This document shows, piece after piece, positions 1 to 64,000 of a stretch of DNA of 64,000 bases. Position numbers and translations under genes: made by a program. Within the stretch, counting starts at the first letter, position 1. Each line of letters opens with the position of its first letter. The notes under the pieces were generated by a model, which worked only from the letters and a program-made list of their open reading frames with translations, ran no database searches and was not told the DNA's origin. The stretch covers positions 1-64,000 of the forward strand of contig DAICZP010000094.1 of assembly GCA_027311065.1 (NCBI GenBank), given 5' to 3'. Source of the DNA: Thiomonas sp. GTDB taxonomy: Bacteria > Pseudomonadota > Gammaproteobacteria > Burkholderiales > Burkholderiaceae_C.

Positions 1-153
1 CCCCCCCCCCCCCCACGCCGCGCAGATGGCGCGCGACGCGCCCCGCTGCGCGCGTGCCTGCCGCCGTATCGGCCGGAGGCAGCGCCGCTGTCGGCGCGCC
101 GCTAACATCACTCCAAAACGATCGAACAACAGCAGACAATACATTTTTCAACC

Positions 154-1080
154 ATGATCCTGCAGCGATCGATCCAGTCCAGCAACCGCGCCGTTGGCGT
201 CGGGTTGCACAGCAGCGAGCGCGTGGAGCTCACGTTGCATCCGGCTCCCCCAGACCATGGCATCGTGTTCCGCCGCACCGACCTGCCGCAGCCGGTGAGT
301 ATCTCTCTGGGCCCGCAGTCGGTCGTGGATACACGCATGGCGACCACCATTGGCGTCGACGGTGCCCGCATTCACACGGTCGAGCACCTGCTATCGGCAT
401 GTGCCGGTCTTGGCTTGGATAATCTGCTGATCGAGGTTGACGCGGAGGAAATCCCGATCCTCGACGGTTCCGCGTCAAGTTTCGTGTACTTGCTGCAATC
501 GGCGGGTGTCGTCGAGCAGCCAGTCCCGCGCCGGTTTGTGCGCGTGCGCAAGCGCGTTGAAGTCAGGGTGCAGGATCGCGACGGCGAGAAGTGGGCGCGG
601 CTCGACCCGCACGACGGATTCCGGCTCGACTTTGCCATTGAATTCGACCATCCGGCCATCGATCAGACCGCGCAGGATTTCAGCTTCGAATTTTCCATGC
701 CTGCCTACGTGCGGGACATCGCTCGCGCCCGCACTTTCGGGTTCATGCGCGACGTCGACGCACTGAGGGAAATCGGCCTGGCCCAGGGTGGGAGCATGGA
801 AAACGCCATCGTCATGGATGAGTCGCGGATCCTGAACCAGGAGGGACTGCGCTACGACGCTGAATTCGTCCGGCACAAGATGCTCGACGCCATTGGTGAT
901 CTCTACGTCATCGGGCATCCGATACTCGGAGCCTACAGCGCCTACCGAAGTGGTCATGCAGTGAACAACGCGCTCCTGCGGGCACTCGAGGCTGATCCCG
1001 ACGCGTACGAGGTCATCAGTTTCACCGACGCGGCGGCGGCGCCCGCGGGATTTCGCGCATCCCAGCGCCCGGCCGCCTGA
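154..1080 (+). CDS. lpxC: UDP-3-O-acyl-N-acetylglucosamine deacetylase
   Basis: 308 aa ORF with LpxC features ([38 protein letters not shown]); upstream of secA. Confidence 0.97.
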
Positions 1081-1081
1081 G

Positions 1082-1561
1082 TCACGCCTCGGGATCGGGG
1101 TCTGCGTGGCGGCGCCGCCGCAGCTCCCGAAGCCGCTCGCGCACTGCGTCCGGCGCCCGCGAAGCGAGCACCCGGGTCGGCGGCGTCAACGTCGGTGTCG
1201 GCGCTGGTGTGGCGACGCGGATCGCGATGCGCTGAATGGGCCAGCCGTCCTGGCGCAGGCGGCGCAGCAGCAGCGGCAGCACCAGCTTGAGTTTGGCGGC
1301 CACGGCCGACGACGAAGCACACAGCGTCCATGCCTCGCCGTCCAGGCTGCCGGGTTGGATCCCGCTGGCCAGCGCAGCTGGCACGACGGCGCGTAATGTA
1401 TTCCACATCGTCCGCGAGTCTGTCGCCCGTCCGCGCAGCGCATGCAGCGCCTCGCTGTGCTGCATCCATTGCTGCAGCGAGGCGCGCCGCGCCGGGGGAG
1501 GTGGTTTTGCAAAGCGGGAGCTGGTTCGTGCACACATGGAGGGCGATGACCGGTACGTCAT
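1082..1561 (-). CDS. DUF721/DciA-like protein
   Basis: Small ORF convergent with lpxC and just upstream of secA; sequence style and context fit DUF721. Confidence 0.6.
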   Translation of the reverse strand: MTYRSSPSMCARTSSRFAKPPPPARRASLQQWMQHSEALHALRGRATDSRTMWNTLRAVVPAALASGIQPGSLDGEAWTLCASSSAVAAKLKLVLPLLLRRLRQDGWPIQRIAIRVATPAPTPTLTPPTRVLASRAPDAVRERLRELRRRRHADPDPEA

Positions 1562-1687
1562 TGTCCTACAGCGGGCATCCGGGCGCGCCAGGCAAGGCGC
1601 TGGCTAGAATGAAGGTTTACACCGCAACATGGCGGGCGCGCTTCAGGCGGCTTTTACACCTGGCACCGTGCCGCCTCGGGACGTTCC

Positions 1688-4480
1688 ATGCCTGTTTCCT
1701 TCTTGACTCGTATTTTCGGCAGCCGAAATGAGCGGCTACTGCGCAAGTATCGTCGCGTCGTCCAACGTATCAACGCGCTCGAGCCGCAGTACGAGAAACT
1801 CACCGACGAGGAACTGCGTGCGAAAACCGCCGAGTTCAAGCAGCAGGTCGCCGAAGGACGCGCGCTCGACGCCGTGTTGCCCGAGGCTTTCGCGGTCGTG
1901 CGCGAGGGAGGCAAGCGCGCGCTGAAGATGCGCCACTTCGACGTGCAGCTCATCGGTGGCATGGCCTTGCACGATGGCAAGATCGCCGAAATGCGGACGG
2001 GCGAGGGAAAGACCCTGGTGGGAACCTTGCCGGTGTACCTGAATGCGCTGGCCGGCAAAGGCGTGCATGTCATTACCGTGAACGACTACCTTGCGCAGCG
2101 CGATGCCGAGTGGATGCGACGGCTCTACAACTTTCTGGGCCTCAGCGTCGGCATCAACCTCCCGCAGATGTCCAAGGAAGAGAAGCAGGCCGCCTACGCC
2201 GCTGACGTCACCTATGGCACCAACAATGAGTACGGCTTCGACTACCTGCGTGACAACATGGTGTTCGAGCCCGGTGAGCGCGTGCAGCGCGGCCTCAACT
2301 ATGCCTTGATCGATGAGGTGGACTCGATCCTGATCGACGAGGCGCGCACGCCGCTGATCATTTCGGGCCAGGCGGATGACAACACCGATCTGTACCTCAA
2401 GCTCAATGGCGTGGTGCCGCTGCTGACGCGGCAGATCGGGGAGGAAGACCCGATCACTGGCAAGGGTGTCGAGAAGCCGGGCGACTTCACTGTCGACGAG
2501 AAGGCCCACCAGGTCTATCTGACCGAGTCCGGCCACGAAAAAGCTGAACACATCCTTGGCGACATGGGCCTGATCCCCGGGGACAGCACACTGTACGATC
2601 CGGCCAATATCACCTTGATGCACCACCTGTACGCCGCCTTGCGTGCGCACAATCTTTATCACCGCGACCAGCACTATGTGGTGCAGCGTGGCGAGGTGGT
2701 CATCGTCGACGAGTTCACCGGCCGCATCATGGCCGGACGTCGCTGGTCCGATGGGCTGCACCAGGCGGTGGAAGCGAAGGAAGGCGTCACGATCCAGAGT
2801 GAAAACCAGACGCTCGCGTCGATTACCTTCCAGAATTATTTCCGCATGTATGCGAAGCTGGCGGGGATGACCGGGACCGCCGATACGGAAGCATACGAGT
2901 TCCAGGAAATCTACAACCTCGAAACCGTGGTCATTCCGACCAACCGTCCGTCGCAGCGCAAAGACCATCAGGACAAGGTTTTCAAATCCGGGCCCGAACG
3001 TGACAACGCCGTTGTCGCCGACATCCAGGACTGTTTCGAGCGCGGCCAGCCGGTGCTGGTCGGCACTGCCTCGATCGAAGCCAGTGAACACCTCTCGAGC
3101 CTGCTCGACGCGGCGAAGTTGCCCCATCAGGTTCTCAACGCCAAGCAGCACGCCCGCGAGGCCGAGATCGTCGCGCAGGCGGGGCGCCCGAAAATGATCA
3201 CCATTGCCACCAACATGGCGGGTCGGGGAACCGACATCGTGCTCGGGGGCAACGTCGAGAAGCAATGCGAGTTCATTTCTGCGGACGCCGCGCTCGATGA
3301 AGGCGAAAAACAGCGCCGCATCGAGCAACTGCGCGCCGAGTGGCAATCGCTGCATGATCATGCGCTGGCGCAGGGGGGACTGCACATTGTTGGCACCGAA
3401 CGCAGCGAATCGCGCCGGGTCGACAACCAGCTCCGCGGACGTTCCGGGCGCCAGGGTGATCCAGGATCATCGCGGTTCTACCTCTCGCTCGACGATCCGC
3501 TGATGCGTATTTTCGCCGGCGACCGCGTGCGTGCGATCATGGAACGGCTGAAAATGCCCGAGGGCGAGGCAATCGAAGCCGGCATGGTCACCCGTTCGAT
3601 CGAATCGGCGCAGCGCAAGGTCGAAGCGCGGAACTTCGATGTTCGCAAGCAGTTGCTCGAATACGACGACGTCGCCAATGAGCAGCGCAAGATCATGTAC
3701 CAGCAGCGAAACGCCATTCTCGACAACGAGGATGTCGGTGGCCAGGTTCTGGAGCTTCGCCACGGCAGCGCCGCCGACCTGGTGCGTGCCTACGTGCCCG
3801 AGCAGAGCATGGAGGAACAGTGGGACATTCCCGGGCTGGAGCGGGTGCTGCGTGACGAGTGGCAGGTCGAACTGCAGCTGCAGCCATGGATCCATGATGA
3901 TCAGACCGTGACGGATGAGGATATCCTCACGCGCGTGATCGAAGCCGTCGATGCGCATTACAAGGCCAAGGTCGAGATGGTCGGTGAGGGAAATTTTGCG
4001 TCCTTCGAGCGCATGGTCCTGTTGCAGTCACTGGACCAGCACTGGCGTGAGCACCTGTCGGCGCTGGACTACCTGCGTCAGGGGATCCACTTGCGCGGCT
4101 ACGCCCAGAAGCAACCGAAGCAGGAATACAAGCGTGAAGCGTTTGAGCTCTTTGGCCAGATGCTGTCAGCGGTCAAGGCCGATGTCACCACCACGCTGAT
4201 GACCGTGCAGGTGCAGAGTCAGGAGCAGGCGGAAGCGGCGGCCGAGGAAATCGAGCAGCGGGCGCAAAGCCTGCACAACTTGGTGTTCGAGCATCCGGAT
4301 GCAGCCGGTGCCGGGGCACCCGACGGCGATGATGTCTCCCGGTTGGCGGCCGAGGCAGCGGCGGCCGCCCTGGCATCGCACACACCCATCGTCAACGCAG
4401 CACCGAAGGTCGGCCGGAATGATCCATGTCCTTGCGGAAGTGGCAGGAAGTACAAGCACTGTCACGGCCAATTGAGCTGA
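1688..4480 (+). CDS. secA: Preprotein translocase subunit SecA
   Basis: 930 aa; [34 protein letters not shown]-terminal zinc motif [14 protein letters not shown]. Confidence 0.99.
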
Positions 4481-4544
4481 CCCGGGACGAGCATACCGGC
4501 AGGCGAACGAGCAACGAACCGATACGCAATCAGGGAGCGCAACC

Positions 4545-5780
4545 ATGGCGGTCAACCTCACCCCCCTCGACGCGGCGTTGCTGCACCCGGTTCCGGGCGT
4601 GCGCATCGGTGTCGCGCAGGCGGGCATCCGCAAGGCCGGCCGCGACGATCTCACCGTCTTCCTGTTCGAGCCCGGCACGCTGGTGAGTGGCGTGTTCACG
4701 CGCAACCGTTTCTGCGCTGCCCCCGTGCAGGTGAGCCTCGAGCACCTGGGAGCCATGCAGTGCGCATCCATGCGCGCGCTGGTGATCAACACCGGATGCG
4801 CGAATGCCGGGACCGGCGCCGACGGATTGATGGCAGCCCGGCGCAGTTGCGCGGAACTGGCCAGTCTTCTGCATATCCAGCCAGCGGCGGTGCTGCCCTT
4901 TTCAACGGGAGTGATTCTCGAACCATTGCCGCTTGACCGTCTGGTCGACGCGCTTCCGGCCGCAATTGCTGACGCGTCGGCGCAGCGTTGGGAGCGCGCC
5001 GCGGCAGCGATCATGACCACCGATACGGTGCCGAAGGCCGCCAGCACCCGCGTGACCATCGATGGTGTCGAGATCACCATCACGGGGATTGCCAAGGGTG
5101 CCGGCATGATTCGCCCGAACATGGCCACGATGCTGGGCTTCATCGCCACCGATGCGCGCGTGTCGCCGCATCTTCTCGCGCAGTTGGCGCGCGAGGTCGC
5201 GGATGCATCTTTCAATGCCATCACGGTCGACGGTGACACGTCCACCAACGACTCCCTGGTCATTGCTGCGACGGGTCACGCGACGCTGTCGCTGATCAGC
5301 GATCCGCTCGGCCCGCAGGCGGCCGCGTTGCGCGCCGGCCTGACCGAGGTGGCACGAACGCTTGCCCAGGCCATTGTCCGGGACGGCGAAGGCGCCACCA
5401 AGTTCATCGAAATCTCGGTCGAGGGCGCCCGCAGCCGTGACGAGGCGCGTCTGGTCGGCTATGCGGTGGCGCACTCGCCGCTGGTGAAGACGGCTTTTTT
5501 CGCCAGCGATCCGAACCTCGGGCGCATCCTGGCGGCGGTGGGTTATGCAGGGGTCGACGATCTGGATGTCAGCGGCGTTGACCTGTATCTCGACGACGTG
5601 CACGTCGCAACGCGTGGTGGCCGTCATCCCCAATACCTCGAAGCCGAAGGTCGACGTGTGATGGCCAAGGCGGAAATCGGCGTTCGTATCGTTCTCGGCC
5701 GCGGCGGTGCTTCGGCCACGCTGTGGACCTGCGATCTGTCGCACGACTACGTGTCCATCAATGCCGATTACCGGAGTTGA
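4545..5780 (+). CDS. argJ: Bifunctional glutamate N-acetyltransferase/amino-acid acetyltransferase
   Basis: 411 aa; conserved [23 protein letters not shown] and [10 protein letters not shown] motifs. Confidence 0.97.
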
Positions 5781-5786
5781 GCGCCG

Positions 5787-6671
5787 ATGATGGAGCTGCC
5801 TGCGCGTCTTGCAGCCCTGCTCGAGCATGCCGAGCGCGTGCTCGATCGCCTGGAGCAGAGGCTCGGGAACGCGCCCGCAGCCCCTGACTGGGACGCGGGG
5901 GTGGCGTTCCGCTGGCGTCGGAGCGGATCCGGTCGGGGCTTGCGTCCGGTGCGGGTGCTGGCCCCGATCCGTTTGTCGGATCTGCAGGGGATCGACGAAC
6001 AAAAGCGTCGTGTCGAGCGCAATACGCGGCAATTTGTGCAGGGGCGACCTGCCAACAATGTCCTGCTGACGGGCGCGCGAGGAACTGGCAAATCATCGCT
6101 CGTCAAGGCATGTCTGCACAAGTACGCCTCGAAAGGCTTGCGGGTGATCGAGGTCGACAAGGACGACATGGTCGATTTGCCGGATCTCATGGAACTGCTC
6201 GATTCCCGCAAGGAGCGTTTCATCATTTTCTGTGACGACTTGTCCTTTGACGAGGGCGAGGCGGGATACAAGGCGCTCAAATCCGTCCTCGACGGCTCGA
6301 TGTCGGCGCAGCCTGAAAACGTGCTGATCTACGCCACCTCGAATCGGCGCCACCTGCTTCCAGAGTCGATGCGGGACAACCTCGGGTACGAACACGCCGC
6401 CAATGGCGAGATTCATCCCACCGAAGTCGTGGAGGAAAAGATTTCCCTTTCCGACCGTTTCGGCTTGTGGGTCAGTTTTTACGCCTTCGACCAGGATCAT
6501 TACCTGGCGATTGCAGAGCATTGGTTGCGCGCATTCGGTGCGAGCGCGGAGCAAGCACGAGAGGGGCACTCCGAGGCACTGCTTTGGGCACTCGAGCGCG
6601 GATCTCGCTCCGGGCGTATCGCCTGGCAGTTTGCGCGCGATTGGGCCGGCCGCAAATCGGCGCGACCGTGA
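5787..6671 (+). CDS. DUF815-type ATP-binding protein
   Basis: Walker A GARGTGKSSLVKA; RFIIFCDDLSFDEGEAGYKALKSVLDG; ATSNRRHLLPE. Confidence 0.88.
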   Translation: MMELPARLAALLEHAERVLDRLEQRLGNAPAAPDWDAGVAFRWRRSGSGRGLRPVRVLAPIRLSDLQGIDEQKRRVERNTRQFVQGRPANNVLLTGARGTGKSSLVKACLHKYASKGLRVIEVDKDDMVDLPDLMELLDSRKERFIIFCDDLSFDEGEAGYKALKSVLDGSMSAQPENVLIYATSNRRHLLPESMRDNLGYEHAANGEIHPTEVVEEKISLSDRFGLWVSFYAFDQDHYLAIAEHWLRAFGASAEQAREGHSEALLWALERGSRSGRIAWQFARDWAGRKSARP

Positions 6672-7126
6672 CAGCGCATGACCCCCCCCTCCGATCCGCC
6701 GTTCCGGTCGCCGTCGGCGTCCTGCTGCGGCCTGATGGCAGTTTCCTGCTGGCGAGCAGGCCCGAGGGCAAGCCATGGGCTGGCTACTGGGAGTTCCCAG
6801 GTGGGAAGATCGAAGCGGGTGAAACCCTGGCAGAGGCGCTGGAGCGGGAACTTCACGAGGAACTTGGTCTGTCGCATTTGCAGGCGACGTACTGGCGTTC
6901 GTGTGAAGTGGACTACCCGCATGCGCGGGTTCATCTTCAATTCTGTAAAGTCACGGGATGGATGGGCGAGCCGCAGTCCCGGGAAGGCCAGCAACTCGCT
7001 TGGCAGACGTTGCCGGTGATGGTGACGCCGGTCTTGCCTGGGACCATTCCGGTGCTGGCGTGGCTTGCTGAAGAACGCGACCAGGGCCGGATCGGACCTG
7101 ATGCGGCAGGCTCAGTGCAGCGGTGA
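6668..7126 (+). CDS. mutT: NUDIX hydrolase (MutT-like), GTG start
   Basis: Nudix box [27 protein letters not shown] at 6668 in frame. Confidence 0.88.
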
Positions 7127-7330
7127 CGCCTCGTCGTCATCATCTTCGACCGGCCGCGCTTCGACCCGGTAGCTTTCGCTGGCCCAGGCACCCAGGTCAT
7201 GATCGCGGCAGGCTTCGCAGCAGAAGGGACGCCACGGATTCCCTGTGGCGAACCGGCTCGGTCCACCACAGGTCGGGCAGCGCACCACGCGCTCGGCGGG
7301 TCTCGTTTCCATGCGCTGGCTCACGCGCAA
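7112..7330 (-). CDS. yacG: DNA gyrase inhibitor YacG (zinc-binding)
   Basis: [10 protein letters not shown]...[25 protein letters not shown]. Confidence 0.93.
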
Positions 7331-8184
7331 AGCGCCAGTTCGAACGCCACGTCGCTTGAGACCGGCTTGAGCTTCCAGTCGCTGTCGGGCCGCATGAAGC
7401 GCGCCGAGACCATCAGGCGGTGTCCCGTGATTTCAGGGACCACGCCAAGCGTGCCGTCAACGCGCAAGCGCATCAGATGGAAGGTGCGTCCCCCGAGTGT
7501 CTGCTGGAACGTTCCGCCGGCGGCGATGGCTTTGCGCGCGATACCGGCGTCCCGCAGCAGTCGCAGCAACAGTTCCACCGTCATCACCAGCGGACTGAAA
7601 ACATCCATCCACTTCAGCAGGTCGTGACGGCGCGCGTCCTCGGGTAGATGCTGCCAAGCATAGTAGGCGGGAAGATCGAACTCGCAAGTCCCACCCGGAA
7701 TTCCGACGCGACTTCGAATCGCCATCAGCCATTCATTGTCGACCAGCGACTGCCCCGCCTTGCCAACCTGCTGGCTCAGGCCCTGAAACGCAGCCTCGAT
7801 TTCGGCGAGCACCTCGCCGAGCGTGTCTTCGGCGACAGAAGGATTGCCCCGATAGCCCAGGAAGGTCTGCCGCTGGCGCTCGAGATCCTTGAGCAGGTCG
7901 GATTTGAGGTCCTGGCGCGTCGTCACGTCCATGATCTCAAACATCGACACCATCGCGTAGTGGTGATCGAAGGGATGCCCGCGCTGCAAAAGCACGTTGG
8001 CCCGACGGAACAGGTACTCGAGGCGCAGGAGTGTACGTACGCGTTCGGACAGTGGATATTCGTAGAGAATCACGGGCCGGATTGGAGTTTGCGTCGGTCG
8101 GGGTTCAGCTTGGCGAAAGGCGTGGGCAACAAGCCGGGACCGGTGCCAGGCTCCGCAAACACCGCCCGACGCATTGTCACGCAT
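7321..8184 (-). CDS. zapD: Cell division protein ZapD; true start probably internal (near [12 protein letters not shown])
   Basis: [21 protein letters not shown]; between yacG and coaE. Confidence 0.88.
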
Positions 8185-8235
8185 GTCGCCAAGGATTTCA
8201 AACGTCTCACGCGGCCTCTCGGGCGATGGGGTAAA

Positions 8236-8877
8236 TCAAAGGGAACAATATTGTTGATGTAATGTTGCAACCTGCGCGCGCAACCCTTCGATGCTACTCG
8301 CGTTGTCGATACGGTCGTCGGCCAGCCGCAGCCGTTGCGCGCGGGTGGCTTGAGCTTCGATGATCGCACGGGCTTGTGCCTCACTGAGGCCTGAGCGCGC
8401 CATGACCCTCTGAATTTGCATGCTTTGCGGACAATCAACCACCGCAATGCGGTCGACGCTTGCACGCCATCGGTCGATCCCTTCGATGAGCAGTGGGATG
8501 ACGAGCACCAGGTACGGTCCAGGGGTACTGGCGGCGCGTGCCCGCAGCGTGGTCCCGATGCGCGGATGGAGAATCGCTTCGAGCTGGTGGCGAAGGCGCT
8601 CGTCGGCGAAAACCGCCTCGCGCATGCGGGTGCGATCCAGCGCTCCCGCCGCGGTGATCATGGCTGGGCCGAACGCGTTGCGGATCGGCTCGATCGCATC
8701 GCCCCCTGGCGCGGTCAGCTCATGGGCAATCGCGTCGGCGTCGAGCACCCCGGCGCCCAGGCCGGCGAGCATGTCCGCGACCGCCGACTTTCCCGAGCCG
8801 ATGCCGCCGGTAAGCCCAACGACGAGCCGGCGGTGGGAGCGCGGATCACGAGCCTCGACGGAAGGCGTGTCAGGCAC
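8236..8877 (-). CDS. coaE: Dephospho-CoA kinase
   Basis: VGLTGGIGSGKSAVADMLAGLGAGVLDADAIAHELTAPG. Confidence 0.96.
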   Translation of the reverse strand: MPDTPSVEARDPRSHRRLVVGLTGGIGSGKSAVADMLAGLGAGVLDADAIAHELTAPGGDAIEPIRNAFGPAMITAAGALDRTRMREAVFADERLRHQLEAILHPRIGTTLRARAASTPGPYLVLVIPLLIEGIDRWRASVDRIAVVDCPQSMQIQRVMARSGLSEAQARAIIEAQATRAQRLRLADDRIDNASSIEGLRAQVATLHQQYCSL

Positions 8878-9745
8878 TGCCTGGAAGGACCCAGCTCAAC
8901 AGGCGTTGAGGGCCCAGGAGAAGCGTCACGATTCCTGCAGTGGCGAGGAAAGGACCAAACGGGATCGGTTTGCCGCGTTGGGTGATCCCGCCGAGTTGCA
9001 GGCCGATCCCGATCACGGCACCGGTGATGGTCGATAACAGGATCAGCGGCAATAGCGTCCAGGCACCGAACCAGGCGCCGAGGGCAGCGAGCAGCTTGAA
9101 GTCACCAAAGCCCATCCCTTCTTTGCCGGTGGCAAGCTTGAACAACTGATAGACGCTCCAAAGTGACCCGTAGCCGAGGGCTGCACCCCAGACCGACTGG
9201 TCGATGAACGTCGGCTGCAGCAGCGTTTGCAGCAGCAATCCGACCCAGAGCAGCGGCAGGGTGATGACGTCCGGCAGCAGCGTGGTGTCATAGTCGATGA
9301 GCGCGAGCGCGATCAGGCTCCAGAGCAGCACCAGCAGCGCGCAGCTCCATGCCGACGCGCCGCGTTCAGCGATCACCGCGGCGCTGAGAAGCGCTGTGCC
9401 CAATTCCACCAGCGGGTAGCGCACCGAGATTGGCGCCGCACACGAGGCGCAGCGCCCGCGCAGCCACAGCCAGCTCAGCACTGGAACGTTCTGCCACCAA
9501 AGAATGGGTTGACTGCAATGCGGGCAGCGTGACCCCGGTCGCAGCAGATTGAACGGCGGTTCATCGACGGCCACCGTTTCCGGAGCGAGGGTGGCCTCGG
9601 CTTCAAGCCGCCACGCGCGTTCCAGCATGACCGGCAGGCGCAGCACCACCACATTGAGAAAGCTCCCCACCAGCAGGCCGATGAGGCCCGCGAGCAGTGG
9701 CATCGATCCGGGTGGCAAACCGTTGGCAATCGCTCCGACGTTCAA
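8870..9745 (-). CDS. pilD: Prepilin leader peptidase/N-methyltransferase
   Basis: CPHCSQPILWWQNVPVLSWLWLRGRCASC, GFGDFKLLAALGAW. Confidence 0.96.
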   Translation of the reverse strand: MNVGAIANGLPPGSMPLLAGLIGLLVGSFLNVVVLRLPVMLERAWRLEAEATLAPETVAVDEPPFNLLRPGSRCPHCSQPILWWQNVPVLSWLWLRGRCASCAAPISVRYPLVELGTALLSAAVIAERGASAWSCALLVLLWSLIALALIDYDTTLLPDVITLPLLWVGLLLQTLLQPTFIDQSVWGAALGYGSLWSVYQLFKLATGKEGMGFGDFKLLAALGAWFGAWTLLPLILLSTITGAVIGIGLQLGGITQRGKPIPFGPFLATAGIVTLLLGPQRLLSWVLPGSA

Positions 9746-10959
9746 CCCACCACCTTGCCGAGGTTGAAAATGGGCAGGTACATGGCGACCACCAATCCCC
9801 CGATGAGGGCCCCGAGCACGACGATGATGATGGGCTCGAGCAGGCTCGAAAGCGCCTTGACGATTTCGTCGACCTCCGCTTCGTAGATGTCGGCGGCCTT
9901 GCCGAGCATCTGGTCGAGAGAACCCGATTCCTCACCGATGGCGGTCATCTGAAGCACCAGGGGTGGGAACACGCCGCTCGACTGCATCGCCATTGTCAGG
10001 CTGGTGCCAGTGGCGACTTCCTGCTGGATGCGCTCCGTGGCCCGACGGTACACGATGTTGCCGGACGAACCCCCAACGGAGTCGAGGGCTTCGACCAGCG
10101 GCACCCCAGCGCCGAACATCGTCGCCAGGGTCCGCGTCCAGCGTGCGAGCGCGCCTTTACGGATCAACTCGCCGAACACGGGAAGTTGCAGCAAGCCACG
10201 GTCAACGGCCTCCTGAACCTTGGCTGATCGCTTCCAGGACTGGAATGCAAAGTAACCCCCGATACCCATCGAGCCAAACAGGATGTACCAGTAATGGACG
10301 AAAAAATTCGACAGCGCTATCACAAACAACGTGGGGGCTGGCAGGGCGGCACCGAATTGGCTGAACACGTCCTGGAATGTCGGAACGACAAACAGCATGA
10401 TGATGGTGACGACGATCATCGCCACCACCATCACCGCGATCGGGTAGGTCAGGGCGGACTTGATCTTGGCGCGGATCGCCAGGGTTTTTTCCTGGTAGGT
10501 TGCAAGGCGATCGAGCAGCAACTCGAGCATACCGGCCTCTTCTCCGGCCTCGATGAGGTTGCAGTACAGATGGTCGAAATACCTGGGATATTTGCGGAAC
10601 GAGGCCGACAGGCTCGTCCCCGTCTCGACGTCGTTGCGCAGGTCGTTCACCAGCCGCGACATGGACGGATTCGGATGGCTGCGTGCGACGATCTCGAATG
10701 ATTGAAGCAGCGGCACTCCCGCCCGCAGCATGGTCGCCATCTGGCGCGTGAACGTCGACAGATCCTTGCTCTTGATGCTTCGGCCGCGCGCGAGTTTGCG
10801 CTTCTTGACCTTGGTCACCAGAATGCCCTGGCGCCGCAGCGAGGCGTTGACGATCGCCTCGGTGCCGGCGCGTATCTCGCCCCGCTGGGTCTTGCCCTGA
10901 CGGTCTTTTCCCTCCCAGACAAACAGGAACTCTTTCGGGGTGCTGCTGGATGTGGCCAT
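9742..10959 (-). CDS. pilC: Type IV pilus inner-membrane platform protein
   Basis: FTRQMATMLRAGVPLLQSFE; GspF-like TM architecture; between pilD and pilB. Confidence 0.96.
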   Translation of the reverse strand: MATSSSTPKEFLFVWEGKDRQGKTQRGEIRAGTEAIVNASLRRQGILVTKVKKRKLARGRSIKSKDLSTFTRQMATMLRAGVPLLQSFEIVARSHPNPSMSRLVNDLRNDVETGTSLSASFRKYPRYFDHLYCNLIEAGEEAGMLELLLDRLATYQEKTLAIRAKIKSALTYPIAVMVVAMIVVTIIMLFVVPTFQDVFSQFGAALPAPTLFVIALSNFFVHYWYILFGSMGIGGYFAFQSWKRSAKVQEAVDRGLLQLPVFGELIRKGALARWTRTLATMFGAGVPLVEALDSVGGSSGNIVYRRATERIQQEVATGTSLTMAMQSSGVFPPLVLQMTAIGEESGSLDQMLGKAADIYEAEVDEIVKALSSLLEPIIIVVLGALIGGLVVAMYLPIFNLGKVVG

Positions 10960-10990
10960 GCGCGTCGTCGTTCCGAATACGGTCGGCGGA

Positions 10991-12736
10991 TTATTGGTTG
11001 GTTACCGCGAGAACCTCTTCCAGCGAGGTCGCCCCGAGCTTGACCTTGATCAGGCCAGATTCACGCAGCGTACGCACGCCCTCGCGCTTGGCCTGATCGG
11101 CGATGTCCATCGCTGTGCCGTGTGTCAGGATGATGCGCTGAATTTCCTCGCTGATCGGCATGGCCTGGTAGATGCCGACGCGACCTTTGTAACCGGTGCC
11201 ATTGCAGGCGCTGCACTTGCCTGGTCGATACGGCTTCCAGGATCCGTCGAGTTCGCTCTCCGCGAACCCGGCTTCCAGCAACGCGGAAGGAGGAATATCG
11301 TTCGGGACCTTGCACTGGCCGCAGAGCTTGCGCGCGAGCCGCTGGGCGGTGATGAGGATGACGCTGGAGGCGATGTTGAACGATGGCACGCCCATGTTCA
11401 TCAGACGTGTCAGCGTGGTCGGCGCATCGTTGGTATGCAGGGTGGAGAACACCATGTGGCCGGTTTGCGCCGCCTTGATCGAAATGTCGGCGGTTTCGAG
11501 GTCGCGGATTTCGCCCACCATGATGATGTCGGGATCCTGACGCAGGAACGCGCGCAACGCCGTGGCAAAACTCAGACCCGCCTTGTCGTTGACGTTGACC
11601 TGATTGATGCCGGGTACGTTGATTTCCGCCGGATCCTCTGCGGTGGAAATGTTCACTCCGGGCTGGTTCAGCAGATTCAGGAATGAGTACAGCGACACGG
11701 TTTTGCCGCTGCCGGTCGGACCCGTCACCAGAACCATCCCGTACGGGCGTTTGATGGCGCGAAGTACGCGTTCCTTTTCCTCGGGTTCGTAGCCGAGCAT
11801 GTCAATGCCCATCTTGGCCAGCGAGGAGTCAAGAATGCGGATGACGATTTTCTCGCCATACAGTGTCGGCAGGGTGCTGACGCGGAAGTCGATGGCGCGG
11901 TCGGCACCGAACCGCAATTTCATCCGACCGTCTTGCGGAACCCGTCGCTCCGCAATGTCCAGGCGCGAGATGACCTTGATGCGGGAGGCCAGCTTTTCCT
12001 TGATGGCGACCGGCGGCTGGGCGACTTCGCGCAGTTCGCCGTCAATGCGGAAACGGATTCGATAAAACGTTTCGAACGGCTCGAAATGGAGGTCCGATGC
12101 GCGCATGTTGATCGCATCCACCAGCATTTTCTGCAGAAATCGCACCACAGGCGCGTCATCGACTTCAGCACCAAGGTCGCGCTCGGCGCTGGCCTCGATG
12201 CTGCCGTCGTCGAGATCGGCAAGATCGAATTCATCACCCACCAGCGCACTCAGCTGGGTGCTTGCAGTCTGGGTGCTCTGGTCGATCCAGCGCGCCAGCT
12301 TGTCGTATTCCACCACGACCAGCTCCACCGACGACTGCGATTGGAACTTGATCTTGTCTTCCGCCTCGTGATCCGCCGGATCCGCCGTGGCCACGACCAG
12401 CTTGTTCCCGCGCTTGATGAGCGGCAGGACTTTGTAGGTCTTGATGATCTGGGGGTCGATGGCCCCGCTTGGGACGCGCTCGGGATCAAGCGCGTCGAGG
12501 TCCATGAGCGGCAGCGCGAACGTGCGGCTGATCCAGTGCGCGAGTTCGGCGGCCGTCATCGACCCGGTGGCGAGCAGCGCGGCGATGAAGCTGCTTCGCG
12601 ACTCGGTTGCGCGCCTCTGGATCTGCTCCGCGGTCGCACGCGCGAGCTGATCCGACTGCACCAGAGCGTGGGCAAGTCCCGAAAGCAGGTTCGGCGAGCG
12701 GCTGTTCTGCGGCGAAGTTTGGATGACGGTCGACAT
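10991..12736 (-). CDS. pilB: Type IV pilus assembly ATPase
   Basis: Walker A TGPTGSGKTVSLYSFLN, AEDPAEINVPGINQVNV, CxxC zinc motifs. Confidence 0.97.
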   Translation of the reverse strand: MSTVIQTSPQNSRSPNLLSGLAHALVQSDQLARATAEQIQRRATESRSSFIAALLATGSMTAAELAHWISRTFALPLMDLDALDPERVPSGAIDPQIIKTYKVLPLIKRGNKLVVATADPADHEAEDKIKFQSQSSVELVVVEYDKLARWIDQSTQTASTQLSALVGDEFDLADLDDGSIEASAERDLGAEVDDAPVVRFLQKMLVDAINMRASDLHFEPFETFYRIRFRIDGELREVAQPPVAIKEKLASRIKVISRLDIAERRVPQDGRMKLRFGADRAIDFRVSTLPTLYGEKIVIRILDSSLAKMGIDMLGYEPEEKERVLRAIKRPYGMVLVTGPTGSGKTVSLYSFLNLLNQPGVNISTAEDPAEINVPGINQVNVNDKAGLSFATALRAFLRQDPDIIMVGEIRDLETADISIKAAQTGHMVFSTLHTNDAPTTLTRLMNMGVPSFNIASSVILITAQRLARKLCGQCKVPNDIPPSALLEAGFAESELDGSWKPYRPGKCSACNGTGYKGRVGIYQAMPISEEIQRIILTHGTAMDIADQAKREGVRTLRESGLIKVKLGATSLEEVLAVTNQ

Positions 12737-12869
12737 GGCGCAGGCGTGGAGCGCGCGTTCAATGATGCGGGGCAGCCGCCCCTTTGTAAACGAGCGGCGC
12801 GAAATCGTTCAACACTGTACCCCGATTATGTCGCAGGTTTGCCATGGATGGTCGGAACATGCCTTTGGT

Positions 12870-14084
12870 TCACCGGATAGGTCGAATCCGCGATGCCACG
12901 AGGCGCGCGCGTTCGCGCGCTTCGTCCGTGTCCGCGCCGCACGCCAGGGCCACCCCCATGCGTCGGCGGGTGAAGCTTTCAGGTTTGCCGAACAGTCGCA
13001 CGTCGGAGCGCGGGACTGCCAGCGCCTGCGCGACGCCTTCATAGGCGATGGCGAGCGCGTCGACCGCGCCGTAGATGACCGCTGAGGCCCCAGGTTCGCG
13101 CAGCGCGGTGTCCACGGGCAACCCGAGGATGGCGCGCGCGTGCTGCTCGAATTCCGATTGTCGCTGCGAACACAGCGTGACCAGCCCGGTGTCATGCGGT
13201 CGAGGACTGACCTCGGAAAACCAGACATCGTCGCCCCGCACGAACAGCTCGACCCCGAAAATGCCGCGCCCACCCAGCGCCGTGGTGACGCGGCGCGCGA
13301 TCTCCCGCGCCCGCTCGAGTGCGCGCGCGGACAGCGGCTGCGGCTGCCACGACTCGACGTAGTCGCCGCGCACCTGGAGATGTCCGATCGGTTCGCAGAA
13401 CGTTGTATCGACGCCGCCACTTTCGGGGTTGACCGCGCGGACGGTGAGAAGCGTGATTTCTTCTTCGAAATCCACGAAGGCTTCGACGATGACCCGCCCA
13501 TGATGTACACGTCCGCCCGACATCGCATCGTTCCATGCCGCATCGACATCGTCGGGCCCGTGCAGGGTGGACTGGCCCTTGCCCGACGAGGACATCACCG
13601 GCTTGACAAGGCACGGGTAGCCGATGCCGCCGTCGATGGCCGCCCGCAACGCCGCGGGTGAATCGGCGAATGCATAACGCGATGTGGGAAGCCCGAGTTC
13701 CTCGGCGGCGAGGCGCCGGATGCCCTCGCGGTTCATTGTGAGCTGGGCTGCGCGCGCCGTGGGGATGACCTCGGCCAGCCCCGCCGCTTCGATGTCGGCC
13801 AGCGCTTCGGTGGCGATGGCTTCAATTTCGGGAACGATCAGGTGCGGGCGCTCACGCGCGACGAGGGCGTGCAATTGCGCCGGATCGGTCATGTCGATGA
13901 CATGCGCCCGATGCGCGACCTGCTGCCCGGGCGCATTCGCGTAGCGGTCGACGGCGATGACTTCCACACCGAGTCGCTGCAGTGCAATGATGACTTCCTT
14001 GCCGAGTTCTCCGGCGCCGAGCAGCATGACCCGGAGCGCCGTGGGAGACAAAGGGGTGCCGATGCGGTGATGGACTGTGGACAT
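12870..14084 (-). CDS. purT: Formate-dependent phosphoribosylglycinamide formyltransferase
   Basis: [62 protein letters not shown]. Confidence 0.95.
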
Positions 14085-14189
14085 GGCGATGGACATCTGA
14101 GGAGGTGCGGAACCCTTGAGCGAGCGTATCACCTTGCAGCAGCGTGAAGCCCTGCGGCGCATTGCCACCACGAACCGGAGGCAGTTGTG

Positions 14190-15503
14190 TCACAGGACCA
14201 GGATGGCGCGCAGATCGTTGACGTTGGTGTAGGTCGGTCCGCTGACGAGCAGGTCCCCGGTGGCTTCGAACAGACTGTAGGCGTCGTGGGCTTCGAGGAT
14301 CGCGCGCGGGCGCAGGCCTGCGCCCGCGGCACGATCGAGAAGGTCGGGGCTCAACCACGCGCCGGCGTTGTCCTCGCTTCCATCGACACCATCGGTGTCC
14401 GCCGCCAGCGCCCATATGCCGGGCTCGCCCTGCAGGGCAAGGGAGAGGGAAAGCAGAAATTCGGTGCCACGCCCGCCGCGGCCGGGGGTACACCCGGATG
14501 CCACGGTGACCGTGGTCTCGCCGCCGGAGAGAATGACGCAGGGGCGCGCAAAGGGTGCGCCGTGACGCGCCACGCTGCGCGCGATCGAGGCGTGCACCAG
14601 CGCGACATCGCGGGATTCACCCTCGATATCGTCGCCCAGGACATGCGCCGCGATGCCAGCGCTGCGCGCCGCCGCGGCCACGGCATCGAGCATCATGCGT
14701 GGCGTCGCAATGCAGTGCACGGCATGCGCGGCGAAAGCCGGGTCACCCGGCTTCGGCGTCTCGAACAATCCGCGCTCGAGGCCCGTCCGCGCCGCTGACG
14801 GCAGGTCGATGCCATAGCGCCGAACCACATCCAGGGCGTCCGCGCACGTGCTGGCGTCGGGAATGGTTGGACCGCTGGCAATGACCGCTGGATCGTCCCC
14901 CGGCACGTCGGAAATGAGCAAGGTCACCACGCGCGCAGGTGCGCAGGCCGCGGCAAGATGCCCTCCCTTGATGGCCGAGAGGTGCTTGCGCACGCAATTC
15001 ATTTCTGCGATCGTGGCTCCGCTGAGCAGCAGAGCGCGGTTGATTGCCTGCTTGTCTGCGAGTGTGAGTCCGGGTGCCGGCAGCGGCAACAACGCGGAAC
15101 CCCCGCCAGAGATCAGCGCAATCACGAGATCGTCGCAGGTGAGGCCGCGCGCGCGCTCCAGCATGCGCCGGGCAGCCGACGCTCCCGCCGCATCCGGAAC
15201 CGGATGCGCCGCTTCGACGACTTCGATGCGGCCGGGTCGCGCGCGCACGGCATCCGGAATGTAGCCGTACCGCGTGACCACCAGCCCGCTCAGGGGTGCG
15301 TCCGATGGCCACAGCGCGTCGAGCGCGGCAGCCATGGAAGCCGCAGCCTTGCCAGCGCCCAGGACCACGGTCCGGCCGCGGGGTGGGCATGGAAGGACAG
15401 GAGCCATGGCGTGCAACGGCTGCGCGCTGGCAACGGCGACGTCGAACAGCGCACGCAGAAAGCCGCGCGGATCGGCATGGGGTGCTGGAATGGTTCCGGT
15501 CAT
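14190..15503 (-). CDS. Glycerate 2-kinase (MOFRL family)
   Basis: GAGKAAASMAAALD, ALISGGGSALLPLPAPGLTLADKQ, TDGVDGSEDNAGAW. Confidence 0.9.
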   Translation of the reverse strand: MTGTIPAPHADPRGFLRALFDVAVASAQPLHAMAPVLPCPPRGRTVVLGAGKAAASMAAALDALWPSDAPLSGLVVTRYGYIPDAVRARPGRIEVVEAAHPVPDAAGASAARRMLERARGLTCDDLVIALISGGGSALLPLPAPGLTLADKQAINRALLLSGATIAEMNCVRKHLSAIKGGHLAAACAPARVVTLLISDVPGDDPAVIASGPTIPDASTCADALDVVRRYGIDLPSAARTGLERGLFETPKPGDPAFAAHAVHCIATPRMMLDAVAAAARSAGIAAHVLGDDIEGESRDVALVHASIARSVARHGAPFARPCVILSGGETTVTVASGCTPGRGGRGTEFLLSLSLALQGEPGIWALAADTDGVDGSEDNAGAWLSPDLLDRAAGAGLRPRAILEAHDAYSLFEATGDLLVSGPTYTNVNDLRAILVL

Positions 15504-15701
15504 GGCGTCACATCGATCGGAGGAGGTCGGTGCAGGTTGGGGGCGAGGCATGGCATCGCCTCACACGCCGATGGAGTCCCGCGCCGCGCGTTTCACCGCT
15601 CGCTCCAGAGTTTGCCGCCGGTGGCCCAGTGTTGACTGGGGATCTGGTTGAGAATGATGTCCACCGCGTCTGGTGATATGACGACCCCGGTACGGCCGAT
15701 G

Positions 15702-15724
15702 AAAAAACGCCGCCCCTCGGCGGC
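15702..15724 (-). terminator. Rho-independent terminator (minus strand)
   Basis: Minus strand GCCGCC-GAGG-GGCGGC then G and T6; follows the cytochrome genes. Confidence 0.75.
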
Positions 15725-15748
15725 TCTCGCATGCGCGGCACGCAGTCC

Positions 15749-16126
15749 TCAGTTGGAGTGCGTGCGGTCAGGCGCGTAGAGGGGGGTTGGAAGGCTGGCG
15801 ACATAGGCCGCAATATCGTGCAGGTCCTGGGTGGTATCCGCCGCGATCATCCCGCTCATGATCGCATTGGCGCGACCATAAATCGGCGTCTGATGCTTGG
15901 CCTGATACTGCTGCAAGGCGTGAAACAGATAGGACTCGGGTTGTCCTGCGATCACCGGATAGGTCGGCGCCACCGGCTTCGCCAACCCCGCGCCATGGCA
16001 GCCCATGCAGCCGCCTTTGTTGACGAGATCTTCGCCCTTCTTCAGGTCGGCGGCATGCGCTGCGGCGCCGAATCCCAAGGTGCCGGCGAAGGCAAGCGCG
16101 CACAAGCGTGCAAACAGCGTGTTCAT
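15749..16126 (-). CDS. Monoheme c-type cytochrome with signal peptide
   Basis: Signal peptide MNTLFARLCALAFAGTLGFGAAAHA; CMGCH heme motif. Confidence 0.88.
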   Translation of the reverse strand: MNTLFARLCALAFAGTLGFGAAAHAADLKKGEDLVNKGGCMGCHGAGLAKPVAPTYPVIAGQPESYLFHALQQYQAKHQTPIYGRANAIMSGMIAADTTQDLHDIAAYVASLPTPLYAPDRTHSN

Positions 16127-16155
16127 CGTTGCGTTCCTCACGTGGATCATCCGGC

Positions 16156-16485
16156 TCAATTGGCGCCCTTCGGCTGGGAGTAATAGGCGGCGATATCGGC
16201 CATGTCCTTGTCGGTCAGCGAGCTGGCGATGGCATGCATGGTCTGGCTGCGACGCACGCCGCTGCGATAGTCTTGCAGTGCCTGCACCAGATAGCCGGCA
16301 TTCTGGCCGTTGAGCATCGGCACGTCGTAGACGTCAGGAAAGGCCGTCTTGTAGCCGGGGCCGGCATTATGGCAACCTTCGCACATGAAGATCTTGCTCT
16401 TGCCGGCCGCCGCGTCGCCGCTGACGGTCTGGGCTTGTGCCGAAGCGGCGAGCAGCAGCGCGGCTGCAAATATCAGCTTTTTCAT
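16156..16485 (-). CDS. Monoheme c-type cytochrome with signal peptide
   Basis: Signal peptide MKKLIFAAALLLAASAQA; CEGCH heme motif. Confidence 0.88.
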   Translation of the reverse strand: MKKLIFAAALLLAASAQAQTVSGDAAAGKSKIFMCEGCHNAGPGYKTAFPDVYDVPMLNGQNAGYLVQALQDYRSGVRRSQTMHAIASSLTDKDMADIAAYYSQPKGAN

Positions 16486-16782
16486 CGCAGGCTAGACAGG
16501 GTCGAGGTGATTGGGGAGTGAAACGGCTGCAAGGCCCGGATTATAGAGATCGGTCAAGTCATCCCCGCGTTCCGTGCCCGAAGAGCCGTGGGATCGATGC
16601 CCAAACTTGATCGCGCGCACGCCCATCCGGCCCGGCGGGTGACAGCTCCAGTGAATTCTGGCGCGACTGGCATGCGGCCCGTCATACCCGTGTCGTGTGA
16701 ATGCTGCAAGAATCGCGGATTCGCGCTGTCAGCGCCAGCCGCGCCCGCGCGGCCGAATCCAACCAATTCACGCGGAGTCACG

Positions 16783-17613
16783 ATGCATTCCAACGACCTC
16801 TACCTCCTGGCAATGGCGGCGCTGCAGGGCGTCACCGAGCTGTTCCCCATTTCAAGCCTGGGGCACAGCATTCTGGTGCCGGCACTGCTGCATTGGCCGA
16901 TCGCCAGGGACGCCGACTGGTTTCTCCCTTTTGTCGTCGTACTGCATCTCGGCACGGCTGCGGCGCTGCTGGTGTATTTCCGGCGTGATTGGGTGGCCCT
17001 GATCGGCGGCTGGCTGCGTGCGCGCGGTGGCACGGGCAACCCGCAGGCGCGGCTTTTGTGGCTGCTGGTCGTCGGCAGCATCCCCGCCGGGGTGCTGGGG
17101 CTGTTGCTGGCGCACCGGATCAAGGCGCTGTTTGGCGGCTTCGGATTCGCGGCGGTCGCGCTGGCGCTCAATGGCGTGCTGCTCATCGTCGGCGATATGC
17201 TCAAGCATCGTGCTGCGCGTGCTGATCTGGCCAATCTCGGCTGGGGACGGGCGTTGGTGGTCGGTGCGGCGCAGGCGCTGGCGCTGATCCCCGGTTTCTC
17301 GCGGTCCGGTGCCACGCTGGTGGCGGGGTTGGGGGTCGGACTGGATTACGAGGCTGCCGCCCGTTATTCGTTCCTCATGGCGACACCGATCATCGCTGCC
17401 GCGGGCCTGCTCGAGGTGCCCAAGCTGTTGCATGCAGGGGTGCCACACGCACTGCTCGGCGTGATCGGCGTCGCCGGGCTGCTGTCGGGTGCGTGTGCCT
17501 GGGCCTCAACCTGGTTCCTGATGCGTTGGTTCCACGGGCACGAGGTCAAGGCCCTGCGGCCGTTTGGCATCTACTGCCTGGTTTTCGCCGCAATGGCACT
17601 ACTCATGCGCTGA
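16783..17613 (+). CDS. uppP: Undecaprenyl-diphosphatase (BacA/UppP)
   Basis: ALQGVTELFPISSLGHSILVPALLHWP; PGFSRSGATLVAGL; multi-TM. Confidence 0.9.
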   Translation: MHSNDLYLLAMAALQGVTELFPISSLGHSILVPALLHWPIARDADWFLPFVVVLHLGTAAALLVYFRRDWVALIGGWLRARGGTGNPQARLLWLLVVGSIPAGVLGLLLAHRIKALFGGFGFAAVALALNGVLLIVGDMLKHRAARADLANLGWGRALVVGAAQALALIPGFSRSGATLVAGLGVGLDYEAAARYSFLMATPIIAAAGLLEVPKLLHAGVPHALLGVIGVAGLLSGACAWASTWFLMRWFHGHEVKALRPFGIYCLVFAAMALLMR

Positions 17614-18387
17614 TGCGTCGCCAGCGGACTGGTTGCGCAGCCACTCGCGCAGCAGCGGGAGCTGCCGGCGGCTGACTGGCAGGGTCTCGGGGATGCCGCG
17701 TACGCGCACCAGCCAGTCTCCGCCCTCGTCGGTATCGGCGCGGTCGGGTGCGCGCAGCACGGCAGCAATCGCGTCGCGTGCGACCAGCGCGCCGCGGTGC
17801 AGGCGGATGAAACGGGTGCGGTGGCGCTGCTCCAATTCCCCCAGCGGCGTATCGATGAGATGCAGCTGTGATGCCGTGCGCACCGCCGTGTATTTGTTGT
17901 CGGCACGAAAGTACAGCACTTCGCCAACGGGTACCCGCAGCAGTTCCCCACGCGCATGCACCAGCAGAACCGCGTCCGCGTCGTCGTTGCGACGGCTGAC
18001 GCTCGCCATCGCAACCAGCGGCCGCACACGTTGCAATGCCTGCTGCAGGCGCTCACGCTGTACCGGCTTGGTCAGGTAGTCGGTCGCACCGTGTTCGAAT
18101 GCCTGAAGCGCATGTTCGTCGTGCGCGGTGACGAACACCACCACCGGGAGTGCGGCTCCCGGTGGGCGCCGACGCTGGAGTTCCGCCGCCAGGTCGAGCC
18201 CATCACGTCCGGGCATGCGGATGTCGAGCAGAATCAGGTGCGTCGAGCCACGCGAGACGGTGTCCAGTGCCGCGTCCACGTCTCCCGCGTCTTCGATGCG
18301 GTCGACGGCGCACTGTGGAAGGGCCTCGAGCATGCGCCGCAGCCGGCTGCGTGCCAGCGGTTCATCATCGACGATCAGAATGTTCAT
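17599..18387 (-). CDS. LytTR-type response regulator (AlgR-like)
   Basis: Receiver MNILIVDDEPLARSRLRRML, LLDIRMPGRDGL, TKPV; C-terminal LytTR VLYFRADNKYTAVRT; co-oriented with histidine kinase. Confidence 0.93.
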   Translation of the reverse strand: MNILIVDDEPLARSRLRRMLEALPQCAVDRIEDAGDVDAALDTVSRGSTHLILLDIRMPGRDGLDLAAELQRRRPPGAALPVVVFVTAHDEHALQAFEHGATDYLTKPVQRERLQQALQRVRPLVAMASVSRRNDDADAVLLVHARGELLRVPVGEVLYFRADNKYTAVRTASQLHLIDTPLGELEQRHRTRFIRLHRGALVARDAIAAVLRAPDRADTDEGGDWLVRVRGIPETLPVSRRQLPLLREWLRNQSAGDASAHE

Positions 18388-18520
18388 CAGCGTGCTCAGG
18401 ATTTCGCGCGACTGCCTGCCGCATCGTAGGGCATAAGAACGTTGATGCGCTGATCGTTCGGGATTGGATGTCGTTGAAAGGTCTGACGTGCAGCGGTCGA
18501 AGTTTTTGCGCGGTGCGGCT

Positions 18521-19570
18521 TCAACGCGGCAGGCGTATGCGCACGCGGTAGCGTTGGGCTTCGCCATGCGCATCACCACCGATCGGTCCGTGGGCGATGT
18601 CGGCGCTGATGTCGTAGAGCAGGCGCAGACGCTGGGTGATGTTGGTCAGCGCCACGCCGGTTCCGCGCGTGACGCTGGACGCCCGGGGGCGGAAGTCGTT
18701 CGTGACCGCGACTTCGAGCATCCCGGCCACGCGCGCGATGGCGATGTCGAGGTGGCAAGCTCCGGGGAGCGACTCGACACCGTGGAGAACGGCGTTTTCC
18801 ACCAGGGGTTGGAGCGTCAGCGACGGCATTTGCGCGGCTTCCACGTCGGCATCCACCTGCCAATTGACCTGCAGGCGCGCGCCGAAGCGTACGCGCTCGA
18901 TGTCCAGGTAACGGCGCGCGAGGTCGACCTCGTCGCGCACCAGGGACAGGGTTCCGGTGCGGCTGACGGTGGCGCGGAACAAAATGGCGAGGTCGTCGAG
19001 CACGCTCTCGGCGCGCTCTGGTTGATCGTGGACCAGGGCACTCGCGGCGTTGAGCGCATTGAACAGGAAGTGCGGCCGAATGCGAGCCTGCAACTCGTCG
19101 AGGCGCGCCTGCGTCATCGAGCGCCCTAAAGCGCGCGCGCGCAGTTGCAGGTCGCGTACGAAGAGCGCCGCCAGGCTGGCGCCCAGGGCGGCAGCGCGCC
19201 AGCATGGCGTCTGCGCTCCCACGCTTGCCACCAGAAGGTCAGCGACCCAGCCGGCACCGGCGGCTGCGGCAATCGCGGTGGCCGCTTGCCACGCAGGGCC
19301 AGCCTTGCGTAGCGGCGCGCGTGCAAGGAACAGTGCACCGATCCACAATCCGGTGGCGGGTTCGGCGACGGCAAGCGCATGCAGCAGTGCCGTCGCCCAC
19401 CCGTGCGGTGGTCCGACGAGGGCGAGTGCGATCGCGACGCCGTTGACCAGCACATACGCCCGCAACGCCGCGCCCGCCGTGCAGGCGCTGGCAAGCGCCC
19501 CGTGGGCAGAGCCGCCACCCAGGCCGTGTCCGGAGTCATTGGAAGCGTGCGCCAATACAATCTCCTTCAC
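18521..19570 (-). CDS. LytS/AlgZ-like sensor histidine kinase
   Basis: [45 protein letters not shown] (His_kinase family). Confidence 0.93.
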
Positions 19571-19620
19571 GCACGGGCCAAGGGCCCGATGACATCAATC
19601 ACCGTTCGCAACGATCCCCC

Positions 19621-21009
19621 ATGAGTTCATCCCTCGACCGCAAGCAACAGGCATGGTCCGCATTGTTTTCCGAGCCAGTCGACCAGCTTGTGCAGCGCTA
19701 CACGGCGTCTGTCGGTTTCGACAAACGTCTGGCGCCGTTCGACATCATGGGTTCGCTTGCCCATGCGCGGATGCTTGCCGCCCAGGGCATCATCAACGCG
19801 CAGGATCTGGCCGACATCGAACGTGGCATGCTGCAGATCGAGCAGGAGCTCGCGGCGGGTGCCTTCGCGTGGAAGCTTGAGCTCGAGGACGTGCACCTGA
19901 ACATCGAGGCGCGGCTGACCCAGCTCGTGGGCGACGCCGGCAAGCGCCTGCATACCGGGCGCAGCCGCAATGATCAGGTGGCCACCGACATCCGGTTGTG
20001 GCTGCGCGCCACCATCGACAGCATCCAGGACCGGCTCGGCGCGTTGCGCGAGGCACTGCTGGACGTGGCCGAGGCGCATGCCGACACCATCATGCCTGGT
20101 TTCACCCATTTGCAGGTGGCGCAACCGGTGACATTCGGCCACCATTTGCTGGCATATGTGGAGATGTTCGGCCGCGATGCCGAACGCATGACTGACTGCC
20201 GCCGTCGCACCAATCGGCTGCCCCTGGGTGCCGCCGCGCTGGCGGGAACCAGTTACCCGCTGGATCGGGACATGGTGGCGCGTGCCCTGGGGTTTGATTC
20301 CATCTGCGCCAATTCGCTCGACGCCGTCAGTGACCGGGATTTTGCCATTGAGTTTTGTGCAGCAGCCAGCTTGATCATGGTGCATATTTCGCGCCTGAGC
20401 GAAGAATTGATCCTGTGGATGTCGCAGGCGTATGGGTTCATTACCCTGCCGGATCGCTATTGCACCGGGTCGAGCATCATGCCGCAGAAAAAGAACCCGG
20501 ACGTACCTGAGCTTGCGCGCGGCAAGACCGGCCGCGTGGTGGGTCACCTTCAAGCGCTGCTGATGCTGATGAAGGGGCAGCCCCTTGCCTACAACAAGGA
20601 TAATCAGGAGGACAAGGAGCCGCTGTTCGATACCGCCGACACCATCCTCGATACCCTGACCCTGTTCGCGGACATGGTGCGCGGGATCGAAGTCAACGCG
20701 CCCGCGATGGAGGTGGCGGCGCGCAAGGGTCACGCGACCGCGACCGACCTTGCCGACTATCTGGTCAAAAAAGGGCTGGCGTTCCGCGACGCACATGAAG
20801 TCGTGGCGCGGGCGGTGCGCGCTTGCGCGGAGTCGGGTCGCGACCTGTCGGCGCTGAGCCTCGATGCGTTGCGCGAGATGCACCCCGCGGTCGGTCCGGA
20901 CGTTTGCGATGTGCTCACGCTGCGCGGTTCTGCGGACTCGCGGCAGGTCATCGGCGGGACGGCGCCCTCGCAGGTGCGAGCGCGCATCGCCGCGTTGCGG
21001 CAGTGCTGA
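19621..21009 (+). CDS. argH: Argininosuccinate lyase
   Basis: [24 protein letters not shown] signature; 462 aa. Confidence 0.98.
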
Positions 21010-21100
21010 GCGGAGCCGGCTCGAACGCACCTTCGATGCCGTCGCATGTGCTGCCTGCCAATTTGCGGTCAGGGTCGATGCGCGCACAGCGGGCGATGTC

Positions 21101-21670
21101 TCAGGTCTTGGGCAGCGTCACACCATGCTGCCCTTGGTACTTGCCACCCCGGTCGCGGTAGCTGGTCTCGCAAACTTCGTCGCTTTCGAAGAACAGCACT
21201 TGTGCGCAGCCTTCGCCGGCGTAGATCTTCGCTGGCAACGGTGTGGTGTTGCTGAATTCGAGTGTCACATAGCCTTCCCATTCGGGTTCGAACGGCGTGA
21301 CGTTGACGATGATGCCGCAGCGTGCGTAGGTGCTTTTACCCAGGCAGATGGTCAGCACGTTGCGGGGAATGCGGAAGTACTCCACCGTGCGCGCGAGGAC
21401 GAAACTGTTCGGAGGAATGATGCAGACATCCGCTTCGATATCGACGAAGCTGCGTGGATCGAAGTTTTTCGGATCAACCACCGTGCTGTGGACGTTGGTG
21501 AACACCTTGAACTCGGGCGCGCAACGGATGTCGTAGCCGTAGCTGCTGGTGCCGTAGCTGACGATGCGGTGTCCGTCGGCGGACTGACGGACCTGCTGCG
21601 GCTCAAATGGGGCGATCATGCCATGCTCGACCGCCATGTGGCGGATCCATCGGTCTGACTTGATGCTCAT
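21101..21670 (-). CDS. dcd: dCTP deaminase
   Basis: [43 protein letters not shown]; 189 aa. Confidence 0.97.
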
Positions 21671-21729
21671 GATGTTGCGCGGGATGCCGAAAAGTGGACT
21701 GGAATGTCTTGTATTTGAACAGGAAGCGA

Positions 21730-22059
21730 TCACGACGCGGGAATGTCCCGGAGCGCGGCATCGAGGATGGCATGTACGACAGGCAATGGCAGTGCGACCC
21801 GCACTTGTTTGCGCCGGGACTTGTCGCCCCGCAGGATGCACACATCGCGTTTTGGAATGTCGAGCCGTTGCGCGATCCAGCCGCACAGCGCAGCGTTGCC
21901 GCGCCCATCGAGTGCTGGCGCCGCAACGCGAATTCGAAGCGCTCCGTCATGAAGTCCCACGAGCTCGGAGCGCTTGGCGCCGGGCTGAACGGCGATGTCC
22001 AGGATGCAGGCAAGTCCGTCAGCGCGCAGCCATGGCGTGAAGGGAGGCGGGGGATGCAT
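21730..22059 (-). CDS. DUF167 (YggU) family protein
   Basis: [35 protein letters not shown]. Confidence 0.88.
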
Positions 22060-22063
22060 CGAC

Positions 22064-22087
22064 AAAAAACCGGGCCGTCGCCGGCCC
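22064..22087 (-). terminator. Rho-independent terminator (minus strand) of histone-like gene
   Basis: Minus strand GGGCCG-GCGA-CGGCCC then GG and T6. Confidence 0.72.
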
Positions 22088-22114
22088 AGGTTCATGACTG
22101 CGCCATTGCCTTGC

Positions 22115-22657
22115 TCAGGGCTTGTCGCCCGTCGGGAAGGGCCATGCGGCTGCCGGGCTCAGCGTGGTTTTGGCGGACGCCGTTGCGCCGGTCGCAGCCT
22201 TCTTGGCTGGCGTGGCTTTCTTGGCTGCGGCAGCCTTTTTCGCTGGAGCGGCTGCTGCCTTCGCCGAAGCAGCCTTCTTGGCGGGAGCAGGCGCCTTCTT
22301 CGCCGGCACGGCCTTCTTGGCTGGAGCGGCCGCCTTCGCCGGCGCGGCCTTCTTGGCCGGAGCCACCTTCCTGGCGGGCGCGACTGTCTTGGCCGCGGCA
22401 GCCTTCTTCGCTGGAGCCGCCTTCCTGGCGGGCGCGACTGTCTTGGCGGGAGCGGCCTTCTTCACCGCAGCGGCCTTCTTGGCGGGCGCGGCCGTCTTGG
22501 CCGGAGCGGCCTTTTTCACCGGAGCGGCCTTCGTCGCTGCAACAGCCTTTTTCGCTGGTGCAACGTTCTTCGCCGTGACGGCTTTTTTCACCGGAGCGGC
22601 TTTTTTCGCCGGCTCGGTCTTCTTGGCCGGTGCGGCCTTCTTGGATGCAGTTGCCAT
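22115..22657 (-). CDS. Histone H1-like Lys/Ala/Pro-rich repeat protein
   Basis: 180 aa almost entirely (K/A)AAPAKKA-type repeats. Confidence 0.88.
   Translation of the reverse strand: MATASKKAAPAKKTEPAKKAAPVKKAVTAKNVAPAKKAVAATKAAPVKKAAPAKTAAPAKKAAAVKKAAPAKTVAPARKAAPAKKAAAAKTVAPARKVAPAKKAAPAKAAAPAKKAVPAKKAPAPAKKAASAKAAAAPAKKAAAAKKATPAKKAATGATASAKTTLSPAAAWPFPTGDKP
22190..22640. repeat. Degenerate short tandem repeat encoding KKAAPAKKA units
   Basis: Repeated gccttcttggc(g/c)ggagcggcc-type units on + strand. Confidence 0.85.
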
Positions 22658-22861
22658 GCGGATTCTCCTTAATCACGTGTCTTAGAGGTCAGATCACCGC
22701 GGTCGCATCCAAGGCTCCTTCTGGCCCCACCTCCCGGCGGTTTCCGATACGGGTTACTTGAAAATGCGTTACGGGGTGAAACCCTGTGCCAACCAGCGCT
22801 GGTCTGCTCAGGGCCATTCCCGCGGCGCCGGTCATTGCCGGCAGCTACGGTGAATGTGGAA

Positions 22862-22880
22862 AACCCCGCCAATGGCGGGG
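22862..22880 (-). terminator. Hairpin/terminator (minus strand) downstream of nrdB
   Basis: ACCCCGCC-ATT-GGCGGGGT followed by TTTCC on minus strand. Confidence 0.6.
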
Positions 22881-23128
22881 TGGCGCCACGGCATTCGCCG
22901 GGGCACGCGAACAAGGATGGATCGACGCGCAGCCAGCGAGCCGAAGCGGCGCGTTGCCGGATGCCCGCGGGGTCGTTCAATTGGTCGATCCTGTCAGAAA
23001 TTGGCAAATCATGTACCTGTCATGCGGCCGCTGCAAGAATTGATCTCTCGCGGAAGCGCCAAGCTCCGTTCAAAATTTTCTGAATCCCCAAGGCGGCTGG
23101 CTGGTGGTCAACCTGTCCGTGGTGCCCT

Positions 23129-24292
23129 TTACTCCCAGGATAATGCTCCACCGGTTTGATATTCAATGACACGCGTCTCGAAGAAGTTACGTTCCTTTTT
23201 GAGATCGATCATCTCACTCATCCATGGGAACGGATTCTCCTCATGGGGGAACATCGGATCCAGCCCGATCTGCTGTGCGCGGCGGTTGGCGATGAAGCGC
23301 AAATACCCCTTGAACATCGATGCATTCAGACCCAGCACACCCCTGGGCATGGTGTCCTCGGCGTACGCGTATTCAAGGTCGACAGCCTTGTGGAACAGTG
23401 CGGTGATTTCGTCCTTGAAGTCCCGGGTCCACAGGTGGGGATTTTCAAGCTTGATCTGATTCACGAGGTCGATGCCGAAGTTGCAATGCATCGACTCGTC
23501 GCGCAGGATGTATTGATACTGCTCCGCCGCGCCGGTCATCTTGTTCTGGCGACCCATCGAGAGAATCTGCGTGAAGCCGACGTAGAAAAACAGCCCTTCC
23601 ATGAGGCAGGCGAAGACGATGATTGATCGCAAAAGTTCCTGGTCATTGCGTTCACTGCCACCGAAACCAGAGGTCCGGAACTCGGGGTTCGTCAGCGTAT
23701 CGATGAACGGGATGAGGAATTCATCCTTGTTACGGATCGACTCGACTTCGTGGTACGCATTGAAGATCTCGCCCTCATCCAGGCCGAGAGATTCAACGAT
23801 GTACTGGTAGGCGTGCGTGTGAATCGCCTCCTCGAACGCTTGACGCAGCAGGAACTGGCGGCACTCGGGGTTGGTGATGTGTCGATACGTGCCAAGAACG
23901 ATATTGTTGGCAGCCAGCGAATCCGCGGTGACGAAAAAGCCGAGGTTACGCTTGACGATACGACGCTCATCGTCAGTCAGACCGTTTGGATCCTTCCACA
24001 GCGCGATGTCACGGGACATATTCACTTCCTGTGGCATCCAGTGGTTCGAGCATGAGGCGAGATATTTTTCCCAAGCCCATTTGTACTTGAATGGCACCAG
24101 TTGGTTGACGTCGGCGCTGCAGTTGATGATGCGCTTGTCCTCGGCATGGACGCGATCGGTGGACGCCGCGCGCTGGCTGTAGCCGAGCGCGGAGGCTTCC
24201 GCCACGTACGGCGTCGCGGTCGTGGGGAAGGCCGCGAGGAGGCCAGCGGTTGAAGTGACCGGGTTTGCGGTATTTTCTTCCCAATTCAGCAT
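23129..24292 (-). CDS. nrdB: Class Ia ribonucleoside-diphosphate reductase beta subunit
   Basis: [51 protein letters not shown]. Confidence 0.98.
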
Positions 24293-24422
24293 ATCGTTTC
24301 CTTCGATGAATTATCAGTCGTTCAACCCGGCAACTCAACGTTGCATGGGCTGGTGTCGACGAAAACCGAGATCCCCTGGAGATGCATGACGTGTAAAACC
24401 AACGTTACGCATCTTCGGTGGA

Positions 24423-27320
24423 TTACTGGCAGGCCTCGCACGCCGGATCGTCGATGGCGCAAAACTTGATGTCGGATCCTGCCGTGGGGGGAACGGGCGC
24501 CGCGGTGCTCGCCGCGGACGCGGTTGATTGCGGAACGGCGTTGAGTTTGCCGGCCTTCACGGTCGACTTCTCGGCATGTGTCGCGCTCATGGTGCGCAGA
24601 TAATAGGTGGTCTTGATCCCGCGCAACCACGCAAGCTTGTAGGTCTCGTCGAGCTTCTTGCCGGATGCGCCAGCCATATAGATATTGAGAGACTGCGCTT
24701 GGTCGATCCACTTGCTGCGGCGCGCCGCAGCCTCGATGATCCAGTGCGTATCGATTTCGAACGCCGTGGCATAGAGCTGCTTGAGATCGGCGGGGATGCG
24801 GTCGATCGGCTGCACGCTGCCGTCAAAATACTTGAGATCCGCCACCATGACTTCGTCCCACAGACCGCGTGCCTTCAGGTCGCGGACGAGGTATTGGTTG
24901 ACCACGGTGAATTCGCCCGAAAGGTTCGATTTCACATACAGGTTCTGGAATGTCGGTTCAATGCACGCATCGACACCGATGATGTTCGAAATCGTCGCCG
25001 TCGGGGCGATGGCCACGCAGTTTGAATTGCGCATGCCATGGGTCCGGATGCGTGCCCGAAGCTGCTCCCAGTCGAGTGTGCTCGACAGGTCGACGTCCAC
25101 ATGGCCGCCCCGCGCCTGTTCCAGCAGCTTCAGCGTATCGAGTGGCAGAACGCCCTGATCCCACAGTGATCCCGCAAAGGTCTGGTACCGGCCGCGTTCC
25201 TGCGCGAGTTCGGTCGAGGCCCAATAGGCCTGGTAGCACACGGCTTCCATGGACCGGTCGGCGAATTCCACCGCGGCCTGGGATCCATACGGAATCCGGG
25301 CCAGATGCAGGCAATCCTGGAAGCCCATGATCCCCAGACCCACCGGGCGGTGGCGCAGATTGGAGTTGCGGGCCTTGGCGACGGCGTAGTAGTTGATGTC
25401 GATCACGTTGTCGAGCATCCGCATCGCCGTCGCGACTGTGCGCCTGAGCTTGTCATGGTCCAGGCTCCAGCTTCCGTCAGCGGACTGGCGAAGGTGCGCG
25501 ACCAGATTTACCGAGCCCAGGTTGCACACCGCGATCTCGTTCGCCGAGGTGTTCAAGGTGATTTCGGTGCACAGATTGCTTGAGTGCACGACCCCGACAT
25601 GCTGCTGCGGGCTACGCACGTTGCAGGCATCCTTGAACGTGATCCACGGATGACCGGTTTCGAACAGCATGGTAAGCATCTTGCGCCACAGCTGCGATGC
25701 CGGGATCGTCTTGTGCAACTTGATCTCGCCGGCACGTGCCCGATCCTCGTAGCGCTGGTAGGCCTGCTCGAAGTCACGGCCGAACTTGTCGTGCAGGTCC
25801 GGGACGTCGGATGGCGAAAACAGCGTCCACTCGCCGCCTTCGATGACGCGCTTCATGAACAGATCCGGAATCCAGTTCGCGGTGTTCATGTCATGCGTGC
25901 GTCGGCGGTCGTCGCCGGTGTTCTTGCGCAGTTCAAGGAACTCCTCGATGTCAAGGTGCCAGGTCTCCAGATAGGCACAGACCGCACCCTTGCGCTTGCC
26001 GCCCTGGTTGACGGCGACCGCGGTGTCGTTCACCACCTTCAGGAATGGAACGACCCCTTGCGACCGGCCGTTGGTGCCCTTGATGTGGCTGCCAAGCGCC
26101 CGCACCCGCGTCCAGTCGTTCCCCAATCCACCTGCGAATTTCGACAATAGTGCATTGTCCTTGATGGACTCGTAGATGCCGTCGAGATCATCGGCCACCG
26201 TTGTGAGGTAGCAGCTCGAGAGCTGGGACCGACGGGTCGCGGAATTGAACAAGGTCGGCGTGCTCGACATGAAATCGAAGCTTGAAAGAATGTCGTAAAA
26301 CTCAATCGCACGTCGCTCGCGGTCGACTTCGTTCAGCGCCAGTCCCATGGCCACGCGCATGAAGAACGCCTGCGGCAGTTCGATCCGGCGACCGTCCTTG
26401 TTGTGATGCGTGTTGGAACGATCCGCCAGGAAATAGCGGTCGTAAAGGGTTTGCAGCCCCAGGTAATCGAAGCCGAGATCACGCTCCGGCCTGAGTGCCT
26501 TGCCCAGGGCCGCGAGATCGAATTGCGCCAGCCTGTCGTCAAGAAGCTCGAGCGCGATCCCCTCCTTGATGAACTGGGGGAAGTACTCGGCGTAGCGCGT
26601 GGCCATGGCTTCATGGGTCACCTCCTCGCCCAGCACGTCCCTGCGGATGGTGTGCATCAGCAGGCGGGCGGTCGCCTTCGCATAGCCGGGGTCGTTCTCG
26701 ATCAGGGTCCGTGACGCCAGGATGGCGGCCTTGTAGACCTCGTCGATCGGAACACCGTCGTAGAGGTTGCGCTGGGTTTCCGCCAGGATGGGTTCGGCCT
26801 TGACGTCCGCACCGAGGTTGGAGCAGGCCGAGCGCACCAGGGTCTGGAGGGCATCCAGGTCCAGTGGCTTGCGCACGCCTGCATCGACCACGTGCATCAC
26901 TGTCGCCGCGGCGGGTGACTCCTGTCGCGTGCGGGCGCGTTCCTGGGCACGGCGTTCGCGGTAGAGCACGTAAGCGCGGGCGACCTCATGGTGGCCACCA
27001 CGCATGAGCGCAAGCTCCGCATGGTCCTGGATATCCTCGATATGGAAGGTTCCGCCACCGGGGCGACTGCGCAGCAGCGCCCGCACGACGGACTGCGTCA
27101 GTTGCTCGACCTGCTCGCGCATCGCTGCCGACACCGCGCTATGGCCACCCTGCACAGCGAGAAAGGCCTTGGTCAGGGCAACCTGGATCTTGGCCGGCTC
27201 GAAACCAACCACTGCGCCGTTGCGACGGATGATTTTGTAGTCGGCCCAGTCCTGCGCCTGGTCCGGCGGCGTGGCGGCGACAGGCTTCGGAATGGACGCT
27301 TGTGGCTCGGCGGGGGTCAT
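24423..27320 (-). CDS. nrdA: Class Ia ribonucleoside-diphosphate reductase alpha subunit (start 27320 or 27335)
   Basis: N-terminal ATP-cone; FNSATRRSQLSSCYL; HSSNLCTEITLNTSANEIAVCNLGSVNL; C-terminal CEACQ. Confidence 0.98.
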   Translation of the reverse strand: MTPAEPQASIPKPVAATPPDQAQDWADYKIIRRNGAVVGFEPAKIQVALTKAFLAVQGGHSAVSAAMREQVEQLTQSVVRALLRSRPGGGTFHIEDIQDHAELALMRGGHHEVARAYVLYRERRAQERARTRQESPAAATVMHVVDAGVRKPLDLDALQTLVRSACSNLGADVKAEPILAETQRNLYDGVPIDEVYKAAILASRTLIENDPGYAKATARLLMHTIRRDVLGEEVTHEAMATRYAEYFPQFIKEGIALELLDDRLAQFDLAALGKALRPERDLGFDYLGLQTLYDRYFLADRSNTHHNKDGRRIELPQAFFMRVAMGLALNEVDRERRAIEFYDILSSFDFMSSTPTLFNSATRRSQLSSCYLTTVADDLDGIYESIKDNALLSKFAGGLGNDWTRVRALGSHIKGTNGRSQGVVPFLKVVNDTAVAVNQGGKRKGAVCAYLETWHLDIEEFLELRKNTGDDRRRTHDMNTANWIPDLFMKRVIEGGEWTLFSPSDVPDLHDKFGRDFEQAYQRYEDRARAGEIKLHKTIPASQLWRKMLTMLFETGHPWITFKDACNVRSPQQHVGVVHSSNLCTEITLNTSANEIAVCNLGSVNLVAHLRQSADGSWSLDHDKLRRTVATAMRMLDNVIDINYYAVAKARNSNLRHRPVGLGIMGFQDCLHLARIPYGSQAAVEFADRSMEAVCYQAYWASTELAQERGRYQTFAGSLWDQGVLPLDTLKLLEQARGGHVDVDLSSTLDWEQLRARIRTHGMRNSNCVAIAPTATISNIIGVDACIEPTFQNLYVKSNLSGEFTVVNQYLVRDLKARGLWDEVMVADLKYFDGSVQPIDRIPADLKQLYATAFEIDTHWIIEAAARRSKWIDQAQSLNIYMAGASGKKLDETYKLAWLRGIKTTYYLRTMSATHAEKSTVKAGKLNAVPQSTASAASTAAPVPPTAGSDIKFCAIDDPACEACQ

Positions 27321-27554
27321 GGATGCGATGTTCACGCAAGGTCTCCTGAATGGAATGGACGGTCCGTCGAGGCCCGCGTCACGAGGCTGGACATTGATTC
27401 CGCGGCGGGCCGCGACGGACGTGAATGGTTGGATGTGACCGCAACGACGACGGCTTTGGTCGAGAGGCAGGCGGGTCTGGAAGATGGCATCGGGATCATG
27501 CTGCCGCAAGAAGGGCCTCTGGATGGCATCAGACGTGACCGTCTGGCATTGCTC

Positions 27555-27570
27555 ACACTATATATAGGGT
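27555..27570. promoter_or_regulatory. NrdR box 1
   Basis: ACACTATATATAGGGT, one mismatch to ACACWATATATWGTGT. Confidence 0.8.
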
Positions 27571-27586
27571 CTCTGATGGTTGCAAG

Positions 27587-27602
27587 ACCCTAGAGCTAGT
27601 GT
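27587..27602. promoter_or_regulatory. NrdR box 2
   Basis: ACCCTAGAGCTAGTGT, 32 bp start-to-start from box 1. Confidence 0.7.
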
Positions 27603-27630
27603 ATTTCCCGATGCGGCGTCGTGGCCCTTG

Positions 27631-28218
27631 TCAACCCGACATGAAGGGGAATGCGCTGGCGGCAAGCCCGGTGGCGCGTTGCAGGCGGTTCCAGTCAAAG
27701 CAGGGTCCGGGATCGGTCTTGCGTTGAGGAGCGATATCCGCGTGGCCGACGATCGCACGCAGCGGATACGCTTCGAGCAAGGCCTGGGTGACACCTGCGA
27801 GAGTGTCGTACTGTGCCGCTTCGAACGGAACCTGATCGGTACCCTCGAGTTCGATGCCGATGCTGAAATCATTGCAGCGTGCGCGGTGCCCGAACCGTGA
27901 TTCACCGGCATGCCATGCACGGGCGTCGCACGACACATACTGCACAAGGCGGCCGTCGCGGTGGATGAGGAAATGCGACGACACGCGCAGTCCGCGCAAG
28001 TCGCCCAGCGCCGGGTGCGCGTCGGTGTCGAGGGTGCCGAGAAACAGCGCATCGATGGCCGTGCCTTCGAAGACCCCGGCTGGCAGGGAAATGGCATGCA
28101 CGACGAGAAGGTCCACGGGCATGTTCCGCGGGCGCGCGTCGGCATGCGGCGAAGGGTGGTGCGCGGCGTAGCGGTACCAACCCGCCGCGAACAGGCCAGC
28201 GTGGTCGTCAGCGTGCAT
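27631..28218 (-). CDS. ampD: 1,6-anhydro-N-acetylmuramyl-L-alanine amidase
   Basis: LLVVHAISLPAG, SSHFLIHRDGRLVQYVSCDARAWHAGES, FSIGIELEG, IVGHADIAPQRKTDPGPCFDW. Confidence 0.94.
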   Translation of the reverse strand: MHADDHAGLFAAGWYRYAAHHPSPHADARPRNMPVDLLVVHAISLPAGVFEGTAIDALFLGTLDTDAHPALGDLRGLRVSSHFLIHRDGRLVQYVSCDARAWHAGESRFGHRARCNDFSIGIELEGTDQVPFEAAQYDTLAGVTQALLEAYPLRAIVGHADIAPQRKTDPGPCFDWNRLQRATGLAASAFPFMSG

Positions 28219-29599
28219 CGGTGGCGCCATCCGGTACGTCGAGCCTGCGCATGCGGTACAGCATTTGGCGAGGACTGAGGCCCAGCAACCGGGCTGCCGC
28301 GGTGCGGTCGAAGTGGCTGCGGCGCAGCGCGTCGAGCAGCAGGTCGCGTTCGATCTGGTCCAGATGCGCGGGCAGTTCCATGGAAAGCGTGCTGCCGGCG
28401 GCGGCGCGTGGCGAGCGTGGTGCGAGCCGCGCGCCCGGGGTCCCCGGCAGGGCGAGGTCTGCCGCGCCGATCCGATCGGTTGCGGCGAGCGCGGCGGCGC
28501 GCTGCAGGAGGTTCTCGAGTTCCCGGACATTGCCGGCGAACGAATGCGCGGCGAGCGCGTGCAACGCGTCGTCCTGGAGCGTCAGCCCGGGGCGTTCATG
28601 GTCCCGGCGGATGCGCGCGAGCAGCGCCTCGGCCAGCACCGGCAAGTCATCGATGCGCTCGCGCAGCGGGGGCAGCACGAGATCGATGACGTTCAGCCGA
28701 TAAAAAAGGTCCTGCCGGAATGTTCCCGCAGCCACGCATGCGGCAAGATCGCGGTGGGTGGCGCTGACCAGTCGGACGTCGACCGGGAACTCAGCGGTTT
28801 CGCCAAGTGCGCGCACCCTGCGCTCCTGCACTGCCCGCAGCAGCTTGGCCTGCATCGACAGCGGCAACTCGCCGATTTCGTCAAGGAACAGGGTTCCTCC
28901 GGATGCTGCCACGAAAAAACCATCGTGCGACGCCATGGCGCCGGTGAATGCACCTTTGCGATAGCCAAAGAACTCGGCTTCCAGCAGGTGCTCGGGAATC
29001 GCGCTGCAGTTGACGGGGATGAAGGGACCCGTGGCGCGGTTGCTGAGTTCGTGCACTGCGCGCGCCGCAAGTTCCTTTCCGGTCCCCGATTCACCCTGGA
29101 TGAGCACCGGAGCCATGCCGCGCGCGGCGCGCCCCAGCGTATCCTTGACCGCACGCATAGGTGCTGAAGTTCCCACCATGGCATCGAGCGCGGCAGCCTG
29201 CCGCGGGGGTTGCGCCGCCGGCTGCGACTGCGTCAGTGCAGAGCGCACGACCTGGCGCAACTGGCGCAGGTCGACGGGTTTGGTCAGGTAGTCGAATGCG
29301 CCCGACTTGAGCGCCTGCACTGCGTTGGCGGCGTTACCGAACGCCGTCGCCATGATGATGCGTTCGCCACGGCGCTGGGCGCTGGCCCAGGCCAGCAAGT
29401 CAAGCCCGCTGCCGTCGGGAAGGCGCATGTCGACGATCGCGGCGTCGAAGCGATGCTGCTCCAGCAGGGCGCGCGCGCCGGCTACGCTGCCAGCCTCGTC
29501 GACCTGCCACCCTTCACGGACAAGGGTGAGGGTGTATAGCTCGCGCAGGTCGGGTTCATCGTCGACCACCAGAATGCGCGCGGGCGTGGTGTCGTTCAT
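28208..29599 (-). CDS. pilR: NtrC-family sigma-54 response regulator (PilR-like)
   Basis: Receiver + AAA (GESGTGKELAARAVH, GAFTGA) + Fis-type HTH; follows sensor kinase. Confidence 0.9.
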   Translation of the reverse strand: MNDTTPARILVVDDEPDLRELYTLTLVREGWQVDEAGSVAGARALLEQHRFDAAIVDMRLPDGSGLDLLAWASAQRRGERIIMATAFGNAANAVQALKSGAFDYLTKPVDLRQLRQVVRSALTQSQPAAQPPRQAAALDAMVGTSAPMRAVKDTLGRAARGMAPVLIQGESGTGKELAARAVHELSNRATGPFIPVNCSAIPEHLLEAEFFGYRKGAFTGAMASHDGFFVAASGGTLFLDEIGELPLSMQAKLLRAVQERRVRALGETAEFPVDVRLVSATHRDLAACVAAGTFRQDLFYRLNVIDLVLPPLRERIDDLPVLAEALLARIRRDHERPGLTLQDDALHALAAHSFAGNVRELENLLQRAAALAATDRIGAADLALPGTPGARLAPRSPRAAAGSTLSMELPAHLDQIERDLLLDALRRSHFDRTAAARLLGLSPRQMLYRMRRLDVPDGATDAR

Positions 29600-31298
29600 G
29601 GTCGGGGGGAGTGTCGCGCGAGTTGGGGATGGATGACGAATTCACCGAATGCGCTCGGGCCTTGCGCACGGCGTACACGGTATTCGATGCGCGCTCCATG
29701 ACGCGCACACAATTCCTGGCAAATATACAGTCCCAGGCCGGTGCCGCGGCTGTCGGTGGTGAAAAACGGCTCGAACAGTTGCGCGCGCAGCTCAGGGGCC
29801 ACGACCGGGCCGTCGTTGGCGACACTGATCTCTCGCAGTCGCCGTGTGCCGCGCAGACGCACACGGATCGCCCCTTCGCCTGCACTCGCAAAGCGGCACG
29901 CGTTGCTGAGGAGGTTGACCAGGACCCGACGCAGGTGCTGCGGGTCGAATTGCACGGTGGCCAGCGGGTCGTCGGCGAACACCGCGATGCGCCCGGTTGG
30001 CTCCGGGGAAAATTCCGATTGCAGCTCGCGCAGCATGCGCAGCGGTTGCAGGTCGATGGTGTCGGGCGTGCCGGCACGGCCCAGGTCGAGCACGTCCTCG
30101 ACGATGCGGTTGAGGCGATCGACGTTCTGCGCGATCAGCGCGTTCATGCGTGCGCGCTGCGGCGCGTTCAGCCCTGGTTCGCTGGCAAGTTGGTTCGCCT
30201 GGGAGATTGCCGTGAGGGGGTTGCGGATTTCATGTGCTACCGCAGCGACCAGACGCCCGAGTGCCGCGAGCTTTTCCTGCTGCATTTGCTGGGTGACATC
30301 GCGCAGATCCTGCACGAACACGACATATGCCGGTCCACCCGGCAGGTTGCGCAACGGTTGCACCCTGGCCTGGAGCCGCAGGCCTCCGGGGGCGTCGAAC
30401 ACCACGGGCTCGTGTTGCGAGCCAGCCTGCCGCCGTACCGCATCGGCCAGGATGGAGGCGCCCGGATACCGTGTCAATGGCTCCGCGCCGGGTGCGTCGA
30501 GTTCCCAGTCGCGCAGTCCGAGCAGGCGGCCCGCGGCAGGGTTGGCCGTTTCCACGCGCAGCGCGCCGTCGAGCACGAGCACGCCGTCGGGTTGCTCCAG
30601 CAGCACGTGACGATTGATCGCCAGCTGCCGATTGGCGCGGATCTCGCTGCGGCGGGCGCGATCCTCCTGGCGGGCGAGACGCTGCGACAGTTGCCACGCC
30701 AGCGCTCCCATCGCAAAGTACGCAGCGCCAACGAAGCCGGCGCCGATGAGCTGCGGCTCCGCGCCGGCGGACAACATGCCTTGGGTCCAAAGCGCGTGCG
30801 ACAACAGAATCAGCGCCACCCCCGCGGCGGTGGCCAGTGTGAAACGCAGGGTTCCGAACAGCCCGGCGGCCAGCACCGGCAGGGTGTAGCTCAACACGAA
30901 CTCGCGCGCCGGAACGCCGCCGAGAAACTGCATCAACCCGAAAATTCCCAGATCCGTGACGACGCCCGCGAGCATCTGCCATCCGAACGCGCGTGTGCGC
31001 GTCAGGCTCAGCAACACGTGGAATGACGCCAATGCCAGGTAGGCCAGACCGAGGTCCACCCCTACGAAGGGGGCTGGTCGGCGCGGTGTATCGGCGGTCA
31101 ACAGGAACCACGCCAACAGCAGCACGGCCATTGCCACCCGCGCCAGCCCGAGCAGACGGAAGGCGCGCTGGCGCTCGCGCGTGGGGGTGGCGGCTGCGAC
31201 GACCCCTGCGAGCATGGTTGGTGCGCCACTTCCGGGAATGCCGAAGCCGGTGTCGGTGGCGTCGCGACCCAGGTCAGCCCAGGCGGGCATGGTCATCG
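29596..31298 (-). CDS. pilS: Membrane sensor histidine kinase (PilS-like)
   Basis: N-terminal TMs, PAS-like region, H-box AAVAHEIRNPLTAISQANQL, G-box GTGLGLYICQELCARHG. Confidence 0.9.
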
Positions 31299-31498
31299 CA
31301 GCAGTATGCCGATCCGTCCTTCCAGACGCAGCGGCTGGCAGGCACGTGGACTCCGCAACGCTCGCACGCATGCATGGGTTCGGGTGCCATGGGTCGCGCG
31401 CGCATTTGCGACGACTTCTGGCGGGCGCGTTGCTGCTGGCCGCGTTTGACGAACAGCAGCACCCCAATGACGACCATGAACAGAACGGCGTACTTCAA
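31274..31498 (-). CDS. PP0621-like small membrane-anchored protein
   Basis: TM helix + CERCGVHVPASRCVWKDGSAYCCDDH. Confidence 0.78.
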   Translation of the reverse strand: MKYAVLFMVVIGVLLFVKRGQQQRARQKSSQMRARPMAPEPMHACERCGVHVPASRCVWKDGSAYCCDDHARLG

Positions 31499-31522
31499 GA
31501 ACTCGGCCTCGTGGGCATGGAC

Positions 31523-32344
31523 TCAGCGATGCAGGATCACCTGGAGGACGAAACGCGAACCGACGTAGCTCAGCAGCAGCAGGGCGGAGCCCGCGAACAG
31601 CCAGCGAAGCGCCGCGCGTCCGCGCCACCCCAGGATGCTGCGGCCGAGCAGGAGCACGGCGAAAAGCAGCCAGGAGGCTACGCCGAAGACGGTCTGGTGG
31701 TTGAATTCAAACGGCCGGCCGAACAGTCGACTGCTGAAAAGAATGGCGAAGATCAGCGACGCACTGAGCAGGGCAAAGCCGAGCACGGCGAGGCGATATG
31801 TGAGTTTTTCGAGCGTGAGCAAGGGAAGAGCAGGGCCAAGCGCCTTGAAATTGGCCTTGCGTCGATGCAGTGCACGCTCGGCTGACCACAGCATCAGGCC
31901 ATGCAGAACGGCGGCTGCGAACAGGCCATAGGCGGCAATCCCCATGGCCCAGTGCAGGAAAAATTCAAGTCCCGCCCCGTGCGGAGCAAGACGGTCAGGC
32001 GGAAAAAACCAGGTCAAAAGCAGTGAAATTGCTGCCAGCAGGCAGATCCACGAGCGCAGCCCCTGCAGGGGGTAATACAGGCTTTCCACCCAGTAGACGG
32101 CTGCCACCAGCCAGAATGTGAGCGACAACGCAGGGGCGAAACCAAAGTCGGGGTCGTGCAGACCATCGAGCACCAACCCGAACGTGGCCGCATGGGCCAG
32201 CCATGCGAGCAACATCGTGACGGTGGCGGGATCGCGCAGGGTTGGCAGGCCGGTGGCCCTCGGGGCGCTTCCGGCGCGTGGCCGCGCCATGAACGACGCC
32301 AGCAGGTAAAAGGCGAAGGCGATGCCGTTGACTAAAATCCACAT
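31523..32344 (-). CDS. Cytochrome c biogenesis protein CcsA/YpjD family
   Basis: Multi-TM; FFLHWAMGIAAYGLFAAAVLHGLML; adjacent to ffh. Confidence 0.85.
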   Translation of the reverse strand: MWILVNGIAFAFYLLASFMARPRAGSAPRATGLPTLRDPATVTMLLAWLAHAATFGLVLDGLHDPDFGFAPALSLTFWLVAAVYWVESLYYPLQGLRSWICLLAAISLLLTWFFPPDRLAPHGAGLEFFLHWAMGIAAYGLFAAAVLHGLMLWSAERALHRRKANFKALGPALPLLTLEKLTYRLAVLGFALLSASLIFAILFSSRLFGRPFEFNHQTVFGVASWLLFAVLLLGRSILGWRGRAALRWLFAGSALLLLSYVGSRFVLQVILHR

Positions 32345-32440
32345 GGATTCAGTGTAACCGAGGGAATGGCCGTGCCGTTCTCCGGGTCGAACCGCCAGGC
32401 GCAGTTTCAACGGGCGCCGTGTCTATTCCAGGTCAGCTCC

Positions 32441-33796
32441 ATGCTCAACAATCTTACCCAGCGTTTGTCGCGGGTCGTCAAGACCATCCGCGGCGAAGCG
32501 CGCATCACCGAATCGAATATCGCCGATATGTTGCGGGAGGTGCGGTTGGCACTGCTCGAGGCTGATGTCGCCTTGCCCGTGGTGCGCGAGTTCACTGCGC
32601 GCGTGAAGGAGAAGGCGCTCGGTCAGCAGGTGGTCGGCTCGCTGTCACCCGGCCAAGCACTGGTTGGCGTCGTACACGCCGAGCTGGCGGCTCTGATGGG
32701 TGAGGGCGTGAGCGGCTTGAATCTGGCGGTGCAGCCTCCCGCGGTCGTGTTGATGGCAGGGTTGCAGGGGGCGGGGAAGACCACGACGACGGCCAAGCTG
32801 GCGAAGTGGCTGATCGAGCGCCAGAAAAAGAAAGTGTTGACGGTTTCATGTGACGTCTACCGGCCCGCGGCCATTGCGCAGTTGGAAATGGTCACGGCGC
32901 AGGCGGGTGCCGAGTTCCTGTCGTCCACGCCCGACGAGAAGCCGCTTGAGATCGCCCGACGCGCCATCGCGTACGCACGCGCCCATCACGTCGACGTCCT
33001 GCTCGTGGACACGGCCGGGCGTGTGACGGTCGATGCCGACATGATGCATGAAATCGCCGCCCTGCACGCCGCCTTGCAGCCAGTGGAAACCTTGTTCGTG
33101 GTGGATGCAATGCAGGGCCAGGATGCGTTGGCCACCGCCCGCGCTTTCCATGACGCCGTACCCCTCACAGGCGTGGTCCTCACCAAGCTTGACGGCGATG
33201 CGCGCGGCGGTGCTGCCCTGTCGGTGCACCATGTGACCGGTGCGCCGGTGAAGTTTGCGGGAGTTTCGGAGAAGATCGACGGACTCGAAGCCTTCGATCC
33301 GTCGCGCATGGCCGACCGCATTCTTGGCATGGGTGACGTGCTGGCGCTGGTCGAGCAGGCGCAGCGCACCGTCGATCTGGAAGCCGCCCAGCAGCTGGCA
33401 CAAAAGGTCAAGTCCGGTGATCAGTTTGACCTCGACGATTTTCTGATGCAGCTGCGCCAGATGAACAAGATGGGCGGCCTGCAGGGCATGATGGACAAAC
33501 TTCCCGCGGAACTTCAGGCGCGTGCCGGTCAGGCTGACATGGACCGCGCGGAACGTGACGCGCGTCGCATGCAGGGAATCATTTGTGCAATGACGCCACT
33601 TGAGCGGCGCAAACCTGACCTGATCAAAGCGTCGCGCAAGCGTCGCATTGCGAGCGGATCAGGTGTGCAAGTGCAGGAGGTCAACCGGATGCTCGCGCAG
33701 TTCACCCAGATGCGCGACATGATGAAGAAGATGCGCGGCAGCAAAATGTTCAAGTTGATGCAGCGCATGGGTGGCGCCGGAATGCCGCGGCGCTGA
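32441..33796 (+). CDS. ffh: Signal recognition particle protein
   Basis: GLQGAGKTTTTAKLAKWL, DTAGR, C-terminal Met-rich M domain. Confidence 0.97.
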   Translation: MLNNLTQRLSRVVKTIRGEARITESNIADMLREVRLALLEADVALPVVREFTARVKEKALGQQVVGSLSPGQALVGVVHAELAALMGEGVSGLNLAVQPPAVVLMAGLQGAGKTTTTAKLAKWLIERQKKKVLTVSCDVYRPAAIAQLEMVTAQAGAEFLSSTPDEKPLEIARRAIAYARAHHVDVLLVDTAGRVTVDADMMHEIAALHAALQPVETLFVVDAMQGQDALATARAFHDAVPLTGVVLTKLDGDARGGAALSVHHVTGAPVKFAGVSEKIDGLEAFDPSRMADRILGMGDVLALVEQAQRTVDLEAAQQLAQKVKSGDQFDLDDFLMQLRQMNKMGGLQGMMDKLPAELQARAGQADMDRAERDARRMQGIICAMTPLERRKPDLIKASRKRRIASGSGVQVQEVNRMLAQFTQMRDMMKKMRGSKMFKLMQRMGGAGMPRR

Positions 33797-33814
33797 AGCA
33801 CGGACCGGATGTCA

Positions 33815-34453
33815 TCACGGCGCGCGGATGGCCACCCGCGTCGCGCTGGCATTGATCACCCATGCGCGGCGTGCCGCGAGTACGGCATCCGGATACGCTG
33901 CGCGACCGCGCGAGCCGTTGTAGCGTCCAAGGGCGAGGAACAGGTCCCCGTGCTCCTCGTCGAGATAGTGCCGCAGAATGACACAGCCGTAGCGCAGGTT
34001 GACACGCATGCGGAACAAGGTCAGCGCATTGCCGTCGCCAATCTGGTGGGTCCAGAACGGCATCACCTGCATCAGGCCCATCGCCCCGGCGCGCGAAACC
34101 GCGTATTTGTTGAAGCCGCTCTCGACCTGGATCAACCCGAGAACGAGCGCGGGTTCGAGGCCCGCGCGCCGCGCCTCGTACCACGCGGTTTCGAGCAGTG
34201 CCTCGCGCGCCGCCCGGTCGGGAATCTTGCGTCGCAGGCGCGTCGATTCGGTGGCAATCCACAACACATGCCTGATCAGTTGTGCCGGGTTGTCGAAGTG
34301 CGGCGATGGCAGTCGGGTCTCGGCGATTTCGCCAGCAAGCGCGAGGCGCACGGCATCGGCGAGCTGTTCCTCGCGCTGGGTTCCGGCCTCGGCGCGCGAC
34401 AGGCAGCCGAGCGCCAGTACCAGCGCGGCTGCGAGGCGACGCGTTCGCGCCAT
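33815..34453 (-). CDS. Lytic transglycosylase (SLT domain)
   Basis: ALVLGLIQVESGFNKYAVSRAGAMGLMQVMPFW; signal peptide. Confidence 0.9.
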   Translation of the reverse strand: MARTRRLAAALVLALGCLSRAEAGTQREEQLADAVRLALAGEIAETRLPSPHFDNPAQLIRHVLWIATESTRLRRKIPDRAAREALLETAWYEARRAGLEPALVLGLIQVESGFNKYAVSRAGAMGLMQVMPFWTHQIGDGNALTLFRMRVNLRYGCVILRHYLDEEHGDLFLALGRYNGSRGRAAYPDAVLAARRAWVINASATRVAIRAP

Positions 34454-34460
34454 GTTCACC

Positions 34461-36206
34461 TCACGCCGCCGCCTGACCGCGACGACACACGTGCGCAACA
34501 GCGTTCGCCAGCGCCACGGGAGTGGCCGCGGTGTCGCGGCGATGCTGATATTCCAGGGTGCCGGAAGCCAGGCCACGCTCGGATACCACCAGACGATGCG
34601 GGACGCCGATGAGTTCCCAGTCCGCGAACATTGCACCGGGGCGTTCCCCACGATCGTCGAGCACGGCGTCGAGGCCAGCGCCGGTCAGTTCCTGCAGTAG
34701 CGCGTCGGCGGCGTTGCGCACAGCCTCGATGCGGTCATAGCCGATCGGGCAGACCACGACTTCGAACGGCGCGATGGCTTGGGGCCAGAGCATTCCGCGC
34801 GGATCATGATTCTGTTCAATGCATGCGCCCAGGATGCGGGTGATGCCGATGCCGTAGCAACCCATTTCCAGCACCTGGGATTTTCCATTCGCGTCGAGAT
34901 AGGTCGCACCCATTTCCGCCGAGTAGCGGGTGCCGAGATAGAACACGTGGCCAACCTCGATGCCGCGGCAGATCGACAGCCATCCCTTGCCGTCCGGGCT
35001 CGCGTCTCCCACGACGACGTTGCGGATGTCGGCCACTTCCGGCTCGGGAAGATCCCGGCCCCAGTTCACGCCGGTGAAGTGAGCGTCCTCCGCGTTGGCC
35101 CCGACGACGAAATCATGCATGTTGGCAACGGTGCGATCGGCGATGATGCGCATGGGGCGCGCGGTGCCGATCGGCCCGATGTACCCGGGGCGACAGCCGA
35201 ACCATTCGAGGATTTCAACGTCGGTGGCCATGCGTGCATCGCGCATGCCGGGGAGCTTGGAAACTTTGACCTCATTGACCTGGTGATCGCCACGCACCAG
35301 CAGCAGCATCAACGCGGTCCCGGCCTGCGTGTTGTGCTCGGCGGGCGCATCGACCGCCATGACGACGGACTTCACCGTCGCCTGAAGCGCCAGCCCCAGC
35401 TGCGCCGCGACCTCCTCACATTTGGCGGCGCCAGGTGTCGGGGTGCGTTGCAGCAGCTGCGAGGGGGCGGCACGATGGTCTTGCGCGGGCAGGGCTTCAG
35501 CCAACTCGACGTTGGCGGCGTAGTCGGAGTCGGGGCAGTAGGCAATGGCGTCCTCCCCAGTGTCGGCGATGACGTGGAACTCGTGGCTCATGGTCCCGCC
35601 GATCTGCCCGGTGTCTGCCGCGACAGCGCGGAAATCGAAGCCGAAGCGTTGGAAAATGCGTTGGTATGCATCAAACATGACCTGGTAACTTTGTTGCGCG
35701 CCGGCGTAGTCGCGATCAAAGGAATAAGCGTCCTTCATGGTGAATTCACGGGCGCGCATCACGCCGAAACGCGGCCTGCGTTCGTCCCTGAATTTGGTCT
35801 GGATGTGATAGAAGTTAACCGGAAGCTGGCGCCATGAGCGGATTTCATTGCGAGCAATGTCGGTCACCACCTCCTCCGAGGTTGGCTGCACGACGAAATC
35901 GCGCTGGTGCCGGTCCTTGATGCGCAGCAGCTCGGGGCCGTATTTGTCCCATCGATGCGTTTCCTGCCACAACTCGGCCGGCTGGATGACGGGCATCAGC
36001 AGTTCAAGCGCCCCGGCGCGGTTCATTTCCTCGCGCACGATGGCCTCGACCTTGCGTACGACACGCAGCCCCAGGGGCATGTAGGTGTAAAGGCCTGCCG
36101 CCAGCTTGCGGATCATGCCGGCGCGCAGCATCAAGGCCTGACTGGCGATGTCGGCGTCGGATGGCGCCTCTTTTTGCGTGGAGATGAAAAAGCGGGAAGC
36201 GCGCAT
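34461..36206 (-). CDS. proS: Prolyl-tRNA synthetase
   Basis: [49 protein letters not shown]; 581 aa. Confidence 0.98.
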
Positions 36207-36307
36207 GGGAGGAAGGCCTTCAGGGAGCGACGTGGGGCTGGCGCACGGCGATGGCCGTGGCCCTGCATATAATCAGAACTGGATTCTAGAAGACAAGGAT
36301 GTGAGCC

Positions 36308-36871
36308 ATGTTGGACCGCGAGGGCTATCGGCCGAACGTGGGCATCATCCTGCTGAACGCCAGAAACCAGGTGTTCTGGGGGAAGCGGGTCAGTGCGCAT
36401 TCGTGGCAGTTCCCGCAGGGCGGCATCAATGCCGGCGAAAACCCCGAGCAGGCGATGTACCGCGAGCTCTATGAGGAAGTCGGCCTCAAGCAGGCCCACG
36501 TCCACATCCTTGGGCGCACGCGCAACTGGCTGCGGTACGACGTTCCCCAGCAGTACCTGCGGCGCGACAGCCGCGGCATTTACAAGGGCCAGAAGCAGAT
36601 CTGGTACCTGTTGCAATTGACCGGCCGCGACAGCGATGTCTGCTTGCGTGCCACTGACCACCCGGAGTTTGACGCATGGCGCTGGAACGAATACTGGATT
36701 CCCTTGGAATCCGTCATCGAATTCAAGCGCGAGGTCTACCAGCAGGCGCTGTCGGAACTCTCTCGACTGCTTCCGCGCGTCGAGCCGCGCACCCGTTATC
36801 TGCGGGGGAACGTGCGCCACGCGCGCGCCGAAGCGGCTGCGAAGGCGGTATCGGGCGAGTTGTTCAAATGA
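36308..36871 (+). CDS. rppH: RNA pyrophosphohydrolase
   Basis: [28 protein letters not shown]; Nudix box [23 protein letters not shown]. Confidence 0.96.
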
Positions 36872-37419
36872 CGGTGGTCGTGCGAAAGCGCCTCATGGCG
36901 TCCATTCTTCTCGGCGCGTTTGTGACGGTGGGTGGGGCGGCGCGCGCCCAGGACGCCGATGATCCGGCCATCCTGCTCGGCCCGGTGCAGAAGGTTGTGC
37001 GCGCGCCGTTCGTCATGCCACCCCCACCGCGCAAGGCAGATCTCGTGCAGGTACCGTTTCCGGGCAGCGCGAGCATGCGGTTCTACGTCGATCTGGCGAG
37101 CCTTCGACGTCCCGATGCCAACCATCTGCGCTATACCCTGGTGGCGCGCAGCGCCTCCGGCGTCGACAACGTGAACAGCGAGGAATTCAACTGTTCCGAT
37201 GAAACCTGGCGCCTGAACGCATTGTGGAATGACGGTGCCCGCCGCTGGGACCCGGTGCCGCCGGCGTCGTGGATCGGGGTGGATGTCGGCGGTGGAGGCA
37301 ATCTCCATGCCGTGCTTGATACCCAATATTTTTGCAAGGACTTCTCCGTCAACGGTGACATTCCCGCCATCGAGCGCCGGCTTCGCGCCGGGTTGCACGG
37401 TGATCGCGTCATGCCCTGA
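36868..37419 (+). CDS. CNP1-like exported protein
   Basis: Signal peptide; [30 protein letters not shown]; overlaps rppH stop. Confidence 0.78.
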
Positions 37420-37524
37420 TCAGCCCGGGAGGGGCCATCCATCTGCTGTGGGCAAACTGTGGGGATCCGGTGGGCAAGGGCTGCACAATCTGTGTACAGT
37501 CTCGGGGAGAGACTGATGGCGCTC

Positions 37525-37559
37525 TTGAGGAAACGCCGGGCCGCCCCAAGTTTCCTCAA
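37525..37559. terminator. Inverted repeat between convergent genes
   Basis: TTGAGGAAAC...GTTTCCTCAA, 10-bp perfect arms, 15-nt loop. Confidence 0.55.
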
Positions 37560-37568
37560 TCCCCACGG

Positions 37569-37594
37569 GGGACGGGCTGGGCGCAGCCCGTCCC
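37569..37594. terminator. Hairpin downstream of proB
   Basis: GGGACGGGCTG-GGCG-CAGCCCGTCCC, 11-bp perfect arms. Confidence 0.6.
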
Positions 37595-37602
37595 TGGGGC
37601 GC

Positions 37603-39934
<2,332 letters not shown>

Positions 39935-39975
39935 CTAGGTGGCGCCCACCCAAGCGAGCGCCTGCACTGCAGGAC

Positions 39976-40248
39976 TCAGGCCTCGGCCGACTCCAGCGGG
40001 GTGACGTTGACGTACTGGCGATTGAATTCGCCCTTGTGTCCAAACTTCACCCGGCCATCGACCAGCGCGAACAGCGTATGGTCCTTGCCCATGCCGACAT
40101 TGACGCCGGCGTGGAAGCGCGTGCCACGCTGACGCACGATGATGGATCCCGCCGGGATGGCTTCGCCACCAAACGCTTTCACGCCCAGTCGCTTGGCTTC
40201 CGAATCGCGGCCGTTGCGCGTCGAGCCGCCGCCTTTTTTCTGTGCCAT
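39976..40248 (-). CDS. rpmA: 50S ribosomal protein L27
   Basis: [31 protein letters not shown]. Confidence 0.98.
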
Positions 40249-40270
40249 GTCTTTGACTCCTTCCGCTGAC

Positions 40271-40582
40271 TCAGGCTGCGATGCTGTCGATTTGCAGCTC
40301 GGTGTAATTCTGCCGGTGACCCTGGCGCTTCTGGTAGTGCTTGCGACGGCGCATCTTGAAAATATGCACCTTGTCGCCACGACCATGGGCCAAGACTTTG
40401 GCCTTCACCGTCGCGCCCGCAACCAGCGGGGTTCCGACCTTGATGTCCGCGCCGTCGAAAACGGCGAGTACCTGGTCGAGCACGATGTCCTGGCCAATGT
40501 CTGCGGGTAACTGTTCTACCTTGATCTTTTCGCCGGCGCAAACTTTATACTGCTTGCCGCCGGTTTTTATGACCGCATACAT
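40271..40582 (-). CDS. rplU: 50S ribosomal protein L21
   Basis: [31 protein letters not shown]. Confidence 0.98.
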
Positions 40583-40973
40583 GGAAATACTCCTGGATTG
40601 ATGATGCGGAAGACGCCGTTCAGGCGCACGCCGCGTAAAACTCCGCAAACTTGCGATGCACCCACCGCAGACCTGCCCCAGTCGGGGCCGGCCCATCCTG
40701 GCCTGGACCTTGGCCCGGATTTTGGCCAGCCAGCGGGTCCAACTCCTGGCCCAGCCAGATCTGGCATTGACCGCAATCAACACCTGACTCCGTGCCCGGC
40801 AGGCTGTGCTCAAGCGCGCGGAAACGCAGTAGTCTATCAGAAAATGCATGAAAAGCCAGCCGCTGCCGCAAGTGCGGGGCCGGGCAGGGCATCCCGTGCC
40901 GGGGTCTGGATAGAATGCCTTCCGATTCTCCCCTTCGCAGGCATCTGCGCCCGCCCGACCCATTGCGCTCGTC

Positions 40974-41948
40974 GTGACCGTTCCGATCCAAACCATCCTC
41001 GCGCCCATTGCAGGCGACATGCGCGATGTCGATGCCGCGATACGCGCCAATCTGGTGTCCGATGTGCAGTTGATCAACGCCATCGGGACCTATATCGTGG
41101 CAGCGGGCGGCAAGCGACTGCGCCCGGCACTTCTGTTGCTGATTGCACGCGCCCATGGCTATGACGGGCCTCTCAACCACCGTTTGGCCGCGGTGATCGA
41201 GCTGATTCACACTGCAACCCTGTTGCACGATGATGTCGTCGACGAGAGCGAACTGCGTCGGGGACGCAAGACGTCGAACGCGACCTTCGGCAACGCAGCA
41301 AGTGTGCTGTCAGGAGATTTTCTGTACTCGCGCGCATTCCAGATGATGGTCGAGGCGGGTAGCCTGCGGGTGCTGCAAATCCTCGCTGACGCGACCAACG
41401 TCATCGCCGAGGGCGAAGTCCTGCAGTTGATGAATATGCATGATCCCGCGATCGATGTCGGTCGCTATATGCAGGTGATCTACTACAAGACCGCGACCTT
41501 GTTCGAGGCGTCCGCCCGTATTGGCGCCGTGCTCGCCGGGTGCGATGCCGTGCGTGAAGACCAGGCGGCGACGTACGGACGTGCGCTCGGCACGGCATTC
41601 CAGCTCATCGACGATGCGCTTGACTACAGCGGCAATGCTGGTGACATGGGCAAGAACGTTGGTGACGACCTTCGCGAAGGCAAACCGACGCTTCCCCTCA
41701 TCGTCGCCATGCAGCGCAGCGACGCCGCTGATCGGGCACGCATCGAGCACGCCATCCGCAAAGGTCGCGTCGAGGATCTGCCACGCATTCTTGACATCGT
41801 CCGAGCCTGCGATGCCATTGGCGAGGTGCATACCGTCGCGCGTGCGGAGTTGGACCGTGCGCGTCTCGCGGTGGCCGACCTCCCGCACGGCATCGAGCGA
41901 CAGGCTTTGCACGATCTTTGTGATTACTCATTGCAACGCAGCGCCTGA
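40974..41948 (+). CDS. ispB: Octaprenyl diphosphate synthase (polyprenyl synthetase), GTG start
   Basis: [37 protein letters not shown]. Confidence 0.95.
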
Positions 41949-41971
41949 GTGCCGCCGCTGCGGGGTCGCGC

Positions 41972-42418
41972 ATGATTGAACTGCAGAACGTTGACTTGAC
42001 AACCGACCCGGACGCGGCACGCTACATCAAGACGGAGCTGGTGACTGTGCATTTCGCGCGCGAAAGCGGCGAATTGCAAAGTTTGGAAGGGCCGAATCGT
42101 TACGCTGCGGGTGACGCACTGGTCACGGGCACCACCGGCAGCCGGTGGGCGGTCGCGCGCGCGCGTTTCGAAGACAAGTATCAGCCGCTGTCGGGAACCG
42201 GGATGTGGCAGGACGGGCGCTATGCGGCCAGGCCGCGGCCGGTGCTGGCCAAGCAGATGATCGAACCATTCAGTGTGGCCCGATCTCCGGGAGGAGATCT
42301 GCTGCGCGGGCAGGCAGGCGACTGGTTGCTGCAGTATGCGCCGGGGGACTTCGGCGTTGCGGCACAGGGCAGGTTCGCCTCGGTGTATCGGAAAGTGGGC
42401 GAAGGCGGGCCGTTGTGA
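41972..42418 (+). CDS. PGDYG-type small protein
   Basis: Compact ORF downstream of ispB with YAPGDFGVAA near C-terminus. Confidence 0.65.
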   Translation: MIELQNVDLTTDPDAARYIKTELVTVHFARESGELQSLEGPNRYAAGDALVTGTTGSRWAVARARFEDKYQPLSGTGMWQDGRYAARPRPVLAKQMIEPFSVARSPGGDLLRGQAGDWLLQYAPGDFGVAAQGRFASVYRKVGEGGPL

Positions 42419-42526
42419 TGGTCGACCAGGATGCTTGCGGACGACCCCGGTGTCGACAGCCGAGGGGCGCGCCGCACGAGCCGTCGGGCATCGAAAAACA
42501 ACACCTTGCTGTGTCAGGAATGCGCG

Positions 42527-42559
42527 CTGTCACGACCTTGTCACCCACAAGTCATGAAA
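42527..42559 (+). promoter_or_regulatory. Pho-box-like triple 11-bp direct repeat upstream of regulator gene
   Basis: CTGTCACGACC|TTGTCACCCAC|AAGTCATGAAA. Confidence 0.6.
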
Positions 42560-42587
42560 TGGCCTTTTTGATCCTGGCACATTCCCC

Positions 42588-43370
42588 ATGCATATTCAAC
42601 TGCTGCAGGCAGCGCAGTCCGTCCATGCGCTAGGTGTCTCGCTGTTGCATGGGTCAACCCTGTTCGCCGGTTTTGGCGGCGACAGGACGCACGCGCTGCT
42701 GCATGTGCGTTTTAGCGACGAGGATGACCCGTTTCCAGCGGCAACGGCGCAAGTATTCGATCCCGATTCAGCCTTGAAGCACCTGCGGCTGGGTCGGGCC
42801 TGGGGGGTGGTGATTTGCTGCACTGAAGGATCCAAGCAAAGCATCTATACGTGGTTGATGCAGGTGCGGCAGCTCGATTGCGCGGGGGATGTCGTCGTGC
42901 TGGTGCTCGTCGATGACCTCGCCGGCACGACCGCCGCGATGCTGTTTCGGGCCGGGGCGGATCTCGTGCTGCCGCGCCAGACGTCACCGGCGCTGGTGAG
43001 GCTGCAGCTGGAACGACTGCGTGATCGGTTGTTCAGTTCCGTGGATGGCGATCTGGCCCTCGGCGAGGGTGTCACCCTGCTGGTTGCTGCCGGCGAGATG
43101 CAGTGCCAGCGCCAACGCCATGCGGTGCCCCCGCAGTCCCTGCGCTTGTTAGCTACTCTCGCGCGCAATCCAGACCGCGTGCTCAGCATCGCCAGATTGC
43201 GAATGGCGCTGGATATTCCAGCCTCTGCCGGTGACCAGGCTTTGCACAATGCGGTGGCGCGCTTGCGCCGCCTGTTGCGACAGGTCAATCTTGGCGACTG
43301 TCTGCAAACCTTGCATGGCGTTGGTTACCGCTGGCAATTGCGTGCGCCGAACCCGCTGCTCGAGGCTTGA
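42588..43370 (+). CDS. Atypical OmpR-family winged-helix regulator with degenerate receiver-like N-terminus
   Basis: C-terminal PPQSLRLLATLARNPDRVLSIARLRMAL...ALHNAVARLRRLLRQV...LQTLHGVGYRWQL (Trans_reg_C-like); N-terminal half lacks clear phospho-acceptor Asp. Confidence 0.78.
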   Translation: MHIQLLQAAQSVHALGVSLLHGSTLFAGFGGDRTHALLHVRFSDEDDPFPAATAQVFDPDSALKHLRLGRAWGVVICCTEGSKQSIYTWLMQVRQLDCAGDVVVLVLVDDLAGTTAAMLFRAGADLVLPRQTSPALVRLQLERLRDRLFSSVDGDLALGEGVTLLVAAGEMQCQRQRHAVPPQSLRLLATLARNPDRVLSIARLRMALDIPASAGDQALHNAVARLRRLLRQVNLGDCLQTLHGVGYRWQLRAPNPLLEA

Positions 43371-43457
43371 GTCCGCATTGATCTGCATGATGCCGCCCTG
43401 GCAAGGGCGCGCGACGCAGCATTCGTGGTTTGGATAGGAACGGGATAGGGTTGTGCC

Positions 43458-43490
43458 ATGACCCTTTCATGTCACGTCCTTGTAATGGCG
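43458..43490 (+). promoter_or_regulatory. Pho-box-like 11-bp repeats upstream of TonB-dependent receptor
   Basis: ATGACCCTTTC|ATGTCACGTCC|TTGTAATGGCG; shares TGTCACGWCCTTGT with regulator promoter. Confidence 0.55.
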
Positions 43491-43541
43491 GACTGAACCC
43501 GTTGGGCCACCCGGCATTCCGTCGCAATTCTTGGAGTAAGC

Positions 43542-45929
43542 ATGAACAAGCAGTCCTTCCGACTGACCCTGATGTCCCAGGCTGTGTTGCTGGTCATCGC
43601 GTCGACCGCCCAGGCTCAGGCCGCTCCCACCGATCTGGGGTCGGTGCAAAGCAGCGCCAACGTCGGCGCACCGCAAAAGAACAAGCAATTCTCCAGCAAG
43701 GTCTACAACCGCAAACAGCTGAAGAACTCGACCCAGGCGGTCAAGGCTGTGACCAAGTCCGAGATCGACCTTTTCGGTCCGGATGGTGGCGGGATGCAGG
43801 CGCTCTCCATTCTGCCGAACGTGCGGATCACCAGCTACAACGCGAGCAGCGTGTCTTCGCGCTCGCAGATTTCGATGCGTGGCGTCAAGGTCGGCTACAA
43901 CTCGATTCCCGGCGATCTGGCAACCAATGCCATCACCGCTGAACTGGACGGCGTCCCTCTCAACAGTCTGGTCCAAGGGACCGGCTGGCACTCTCCCGAA
44001 GTGCCGATCGGCGCATTGATGCAAGGCATCAACGCTGTGCAAGGTCCGGGCAACGCGCGCGAGCGTTGGTACAACAGTCTGGGCGGCACGATCAATTTCA
44101 TTCCGTTGCAGCCGAGCGCGCACGCGCACACCAAGGTCGACTTGTCGTACGGCAGCTTCCATACCGGTGTCGAGTCCGTGGTGCACCAGACGGGCGATCA
44201 CAATGGATGGTCTTCCGTCTTCGGCGTTGCCAATGCCAACAGCCACGCGATTCGCGATGGTGTCAGCAATCTGCCATCCCATACCTTGCAGGCATACGCC
44301 AAGACCCGGAAATCCTTGCAGAACGGGTCGCTGAGCTTCGGTGCCTACGCGGTGCAGAACGACGAGCACCGGCCGAATATGATCCCGATCAGCGGCGCCG
44401 CGGCCACTGCCAGTGGCATCGGCATGAACGGCACCGACGGTCAAGGCAACGCGATCGGTCCGATCTACAGCCAGCAGACCAGCGGCTTCTATTCGACCCT
44501 GCCGGCCACGGTATGGCAGAAGCACAACTATGTGGTCGACTATATGTACTGGGGTCGTCTGCGCCTGAATCTGGCGCCGGACCTGAAGATGTCGAACACC
44601 GCATGGATCCGCAACGGCAACATCAATCACTACCGGCAGAACTACTACCTGACCGGCGGCGCGAATGGCGAGTACTACATCGAGCATTCGCTGACATTTG
44701 GTGATCGCCTGGCCTTCGATCAAACCATCAACCCATGGAACAAGCTGAGCTACGGCGGGTACTTCATCAATTCCCGCTCGACCAACCAGTACATCGGTTA
44801 CACCCCGCGCCCCGGCATCGGTCTGGAAGGCAATGGCCTCACTGCGGCTGACATCAACACAGGTGGCAACAGTGTTTCGCTGAACACGACGACCAACCAG
44901 TACTGGGCAGCGTTCCTGCAGGACACCGTCACCCCCACCACCGGTCTGACGATTGTTCCCGGGGTCCGTTTTGTCAATTTCGAGACCAACTTCTCCAACG
45001 GCAGCCTGGGAGAGACAACCGCACTCGGCGTGGCCTCGACCGCCGGTGATCCAAGTCCTGACGTTTCAACCAGTTTTCACAAGGTTGAGCCCTCGCTCAG
45101 TGCCAATCTTGCGATCAACCCCGAGTTGAGCGCGTTTGGCAGCTACGGTATCGCGTATCACAACCCAAGCGAGAGCAATTACGATACCGGTAGCGCGGTG
45201 GCGCCGAACCTGGCCCTGCTGCAGCTGGTCAAAGCAAAAACCTATGACATGGGTCTGCGCTACGACGGCAAGGAGTGGGCAGGCTTGCGCGACGTCTACG
45301 CCAGCATCGACGTGTTCCGCACGCAGCTGACGAACCAGACCATCAGGTACAGCAACCCCAACAACCCGAATCAAACCATCTTCGGAGGTGGTTCGGCCAC
45401 TCTGACGGGGGCTGATCTGCAGTTGCGCGCGAATGTGAATCGCCAGTGGCTGGGGTTCGCCAACGTGGGCTGGTTGACCAGCAACTGGGACTCGTATGTG
45501 AACTTCAGTTCAGGCCAGAGCTTCAACGGCATGCCGGTCTCGAACGCGCCCAAGCTCACCGCCAACTTCGGGGTCACGTACCGCTATTTCCGTCCCGATG
45601 GCGTCATCGACACCACGCTGTGGGACCAGTACAACGGCGCCTCCTACCTCTATGACAACACTGTAGGCGGACCGTCGACCCAGCAGAATCCGAGCTACAA
45701 CCTGTTGAACCTGAAGGTCAAGTACAGCAGCGCCGGGCTCGCACACATGATTCCGGGTGCACAGGTTGCCACTGTCAGCCTCAGCGTGATGAATCTGCTG
45801 AACAAGCAGTACAACTCGACGGAGTACATTTCCAAGGGTGGCTATTTCCAGACACCCAACGGTGGCTACATCATCGCAAACCCGGGTGCACCGCGCGCGG
45901 TCTTTTTGTCAGCATCCCTCAGCTTCTGA
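43542..45929 (+). CDS. TonB-dependent outer-membrane receptor
   Basis: 795 aa; signal peptide, plug-like segment, beta-barrel pattern, C-terminal aromatic FLSASLSF. Confidence 0.87.
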   Translation: MNKQSFRLTLMSQAVLLVIASTAQAQAAPTDLGSVQSSANVGAPQKNKQFSSKVYNRKQLKNSTQAVKAVTKSEIDLFGPDGGGMQALSILPNVRITSYNASSVSSRSQISMRGVKVGYNSIPGDLATNAITAELDGVPLNSLVQGTGWHSPEVPIGALMQGINAVQGPGNARERWYNSLGGTINFIPLQPSAHAHTKVDLSYGSFHTGVESVVHQTGDHNGWSSVFGVANANSHAIRDGVSNLPSHTLQAYAKTRKSLQNGSLSFGAYAVQNDEHRPNMIPISGAAATASGIGMNGTDGQGNAIGPIYSQQTSGFYSTLPATVWQKHNYVVDYMYWGRLRLNLAPDLKMSNTAWIRNGNINHYRQNYYLTGGANGEYYIEHSLTFGDRLAFDQTINPWNKLSYGGYFINSRSTNQYIGYTPRPGIGLEGNGLTAADINTGGNSVSLNTTTNQYWAAFLQDTVTPTTGLTIVPGVRFVNFETNFSNGSLGETTALGVASTAGDPSPDVSTSFHKVEPSLSANLAINPELSAFGSYGIAYHNPSESNYDTGSAVAPNLALLQLVKAKTYDMGLRYDGKEWAGLRDVYASIDVFRTQLTNQTIRYSNPNNPNQTIFGGGSATLTGADLQLRANVNRQWLGFANVGWLTSNWDSYVNFSSGQSFNGMPVSNAPKLTANFGVTYRYFRPDGVIDTTLWDQYNGASYLYDNTVGGPSTQQNPSYNLLNLKVKYSSAGLAHMIPGAQVATVSLSVMNLLNKQYNSTEYISKGGYFQTPNGGYIIANPGAPRAVFLSASLSF

Positions 45930-45932
45930 CCT

Positions 45933-45966
45933 CGATACGGTCGGCCATGCGTGGCCGACCGTATCG
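45933..45966 (+). terminator. Strong hairpin after receptor gene
   Basis: CGATACGGTCGGCCA-TGCG-TGGCCGACCGTATCG, 15-bp perfect arms. Confidence 0.7.
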
Positions 45967-46027
45967 ATGGTATCGGGACCTTCGTAACCTTTTTTCAACG
46001 CACAAGCTCGTCGTTTTCTGGACACCT

Positions 46028-46438
46028 ATGAAATTCAAATCCCTCACCACCGCCGCGATGTTTGCGCTGTCTGCCACCATGACGCTGTGGTCGGCCCCGG
46101 CGGCCTTCGCGGCCGGCACGGATGCGCAGCAGATTGCCCTCGGCCACAAGCTCTACAACGCGCACTGCGCCTCCTGCCATCGTGCTGATGGGCACGGCGG
46201 TGTCCATTTCGCGCACGCGGTGTCGGCTGACTTGCAGGCCCCAGGGCTCGAGCACACCTACCATGAGAACGACGCGCTGATTCTGCGCGCCATTTTGCAA
46301 GCCAGGGACGAGGATGGTGATCGTCTCGATGCGCCGATGCCGAAATGGGAGGGTCGCCTCAGCCAGCCGCAGGCGGAGGCCATCGTCGCGTATCTGCACA
46401 CCTTGCACGCGCACCACGGGCACGCAGCAAAGCGCTGA
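46028..46438 (+). CDS. Monoheme c-type cytochrome
   Basis: Signal peptide; CASCH heme motif; C-terminal LSQPQAEAIVAYLHTLHAHHGHA. Confidence 0.87.
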   Translation: MKFKSLTTAAMFALSATMTLWSAPAAFAAGTDAQQIALGHKLYNAHCASCHRADGHGGVHFAHAVSADLQAPGLEHTYHENDALILRAILQARDEDGDRLDAPMPKWEGRLSQPQAEAIVAYLHTLHAHHGHAAKR

Positions 46439-46453
46439 ATCGCTGGCGGTTGC

Positions 46454-46500
46454 GTCTGAATGAACAAAGCCCGCCATCGGCGGGCTTTGTTCATTCAGAC
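46454..46500. terminator. Long bidirectional inverted repeat/terminator
   Basis: GTCTGAATGAACAAAGCCCGCC-ATC-GGCGGGCTTTGTTCATTCAGAC, 22-bp perfect arms. Confidence 0.78.
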
Positions 46501-46638
46501 AAGCGGTGGTCGCACTGCCGGCCTTCCCCGCGCCAAACCAGCCGTAGGCAAGGCGGTTTCGCTTCTAGCCAGAGCGATCTTGCTCTGATACACTTCGATG
46601 CTTTGCCGGATTGTCGACAGGCGAGGCGGCGAAAAATT

Positions 46639-46715
46639 CGGGGTGTAGCTTAGCCTGGTAGAGCGCTACGTTCGGGACGTAGAGGCCGGAGGTTCGAATC
46701 CTCTCACCCCGACCA
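46639..46715 (+). tRNA. tRNA-Pro (CGG anticodon)
   Basis: CGGGGTG/CACCCCG acceptor, CTACG-TTCGGGA-CGTAG anticodon arm, GGTTCGAAT T-loop, CCA encoded. Confidence 0.96.
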
Positions 46716-46740
46716 GATTTCCCTGAGGAATCAGGAACTT

Positions 46741-46767
46741 ACGAAGCCCCGCTTGTCGGGGCTTCGT
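46741..46767 (+). terminator. tRNA terminator hairpin
   Basis: ACGAAGCCCCG-CTTGT-CGGGGCTTCGT then CGTTT. Confidence 0.75.
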
Positions 46768-47418
46768 CGTTTCCGAGACCTTTAGTGGCAAATTGGTGGC
46801 AGATTTGCGGTCGTGGCCTCGCCGTAAACTCAAGGCGTACGTCGCCGAGCTCAAGGAACAGGACTTCAAGCCGAAGCTCAGTCGTACCAACGACAGCTAC
46901 GCCATACGGATTCGTTCCGTAGGTACCCGCAAACAATGTCTGTACGCGTCGAGCGGGGCCGAAGCCCTTCCAGGAGGCAAGCCGATGGCCCCGACTGATT
47001 GCTCGTTAAGGTTGTTCGCGCCCAGGTTCCTGGTCGATGCGTGATGGGGCGCGTAGCGATGCTGTCCAGACAATTTTCTGCAGCCTGATGGTGACGCAGA
47101 AAAGCGGCCGCTCGGAGCCGCGCAGCGCGTCATGGCGCAGCCAATTGGCCTGGAATTTCACGACGAGCTGGGGCGCTTGGGGTGCCGTCACCGGCGGTGG
47201 CGTTGTCGATGATCAAGGCGCTGTTGCCCGGCACGGCCGAGACCCCTGTCGTCGTTCAGGTCGCGAGCGCCATGAACTTCTCTGCAGAGGTACAGCGCTT
47301 AGCTGGCTGCTTGTGGCCTTCGCACCCGTACACCGTGACGGCGTATTGCCTCAGGCACCAATGGGGGCGGATGCCAAACCTCGACGAACCAGAGTCCGCT
47401 AGCTGATCCGACAGGGCC

Positions 47419-47490
47419 AATTGGGGTAAACATCGAGTTATTGGGGCAATGAAGATCCAAAATACCCCAATTCGCAGTAGTATTACCCCA
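47419..47490. promoter_or_regulatory. Four-copy TTGGGG(T/C)A operator-like array upstream of fic
   Basis: Two copies on + (GGGG at 47423, 47443) and two on - (CCCC at 47465, 47486), about 20-22 bp apart. Confidence 0.6.
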
Positions 47491-47515
47491 TTTTTCCTCG
47501 TCGGGATGCTGCCGC

Positions 47516-48577
47516 ATGCAATCACTCTTGCAAGACTACCTCGTCAAGCTGCGCTTCGACGCGCAGCAGCTGGCGACGTTGCGCGCCCTGGGTGAGTACA
47601 GGGGCAAGCAGCAGCTCTTCGTGGCGCAATCGCCGGAGGTCCTGAGCGACCTGCGACAAGTGGCAGTGGTCGAGTCCACCGAGTCGTCGAACCGCCTGGA
47701 AGGCGTGGTCGTCGCCGCGCACCGGCTCAAATCACTGGTGCTCAAGAATGCCACGCCGCAAAGCCGTTCCGAGCAAGAGGTGGCAGGCTACCGCGATGCC
47801 CTCGGTCTGATCCATGAGAGCGGCGAGCAGATGCCGTTTTCCGAAGGCACGGTCTTGCAGCTGCACGGCATGCTGTACCGCTACATGCCCCAACCAGGCG
47901 GGCACTGGAAGGCCACCAGCAACGACATCGTCGAGCGCCACCCCGATGGCAGCTCACGCATCCGCTTTCGTCCGGTTGCCGCGCACCTAACGCCCATCGC
48001 GATGGCTGACCTGATCGCGCGCTACCGCTTGGCCCTGGACCAGCACTTGGCAGACCCCTTGGTGCTGGTGTCGCTGGCCATCCTCGACTTCCTTTGCATC
48101 CACCCATTCCCGGATGGCAACGGCCGCATGGCACGACTGCTGACCCTGCAGTTGCTCTACCACTTCGACTACGCGGTGGGCCGCTTCATCAGCCTGGAGC
48201 GCATCTTCGAAGAGTCGAAGGAGAGCTACTACGAAACGCTGGAAGCCAGCTCCCAGGGCTGGCACGAAGCTGCACACAACATCGCCCCGTGGCTCGACTA
48301 CTTCTGGGGTGCCCTGTTGCGCGCCTACAAGGAATTTGAAGAGCGCGTGGGCACCATCGAACGCGGCCGGGGCGCCAAGGGTGACCGCGTTCGCTCTGAG
48401 ATTCTCAAACGCCAACTGCCCTTCTCGATATCGGAGATCGAGGAAGCCTGCCCCGGCATCAGCCGCGACATGGTGCGCGTGATCCTGCGCGCCATGAAGG
48501 CCGAGGGGGTGATTGCCCCAACAGGAAAGGGACGCGGCGCGAAATGGTCGCAAGTCAAGGCGGAGGGGAAAACCTGA
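47516..48577 (+). CDS. Fic family protein (class II inhibitory motif) with C-terminal winged-helix-like region
   Basis: HPFPDGNGRMAR Fic motif; SSNRLEG inhibitory motif; C-terminal FSISEIEEACPGISRDMVRVILRAMKAEGVIAPTGKGRGAKW. Confidence 0.95.
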   Translation: MQSLLQDYLVKLRFDAQQLATLRALGEYRGKQQLFVAQSPEVLSDLRQVAVVESTESSNRLEGVVVAAHRLKSLVLKNATPQSRSEQEVAGYRDALGLIHESGEQMPFSEGTVLQLHGMLYRYMPQPGGHWKATSNDIVERHPDGSSRIRFRPVAAHLTPIAMADLIARYRLALDQHLADPLVLVSLAILDFLCIHPFPDGNGRMARLLTLQLLYHFDYAVGRFISLERIFEESKESYYETLEASSQGWHEAAHNIAPWLDYFWGALLRAYKEFEERVGTIERGRGAKGDRVRSEILKRQLPFSISEIEEACPGISRDMVRVILRAMKAEGVIAPTGKGRGAKWSQVKAEGKT

Positions 48578-48639
48578 TGCAGGTTGAGGCAATCCTCTCA
48601 CATCGAGCAGGAACTGTTGGTGTTTCTGCTGACGCGAGA

Positions 48640-48915
48640 TCAAACCCTCCGCGCCAACGGCCCGAGTGCTGCACGCTCCAGGGCGGCCAGTTTGCACTCA
48701 AACCGCGCCGAACCGATTTTGGAGCGCTCGATGACGCCGGCGCGAACGGCGCTCGCGTAGTACGCGCGCATCGCATCAAACGGCGCGCGCAGCAGCGTCC
48801 TGACGGCCAAAGCGAGGTTGAAGACGGCGGCGGTGTCGGGGCTTGTTGCTGCATCGTCGTGCGGTGGCGTGCAAAACACGCAAGCAGGGTCCCGGCTGTG
48901 GCCGGTGGTCACCAC
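48640..48915 (-). CDS. Hypothetical 91-aa protein, overlapping the upstream DUF3563-like gene
   Basis: ORF start overlaps the 3' end of the DUF3563-like ORF on the same strand. Confidence 0.45.
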   Translation of the reverse strand: MVTTGHSRDPACVFCTPPHDDAATSPDTAAVFNLALAVRTLLRAPFDAMRAYYASAVRAGVIERSKIGSARFECKLAALERAALGPLARRV

Positions 48916-49115
48916 ATCGGCCTCCAGGCTGTAGCGCCTCGCACGGTCGCTCTCGGCAGAAACGGCGCGCGCTGGAGATCGCCGTTCTCGAGTTCGTGTT
49001 GCCGACGCTCGAGGTCTGCCGCATCGACAGACTGCGCCAGATAGCGCTCGTTGCGTTCCAGTTGTGACGCAAGACCTGGAAAAACCTTGTGCAGAAATTG
49101 TTTGACGGTGCGCAT
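48909..49115 (-). CDS. DUF3563-like small protein
   Basis: RKxFLH...ERYLAQSVDAADLERRQHELE, paralogous to the 49370 ORF. Confidence 0.68.
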   Translation of the reverse strand: MRTVKQFLHKVFPGLASQLERNERYLAQSVDAADLERRQHELENGDLQRAPFLPRATVRGATAWRPMW

Positions 49116-49149
49116 GGTGGATCTCCCTGCTGGGAAGCCTCTTCGTGAT

Positions 49150-49165
49150 TTAGGGTTAACCCTAA
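49150..49165. promoter_or_regulatory. Palindromic operator-like site, copy 1
   Basis: TTAGGGTTAACCCTAA, perfect 16-bp palindrome, 35 bp upstream of minus-strand start. Confidence 0.72.
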
Positions 49166-49297
49166 TTTAGCAGCTTCTCAGCAACCGCGAAAAGCCCACA
49201 CCGTTCGTGTTGCTATGCAGCAATGCCTCTGTCTGCGATCTGACCACGCTGGCAGCGATACCCAGGCTGATTTGTTGCACGTCCTGGCAACATGACC

Positions 49298-49326
49298 TTG
49301 AATTTCGCGTCAATCGGGCCTAGATT
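49298..49326 (+). promoter_or_regulatory. Sigma70-like promoter
   Basis: TTGAAT-17 bp-TAGATT, -10 running into the palindrome. Confidence 0.6.
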
Positions 49327-49342
49327 AGGGTTAACCCTAATC
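49323..49342. promoter_or_regulatory. Palindromic operator-like site, copy 2
   Basis: GATTAGGGTTAACCCTAATC, perfect 20-bp palindrome. Confidence 0.75.
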
Positions 49343-49369
49343 ACTGGCTCCCCTTCGGGGAGAATGATC

Positions 49370-49573
49370 ATGCAAGCTTTCCGGAAGTTTCTTCACGCTC
49401 TCCTCGACATCGATGCGCAGCAGCGTCTTGACGAAGACTATCTGGCCCATTCAACCGATATTGCGGACCTCGAGCGCCGCATGCTCGACTTGGAAATGGA
49501 CCATCATGGTGCATTTTCACCGCAGTTCGACGCCCACGACGCGATTGCCGATCACGGCCGTCCTCGCTGGTAA
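49370..49573 (+). CDS. DUF3563-like small protein (start 49364 or 49370)
   Basis: MQAFRKFLHALLDIDAQQRLDEDYLAHSTDIADLERRMLDLEMD. Confidence 0.72.
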   Translation: MQAFRKFLHALLDIDAQQRLDEDYLAHSTDIADLERRMLDLEMDHHGAFSPQFDAHDAIADHGRPRW

Positions 49574-49605
49574 AACCAGCCGCCACCGCATGCGGTGGCA
49601 ACTGG

Positions 49606-50046
49606 TCATCGCGCCGGCCCGCGGTCGCGGGTGGCACGTCGACGTACGCAATCGACGTAGGTATCACCGTCGGGAGCGAGGCCGCTGCGTTGCGCGGTCC
49701 AGAGCATCTGTCCCAGACATTCCATGATGGCGTGATGGGCTTCATGCACGTCCTCGTGTGCCGCCAGCAATGCGAACGCCTGGCGGATGCCCGGAGGTTG
49801 ATCAATGGACACCTGTTCATGGATCGAGAGGTGCATCGACAGGTGGAGGAAGGGGTTGCTGCGCCCCTGCTCGACACCGTAGTCGTGCGCCAGTGCGTCG
49901 GGCGCCGAGATCTCGTCGTGATACTCCGGATGCTGCCCGATCCAGTCCACGGCGACCAATTCCAGCGGTGTGAGGACGCCGCTGGCGCGCCGCGCCCAGG
50001 CATCGATGAAAAAGCGCCGGACTTCGTCCTTGCTTGGATTGAACAT
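49606..50046 (-). CDS. DUF1841 family protein
   Basis: MFNPSKDEVRRFFIDAW...LTPLELVAVDWIGQHPEYH...NPFLHLSMHLSIHEQVSIDQPPGIR. Confidence 0.9.
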   Translation of the reverse strand: MFNPSKDEVRRFFIDAWARRASGVLTPLELVAVDWIGQHPEYHDEISAPDALAHDYGVEQGRSNPFLHLSMHLSIHEQVSIDQPPGIRQAFALLAAHEDVHEAHHAIMECLGQMLWTAQRSGLAPDGDTYVDCVRRRATRDRGPAR

Positions 50047-50124
50047 AGGCTTGGATCCAGGAGAAACTGCGCGTATTGTGCCTTTGATGCAAGATCAGGG
50101 TGTCAAACGTTCCAGGAGCAAACA

Positions 50125-50718
50125 ATGGCCTCGTCCCTACCGGAATCCAGTCTCGAACAACTGTTCCTCGGTGCTCGCACGCACAACCGCTTTCGCCCTG
50201 ATCCGGTGCCCACCGCATTGCTGCACGCCGTGTACGAGTTGACGAAGTGGGGGCCGACGTCGGCCAACTGCTCGCCGGCGCGTTTGGTGTTTGTTACCTC
50301 CGCGGAGGCGAAAGCGCGCCTGGCGCCATGCATGAGCGAGGCCAACCGGGCCAAGACTGTCGCGGCTCCAGTGAATGTCATCATCGGCATGGATACAACG
50401 TTTTACGAGCGGCTGCCCGAGTTGTTCCCGCATCAGCCCGCCGCGCGCGGTTGGTTCGAGGGGCAGCCCGAGCTCATTGCCGCCACGGCGCTGCGCAACG
50501 CCAGTCTCCAGGGTGGTTACATGATCCTGGCAGCGCGCGCCCTCGGCCTCGACTGCGGTCCGATGAGCGGTTTCGACGCCGCGGCCGTGAACGCGGCGTT
50601 TTTTGCCGGCAGTAGCGTGCGCGCGAACTTCATCTGCAATCTCGGATGGGGTGACCCCTCCGGAGTCCACCCCCGCGGACCGCGGTTGAGTTTTGAGCAG
50701 GCTTGCGCCATCGTCTGA
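50125..50718 (+). CDS. Malonic semialdehyde reductase/RutE-like nitroreductase
   Basis: FLGARTHNRFRPDPV, LTKWGPTSANCSPARLVFV, GLDCGPMSGFD. Confidence 0.88.
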   Translation: MASSLPESSLEQLFLGARTHNRFRPDPVPTALLHAVYELTKWGPTSANCSPARLVFVTSAEAKARLAPCMSEANRAKTVAAPVNVIIGMDTTFYERLPELFPHQPAARGWFEGQPELIAATALRNASLQGGYMILAARALGLDCGPMSGFDAAAVNAAFFAGSSVRANFICNLGWGDPSGVHPRGPRLSFEQACAIV

Positions 50719-50809
50719 AGTTTGGCGCGCAAACCCGGCTTCCTGTCAGCGAGTTCGCTTAAAGTTGGCATTTGTGTGCGGGCCGGTGCCCGATGAAGGA
50801 GTTTGGCAG

Positions 50810-51430
50810 ATGCCAGTCGTTGTCGTTGCAAATCCCAAGGGAGGGGTTGGCAAATCCACTTTATCCACGCAATTGGCGGGGTATTGGGCCAATCAGGGGC
50901 ATCAGGTCATGCTGGGCGATGCCGACCGCCAGCAATCGTCGAAGCTCTGGTTATCGCTGCGGCCGGAGGCGGCGCCCGCCATCTCTACCTGGAGATTGGG
51001 ACCCGACTATATCGCCCGCCCACCCGAAGGGACGACACACGTCGTGATCTATACCCCCGCGGGTCTGCATGGATGGCGCTTCGATGATGTGCTGCGTCTG
51101 GCGGACCGTCTCCTTGTCCCGGTGCAGGCCTCAGTGTTCGACATCTACGCGGCGAAGGAATTCATTGACAAGATTGCTGACGACCGCAAGCTCAAAGGCC
51201 TTCGCATCGGTCTCGTTGGCATCCGGGTCGACGAACGCACACGCGCCGCGGAGCACCTGCGGGAGTTCTTTGCCCAGCTTCCATACCCGGTGCTCGGCAT
51301 GTTGCGGCAAACGACGGGTTATGCGCATATGGCCGCGCATGGGCTGACGCTGTGGGACCTCAGCCCGGGTCAGGCGGCGAAGGATCTGGCACAGTGGGAG
51401 GCCATTACCCGCTGGGCCGACGCCGACTGA
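50810..51430 (+). CDS. Orphan ParA/MinD-family ATPase
   Basis: PKGGVGKSTLSTQLAGYWA, LGDADRQQSS, VVIYTPAGLHGW. Confidence 0.9.
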   Translation: MPVVVVANPKGGVGKSTLSTQLAGYWANQGHQVMLGDADRQQSSKLWLSLRPEAAPAISTWRLGPDYIARPPEGTTHVVIYTPAGLHGWRFDDVLRLADRLLVPVQASVFDIYAAKEFIDKIADDRKLKGLRIGLVGIRVDERTRAAEHLREFFAQLPYPVLGMLRQTTGYAHMAAHGLTLWDLSPGQAAKDLAQWEAITRWADAD

Positions 51431-51439
51431 GTCATTCGG

Positions 51440-52261
51440 TCAGCGTCCCGCTGCGGCGGCGCGCGCGAGCGCTTTTGGCGGCGTCACGAGCGCCGCCAGT
51501 CCCTCGCGGTTGATGCGAAACAGGCGCGGGCCGACGTGCTCGACCAGGCCGTTGCGTTCGAATTGCGCGATGACACGGCTGGCAGTCTCGAGAGCGACGC
51601 CGAGCATGGCCCCCAGGTCGCTGCGTTTCGGTAGCGTGATGGTGTCGTTGAGTTCGGGCTCGGCAAGCTTCAGCAACAGCCGCGCCATCCGCGACGGGAT
51701 CGTGCCGGAGCCGAGCAAAAGCGCCCATTCATCCGTTTCGCGTAACGCCTGGTGCCAACGCTCGAGAAATTCCTGACGCAGGTTCGGGATGCTTTCTTCG
51801 AGCTTGCGAATCACGTCGACGGGAATGCGGCAGACCCGCACTGCGCCAATCGCCGAGGCATGGTGCAGATACGGTTGCTGGATAAAGCTTTCCAGGCCGA
51901 TGAGGTCGCCGCGCTTGGCCACGCGGGTGATGCGGTGGTTGCCGTCGGGCAGTACCCGTTCAAGCTTGACGAACCCGGTCTTGATGGTGAACAGCCATTC
52001 ACCGCGCCGCCCCTCGCTGAACAGCATCTGTCCCGACGAAAACTGCATGTCGTCGATGACCTGATGAATGCGGTTGAAGTCTTCCATTCCCAGCGCACCG
52101 AACAGGGCGATACGCCGCACGCCACAGTTGCGGCAGTCGGCCGCGCCGCGCCATGCATTCATCACCTCGGACTGGGCAACGCGTCGCCCTTGCTCCGGCC
52201 CGGAGCAGCTTCCTCGCAATGTTTCGAGAGGGATTCGGGCGAAATCGACGGCAGTGTCCAT
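51440..52261 (-). CDS. Crp/Fnr family transcriptional regulator
   Basis: cNMP-binding-like core; HTH TLPKRSDLGAMLGVALETASRVIAQFERNGLVE; CRNC N-terminal cysteines. Confidence 0.92.
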   Translation of the reverse strand: MDTAVDFARIPLETLRGSCSGPEQGRRVAQSEVMNAWRGAADCRNCGVRRIALFGALGMEDFNRIHQVIDDMQFSSGQMLFSEGRRGEWLFTIKTGFVKLERVLPDGNHRITRVAKRGDLIGLESFIQQPYLHHASAIGAVRVCRIPVDVIRKLEESIPNLRQEFLERWHQALRETDEWALLLGSGTIPSRMARLLLKLAEPELNDTITLPKRSDLGAMLGVALETASRVIAQFERNGLVEHVGPRLFRINREGLAALVTPPKALARAAAAGR

Positions 52262-52506
52262 GGCATGTTCCTTGATCGTGCTCAATATTAGCGCCCACTG
52301 ATATATGGTTGTCAACCAGGGGTTAATACGCATCATCAACGAGAAATCAGGATCTTCGGCACATGAACCGCGCAAAAGTGAATGTTCAGATTGCGCAGGG
52401 TCAATAAACCACACGCTCGCCGTCGCGTGTCCGGCGCAGCGCGCGGCCCCGGCGCCCGCCGTTGCCGCGATTTACACTCACGGATTCACAACGGTGTCAC
52501 AGAACC

Positions 52507-53358
52507 ATGGACGATCAGGATCGTGATCTGGAGTCGGTCGCGGCGCGCGACGTCGAGCGAGCCTTCGCGGAGGATGTCGGGCGCGGTGACCTCACGGCGT
52601 CATTGATCGGGCAGGGCACGCGTGCTCGCGCCCGCATCATCGCACGCGAGCACGCGGTGGTATGCGGCCGGCCCTGGGTGCAGGCAGCGATCCGCGCCGC
52701 GGATCCGGGCGCCGGGGTGGCCTGGCACGTCGAGGAGGGTGGCAGGGTCGCGCCCGGCCAGATCGTGGTTGCGTTCGAGGGTCCGGCGCGCGCCCTGCTC
52801 ACCGCGGAACGCACGGTGCTCAACTTCCTTCAACTCCTTTCGGGAGTCGCAACGCGCACCGCGCAATACGTCGAAGCGGTCGCCGGGACCGGCGCGCGTA
52901 TCGTCGACACACGAAAAACCCTGCCAGGACTGCGGGTGGCGCAGAAATATGCCGTGCGTGTCGGCGGCGGTCACAATCATCGCATCGGGCTGTACGACGG
53001 CATTCTGATCAAGGAAAACCACATTGCTGCAGCGGGAAGTATCGATGCCGTGCTGCGACGCGCGTACGAGCTCGCCCCCGCGGGTGTGTTCGTGCAGATC
53101 GAAGTCGAGCAGCTCTCGCAGTTGCGTGAAGCCCTGCGTGCCGGTGCGCACATGATCCTGCTCGACAATATGGACCTGGCGCAACTGCGTGAAGCTGTCG
53201 CTCTCAACGCCGGGCGTGCCGAGCTTGAGGTGTCGGGGGGGGTGGACCTTTCGACGGTCCGCACTCTTGCAGAAACCGGCGTCGACCGCATCTCTATTGG
53301 AAAGCTCACCAAAGACGTCGTCGCGATCGATTATTCGATGCGCTTTGACGGCGTCTGA
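52507..53358 (+). CDS. nadC: Nicotinate-nucleotide pyrophosphorylase
   Basis: [40 protein letters not shown]. Confidence 0.98.
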
Positions 53359-53423
53359 GGGCAGGGCTTCTGCGTCCGCGACACGCGTTTCCACCGATTC
53401 ACGAAGCAATTTCTTGGCCTCTG

Positions 53424-54527
53424 ATGAACATGGCTGCCACGTTCCCCATCGAATTCCAGACTCCTGTGTGCAGCACAGCCCAAGCATGGGCGCGCGTGCC
53501 GGGCGAACCCGACGCGAAACGACGGGTCGCGCTGCTGACGGAGTGCCGTGATCGTCTCGCCGCGCAGGACGCAGTGCTGGTGGCGCATTACTACGTGCAC
53601 CCCGACCTGCAGGACCTTGCGCAGTCCACCGGTGGCATCGTCGCCGATTCTCTGGAAATGGCACGTTTCGGCGCGCGTCATCCCGCATCTACCCTGATCG
53701 TGGCCGGGGTGCGATTCATGGGCGAGACGGCGAAGATGCTTTCACCTGACAAGCGCGTGCTGATGCCCGATCTCGACGCCAATTGTTCGCTCGACCTTGG
53801 TTGCCCTGCGGACGCTTTCTCGGCTTGGTGCGACCAGCATCCCGACCGCACGGTGGTCGTGTATGCCAACACCAGCGCCGCGGTCAAAGCACGTGCAGAC
53901 TGGGTGGTGACGTCGAGTTGCGCGCTGGACATTGCGCGACACTTGCGCGACCAGGGGAGGAAAATTCTGTGGGCCCCTGACAAGCACCTTGGGCGCTATG
54001 TCCAGGAGCAGACTGGCGCCGACATGCTGCTCTGGCAGGGCGCCTGCATCGTGCACGACGAGTTCAGGGCGGTGGAACTCGCGTTGCTCAAGGCAGAGCA
54101 GCCCGACGCCCCCGTGCTGGTTCATCCGGAAAGCCCTGCGGCGGTCATCGCGCTGGCGGACGTGGTCGGCTCGACCTCGCAGCTGCTGCGGGCCGCGCGC
54201 GAGTCGAGCGCAACGCGTTTCATCGTCGCCACCGACGCGGGCATGTTTCATGCGCTGGAGCGTGAAAATCCGGGCAAGACCTTCATTGCTGCACCGACGG
54301 CTGGCAACGGCGCAACGTGCAAGAGCTGCGCGCACTGTCCGTGGATGGCAATGAATGGGCTGGAGGAGCTCGCGCGCGTGCTGCGCGACGGTGGCAATGC
54401 GATCGAGCTCGATACCGCGCTGGCGGCGCGTGCCCGTCTTCCGGTCCAGCGCATGCTCGATTTCACCGCAGCCCATCGCACCGCGGTACCGCCCGGCGCG
54501 ATGACGCCGGGAATCGGTGCCGCCTGA
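53424..54527 (+). CDS. nadA: Quinolinate synthase A
   Basis: [47 protein letters not shown]. Confidence 0.97.
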
Positions 54528-54550
54528 ACCCCATTGACGGGTCGCGAGTG

Positions 54551-56491
54551 CTACCGTCGGTGCGTGAACCGGCCTGGTGCCAGCGCGGAGAGGAGGTCGC
54601 GCTCCAGGGGCGCTGGCTCTCCCTCGATTGCACAGGCAATGATTTCAGCGGCCAGGGCTGCAAGCACGAGTCCGCGCGAACCCAGCCCCGTGCAGACATG
54701 CAGGCCCTCGCAAGGGGCAAGGTCGAGGGCGCGCGCTCCGCGGCGCTGCGATGCGTTCCAGTCGGGCCAGGCGCCGACCAGCGGCAGGCGGTCCGAGGTG
54801 ACCGCACGCACAGCCGAGAACAGGCGGGCGTTGGACGGGATGTCCACCGGCAACGTGCCGACCAGTTCGCCGAGACCGTGCCTGACGTAATCCCACGCCA
54901 TGGCTGGCGTCATGGGCGCCTCGCCCGTACCCTCGTAAGTGGCTCCCACGAACAACCAGCGCGCCGTCGGCGCCAGCTCGAGCGCCGCGCAGGCGGCGGC
55001 TGGCAGCGGCAATGCATAGCAGGCATCCATGATTCCATGCCGCAGGGTCTCCAGCGGTCCCATTGCCGATGCCGGGACGAGGAACCCCTGGCCGAATTGC
55101 GGTCGCAAGGGCGCGCAGTCAGCTGCGCGGGGTAGCAGGCGCGCAGCGTCCAGCGCCGTGGCCACGATCATGATGGGGGCGTGCGCCAGCCGATGCCCGT
55201 CGGCGCCCAGGGCCTCCCACTCCGATCCATCCGTGGTGCGGCGCACCGTCTGTACACGTGCGTCAGACCGTAGCGAAATGGATGGATGGTCGAGCCACTG
55301 CCGTACGAGGGCTGCAACCGCGACCACGCCACCGTCGGTCCAGTGACCACCGAGCTGCACCGGGATGCCGGTCTGCGCCGTGACCTCGGTCGCCGAGGCC
55401 GTGCGCGCCATGGCCGCCGGCCAGCAGCGTGGGCGTGCGGGCTCTCTCGGCGCGGCCACGAATACACCGCCCCCGATCCAGCCTCCTTCGAGCGTGGCCA
55501 GCGCGCGCTTGAGCCATTGCAGGCCGTGTCGGGTCAGACGTGAAAGGTGGTTGTCGTCCAGCGACGGGCGCTGGTGCGCAAGACCTGCCGGTAGCCCCGA
55601 AGCTCCTGCGGCGACGGTACGCGCGTCGAGCACATCGACGCGCCAGCCGCGATTGGCCATCGCGCGTGCGCACGCCGCTCCGGCGAGTCCGGCGCCCAGA
55701 ACGACCGCATGGCGTGGTGCCGATTGCGCCCACGCCGCACGCGGGGGTGCCCGGCGCGTCGGCCAGCGCGGCGCGAACACGGCCTGGAGCCGCTCACGCT
55801 TGCCGCCGAAACCGGGGGCCATCTCAACCTCGAACCCGGCGGCGGCCAACGCGTCGCGCACCGGGCGTGCGACCGTGTACGTGCCAAGCCGCGCGCCAGG
55901 GCGCGCCAGGCGGGCGACACCCTTCATGACTTCCGGGCTCCACATGGCCGGATTTCGTGACGGTGCAAATCCATCGAGAAAGATCGCATCCGCTCCGAGG
56001 CTGAGTTGCGCGAGCATGGCTGCCGCGTCACCGAGTGCCAGCGTCAGACTGACCCGGCCGCCATCGAAATGCAACGTGTGCAAGCCGCGGCGGGGCACCG
56101 GCCACGCGGCTGCCAGTTCACGGGCGATGCCGTCCAGTGCCGGGTCGGCGCATGCATCGATGAGGCTGTGCGCCGCGAGCGGATGCAACTCGATGGCCAC
56201 ATAGTGCAGCCGTTGCGGCCGCTCCGGATCATGTCGCCAGGCCTGAAGCGTGGCCATGAAATTGGTGCCCAGGCCAAATCCCGTCTCCAGGATGACGAAC
56301 TGCCCGCGGCCTGCCCACGCACGGGGGGCGGACGCCAGCCCGCAGCCTGCGAGGAACACGGCGTGCGCCTGTTCGAAGGCGCCGGCACGACTGGCGTAAA
56401 TGTCACCGTAGCGCGTGCTGCACGGATGACCCTGGGGATCGCGGTGCAGCGGCTCCTCAGAGATGTCAAAGCCTCGCCCGGCCGCGGTCAT
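54551..56491 (-). CDS. mnmC: Bifunctional tRNA 5-methylaminomethyl-2-thiouridine biosynthesis protein
   Basis: Methyltransferase (ETGFGLGTNFMATLQAW) plus FAD oxidoreductase (VVLGAGLAGAACARAMANRGWRVDVLD). Confidence 0.95.
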   Translation of the reverse strand: MTAAGRGFDISEEPLHRDPQGHPCSTRYGDIYASRAGAFEQAHAVFLAGCGLASAPRAWAGRGQFVILETGFGLGTNFMATLQAWRHDPERPQRLHYVAIELHPLAAHSLIDACADPALDGIARELAAAWPVPRRGLHTLHFDGGRVSLTLALGDAAAMLAQLSLGADAIFLDGFAPSRNPAMWSPEVMKGVARLARPGARLGTYTVARPVRDALAAAGFEVEMAPGFGGKRERLQAVFAPRWPTRRAPPRAAWAQSAPRHAVVLGAGLAGAACARAMANRGWRVDVLDARTVAAGASGLPAGLAHQRPSLDDNHLSRLTRHGLQWLKRALATLEGGWIGGGVFVAAPREPARPRCWPAAMARTASATEVTAQTGIPVQLGGHWTDGGVVAVAALVRQWLDHPSISLRSDARVQTVRRTTDGSEWEALGADGHRLAHAPIMIVATALDAARLLPRAADCAPLRPQFGQGFLVPASAMGPLETLRHGIMDACYALPLPAAACAALELAPTARWLFVGATYEGTGEAPMTPAMAWDYVRHGLGELVGTLPVDIPSNARLFSAVRAVTSDRLPLVGAWPDWNASQRRGARALDLAPCEGLHVCTGLGSRGLVLAALAAEIIACAIEGEPAPLERDLLSALAPGRFTHRR

Positions 56492-56496
56492 TGCAA

Positions 56497-57123
56497 TCAG
56501 TCCGGTGCAGGGGCCGGCGGCTCCTGGCCGATGCCAGCGTCCATGCCAAACGCAGCAGTTTCGGTGAGAATCACGTCGAGCAGCCGATCATGTGGCTGTG
56601 AGTCAAGAGACTCGATGCGGCAGACGTCGAATGCCAGGCCTATCGTGAATATCTCTGGATGACGCGCGAGGTAGCGGTCGTAGTACCCACCGCCATATCC
56701 GAGGCGCAATCCAATGTCCAGGAATCCGACACAGGGAATCAGCAGCACGTCGGGCGTCACGTCCGCGTCCTGATGCGCCGGCTCGGCGATGTCGTACGGG
56801 CCCTTTTGCAACGCGTCGCCCGGCGCCCAGAGCACAAACCGCATGGAGTGTGTCGCCGGATCCACCACCGGCAGAGCGAGGGCCGCATTGCCGGCTTCGG
56901 CATGCAACGCTTGCAACGTCGGATGTGGATCGAACTCACCGCGCGTGGCGCAATAGGCGCCCACGCATTCCGGATGCAGAGTGCGCAGAACCCGCGCCAG
57001 CGACGCGCTGAGTGCCGCCTCGCGCGCTGCGCGATCCTGGAGCTGCAGGCGGGATTTCAACAAGCCACGGCGCAGCGTCGCGCGGTCAATCGTCGGGAAC
57101 TCAGGGGGTGTTAATGTGGGCAT
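56497..57123 (-). CDS. 5-formyltetrahydrofolate cyclo-ligase
   Basis: LLIPCVGFLDIGLRLGYGGGYYDRYLA. Confidence 0.93.
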   Translation of the reverse strand: MPTLTPPEFPTIDRATLRRGLLKSRLQLQDRAAREAALSASLARVLRTLHPECVGAYCATRGEFDPHPTLQALHAEAGNAALALPVVDPATHSMRFVLWAPGDALQKGPYDIAEPAHQDADVTPDVLLIPCVGFLDIGLRLGYGGGYYDRYLARHPEIFTIGLAFDVCRIESLDSQPHDRLLDVILTETAAFGMDAGIGQEPPAPAPD

Positions 57124-57149
57124 GTCGAGCTCGCGGTAAAGTATGCCTC

Positions 57150-59198
57150 ATGCAGTTTGTCGGATCGCTCAAGCATATCGTGCCCGTCCATGCGCTCGGC
57201 GCACGCCTGCGTGCCCTGGTGCTCGTCAGCATCACGGTGCTGCTCGCTCTCGCGCCGTTCGTGGGTGCGCGGGCTGACGAGACGCGTGATGCGGCGATCC
57301 TGGCCGCCTGGAACGCCTACGTTCACCGCGACCCGCAGGCCATCGCCCGGGGCCAGGACACTGCCGCGCCGGACCCCGCGCTGCGCTCCGATCTGCTGGC
57401 ACCCTGGCTTGATTACTGGGCTGTCAAGCCTGCTCTGACACGCATGACGCAAGCCGATTTCGATGACTTTGCGCACCGCCACCCTGGAACCTACGCGCTC
57501 GATCGCCTGCGCGACGACTGGCTGCTCGAACTTGGCCGCCGGCAGGACTGGAGCGACTTCGCGCGCATCCTGCCCCGGTTCCGCATGCGTGATGACCCGC
57601 AGGTGATGTGCTACGACCTGCAACGCCGTGCCGAAGTCAACGGAGAAGACACCAGCGCTGATCTGCTGGCGCTATGGGCCACGCAGCCCGGTGGGGGAGC
57701 GGGCTGCAACGCGGCCGCGCGCAGCTTGCTTGCCGAGGGGCGGATCGACGAAGCGCAGCTTTGGTCGCGACTGCGGGCATTCTTTCGCAGTGGGCACCCC
57801 AAGGTCGCGTTGCAATTCGCGCCGGCGCTTGCGCCGGGCGCCTGGCGTGGCATCGCCGCCGCCATCGACGATCCCGATACCCTGGTGCGGACAGCGCGCC
57901 GCGATGGTGTCAGCGCCGAAGGCATGCAAAGAGAGCTGCTCGTGCTGGCGCTGCTGCGCCAGGGGCAGCAATCACCGGACGGCGTGTTCGCACTGCTTGC
58001 CTCCGACACCTTGCGCGGCCTGGGTGCGCGCAACCGCGCCGACATCGCGTTCAATGCCGCGCGCAGCGCGGCGGTCGGGCTGGAGCCGAACGCCGACGCC
58101 TGGTTTCGGCGCGCCGCCTCCCTGGACTCCCGGTACCGCCCTGATCCTCTGACTCTGGACTGGATGCTTCGCGCAGCCTTGCGGGCACAGGATTGGCGAC
58201 AAGTACGGCGAGCGGCAGCCTGGGCGGACGGCAACCAGGCGCAGCAGCCGATGTGGATCTACTGGCGTGCCATCGCCGAACGCGAATTGGGAAGCCGGCA
58301 CGTCGCACACCGGTTGCTCAAGGATATCGCGTCACCGTGGACCTACTATGGCCAGCTCGCGACGGAAGCGCTTGGCCAGCAGGTGGCGTTGCCGGCCGCC
58401 CCCGATCCCTTGCCCGCGCGTGTCGTCGACGCGATGGCCGGGCAACCCGGCTTGGCACGGGCACTCGACCTTTTTCGACTCGGCATTTACGGTCCTGCTG
58501 TGCGTGAGTGGAATTTCACGCTTGCGGGTCGCAGCGAACGAAGCATTCATGCCGCGGCGCAACTCGCATGCGCGCAGCAGGCCTGGATGCTGTGCATTTC
58601 CGCCAGCGAGCACACGCGCGGCCCGGTGGACTGGTCCCAGCGCTACGCGATGCCGTACCAGAACGCCGTTGCATCGGCGGCGCGCACCACGGGCGTGAGC
58701 GAGGCGTTCATTTACGGAATCATCCGGCAGGAGTCACGGTTTGCCGCGCAGATTCAGTCATGGGCCGGCGCAAACGGGCTGATGCAGCTGATGCCCGCCA
58801 CGGCACACTGGGTAGCCCACAAGATCGGCATGGACGACTACACCCGCGACCGGATTACCGACACGGGGACGAACGTCACCCTGGGAGCCTCCTATCTGGG
58901 CATGCTGTTGCAGCGCTTCGGCGGATCCGAGGCCATGGCGGCGGCGGGCTACAACGCCGGTCCTGGACGTCCCGCGCGCTGGTGGCAGCAAGACGATGCC
59001 GGTTCCCGGGCCATGGCGGGTGCGATTTTCGCTGAAAACATTCCCATCGCCGAAACCCGGAACTACGTGCAACGCGTGCTCGCCAACGCGACCGTGTATG
59101 CGATACGGTTGGGTGGAACGACACGATCGCTGGAGTCGCGACTCGGGCAATTCGGTCCCGAGCCGTCGCCGCCTCCGTCGCTGGCGTCGTTGCCGTAA
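57150..59198 (+). CDS. slt: Soluble lytic murein transglycosylase
   Basis: FIYGIIRQESRFAAQIQSWAGANGLMQLMPATA; AAAGYNAGPGR; signal peptide. Confidence 0.95.
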   Translation: MQFVGSLKHIVPVHALGARLRALVLVSITVLLALAPFVGARADETRDAAILAAWNAYVHRDPQAIARGQDTAAPDPALRSDLLAPWLDYWAVKPALTRMTQADFDDFAHRHPGTYALDRLRDDWLLELGRRQDWSDFARILPRFRMRDDPQVMCYDLQRRAEVNGEDTSADLLALWATQPGGGAGCNAAARSLLAEGRIDEAQLWSRLRAFFRSGHPKVALQFAPALAPGAWRGIAAAIDDPDTLVRTARRDGVSAEGMQRELLVLALLRQGQQSPDGVFALLASDTLRGLGARNRADIAFNAARSAAVGLEPNADAWFRRAASLDSRYRPDPLTLDWMLRAALRAQDWRQVRRAAAWADGNQAQQPMWIYWRAIAERELGSRHVAHRLLKDIASPWTYYGQLATEALGQQVALPAAPDPLPARVVDAMAGQPGLARALDLFRLGIYGPAVREWNFTLAGRSERSIHAAAQLACAQQAWMLCISASEHTRGPVDWSQRYAMPYQNAVASAARTTGVSEAFIYGIIRQESRFAAQIQSWAGANGLMQLMPATAHWVAHKIGMDDYTRDRITDTGTNVTLGASYLGMLLQRFGGSEAMAAAGYNAGPGRPARWWQQDDAGSRAMAGAIFAENIPIAETRNYVQRVLANATVYAIRLGGTTRSLESRLGQFGPEPSPPPSLASLP

Positions 59199-59317
59199 CT
59201 GAAGCGGTGGGTCATGGAGCCGTGCCGAGCCAGCGCTTGGCGCGTGCTGCGGAACCTGGAGCGGTCCGGCGATATTGCGGGGCAGCAATGATTGAGGACT
59301 GTATGCAAGGAGAAGGA

Positions 59318-60304
59318 ATGCGCAACGTCGTCGTGCTCGGAGGTTCGGGTTTCATCGGATCGCATGTTGTCGCGCGCCTGAGCGCAGCGGGATGCAGCGT
59401 GCGCGTGCCCACGCGCCGACGTGAGCGCGCTCGGCACCTGTTGCCGCTGCCCACGGTGGAGCTGATCGCCACGGACACCTTCGATCAGGCAACCTTGCAG
59501 AGACTCGTTCGCGGCACCGATGCCGTCGTGAATCTGGTTGGCGTTCTGCATGGACGGCGCGGTACTCCCTACGGTCCCGCCTTCGAGCGCGCCCACGTGC
59601 GCCTGGTCGACAGGCTGGCGAGCGCCTGTGTGGCCGAGGGCGTGACGCGCGTCGTTCACGTCAGCGCGATCGGCGCGGACAGCCGGGGTCCCTCGATGTA
59701 CCTTCGCTCGAAGGGGGATGGCGAGGCCGCCCTGCGCGCGGCGGCCGGGTTGCGCTGGACCATTCTTCGTCCGTCGGTGGTGTTTGGCGCAGGGGACAAT
59801 TTTCTCAACATGTTTGCGGCAATGCAGCGCATCGCGCCGGTCGTTCCTCTGGGTGGAGCTGATCAGCGTTTTGCCCCCGTGCATGTCGGGGACGTCGCAT
59901 GCGCGATCGAGCACGCGCTGCGCGGCCCGCGGTCAGCCGCGACCGTGGGCCGTATCTACGAATTGGCGGGCCCAGGCGTGTACACGCTCGGAGAACTGGT
60001 CCGTCTTGCCGGGGTCTGGGCCGGCATTGCGAACGGGCGTGGGCGGCCGGTGCTCAGCCTTCCGGCGCCACTGGCGCGCCTGCTGGCGACGCTGCTGGAA
60101 TTCGCGCCCGGCGGCCCACTGATGAGCCGTGACAATCTCGATTCGATGCGTCAGCCCAGTATTGCGGGCGGGGTTCTCCCGGGCTTTGCCCCCGAGCTCG
60201 GTGTGGAACGTCCGGCAAGTCTGGAAGCCGTTGCACCGGGCTATCTGGGGCAACACGGATTGGCGGGGCGCTTCGATGGGTTCCGCGCGAGCGCGGGGCG
60301 CTGA
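59318..60304 (+). CDS. NAD(P)-binding complex I NDUFA9-like protein
   Basis: VVVLGGSGFIGSHVVARLSAAG; RVVHVSAIGAD; WTILRPSVVFGAGDNFLNMFA. Confidence 0.9.
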   Translation: MRNVVVLGGSGFIGSHVVARLSAAGCSVRVPTRRRERARHLLPLPTVELIATDTFDQATLQRLVRGTDAVVNLVGVLHGRRGTPYGPAFERAHVRLVDRLASACVAEGVTRVVHVSAIGADSRGPSMYLRSKGDGEAALRAAAGLRWTILRPSVVFGAGDNFLNMFAAMQRIAPVVPLGGADQRFAPVHVGDVACAIEHALRGPRSAATVGRIYELAGPGVYTLGELVRLAGVWAGIANGRGRPVLSLPAPLARLLATLLEFAPGGPLMSRDNLDSMRQPSIAGGVLPGFAPELGVERPASLEAVAPGYLGQHGLAGRFDGFRASAGR

Positions 60305-60964
60305 ATGGCAGCGCCCGCGCGCAAGGCCCCCATGCGCGCGCTCACGCCCTGCGGTGGCGCTGCCGCAGGCGTCGCCGATGCATCGCTTCCGCGGCTGTAC
60401 GCGGTGACGCCTGATCCGTCGGCGTTTTCCGATCTTCAGGTATTTATGGATGGAATCGTCCGCGTGCTGCGCCGAGGCACCGGTTTGATCCAGTTTCGCG
60501 CCCGCAGCCTCGAGACCGACCCCGATGCATACCTTGCTGCGCTGCGGCATGTGCGCGCGATCAGCCTTGCCCATGGCGCTCACTTGATCGCGAACCCCCC
60601 GTCCGGCGTGTTCACGCAAGCTGCGCGCATTGCCGATGGCGTGCATCTGGGCAGTGCGGCGCTGATGCGCTGCACTGCGCGCCCGGTTCCGGAAGCGGCA
60701 ATGCTCAGCGCGGCATGTCACGATGCGGCACAGTTGCAACGGGCGCAAGCGTTGAACGTCGATTTCGTCACGCTGTCTCCCGTGCTGGCGACAGCCACCC
60801 ACCCCGATGCGACGCCGCTGGGGTGGGCCGGCTTCGCGGCGCTGGCGGCGGAGAGCCGGTTGCCCATCTACGCCTTGGGCGGAATGGATCCGGCCATGCT
60901 GGCGGTGGCGCGTGCGCACGGCGCTCACGGGATCGCCGCGATTCGAGGTTTGTGGCTGGCTTGA
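60305..60964 (+). CDS. Thiamine phosphate synthase-like (ThiE superfamily) protein
   Basis: LYAVTPD, LIQFRARSLETDPD, GVHLGSAAL, PIYALGGMDPAMLAVARAHGAHGIAAIRGLW. Confidence 0.8.
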   Translation: MAAPARKAPMRALTPCGGAAAGVADASLPRLYAVTPDPSAFSDLQVFMDGIVRVLRRGTGLIQFRARSLETDPDAYLAALRHVRAISLAHGAHLIANPPSGVFTQAARIADGVHLGSAALMRCTARPVPEAAMLSAACHDAAQLQRAQALNVDFVTLSPVLATATHPDATPLGWAGFAALAAESRLPIYALGGMDPAMLAVARAHGAHGIAAIRGLWLA

Positions 60965-61011
60965 CGCTTGCGCGTCGCTACACTTGCTCTCCTGTCATCT
61001 TGGTTCCATCC

Positions 61012-63009
61012 ATGCTCAACGCTGCCCAGGAGCGCGCGGTCAATCATCTCGGGGGTCCCTGTCTCGTGATCGCCGGTGCCGGAAGCGGTAAGACACGCGT
61101 CATCACCCACAAGATTGCCCGCCTGCTCAAGGCGGGCTACGCTCCCGGCGAAATCGCCGCCATCACCTTTACAAACAAAGCTGCGGCGGAGATGCGTGAG
61201 CGTGCCATGACCTTGCTCGATGACCGCAAAGCGGCGCGGGAACTCGTCATTTCCACCTTTCACGCGCTGGGGGTGCGCATGCTGCGGGAGGATGGCACCG
61301 CGCTGGGGCTGAAAGCGCAGTTCTCGATTCTCGACAGTGACGACGTCGCCGGACTGTTGCGTGAAGCGGGTGCCACCACCGATGCGAAGCTCGCGCGCAG
61401 CTGGCAATGGCGCATCAGTCAATGGAAAGGCGCACTGCTCGATCCGGCACAGGCCGCGGCGACGGCGCGCGATCCCGAGGAGCGCCAGACCGCGCTGGTC
61501 TGGGCCCGGTATGCCGAGCAGCTTGCGGCTTACCAGGCGGTGGATTTCGATGACCTGATGGTGCTGCCGCTGCGCTTGCTGCAGCAGCACGGCGACGTGC
61601 GGGAGCGATGGCGCAAACGCCTGCGCTACCTCCTGGTCGATGAGTACCAGGACACCAGCGACGCACAATATCAGCTGCTCAAGTTGCTTGCCGGCGGCGC
61701 TGGACGATTTACTGCTGTCGGCGATGACGACCAAAGCATCTACGGCTGGCGTGGAGCTACCCTGGACAACTTGCGCCAGCTTCCGAAGGATTACCCGCAA
61801 CTTGAGGTGATCAAGCTCGAGCAGAATTACCGCTCGACCAACGCGATCCTGCGTGCCGCGAATGCGGTGATCGCATCCAACCCCAAGATTTATCCGAAGC
61901 GCTTGTGGAGCGAGCACGGCGAGGGCGAGGCGGTCGAGGTGCGCGAAGCCGAGACTGACGACGAAGAGGCCGAGCGCATTGTCGCGCGGGTGCAGGCGCT
62001 GCGCGGGGGGCGTGGGGCGAAGCTGTCCGATGTTGCCGTTCTTTACCGCGCCAATCATCAATCGCGGCCGATCGAACAAGCGCTGCGCAAGGCCAATATT
62101 CCTTACGTGGTCAGTGGGGGACAGAGCTTTTTTGATCGATCGGAAATCAAGGACGTCTGCGCCTACCTCCGCCTGCTCGCAAACCCCGACGACGATCCCG
62201 CGTTCCTGCGTGCAGTAACCACGCCCAAGCGCGGCATCGGTGCGTCCACGCTGAAGAGTCTGGGGACGTTTGCGACGCAGTGGAAAGTTTCCTTGTTCGA
62301 TGCCCTGTTTCGCGACGCGCTGCCTGCGGTGGTGGGCCAGCGACAGGCCGACGCGCTGCGCGAGTTCGCCCGCATGATGCACGACATCGACTGGCGCGAG
62401 CGCACCGAGCCCGCCGGCCCGCTGCTGCGCGATCTGCTGGCCACCATCGGCTTTGAGACCCACTTGCGTGACAGCGCCGACAACGATCGTGAAGCATCGC
62501 AGCGCTGGAGCAACGTCAACGATTTTTGCGACTGGATCGGCCGCAAGTCCGAGGAAGATGGTCATTCGCTCAAGCGTATGGCGCAGATGGTGGCCTTGAT
62601 CACCCAGCTAGCCGAACGCGGGGACCAGCAGGACGCGGTGACCCTGTCCACCTTGCATGCTTCCAAGGGGCTGGAGTGGCCGCACGTGTGGTTGGCCGGG
62701 TGCGAGGACGGCATGCTGCCCTTCTTCACCGACGAGCGACCACTCACCGACACCGGACTGGAAGAGGAGCGCCGCTTGATGTATGTCGGCGTGACGCGGG
62801 CACGTCAGACCCTGACCCTGAGCCACTGCCGCAAGCGACGTGCGGCCGGTCGCAACCCCCGTGGCTGCACGCCCAGCCGGTTTCTCGACGACCTGCGCGC
62901 CGAACTGCCGAAGACCGACGGACGGGCCACCGCGCTCGCGCGCTTGTCCGCGTTGCGCAACAGACTCGCCACTCCAACTGCCGAGGCCACCGAGGTCGCG
63001 GAATCGTGA
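61012..63009 (+). CDS. rep: UvrD/Rep-family DNA helicase
   Basis: MLNAAQERAVNHLGGPCLVIAGAGSGKTRVITHKIA; VDEYQDTSDAQYQLLK; VGDDDQSIYGWRGA. Confidence 0.96.
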   Translation: MLNAAQERAVNHLGGPCLVIAGAGSGKTRVITHKIARLLKAGYAPGEIAAITFTNKAAAEMRERAMTLLDDRKAARELVISTFHALGVRMLREDGTALGLKAQFSILDSDDVAGLLREAGATTDAKLARSWQWRISQWKGALLDPAQAAATARDPEERQTALVWARYAEQLAAYQAVDFDDLMVLPLRLLQQHGDVRERWRKRLRYLLVDEYQDTSDAQYQLLKLLAGGAGRFTAVGDDDQSIYGWRGATLDNLRQLPKDYPQLEVIKLEQNYRSTNAILRAANAVIASNPKIYPKRLWSEHGEGEAVEVREAETDDEEAERIVARVQALRGGRGAKLSDVAVLYRANHQSRPIEQALRKANIPYVVSGGQSFFDRSEIKDVCAYLRLLANPDDDPAFLRAVTTPKRGIGASTLKSLGTFATQWKVSLFDALFRDALPAVVGQRQADALREFARMMHDIDWRERTEPAGPLLRDLLATIGFETHLRDSADNDREASQRWSNVNDFCDWIGRKSEEDGHSLKRMAQMVALITQLAERGDQQDAVTLSTLHASKGLEWPHVWLAGCEDGMLPFFTDERPLTDTGLEEERRLMYVGVTRARQTLTLSHCRKRRAAGRNPRGCTPSRFLDDLRAELPKTDGRATALARLSALRNRLATPTAEATEVAES

Positions 63010-63014
63010 ACGCC

Positions 63015-63647
63015 ATGCATCCCTTGACCCTGTTGGCCGCGTTGGCGGCCGTCTATGTGCCCACGCTGGCAGTACCTGGCCCGAATTTTCTGGCAGTGAC
63101 GCGCGCGGCGCTGGCCGCGCCACGGCGTATCAGCGTCGCCACCGCGCTGGGAGTCGCGACGGGGAGCACCGTGCAGGCTGCATTCGCGGCTGCCGGTGTT
63201 GGCGTTCTGCTGGCGCACCATCCAGCTGCCCAGCGAGCGGTGGCGTTGGTGGGCGGGTTTTATCTCGTGGTGGTTGCCCGTTCGATCTGGCGCCAGGCGC
63301 GCATGAACATGCTTGCGACGGAAGCGGGCGCCGCGGAGCCGACGTCGATCTCAGCGGCTTACCGGGCCGGATTGTTGACCAACCTCACCAACCCGAAGGC
63401 ACTGGTGTTTTTCTCGACTATTTTCACCGCTTTGGTGGGGCCCGGAGTTCCTTGGACGCTACGCGTCGCCGCGGTCGCGGCGATCTGTGTGTTGTCGATC
63501 AGCTGGCATCTGGCACTGGCGACGCTGTTCACGCATCGGCGCGTGCGGCACGCATATGCGGGAGTGCGTCCGGCGTTGCTGCGACTGACCGCGGTCGCCA
63601 TTGGCGGATTCGGCTTGCACCTCGCCTGGGGGGCGATGCGCGGCTGA
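63015..63647 (+). CDS. LysE/RhtB family translocator
   Basis: PGPNFLAVTRAALAAPRRISVATALGVATGS; LLTNLTNPKALVFFSTIF. Confidence 0.92.
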   Translation: MHPLTLLAALAAVYVPTLAVPGPNFLAVTRAALAAPRRISVATALGVATGSTVQAAFAAAGVGVLLAHHPAAQRAVALVGGFYLVVVARSIWRQARMNMLATEAGAAEPTSISAAYRAGLLTNLTNPKALVFFSTIFTALVGPGVPWTLRVAAVAAICVLSISWHLALATLFTHRRVRHAYAGVRPALLRLTAVAIGGFGLHLAWGAMRG

Positions 63648-63666
63648 GCGCAAGCGCCGCATCTGC

Positions 63667-63984
63667 TCATGGGGCGACCGGGATCCAGATCCGCTTCAGA
63701 TAGCCCTGCGCATCGACGGGTTCCACGCGCCAGGCCTGTGCGCGCCGGCCCCGGCAGCGCCACGAAACGGCCGAGTCGTGCCCGGTGACGATCATCGGGA
63801 CGAAGTTGGCATCGGGATGTGTGTGGCAATACGCGCGGATCGCCTCGTCCGGGCGGCGCCCGGTGCGCGCCTTGGACCCGCACGGAAGATTCGCCCCGTA
63901 CACGCACGCCATGACCGCGCCCTTGGCACAGCGCCAGGCAACCCAGTCAGCGCGTGCGGGATCCACGGCCAGACGCTGTGCCAT
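63667..63984 (-). CDS. Hypothetical protein, 5' end possibly beyond window
   Basis: Cys-rich ORF (CAKGAVMACVYGANLPCGSKA; WRCRGRRAQAWRV). Confidence 0.6.
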   Translation of the reverse strand: MAQRLAVDPARADWVAWRCAKGAVMACVYGANLPCGSKARTGRRPDEAIRAYCHTHPDANFVPMIVTGHDSAVSWRCRGRRAQAWRVEPVDAQGYLKRIWIPVAP

Positions 63985-64000
63985 CCAGACGGGGAGCCGG

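Follow-up and report, generated by a model that had tools for sequence, protein, structure and literature searches.

A palindrome fused to the -10 element of two divergent DUF3563 promoters in Thiomonas, a probable operator of a Burkholderiales regulator

Two small genes in a 64,000-nucleotide stretch of Thiomonas sp. DNA, referred to here as a whole as the window, point away from each other and carry the same palindrome at their promoters, which raises the question of what the palindrome is for and which kind of factor might read it. The original prediction had described the genes as DUF3563-like paralogues, and both encoded proteins exceed the Pfam gathering cut-off for PF12086 (26.9 bits) and thus belong to DUF3563 (Table 1). 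The two proteins are 36% identical; MSTFTQFLHK-type proteins cluster with the product of the minus-strand gene and MFNPAKF-type proteins with that of the plus-strand gene. Judged from the sequences, the pair represents two subfamilies with no recent duplication. In an alignment of 30 DUF3563 members, D30, L34, E35, and R37 of the motif D-x3-LE-x-R are invariant. A PF12086 search detected DUF3563 in all 28 genomes of our genus set, which includes Thiomonas sp. FB-6 (L198), and multiple copies are common. The predicted structure, a weak model with a mean pLDDT of 68 and a pTM of 0.44, consists of two helices, and a literature search on DUF3563 returned nothing relevant.

The 16-mer TTAGGGTTAACCCTAA is present in exact form at positions 49150-49165 and 49325-49340, and the copy at the plus-strand promoter is extended to a 20-bp palindrome, GATTAGGGTTAACCCTAATC, at 49323-49342. 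Read toward each gene, TA(A/G)ATT runs straight into AGGGTTAACCC at both DUF3563 promoters, so that the palindrome is fused to both -10 elements as originally proposed, with which the conservation in relatives described below also agrees. The TTGAAT-17 bp-TAGATT promoter predicted for the plus-strand gene was likewise found; only this gene has a near-textbook -35 element, that of the minus-strand gene being poor. Each window gene has one operator copy. No further copy of TTAGGGTTAACCCTAA was found in the window, even with up to three mismatches (chance, 0.02), and the genome-wide search suggested in the original prediction yielded no exact 16-mer in the 2.76-Mb genome beyond those at the two DUF3563 promoters.

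Table 1. Features of the divergent DUF3563 locus (window coordinates).
Feature	Position	Strand	Details
Partner gene, second in the operon of DUF3563 gene 1	48640..48915	-	Up to 91 aa, GTG start; no Pfam name
DUF3563 gene 1	48909..49115	-	68 aa, C-terminus WRPMW; MSTFTQFLHK-type subfamily; PF12086 28.8 bits, E 1.2e-6; alignment
Operator core GGGTTAACCC, minus promoter	49153..49162	-	Within palindrome 49150-49165
-10 hexamer TAAATT, minus promoter	49164..49169	-	Adjoins operator
PhbF/PhaR-type box TGCTGCATAGCAA	49210..49222	-	60 bp upstream of minus operator core (as in relatives), 118 bp upstream of plus core
-35-like TTGAAT, plus promoter	49298..49303	+	17-bp spacer; -35 columns conserved in genus
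-10 hexamer TAGATT, plus promoter	49321..49326	+	Sequence, genus conservation
Operator core GGGTTAACCC, plus promoter	49328..49337	+	Within 20-bp palindrome 49323-49342
Leader hairpin CUCCCC-UUC-GGGGAG	49348..49362	+	Overlaps Shine-Dalgarno of plus gene; leader -11.7 kcal/mol
DUF3563 gene 2	49370..49573	+	67 aa, C-terminus GRPRW; MFNPAKF-type subfamily; PF12086 34.7 bits, E 1.7e-8; alignment

Analysis of the DNA upstream of 50 DUF3563 genes of the genus, a comparison with relatives that the original prediction had recommended, revealed GGGTTAAC(C/A)C at the corresponding place in 48 of them; one of the two exceptions (L045) is degenerate. Scanning the 28 genomes independently of genes for TANANT-N-GGGTTAACCC gave 44 strand-matches (43 sites) in 27 genomes, compared to none for the reversed control. 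A DUF3563-type frame lies downstream of 30 of the 32 -10-fused matches checked in the retrieved loci. Of the remainder, one is an already counted palindrome read in the opposite direction, and one belongs to a degenerate gene (MTTLIEYLKTLFL...LRW) with the partner gene behind it. The strict site is thus practically confined to DUF3563 operons in the genus, and palindromic AGGGTWWACCC sites away from DUF3563 genes are, by estimate, about as numerous genus-wide as base composition predicts.

In a profile of 35 non-redundant promoters (pairwise identity below 80%), the -10 and the core hold about 1.9 bits per base, versus 0.28 in the other columns; the core columns of this profile are partly selected by the search, and the unbiased figure is 48/50. 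Because the genomes are related, the counts overstate independence, and the stronger evidence comes from the non-redundant profile and from recurrence at unrelated genes. The conserved unit is the 10-bp core together with the -10. The 16/20-bp palindrome originally described is exact in the window, and its outer arms are only partly conserved among relatives. A dispersed repeat, a transposon end, or a recombination site lying near the promoters by accident could also appear as a perfect palindrome in two copies, but the copies number two per genome and both lie at orthologous promoters, in a fixed register with the -10 and with unrelated flanks. Copy number, register, and flanks make this origin, which had been named as the outcome that would overturn the proposal, extremely improbable: the palindrome is real and strongly conserved, and neither chance nor a dispersed repeat.

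Both subfamilies have their own operator in other genomes, which indicates that the two genes have the palindrome in common because they share a regulator, and not because one promoter was freshly copied. Several promoters in the genus also carry paired copies, whose location varies by subfamily (-17/-18 or +15). In some MFNPAKF-type members (L011-L017), two copies are placed around the -10, for instance as GGGTTAACCC-TATATTA-GGGTTAACAC, and the 50-aa DUF3563 subfamily has its second copy at +15. A second box at a distance of 15-18 bp was found in 11 of the 35 promoters, compared to a mean of 1.7 and a maximum of 6 after shuffling.

Outside the genus, the core of Burkholderiaceae DUF3563 promoters is relaxed to GGG-WWWW-CCC, often in two copies flanking the -10 (TATAAT), as in GGGTTTTCCC-TATAATAC-GGGTTATCCC, GGGTTTTCCC-TATAATTC-GGGAAAACCC, and similar arrangements. 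The pattern GGGWWWWCCC-TA-N5/6-GGGWWWWCCC occurs in 35 of 150 Burkholderiaceae genomes and had no match in the control. The targets read encode DUF3563 or DUF3563-like proteins in three genera; the target in a fourth genus is an unrelated 55-aa protein (MIQQAYYTPKF...). In named genomes of Castellaniella, Pusillimonas, Verticiella, Candidimonas, Eoetvoesiella, and other Alcaligenaceae, a -10-fused site also precedes the gene of an unrelated 60-76-aa protein, and 14 of 15 of these small-protein sites have another copy 17-18 bp upstream. GNAT acetyltransferase genes in Burkholderiales are likewise preceded by a -10-fused site, and a gene for a 52-aa protein in G291 has two copies. Several further families of the order have DUF3563 promoters without the GGG box. 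The recurrence at Burkholderiaceae, Alcaligenaceae, and GNAT promoters points to GGG-W4-CCC in register with the -10 as the element that is conserved across the order. The small regulon that had been anticipated is consistent with the near restriction of the strict site to DUF3563 in the genus, and has to be widened for the order, where the site class is broader. A literature search on the GGG-W4-CCC motif gave nothing relevant. Single GGG-W4-CCC matches were rejected as regulon evidence, since TAGGGWWWWCCCTA matched 35 of the 250 genomes searched across the order, against about 13 for its reversed control.

Since the GGG sits at the discriminator position, and the -10 and the core are conserved as a single block, the site could in principle be a factor-free core-promoter element, made of a G-rich discriminator and the initial transcribed sequence and conferring, for example, ppGpp/DksA sensitivity, with its symmetry being incidental. 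However, the GGG and CCC arms are conserved to about the same degree, and the related cores vary the W4 centre and keep both arms. Moreover, a discriminator would not lie at the places where second full copies are found, ahead of the -10 or beyond the start. We regard this explanation as unlikely.

The core also contains GTTAAC, a GTWWAC site, which an orphan adenine methyltransferase of the BCAM0992 / RSc1982 type might methylate beside the -10 and thereby set expression. In favour of this possibility, GTWWAC is enriched in Ralstonia promoters, its methylation near promoters has been connected with gene control in Ralstonia and Burkholderia, and in Burkholderia cenocepacia methylation near the -10 is associated with repression (PMC5390034, PMC7364216). 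The relevant methyltransferase is a PF01555 protein encoded between trpB and trpA, an arrangement seen in three Burkholderiaceae genomes. Against it, no PF01555 match (E 1e-10) was detected in 19 of the 28 genomes of the genus, including the present one (G000), while the site is found in 27; the GGG and CCC arms are conserved too, and equivalent sites elsewhere read GGGTTTTCCC, GGGAAAACCC, or GGGATTACCC, which lack GTWWAC. Thus, GTWWAC is part of the conserved sites in the genus and not of the Burkholderiaceae cores. Compared to the promoter methylation of Ralstonia and Burkholderia, which likewise involves GTTAAC at or near promoter elements, the palindrome here is longer, is conserved without the methyltransferase family, and often lacks GTWWAC in relatives. 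The missing PF01555 proteins and the non-GTWWAC cores rule out methylation as the general reason for the conservation, and we consider it very unlikely to be what sets expression from these promoters.

Instead, the palindrome is probably the operator of a sequence-specific and presumably dimeric Burkholderiales regulator, most likely a repressor that would occlude RNA polymerase, with a PhaR-type second input. The site is symmetric, conserved, and held in fixed register with the -10, as expected of a promoter-occluding operator. Its core, GGG-W4-CCC (GGGTTAACCC in the genus), would occupy roughly positions -6 to +4, immediately downstream of the -10, a placement that most readily fits a repressor: a protein bound there would cover the predicted start site and block RNA polymerase, and relief of repression would switch on DUF3563 and, where present, the downstream partner. 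The symmetry of the core implies a dimer, and the paired sites suggest that two dimers could bind. Repressor operators that overlap the -10 and +1 are classical, as in the lac O1, TetR, or LexA type, and the present site resembles them in being symmetric, in register with the -10, and predicted to occlude polymerase, but differs in that the -10 is directly fused to the site or sandwiched between copies spaced 15-18 bp.

No regulator gene lies between the window genes, as the original prediction had stated, and none of the conserved neighbours encodes a DNA-binding protein. A local TetR regulator was rejected as a candidate; only at L327 is such a gene divergent to the Alcaligenaceae-type gene, and the other loci have no orthologue of it. 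The operator itself offers a handle that could serve as bait for the regulator and as a test of the conditions that turn the genes on, and it provides a route to small proteins of linked function in Burkholderiaceae and Alcaligenaceae.

A further element, missed by the original prediction, is a PhaR/PhbF-type box upstream of DUF3563. The motif TG[N]TGC[N]3GCAA is bound by Herbaspirillum PhbF, as confirmed by footprinting (PMC3206438), and a related palindrome is recognised by PhaR of R. eutropha, whose binding around a start site can lead to repression or activation (PMC12849132). Within 300 bp upstream, the motif is found in 22 of the 50 genus promoters, compared to an average of 0.11 in shuffles. 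In 21 of the 50, which are all box-bearers except the plus-strand window gene, the box precedes the core by 59-61 or 48-51 bp, two positions that differ by one helical turn. The plus-strand window gene has no consensus box at -50/-60 and only the shared box at -118. Similar boxes are seen at about -50 in several Alcaligenaceae promoters. The 15-base TGCTGCNNNGCAACA is several-fold commoner in the genus than its reversed control, with many matches in coding sequence.

The co-occurrence of box and core suggests a polyhydroxybutyrate (PHB)-linked input to the DUF3563 promoters: a PhbF/PhaR-type protein bound about 50 or 60 bp upstream, where activators commonly sit, would probably add a PHB-state signal as a second input. 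PhaR/PhbF might even be the sole controller, the GGG core being a variant PhaR site, as the fixed box positions in 21/50 promoters and the start-site binding, repressing or activating, of R. eutropha PhaR (PMC12849132) would allow. Yet GGG-W4-CCC fits neither TG[N]TGC[N]3GCAA nor YTKNTGCRNYGCANMAR, and a PhaR-type box is missing from 26 of the 48 core-bearing promoters, so that we attach very little probability to control by PhaR alone. Like the promoters studied here, those of phaP1 in Ralstonia eutropha and phbF in Herbaspirillum seropedicae contain TGC...GCA boxes, have regulator sites next to the -35 as well as around the start, and drive small target proteins; they differ in that the -10-fused site here is GGG-W4-CCC and not a PhaR site. 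DUF3563 is not a phasin by Pfam, and its link to PHB is a predicted one.

We tentatively entertain the possibility, on sequence grounds, that the GGG-W4-CCC regulator and PhaR together control a lineage-varying set of 50-76-aa proteins that would form a PHB- or starvation-linked regulon. Its proposed members are DUF3563 with its partner, the Alcaligenaceae RLTDELERQL protein, and the 55-aa protein of another genus. The PhaR-type box provides a first functional hypothesis for DUF3563, namely a role in PHB metabolism or starvation. As separate observations, a TGCTGCNNNGCAACA box is located shortly before hemL (glutamate-1-semialdehyde aminomutase, named from sequence) in several genomes of the genus (L377, L378, L386, L388, and L393). 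In two genomes of the genus (L369 and L391), a GNAT gene has both GGGAAAACCC and, at a distance of 44 bp, a TGCTGC/GCAACA-type box, in the reverse order to that in DUF3563 promoters.

The original prediction had also overlooked a conserved second gene downstream of the minus-strand DUF3563 gene, whose start overlaps the stop of DUF3563 gene 1 (GTGGTGA). At 22 further loci of the genus, and also in G300 of the same family, a DUF3563 gene has a homologue of this partner behind it. The partner proteins show the motif PFDAMRA-x2-ASAVR-x-G...LERA-x-LGP-x-ARR and are a family widespread in the genus. Searches of the protein against Pfam and PHROG gave no match. No partner was found after MFNPAKF-type genes, the plus-strand window gene among them.

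Hairpins of the form CUCC(C)/UUCCC...GGGAG, which take in the Shine-Dalgarno sequence, can form in both window leaders (49348-49362 on the plus strand and 49123-49137 on the minus strand), and weaker equivalents are seen in many, not all, relatives. Translational control by these predicted hairpins is possible. A C-terminal tryptophan is encoded in 45 of 48 genus DUF3563 genes (WRPMW, RPRW, RALW, QAAW), the preceding tails being variable.

GGG-W4-CCC palindromes are also found at LysR (L087, L328, L329), GntR (L335), and dct transport genes (L317-L319, L330, L351), mostly as single copies without a fused -10. The LysR-type regulator gene that follows the palindrome is similar in the three genomes. 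TAGGG-W4-CCCTA precedes C4-dicarboxylate transport genes (dctP, dctA/dctB, dcuA-like) in several Burkholderiales families (L317-L319, L330, L351, L102), and these sites could be a separate regulon.
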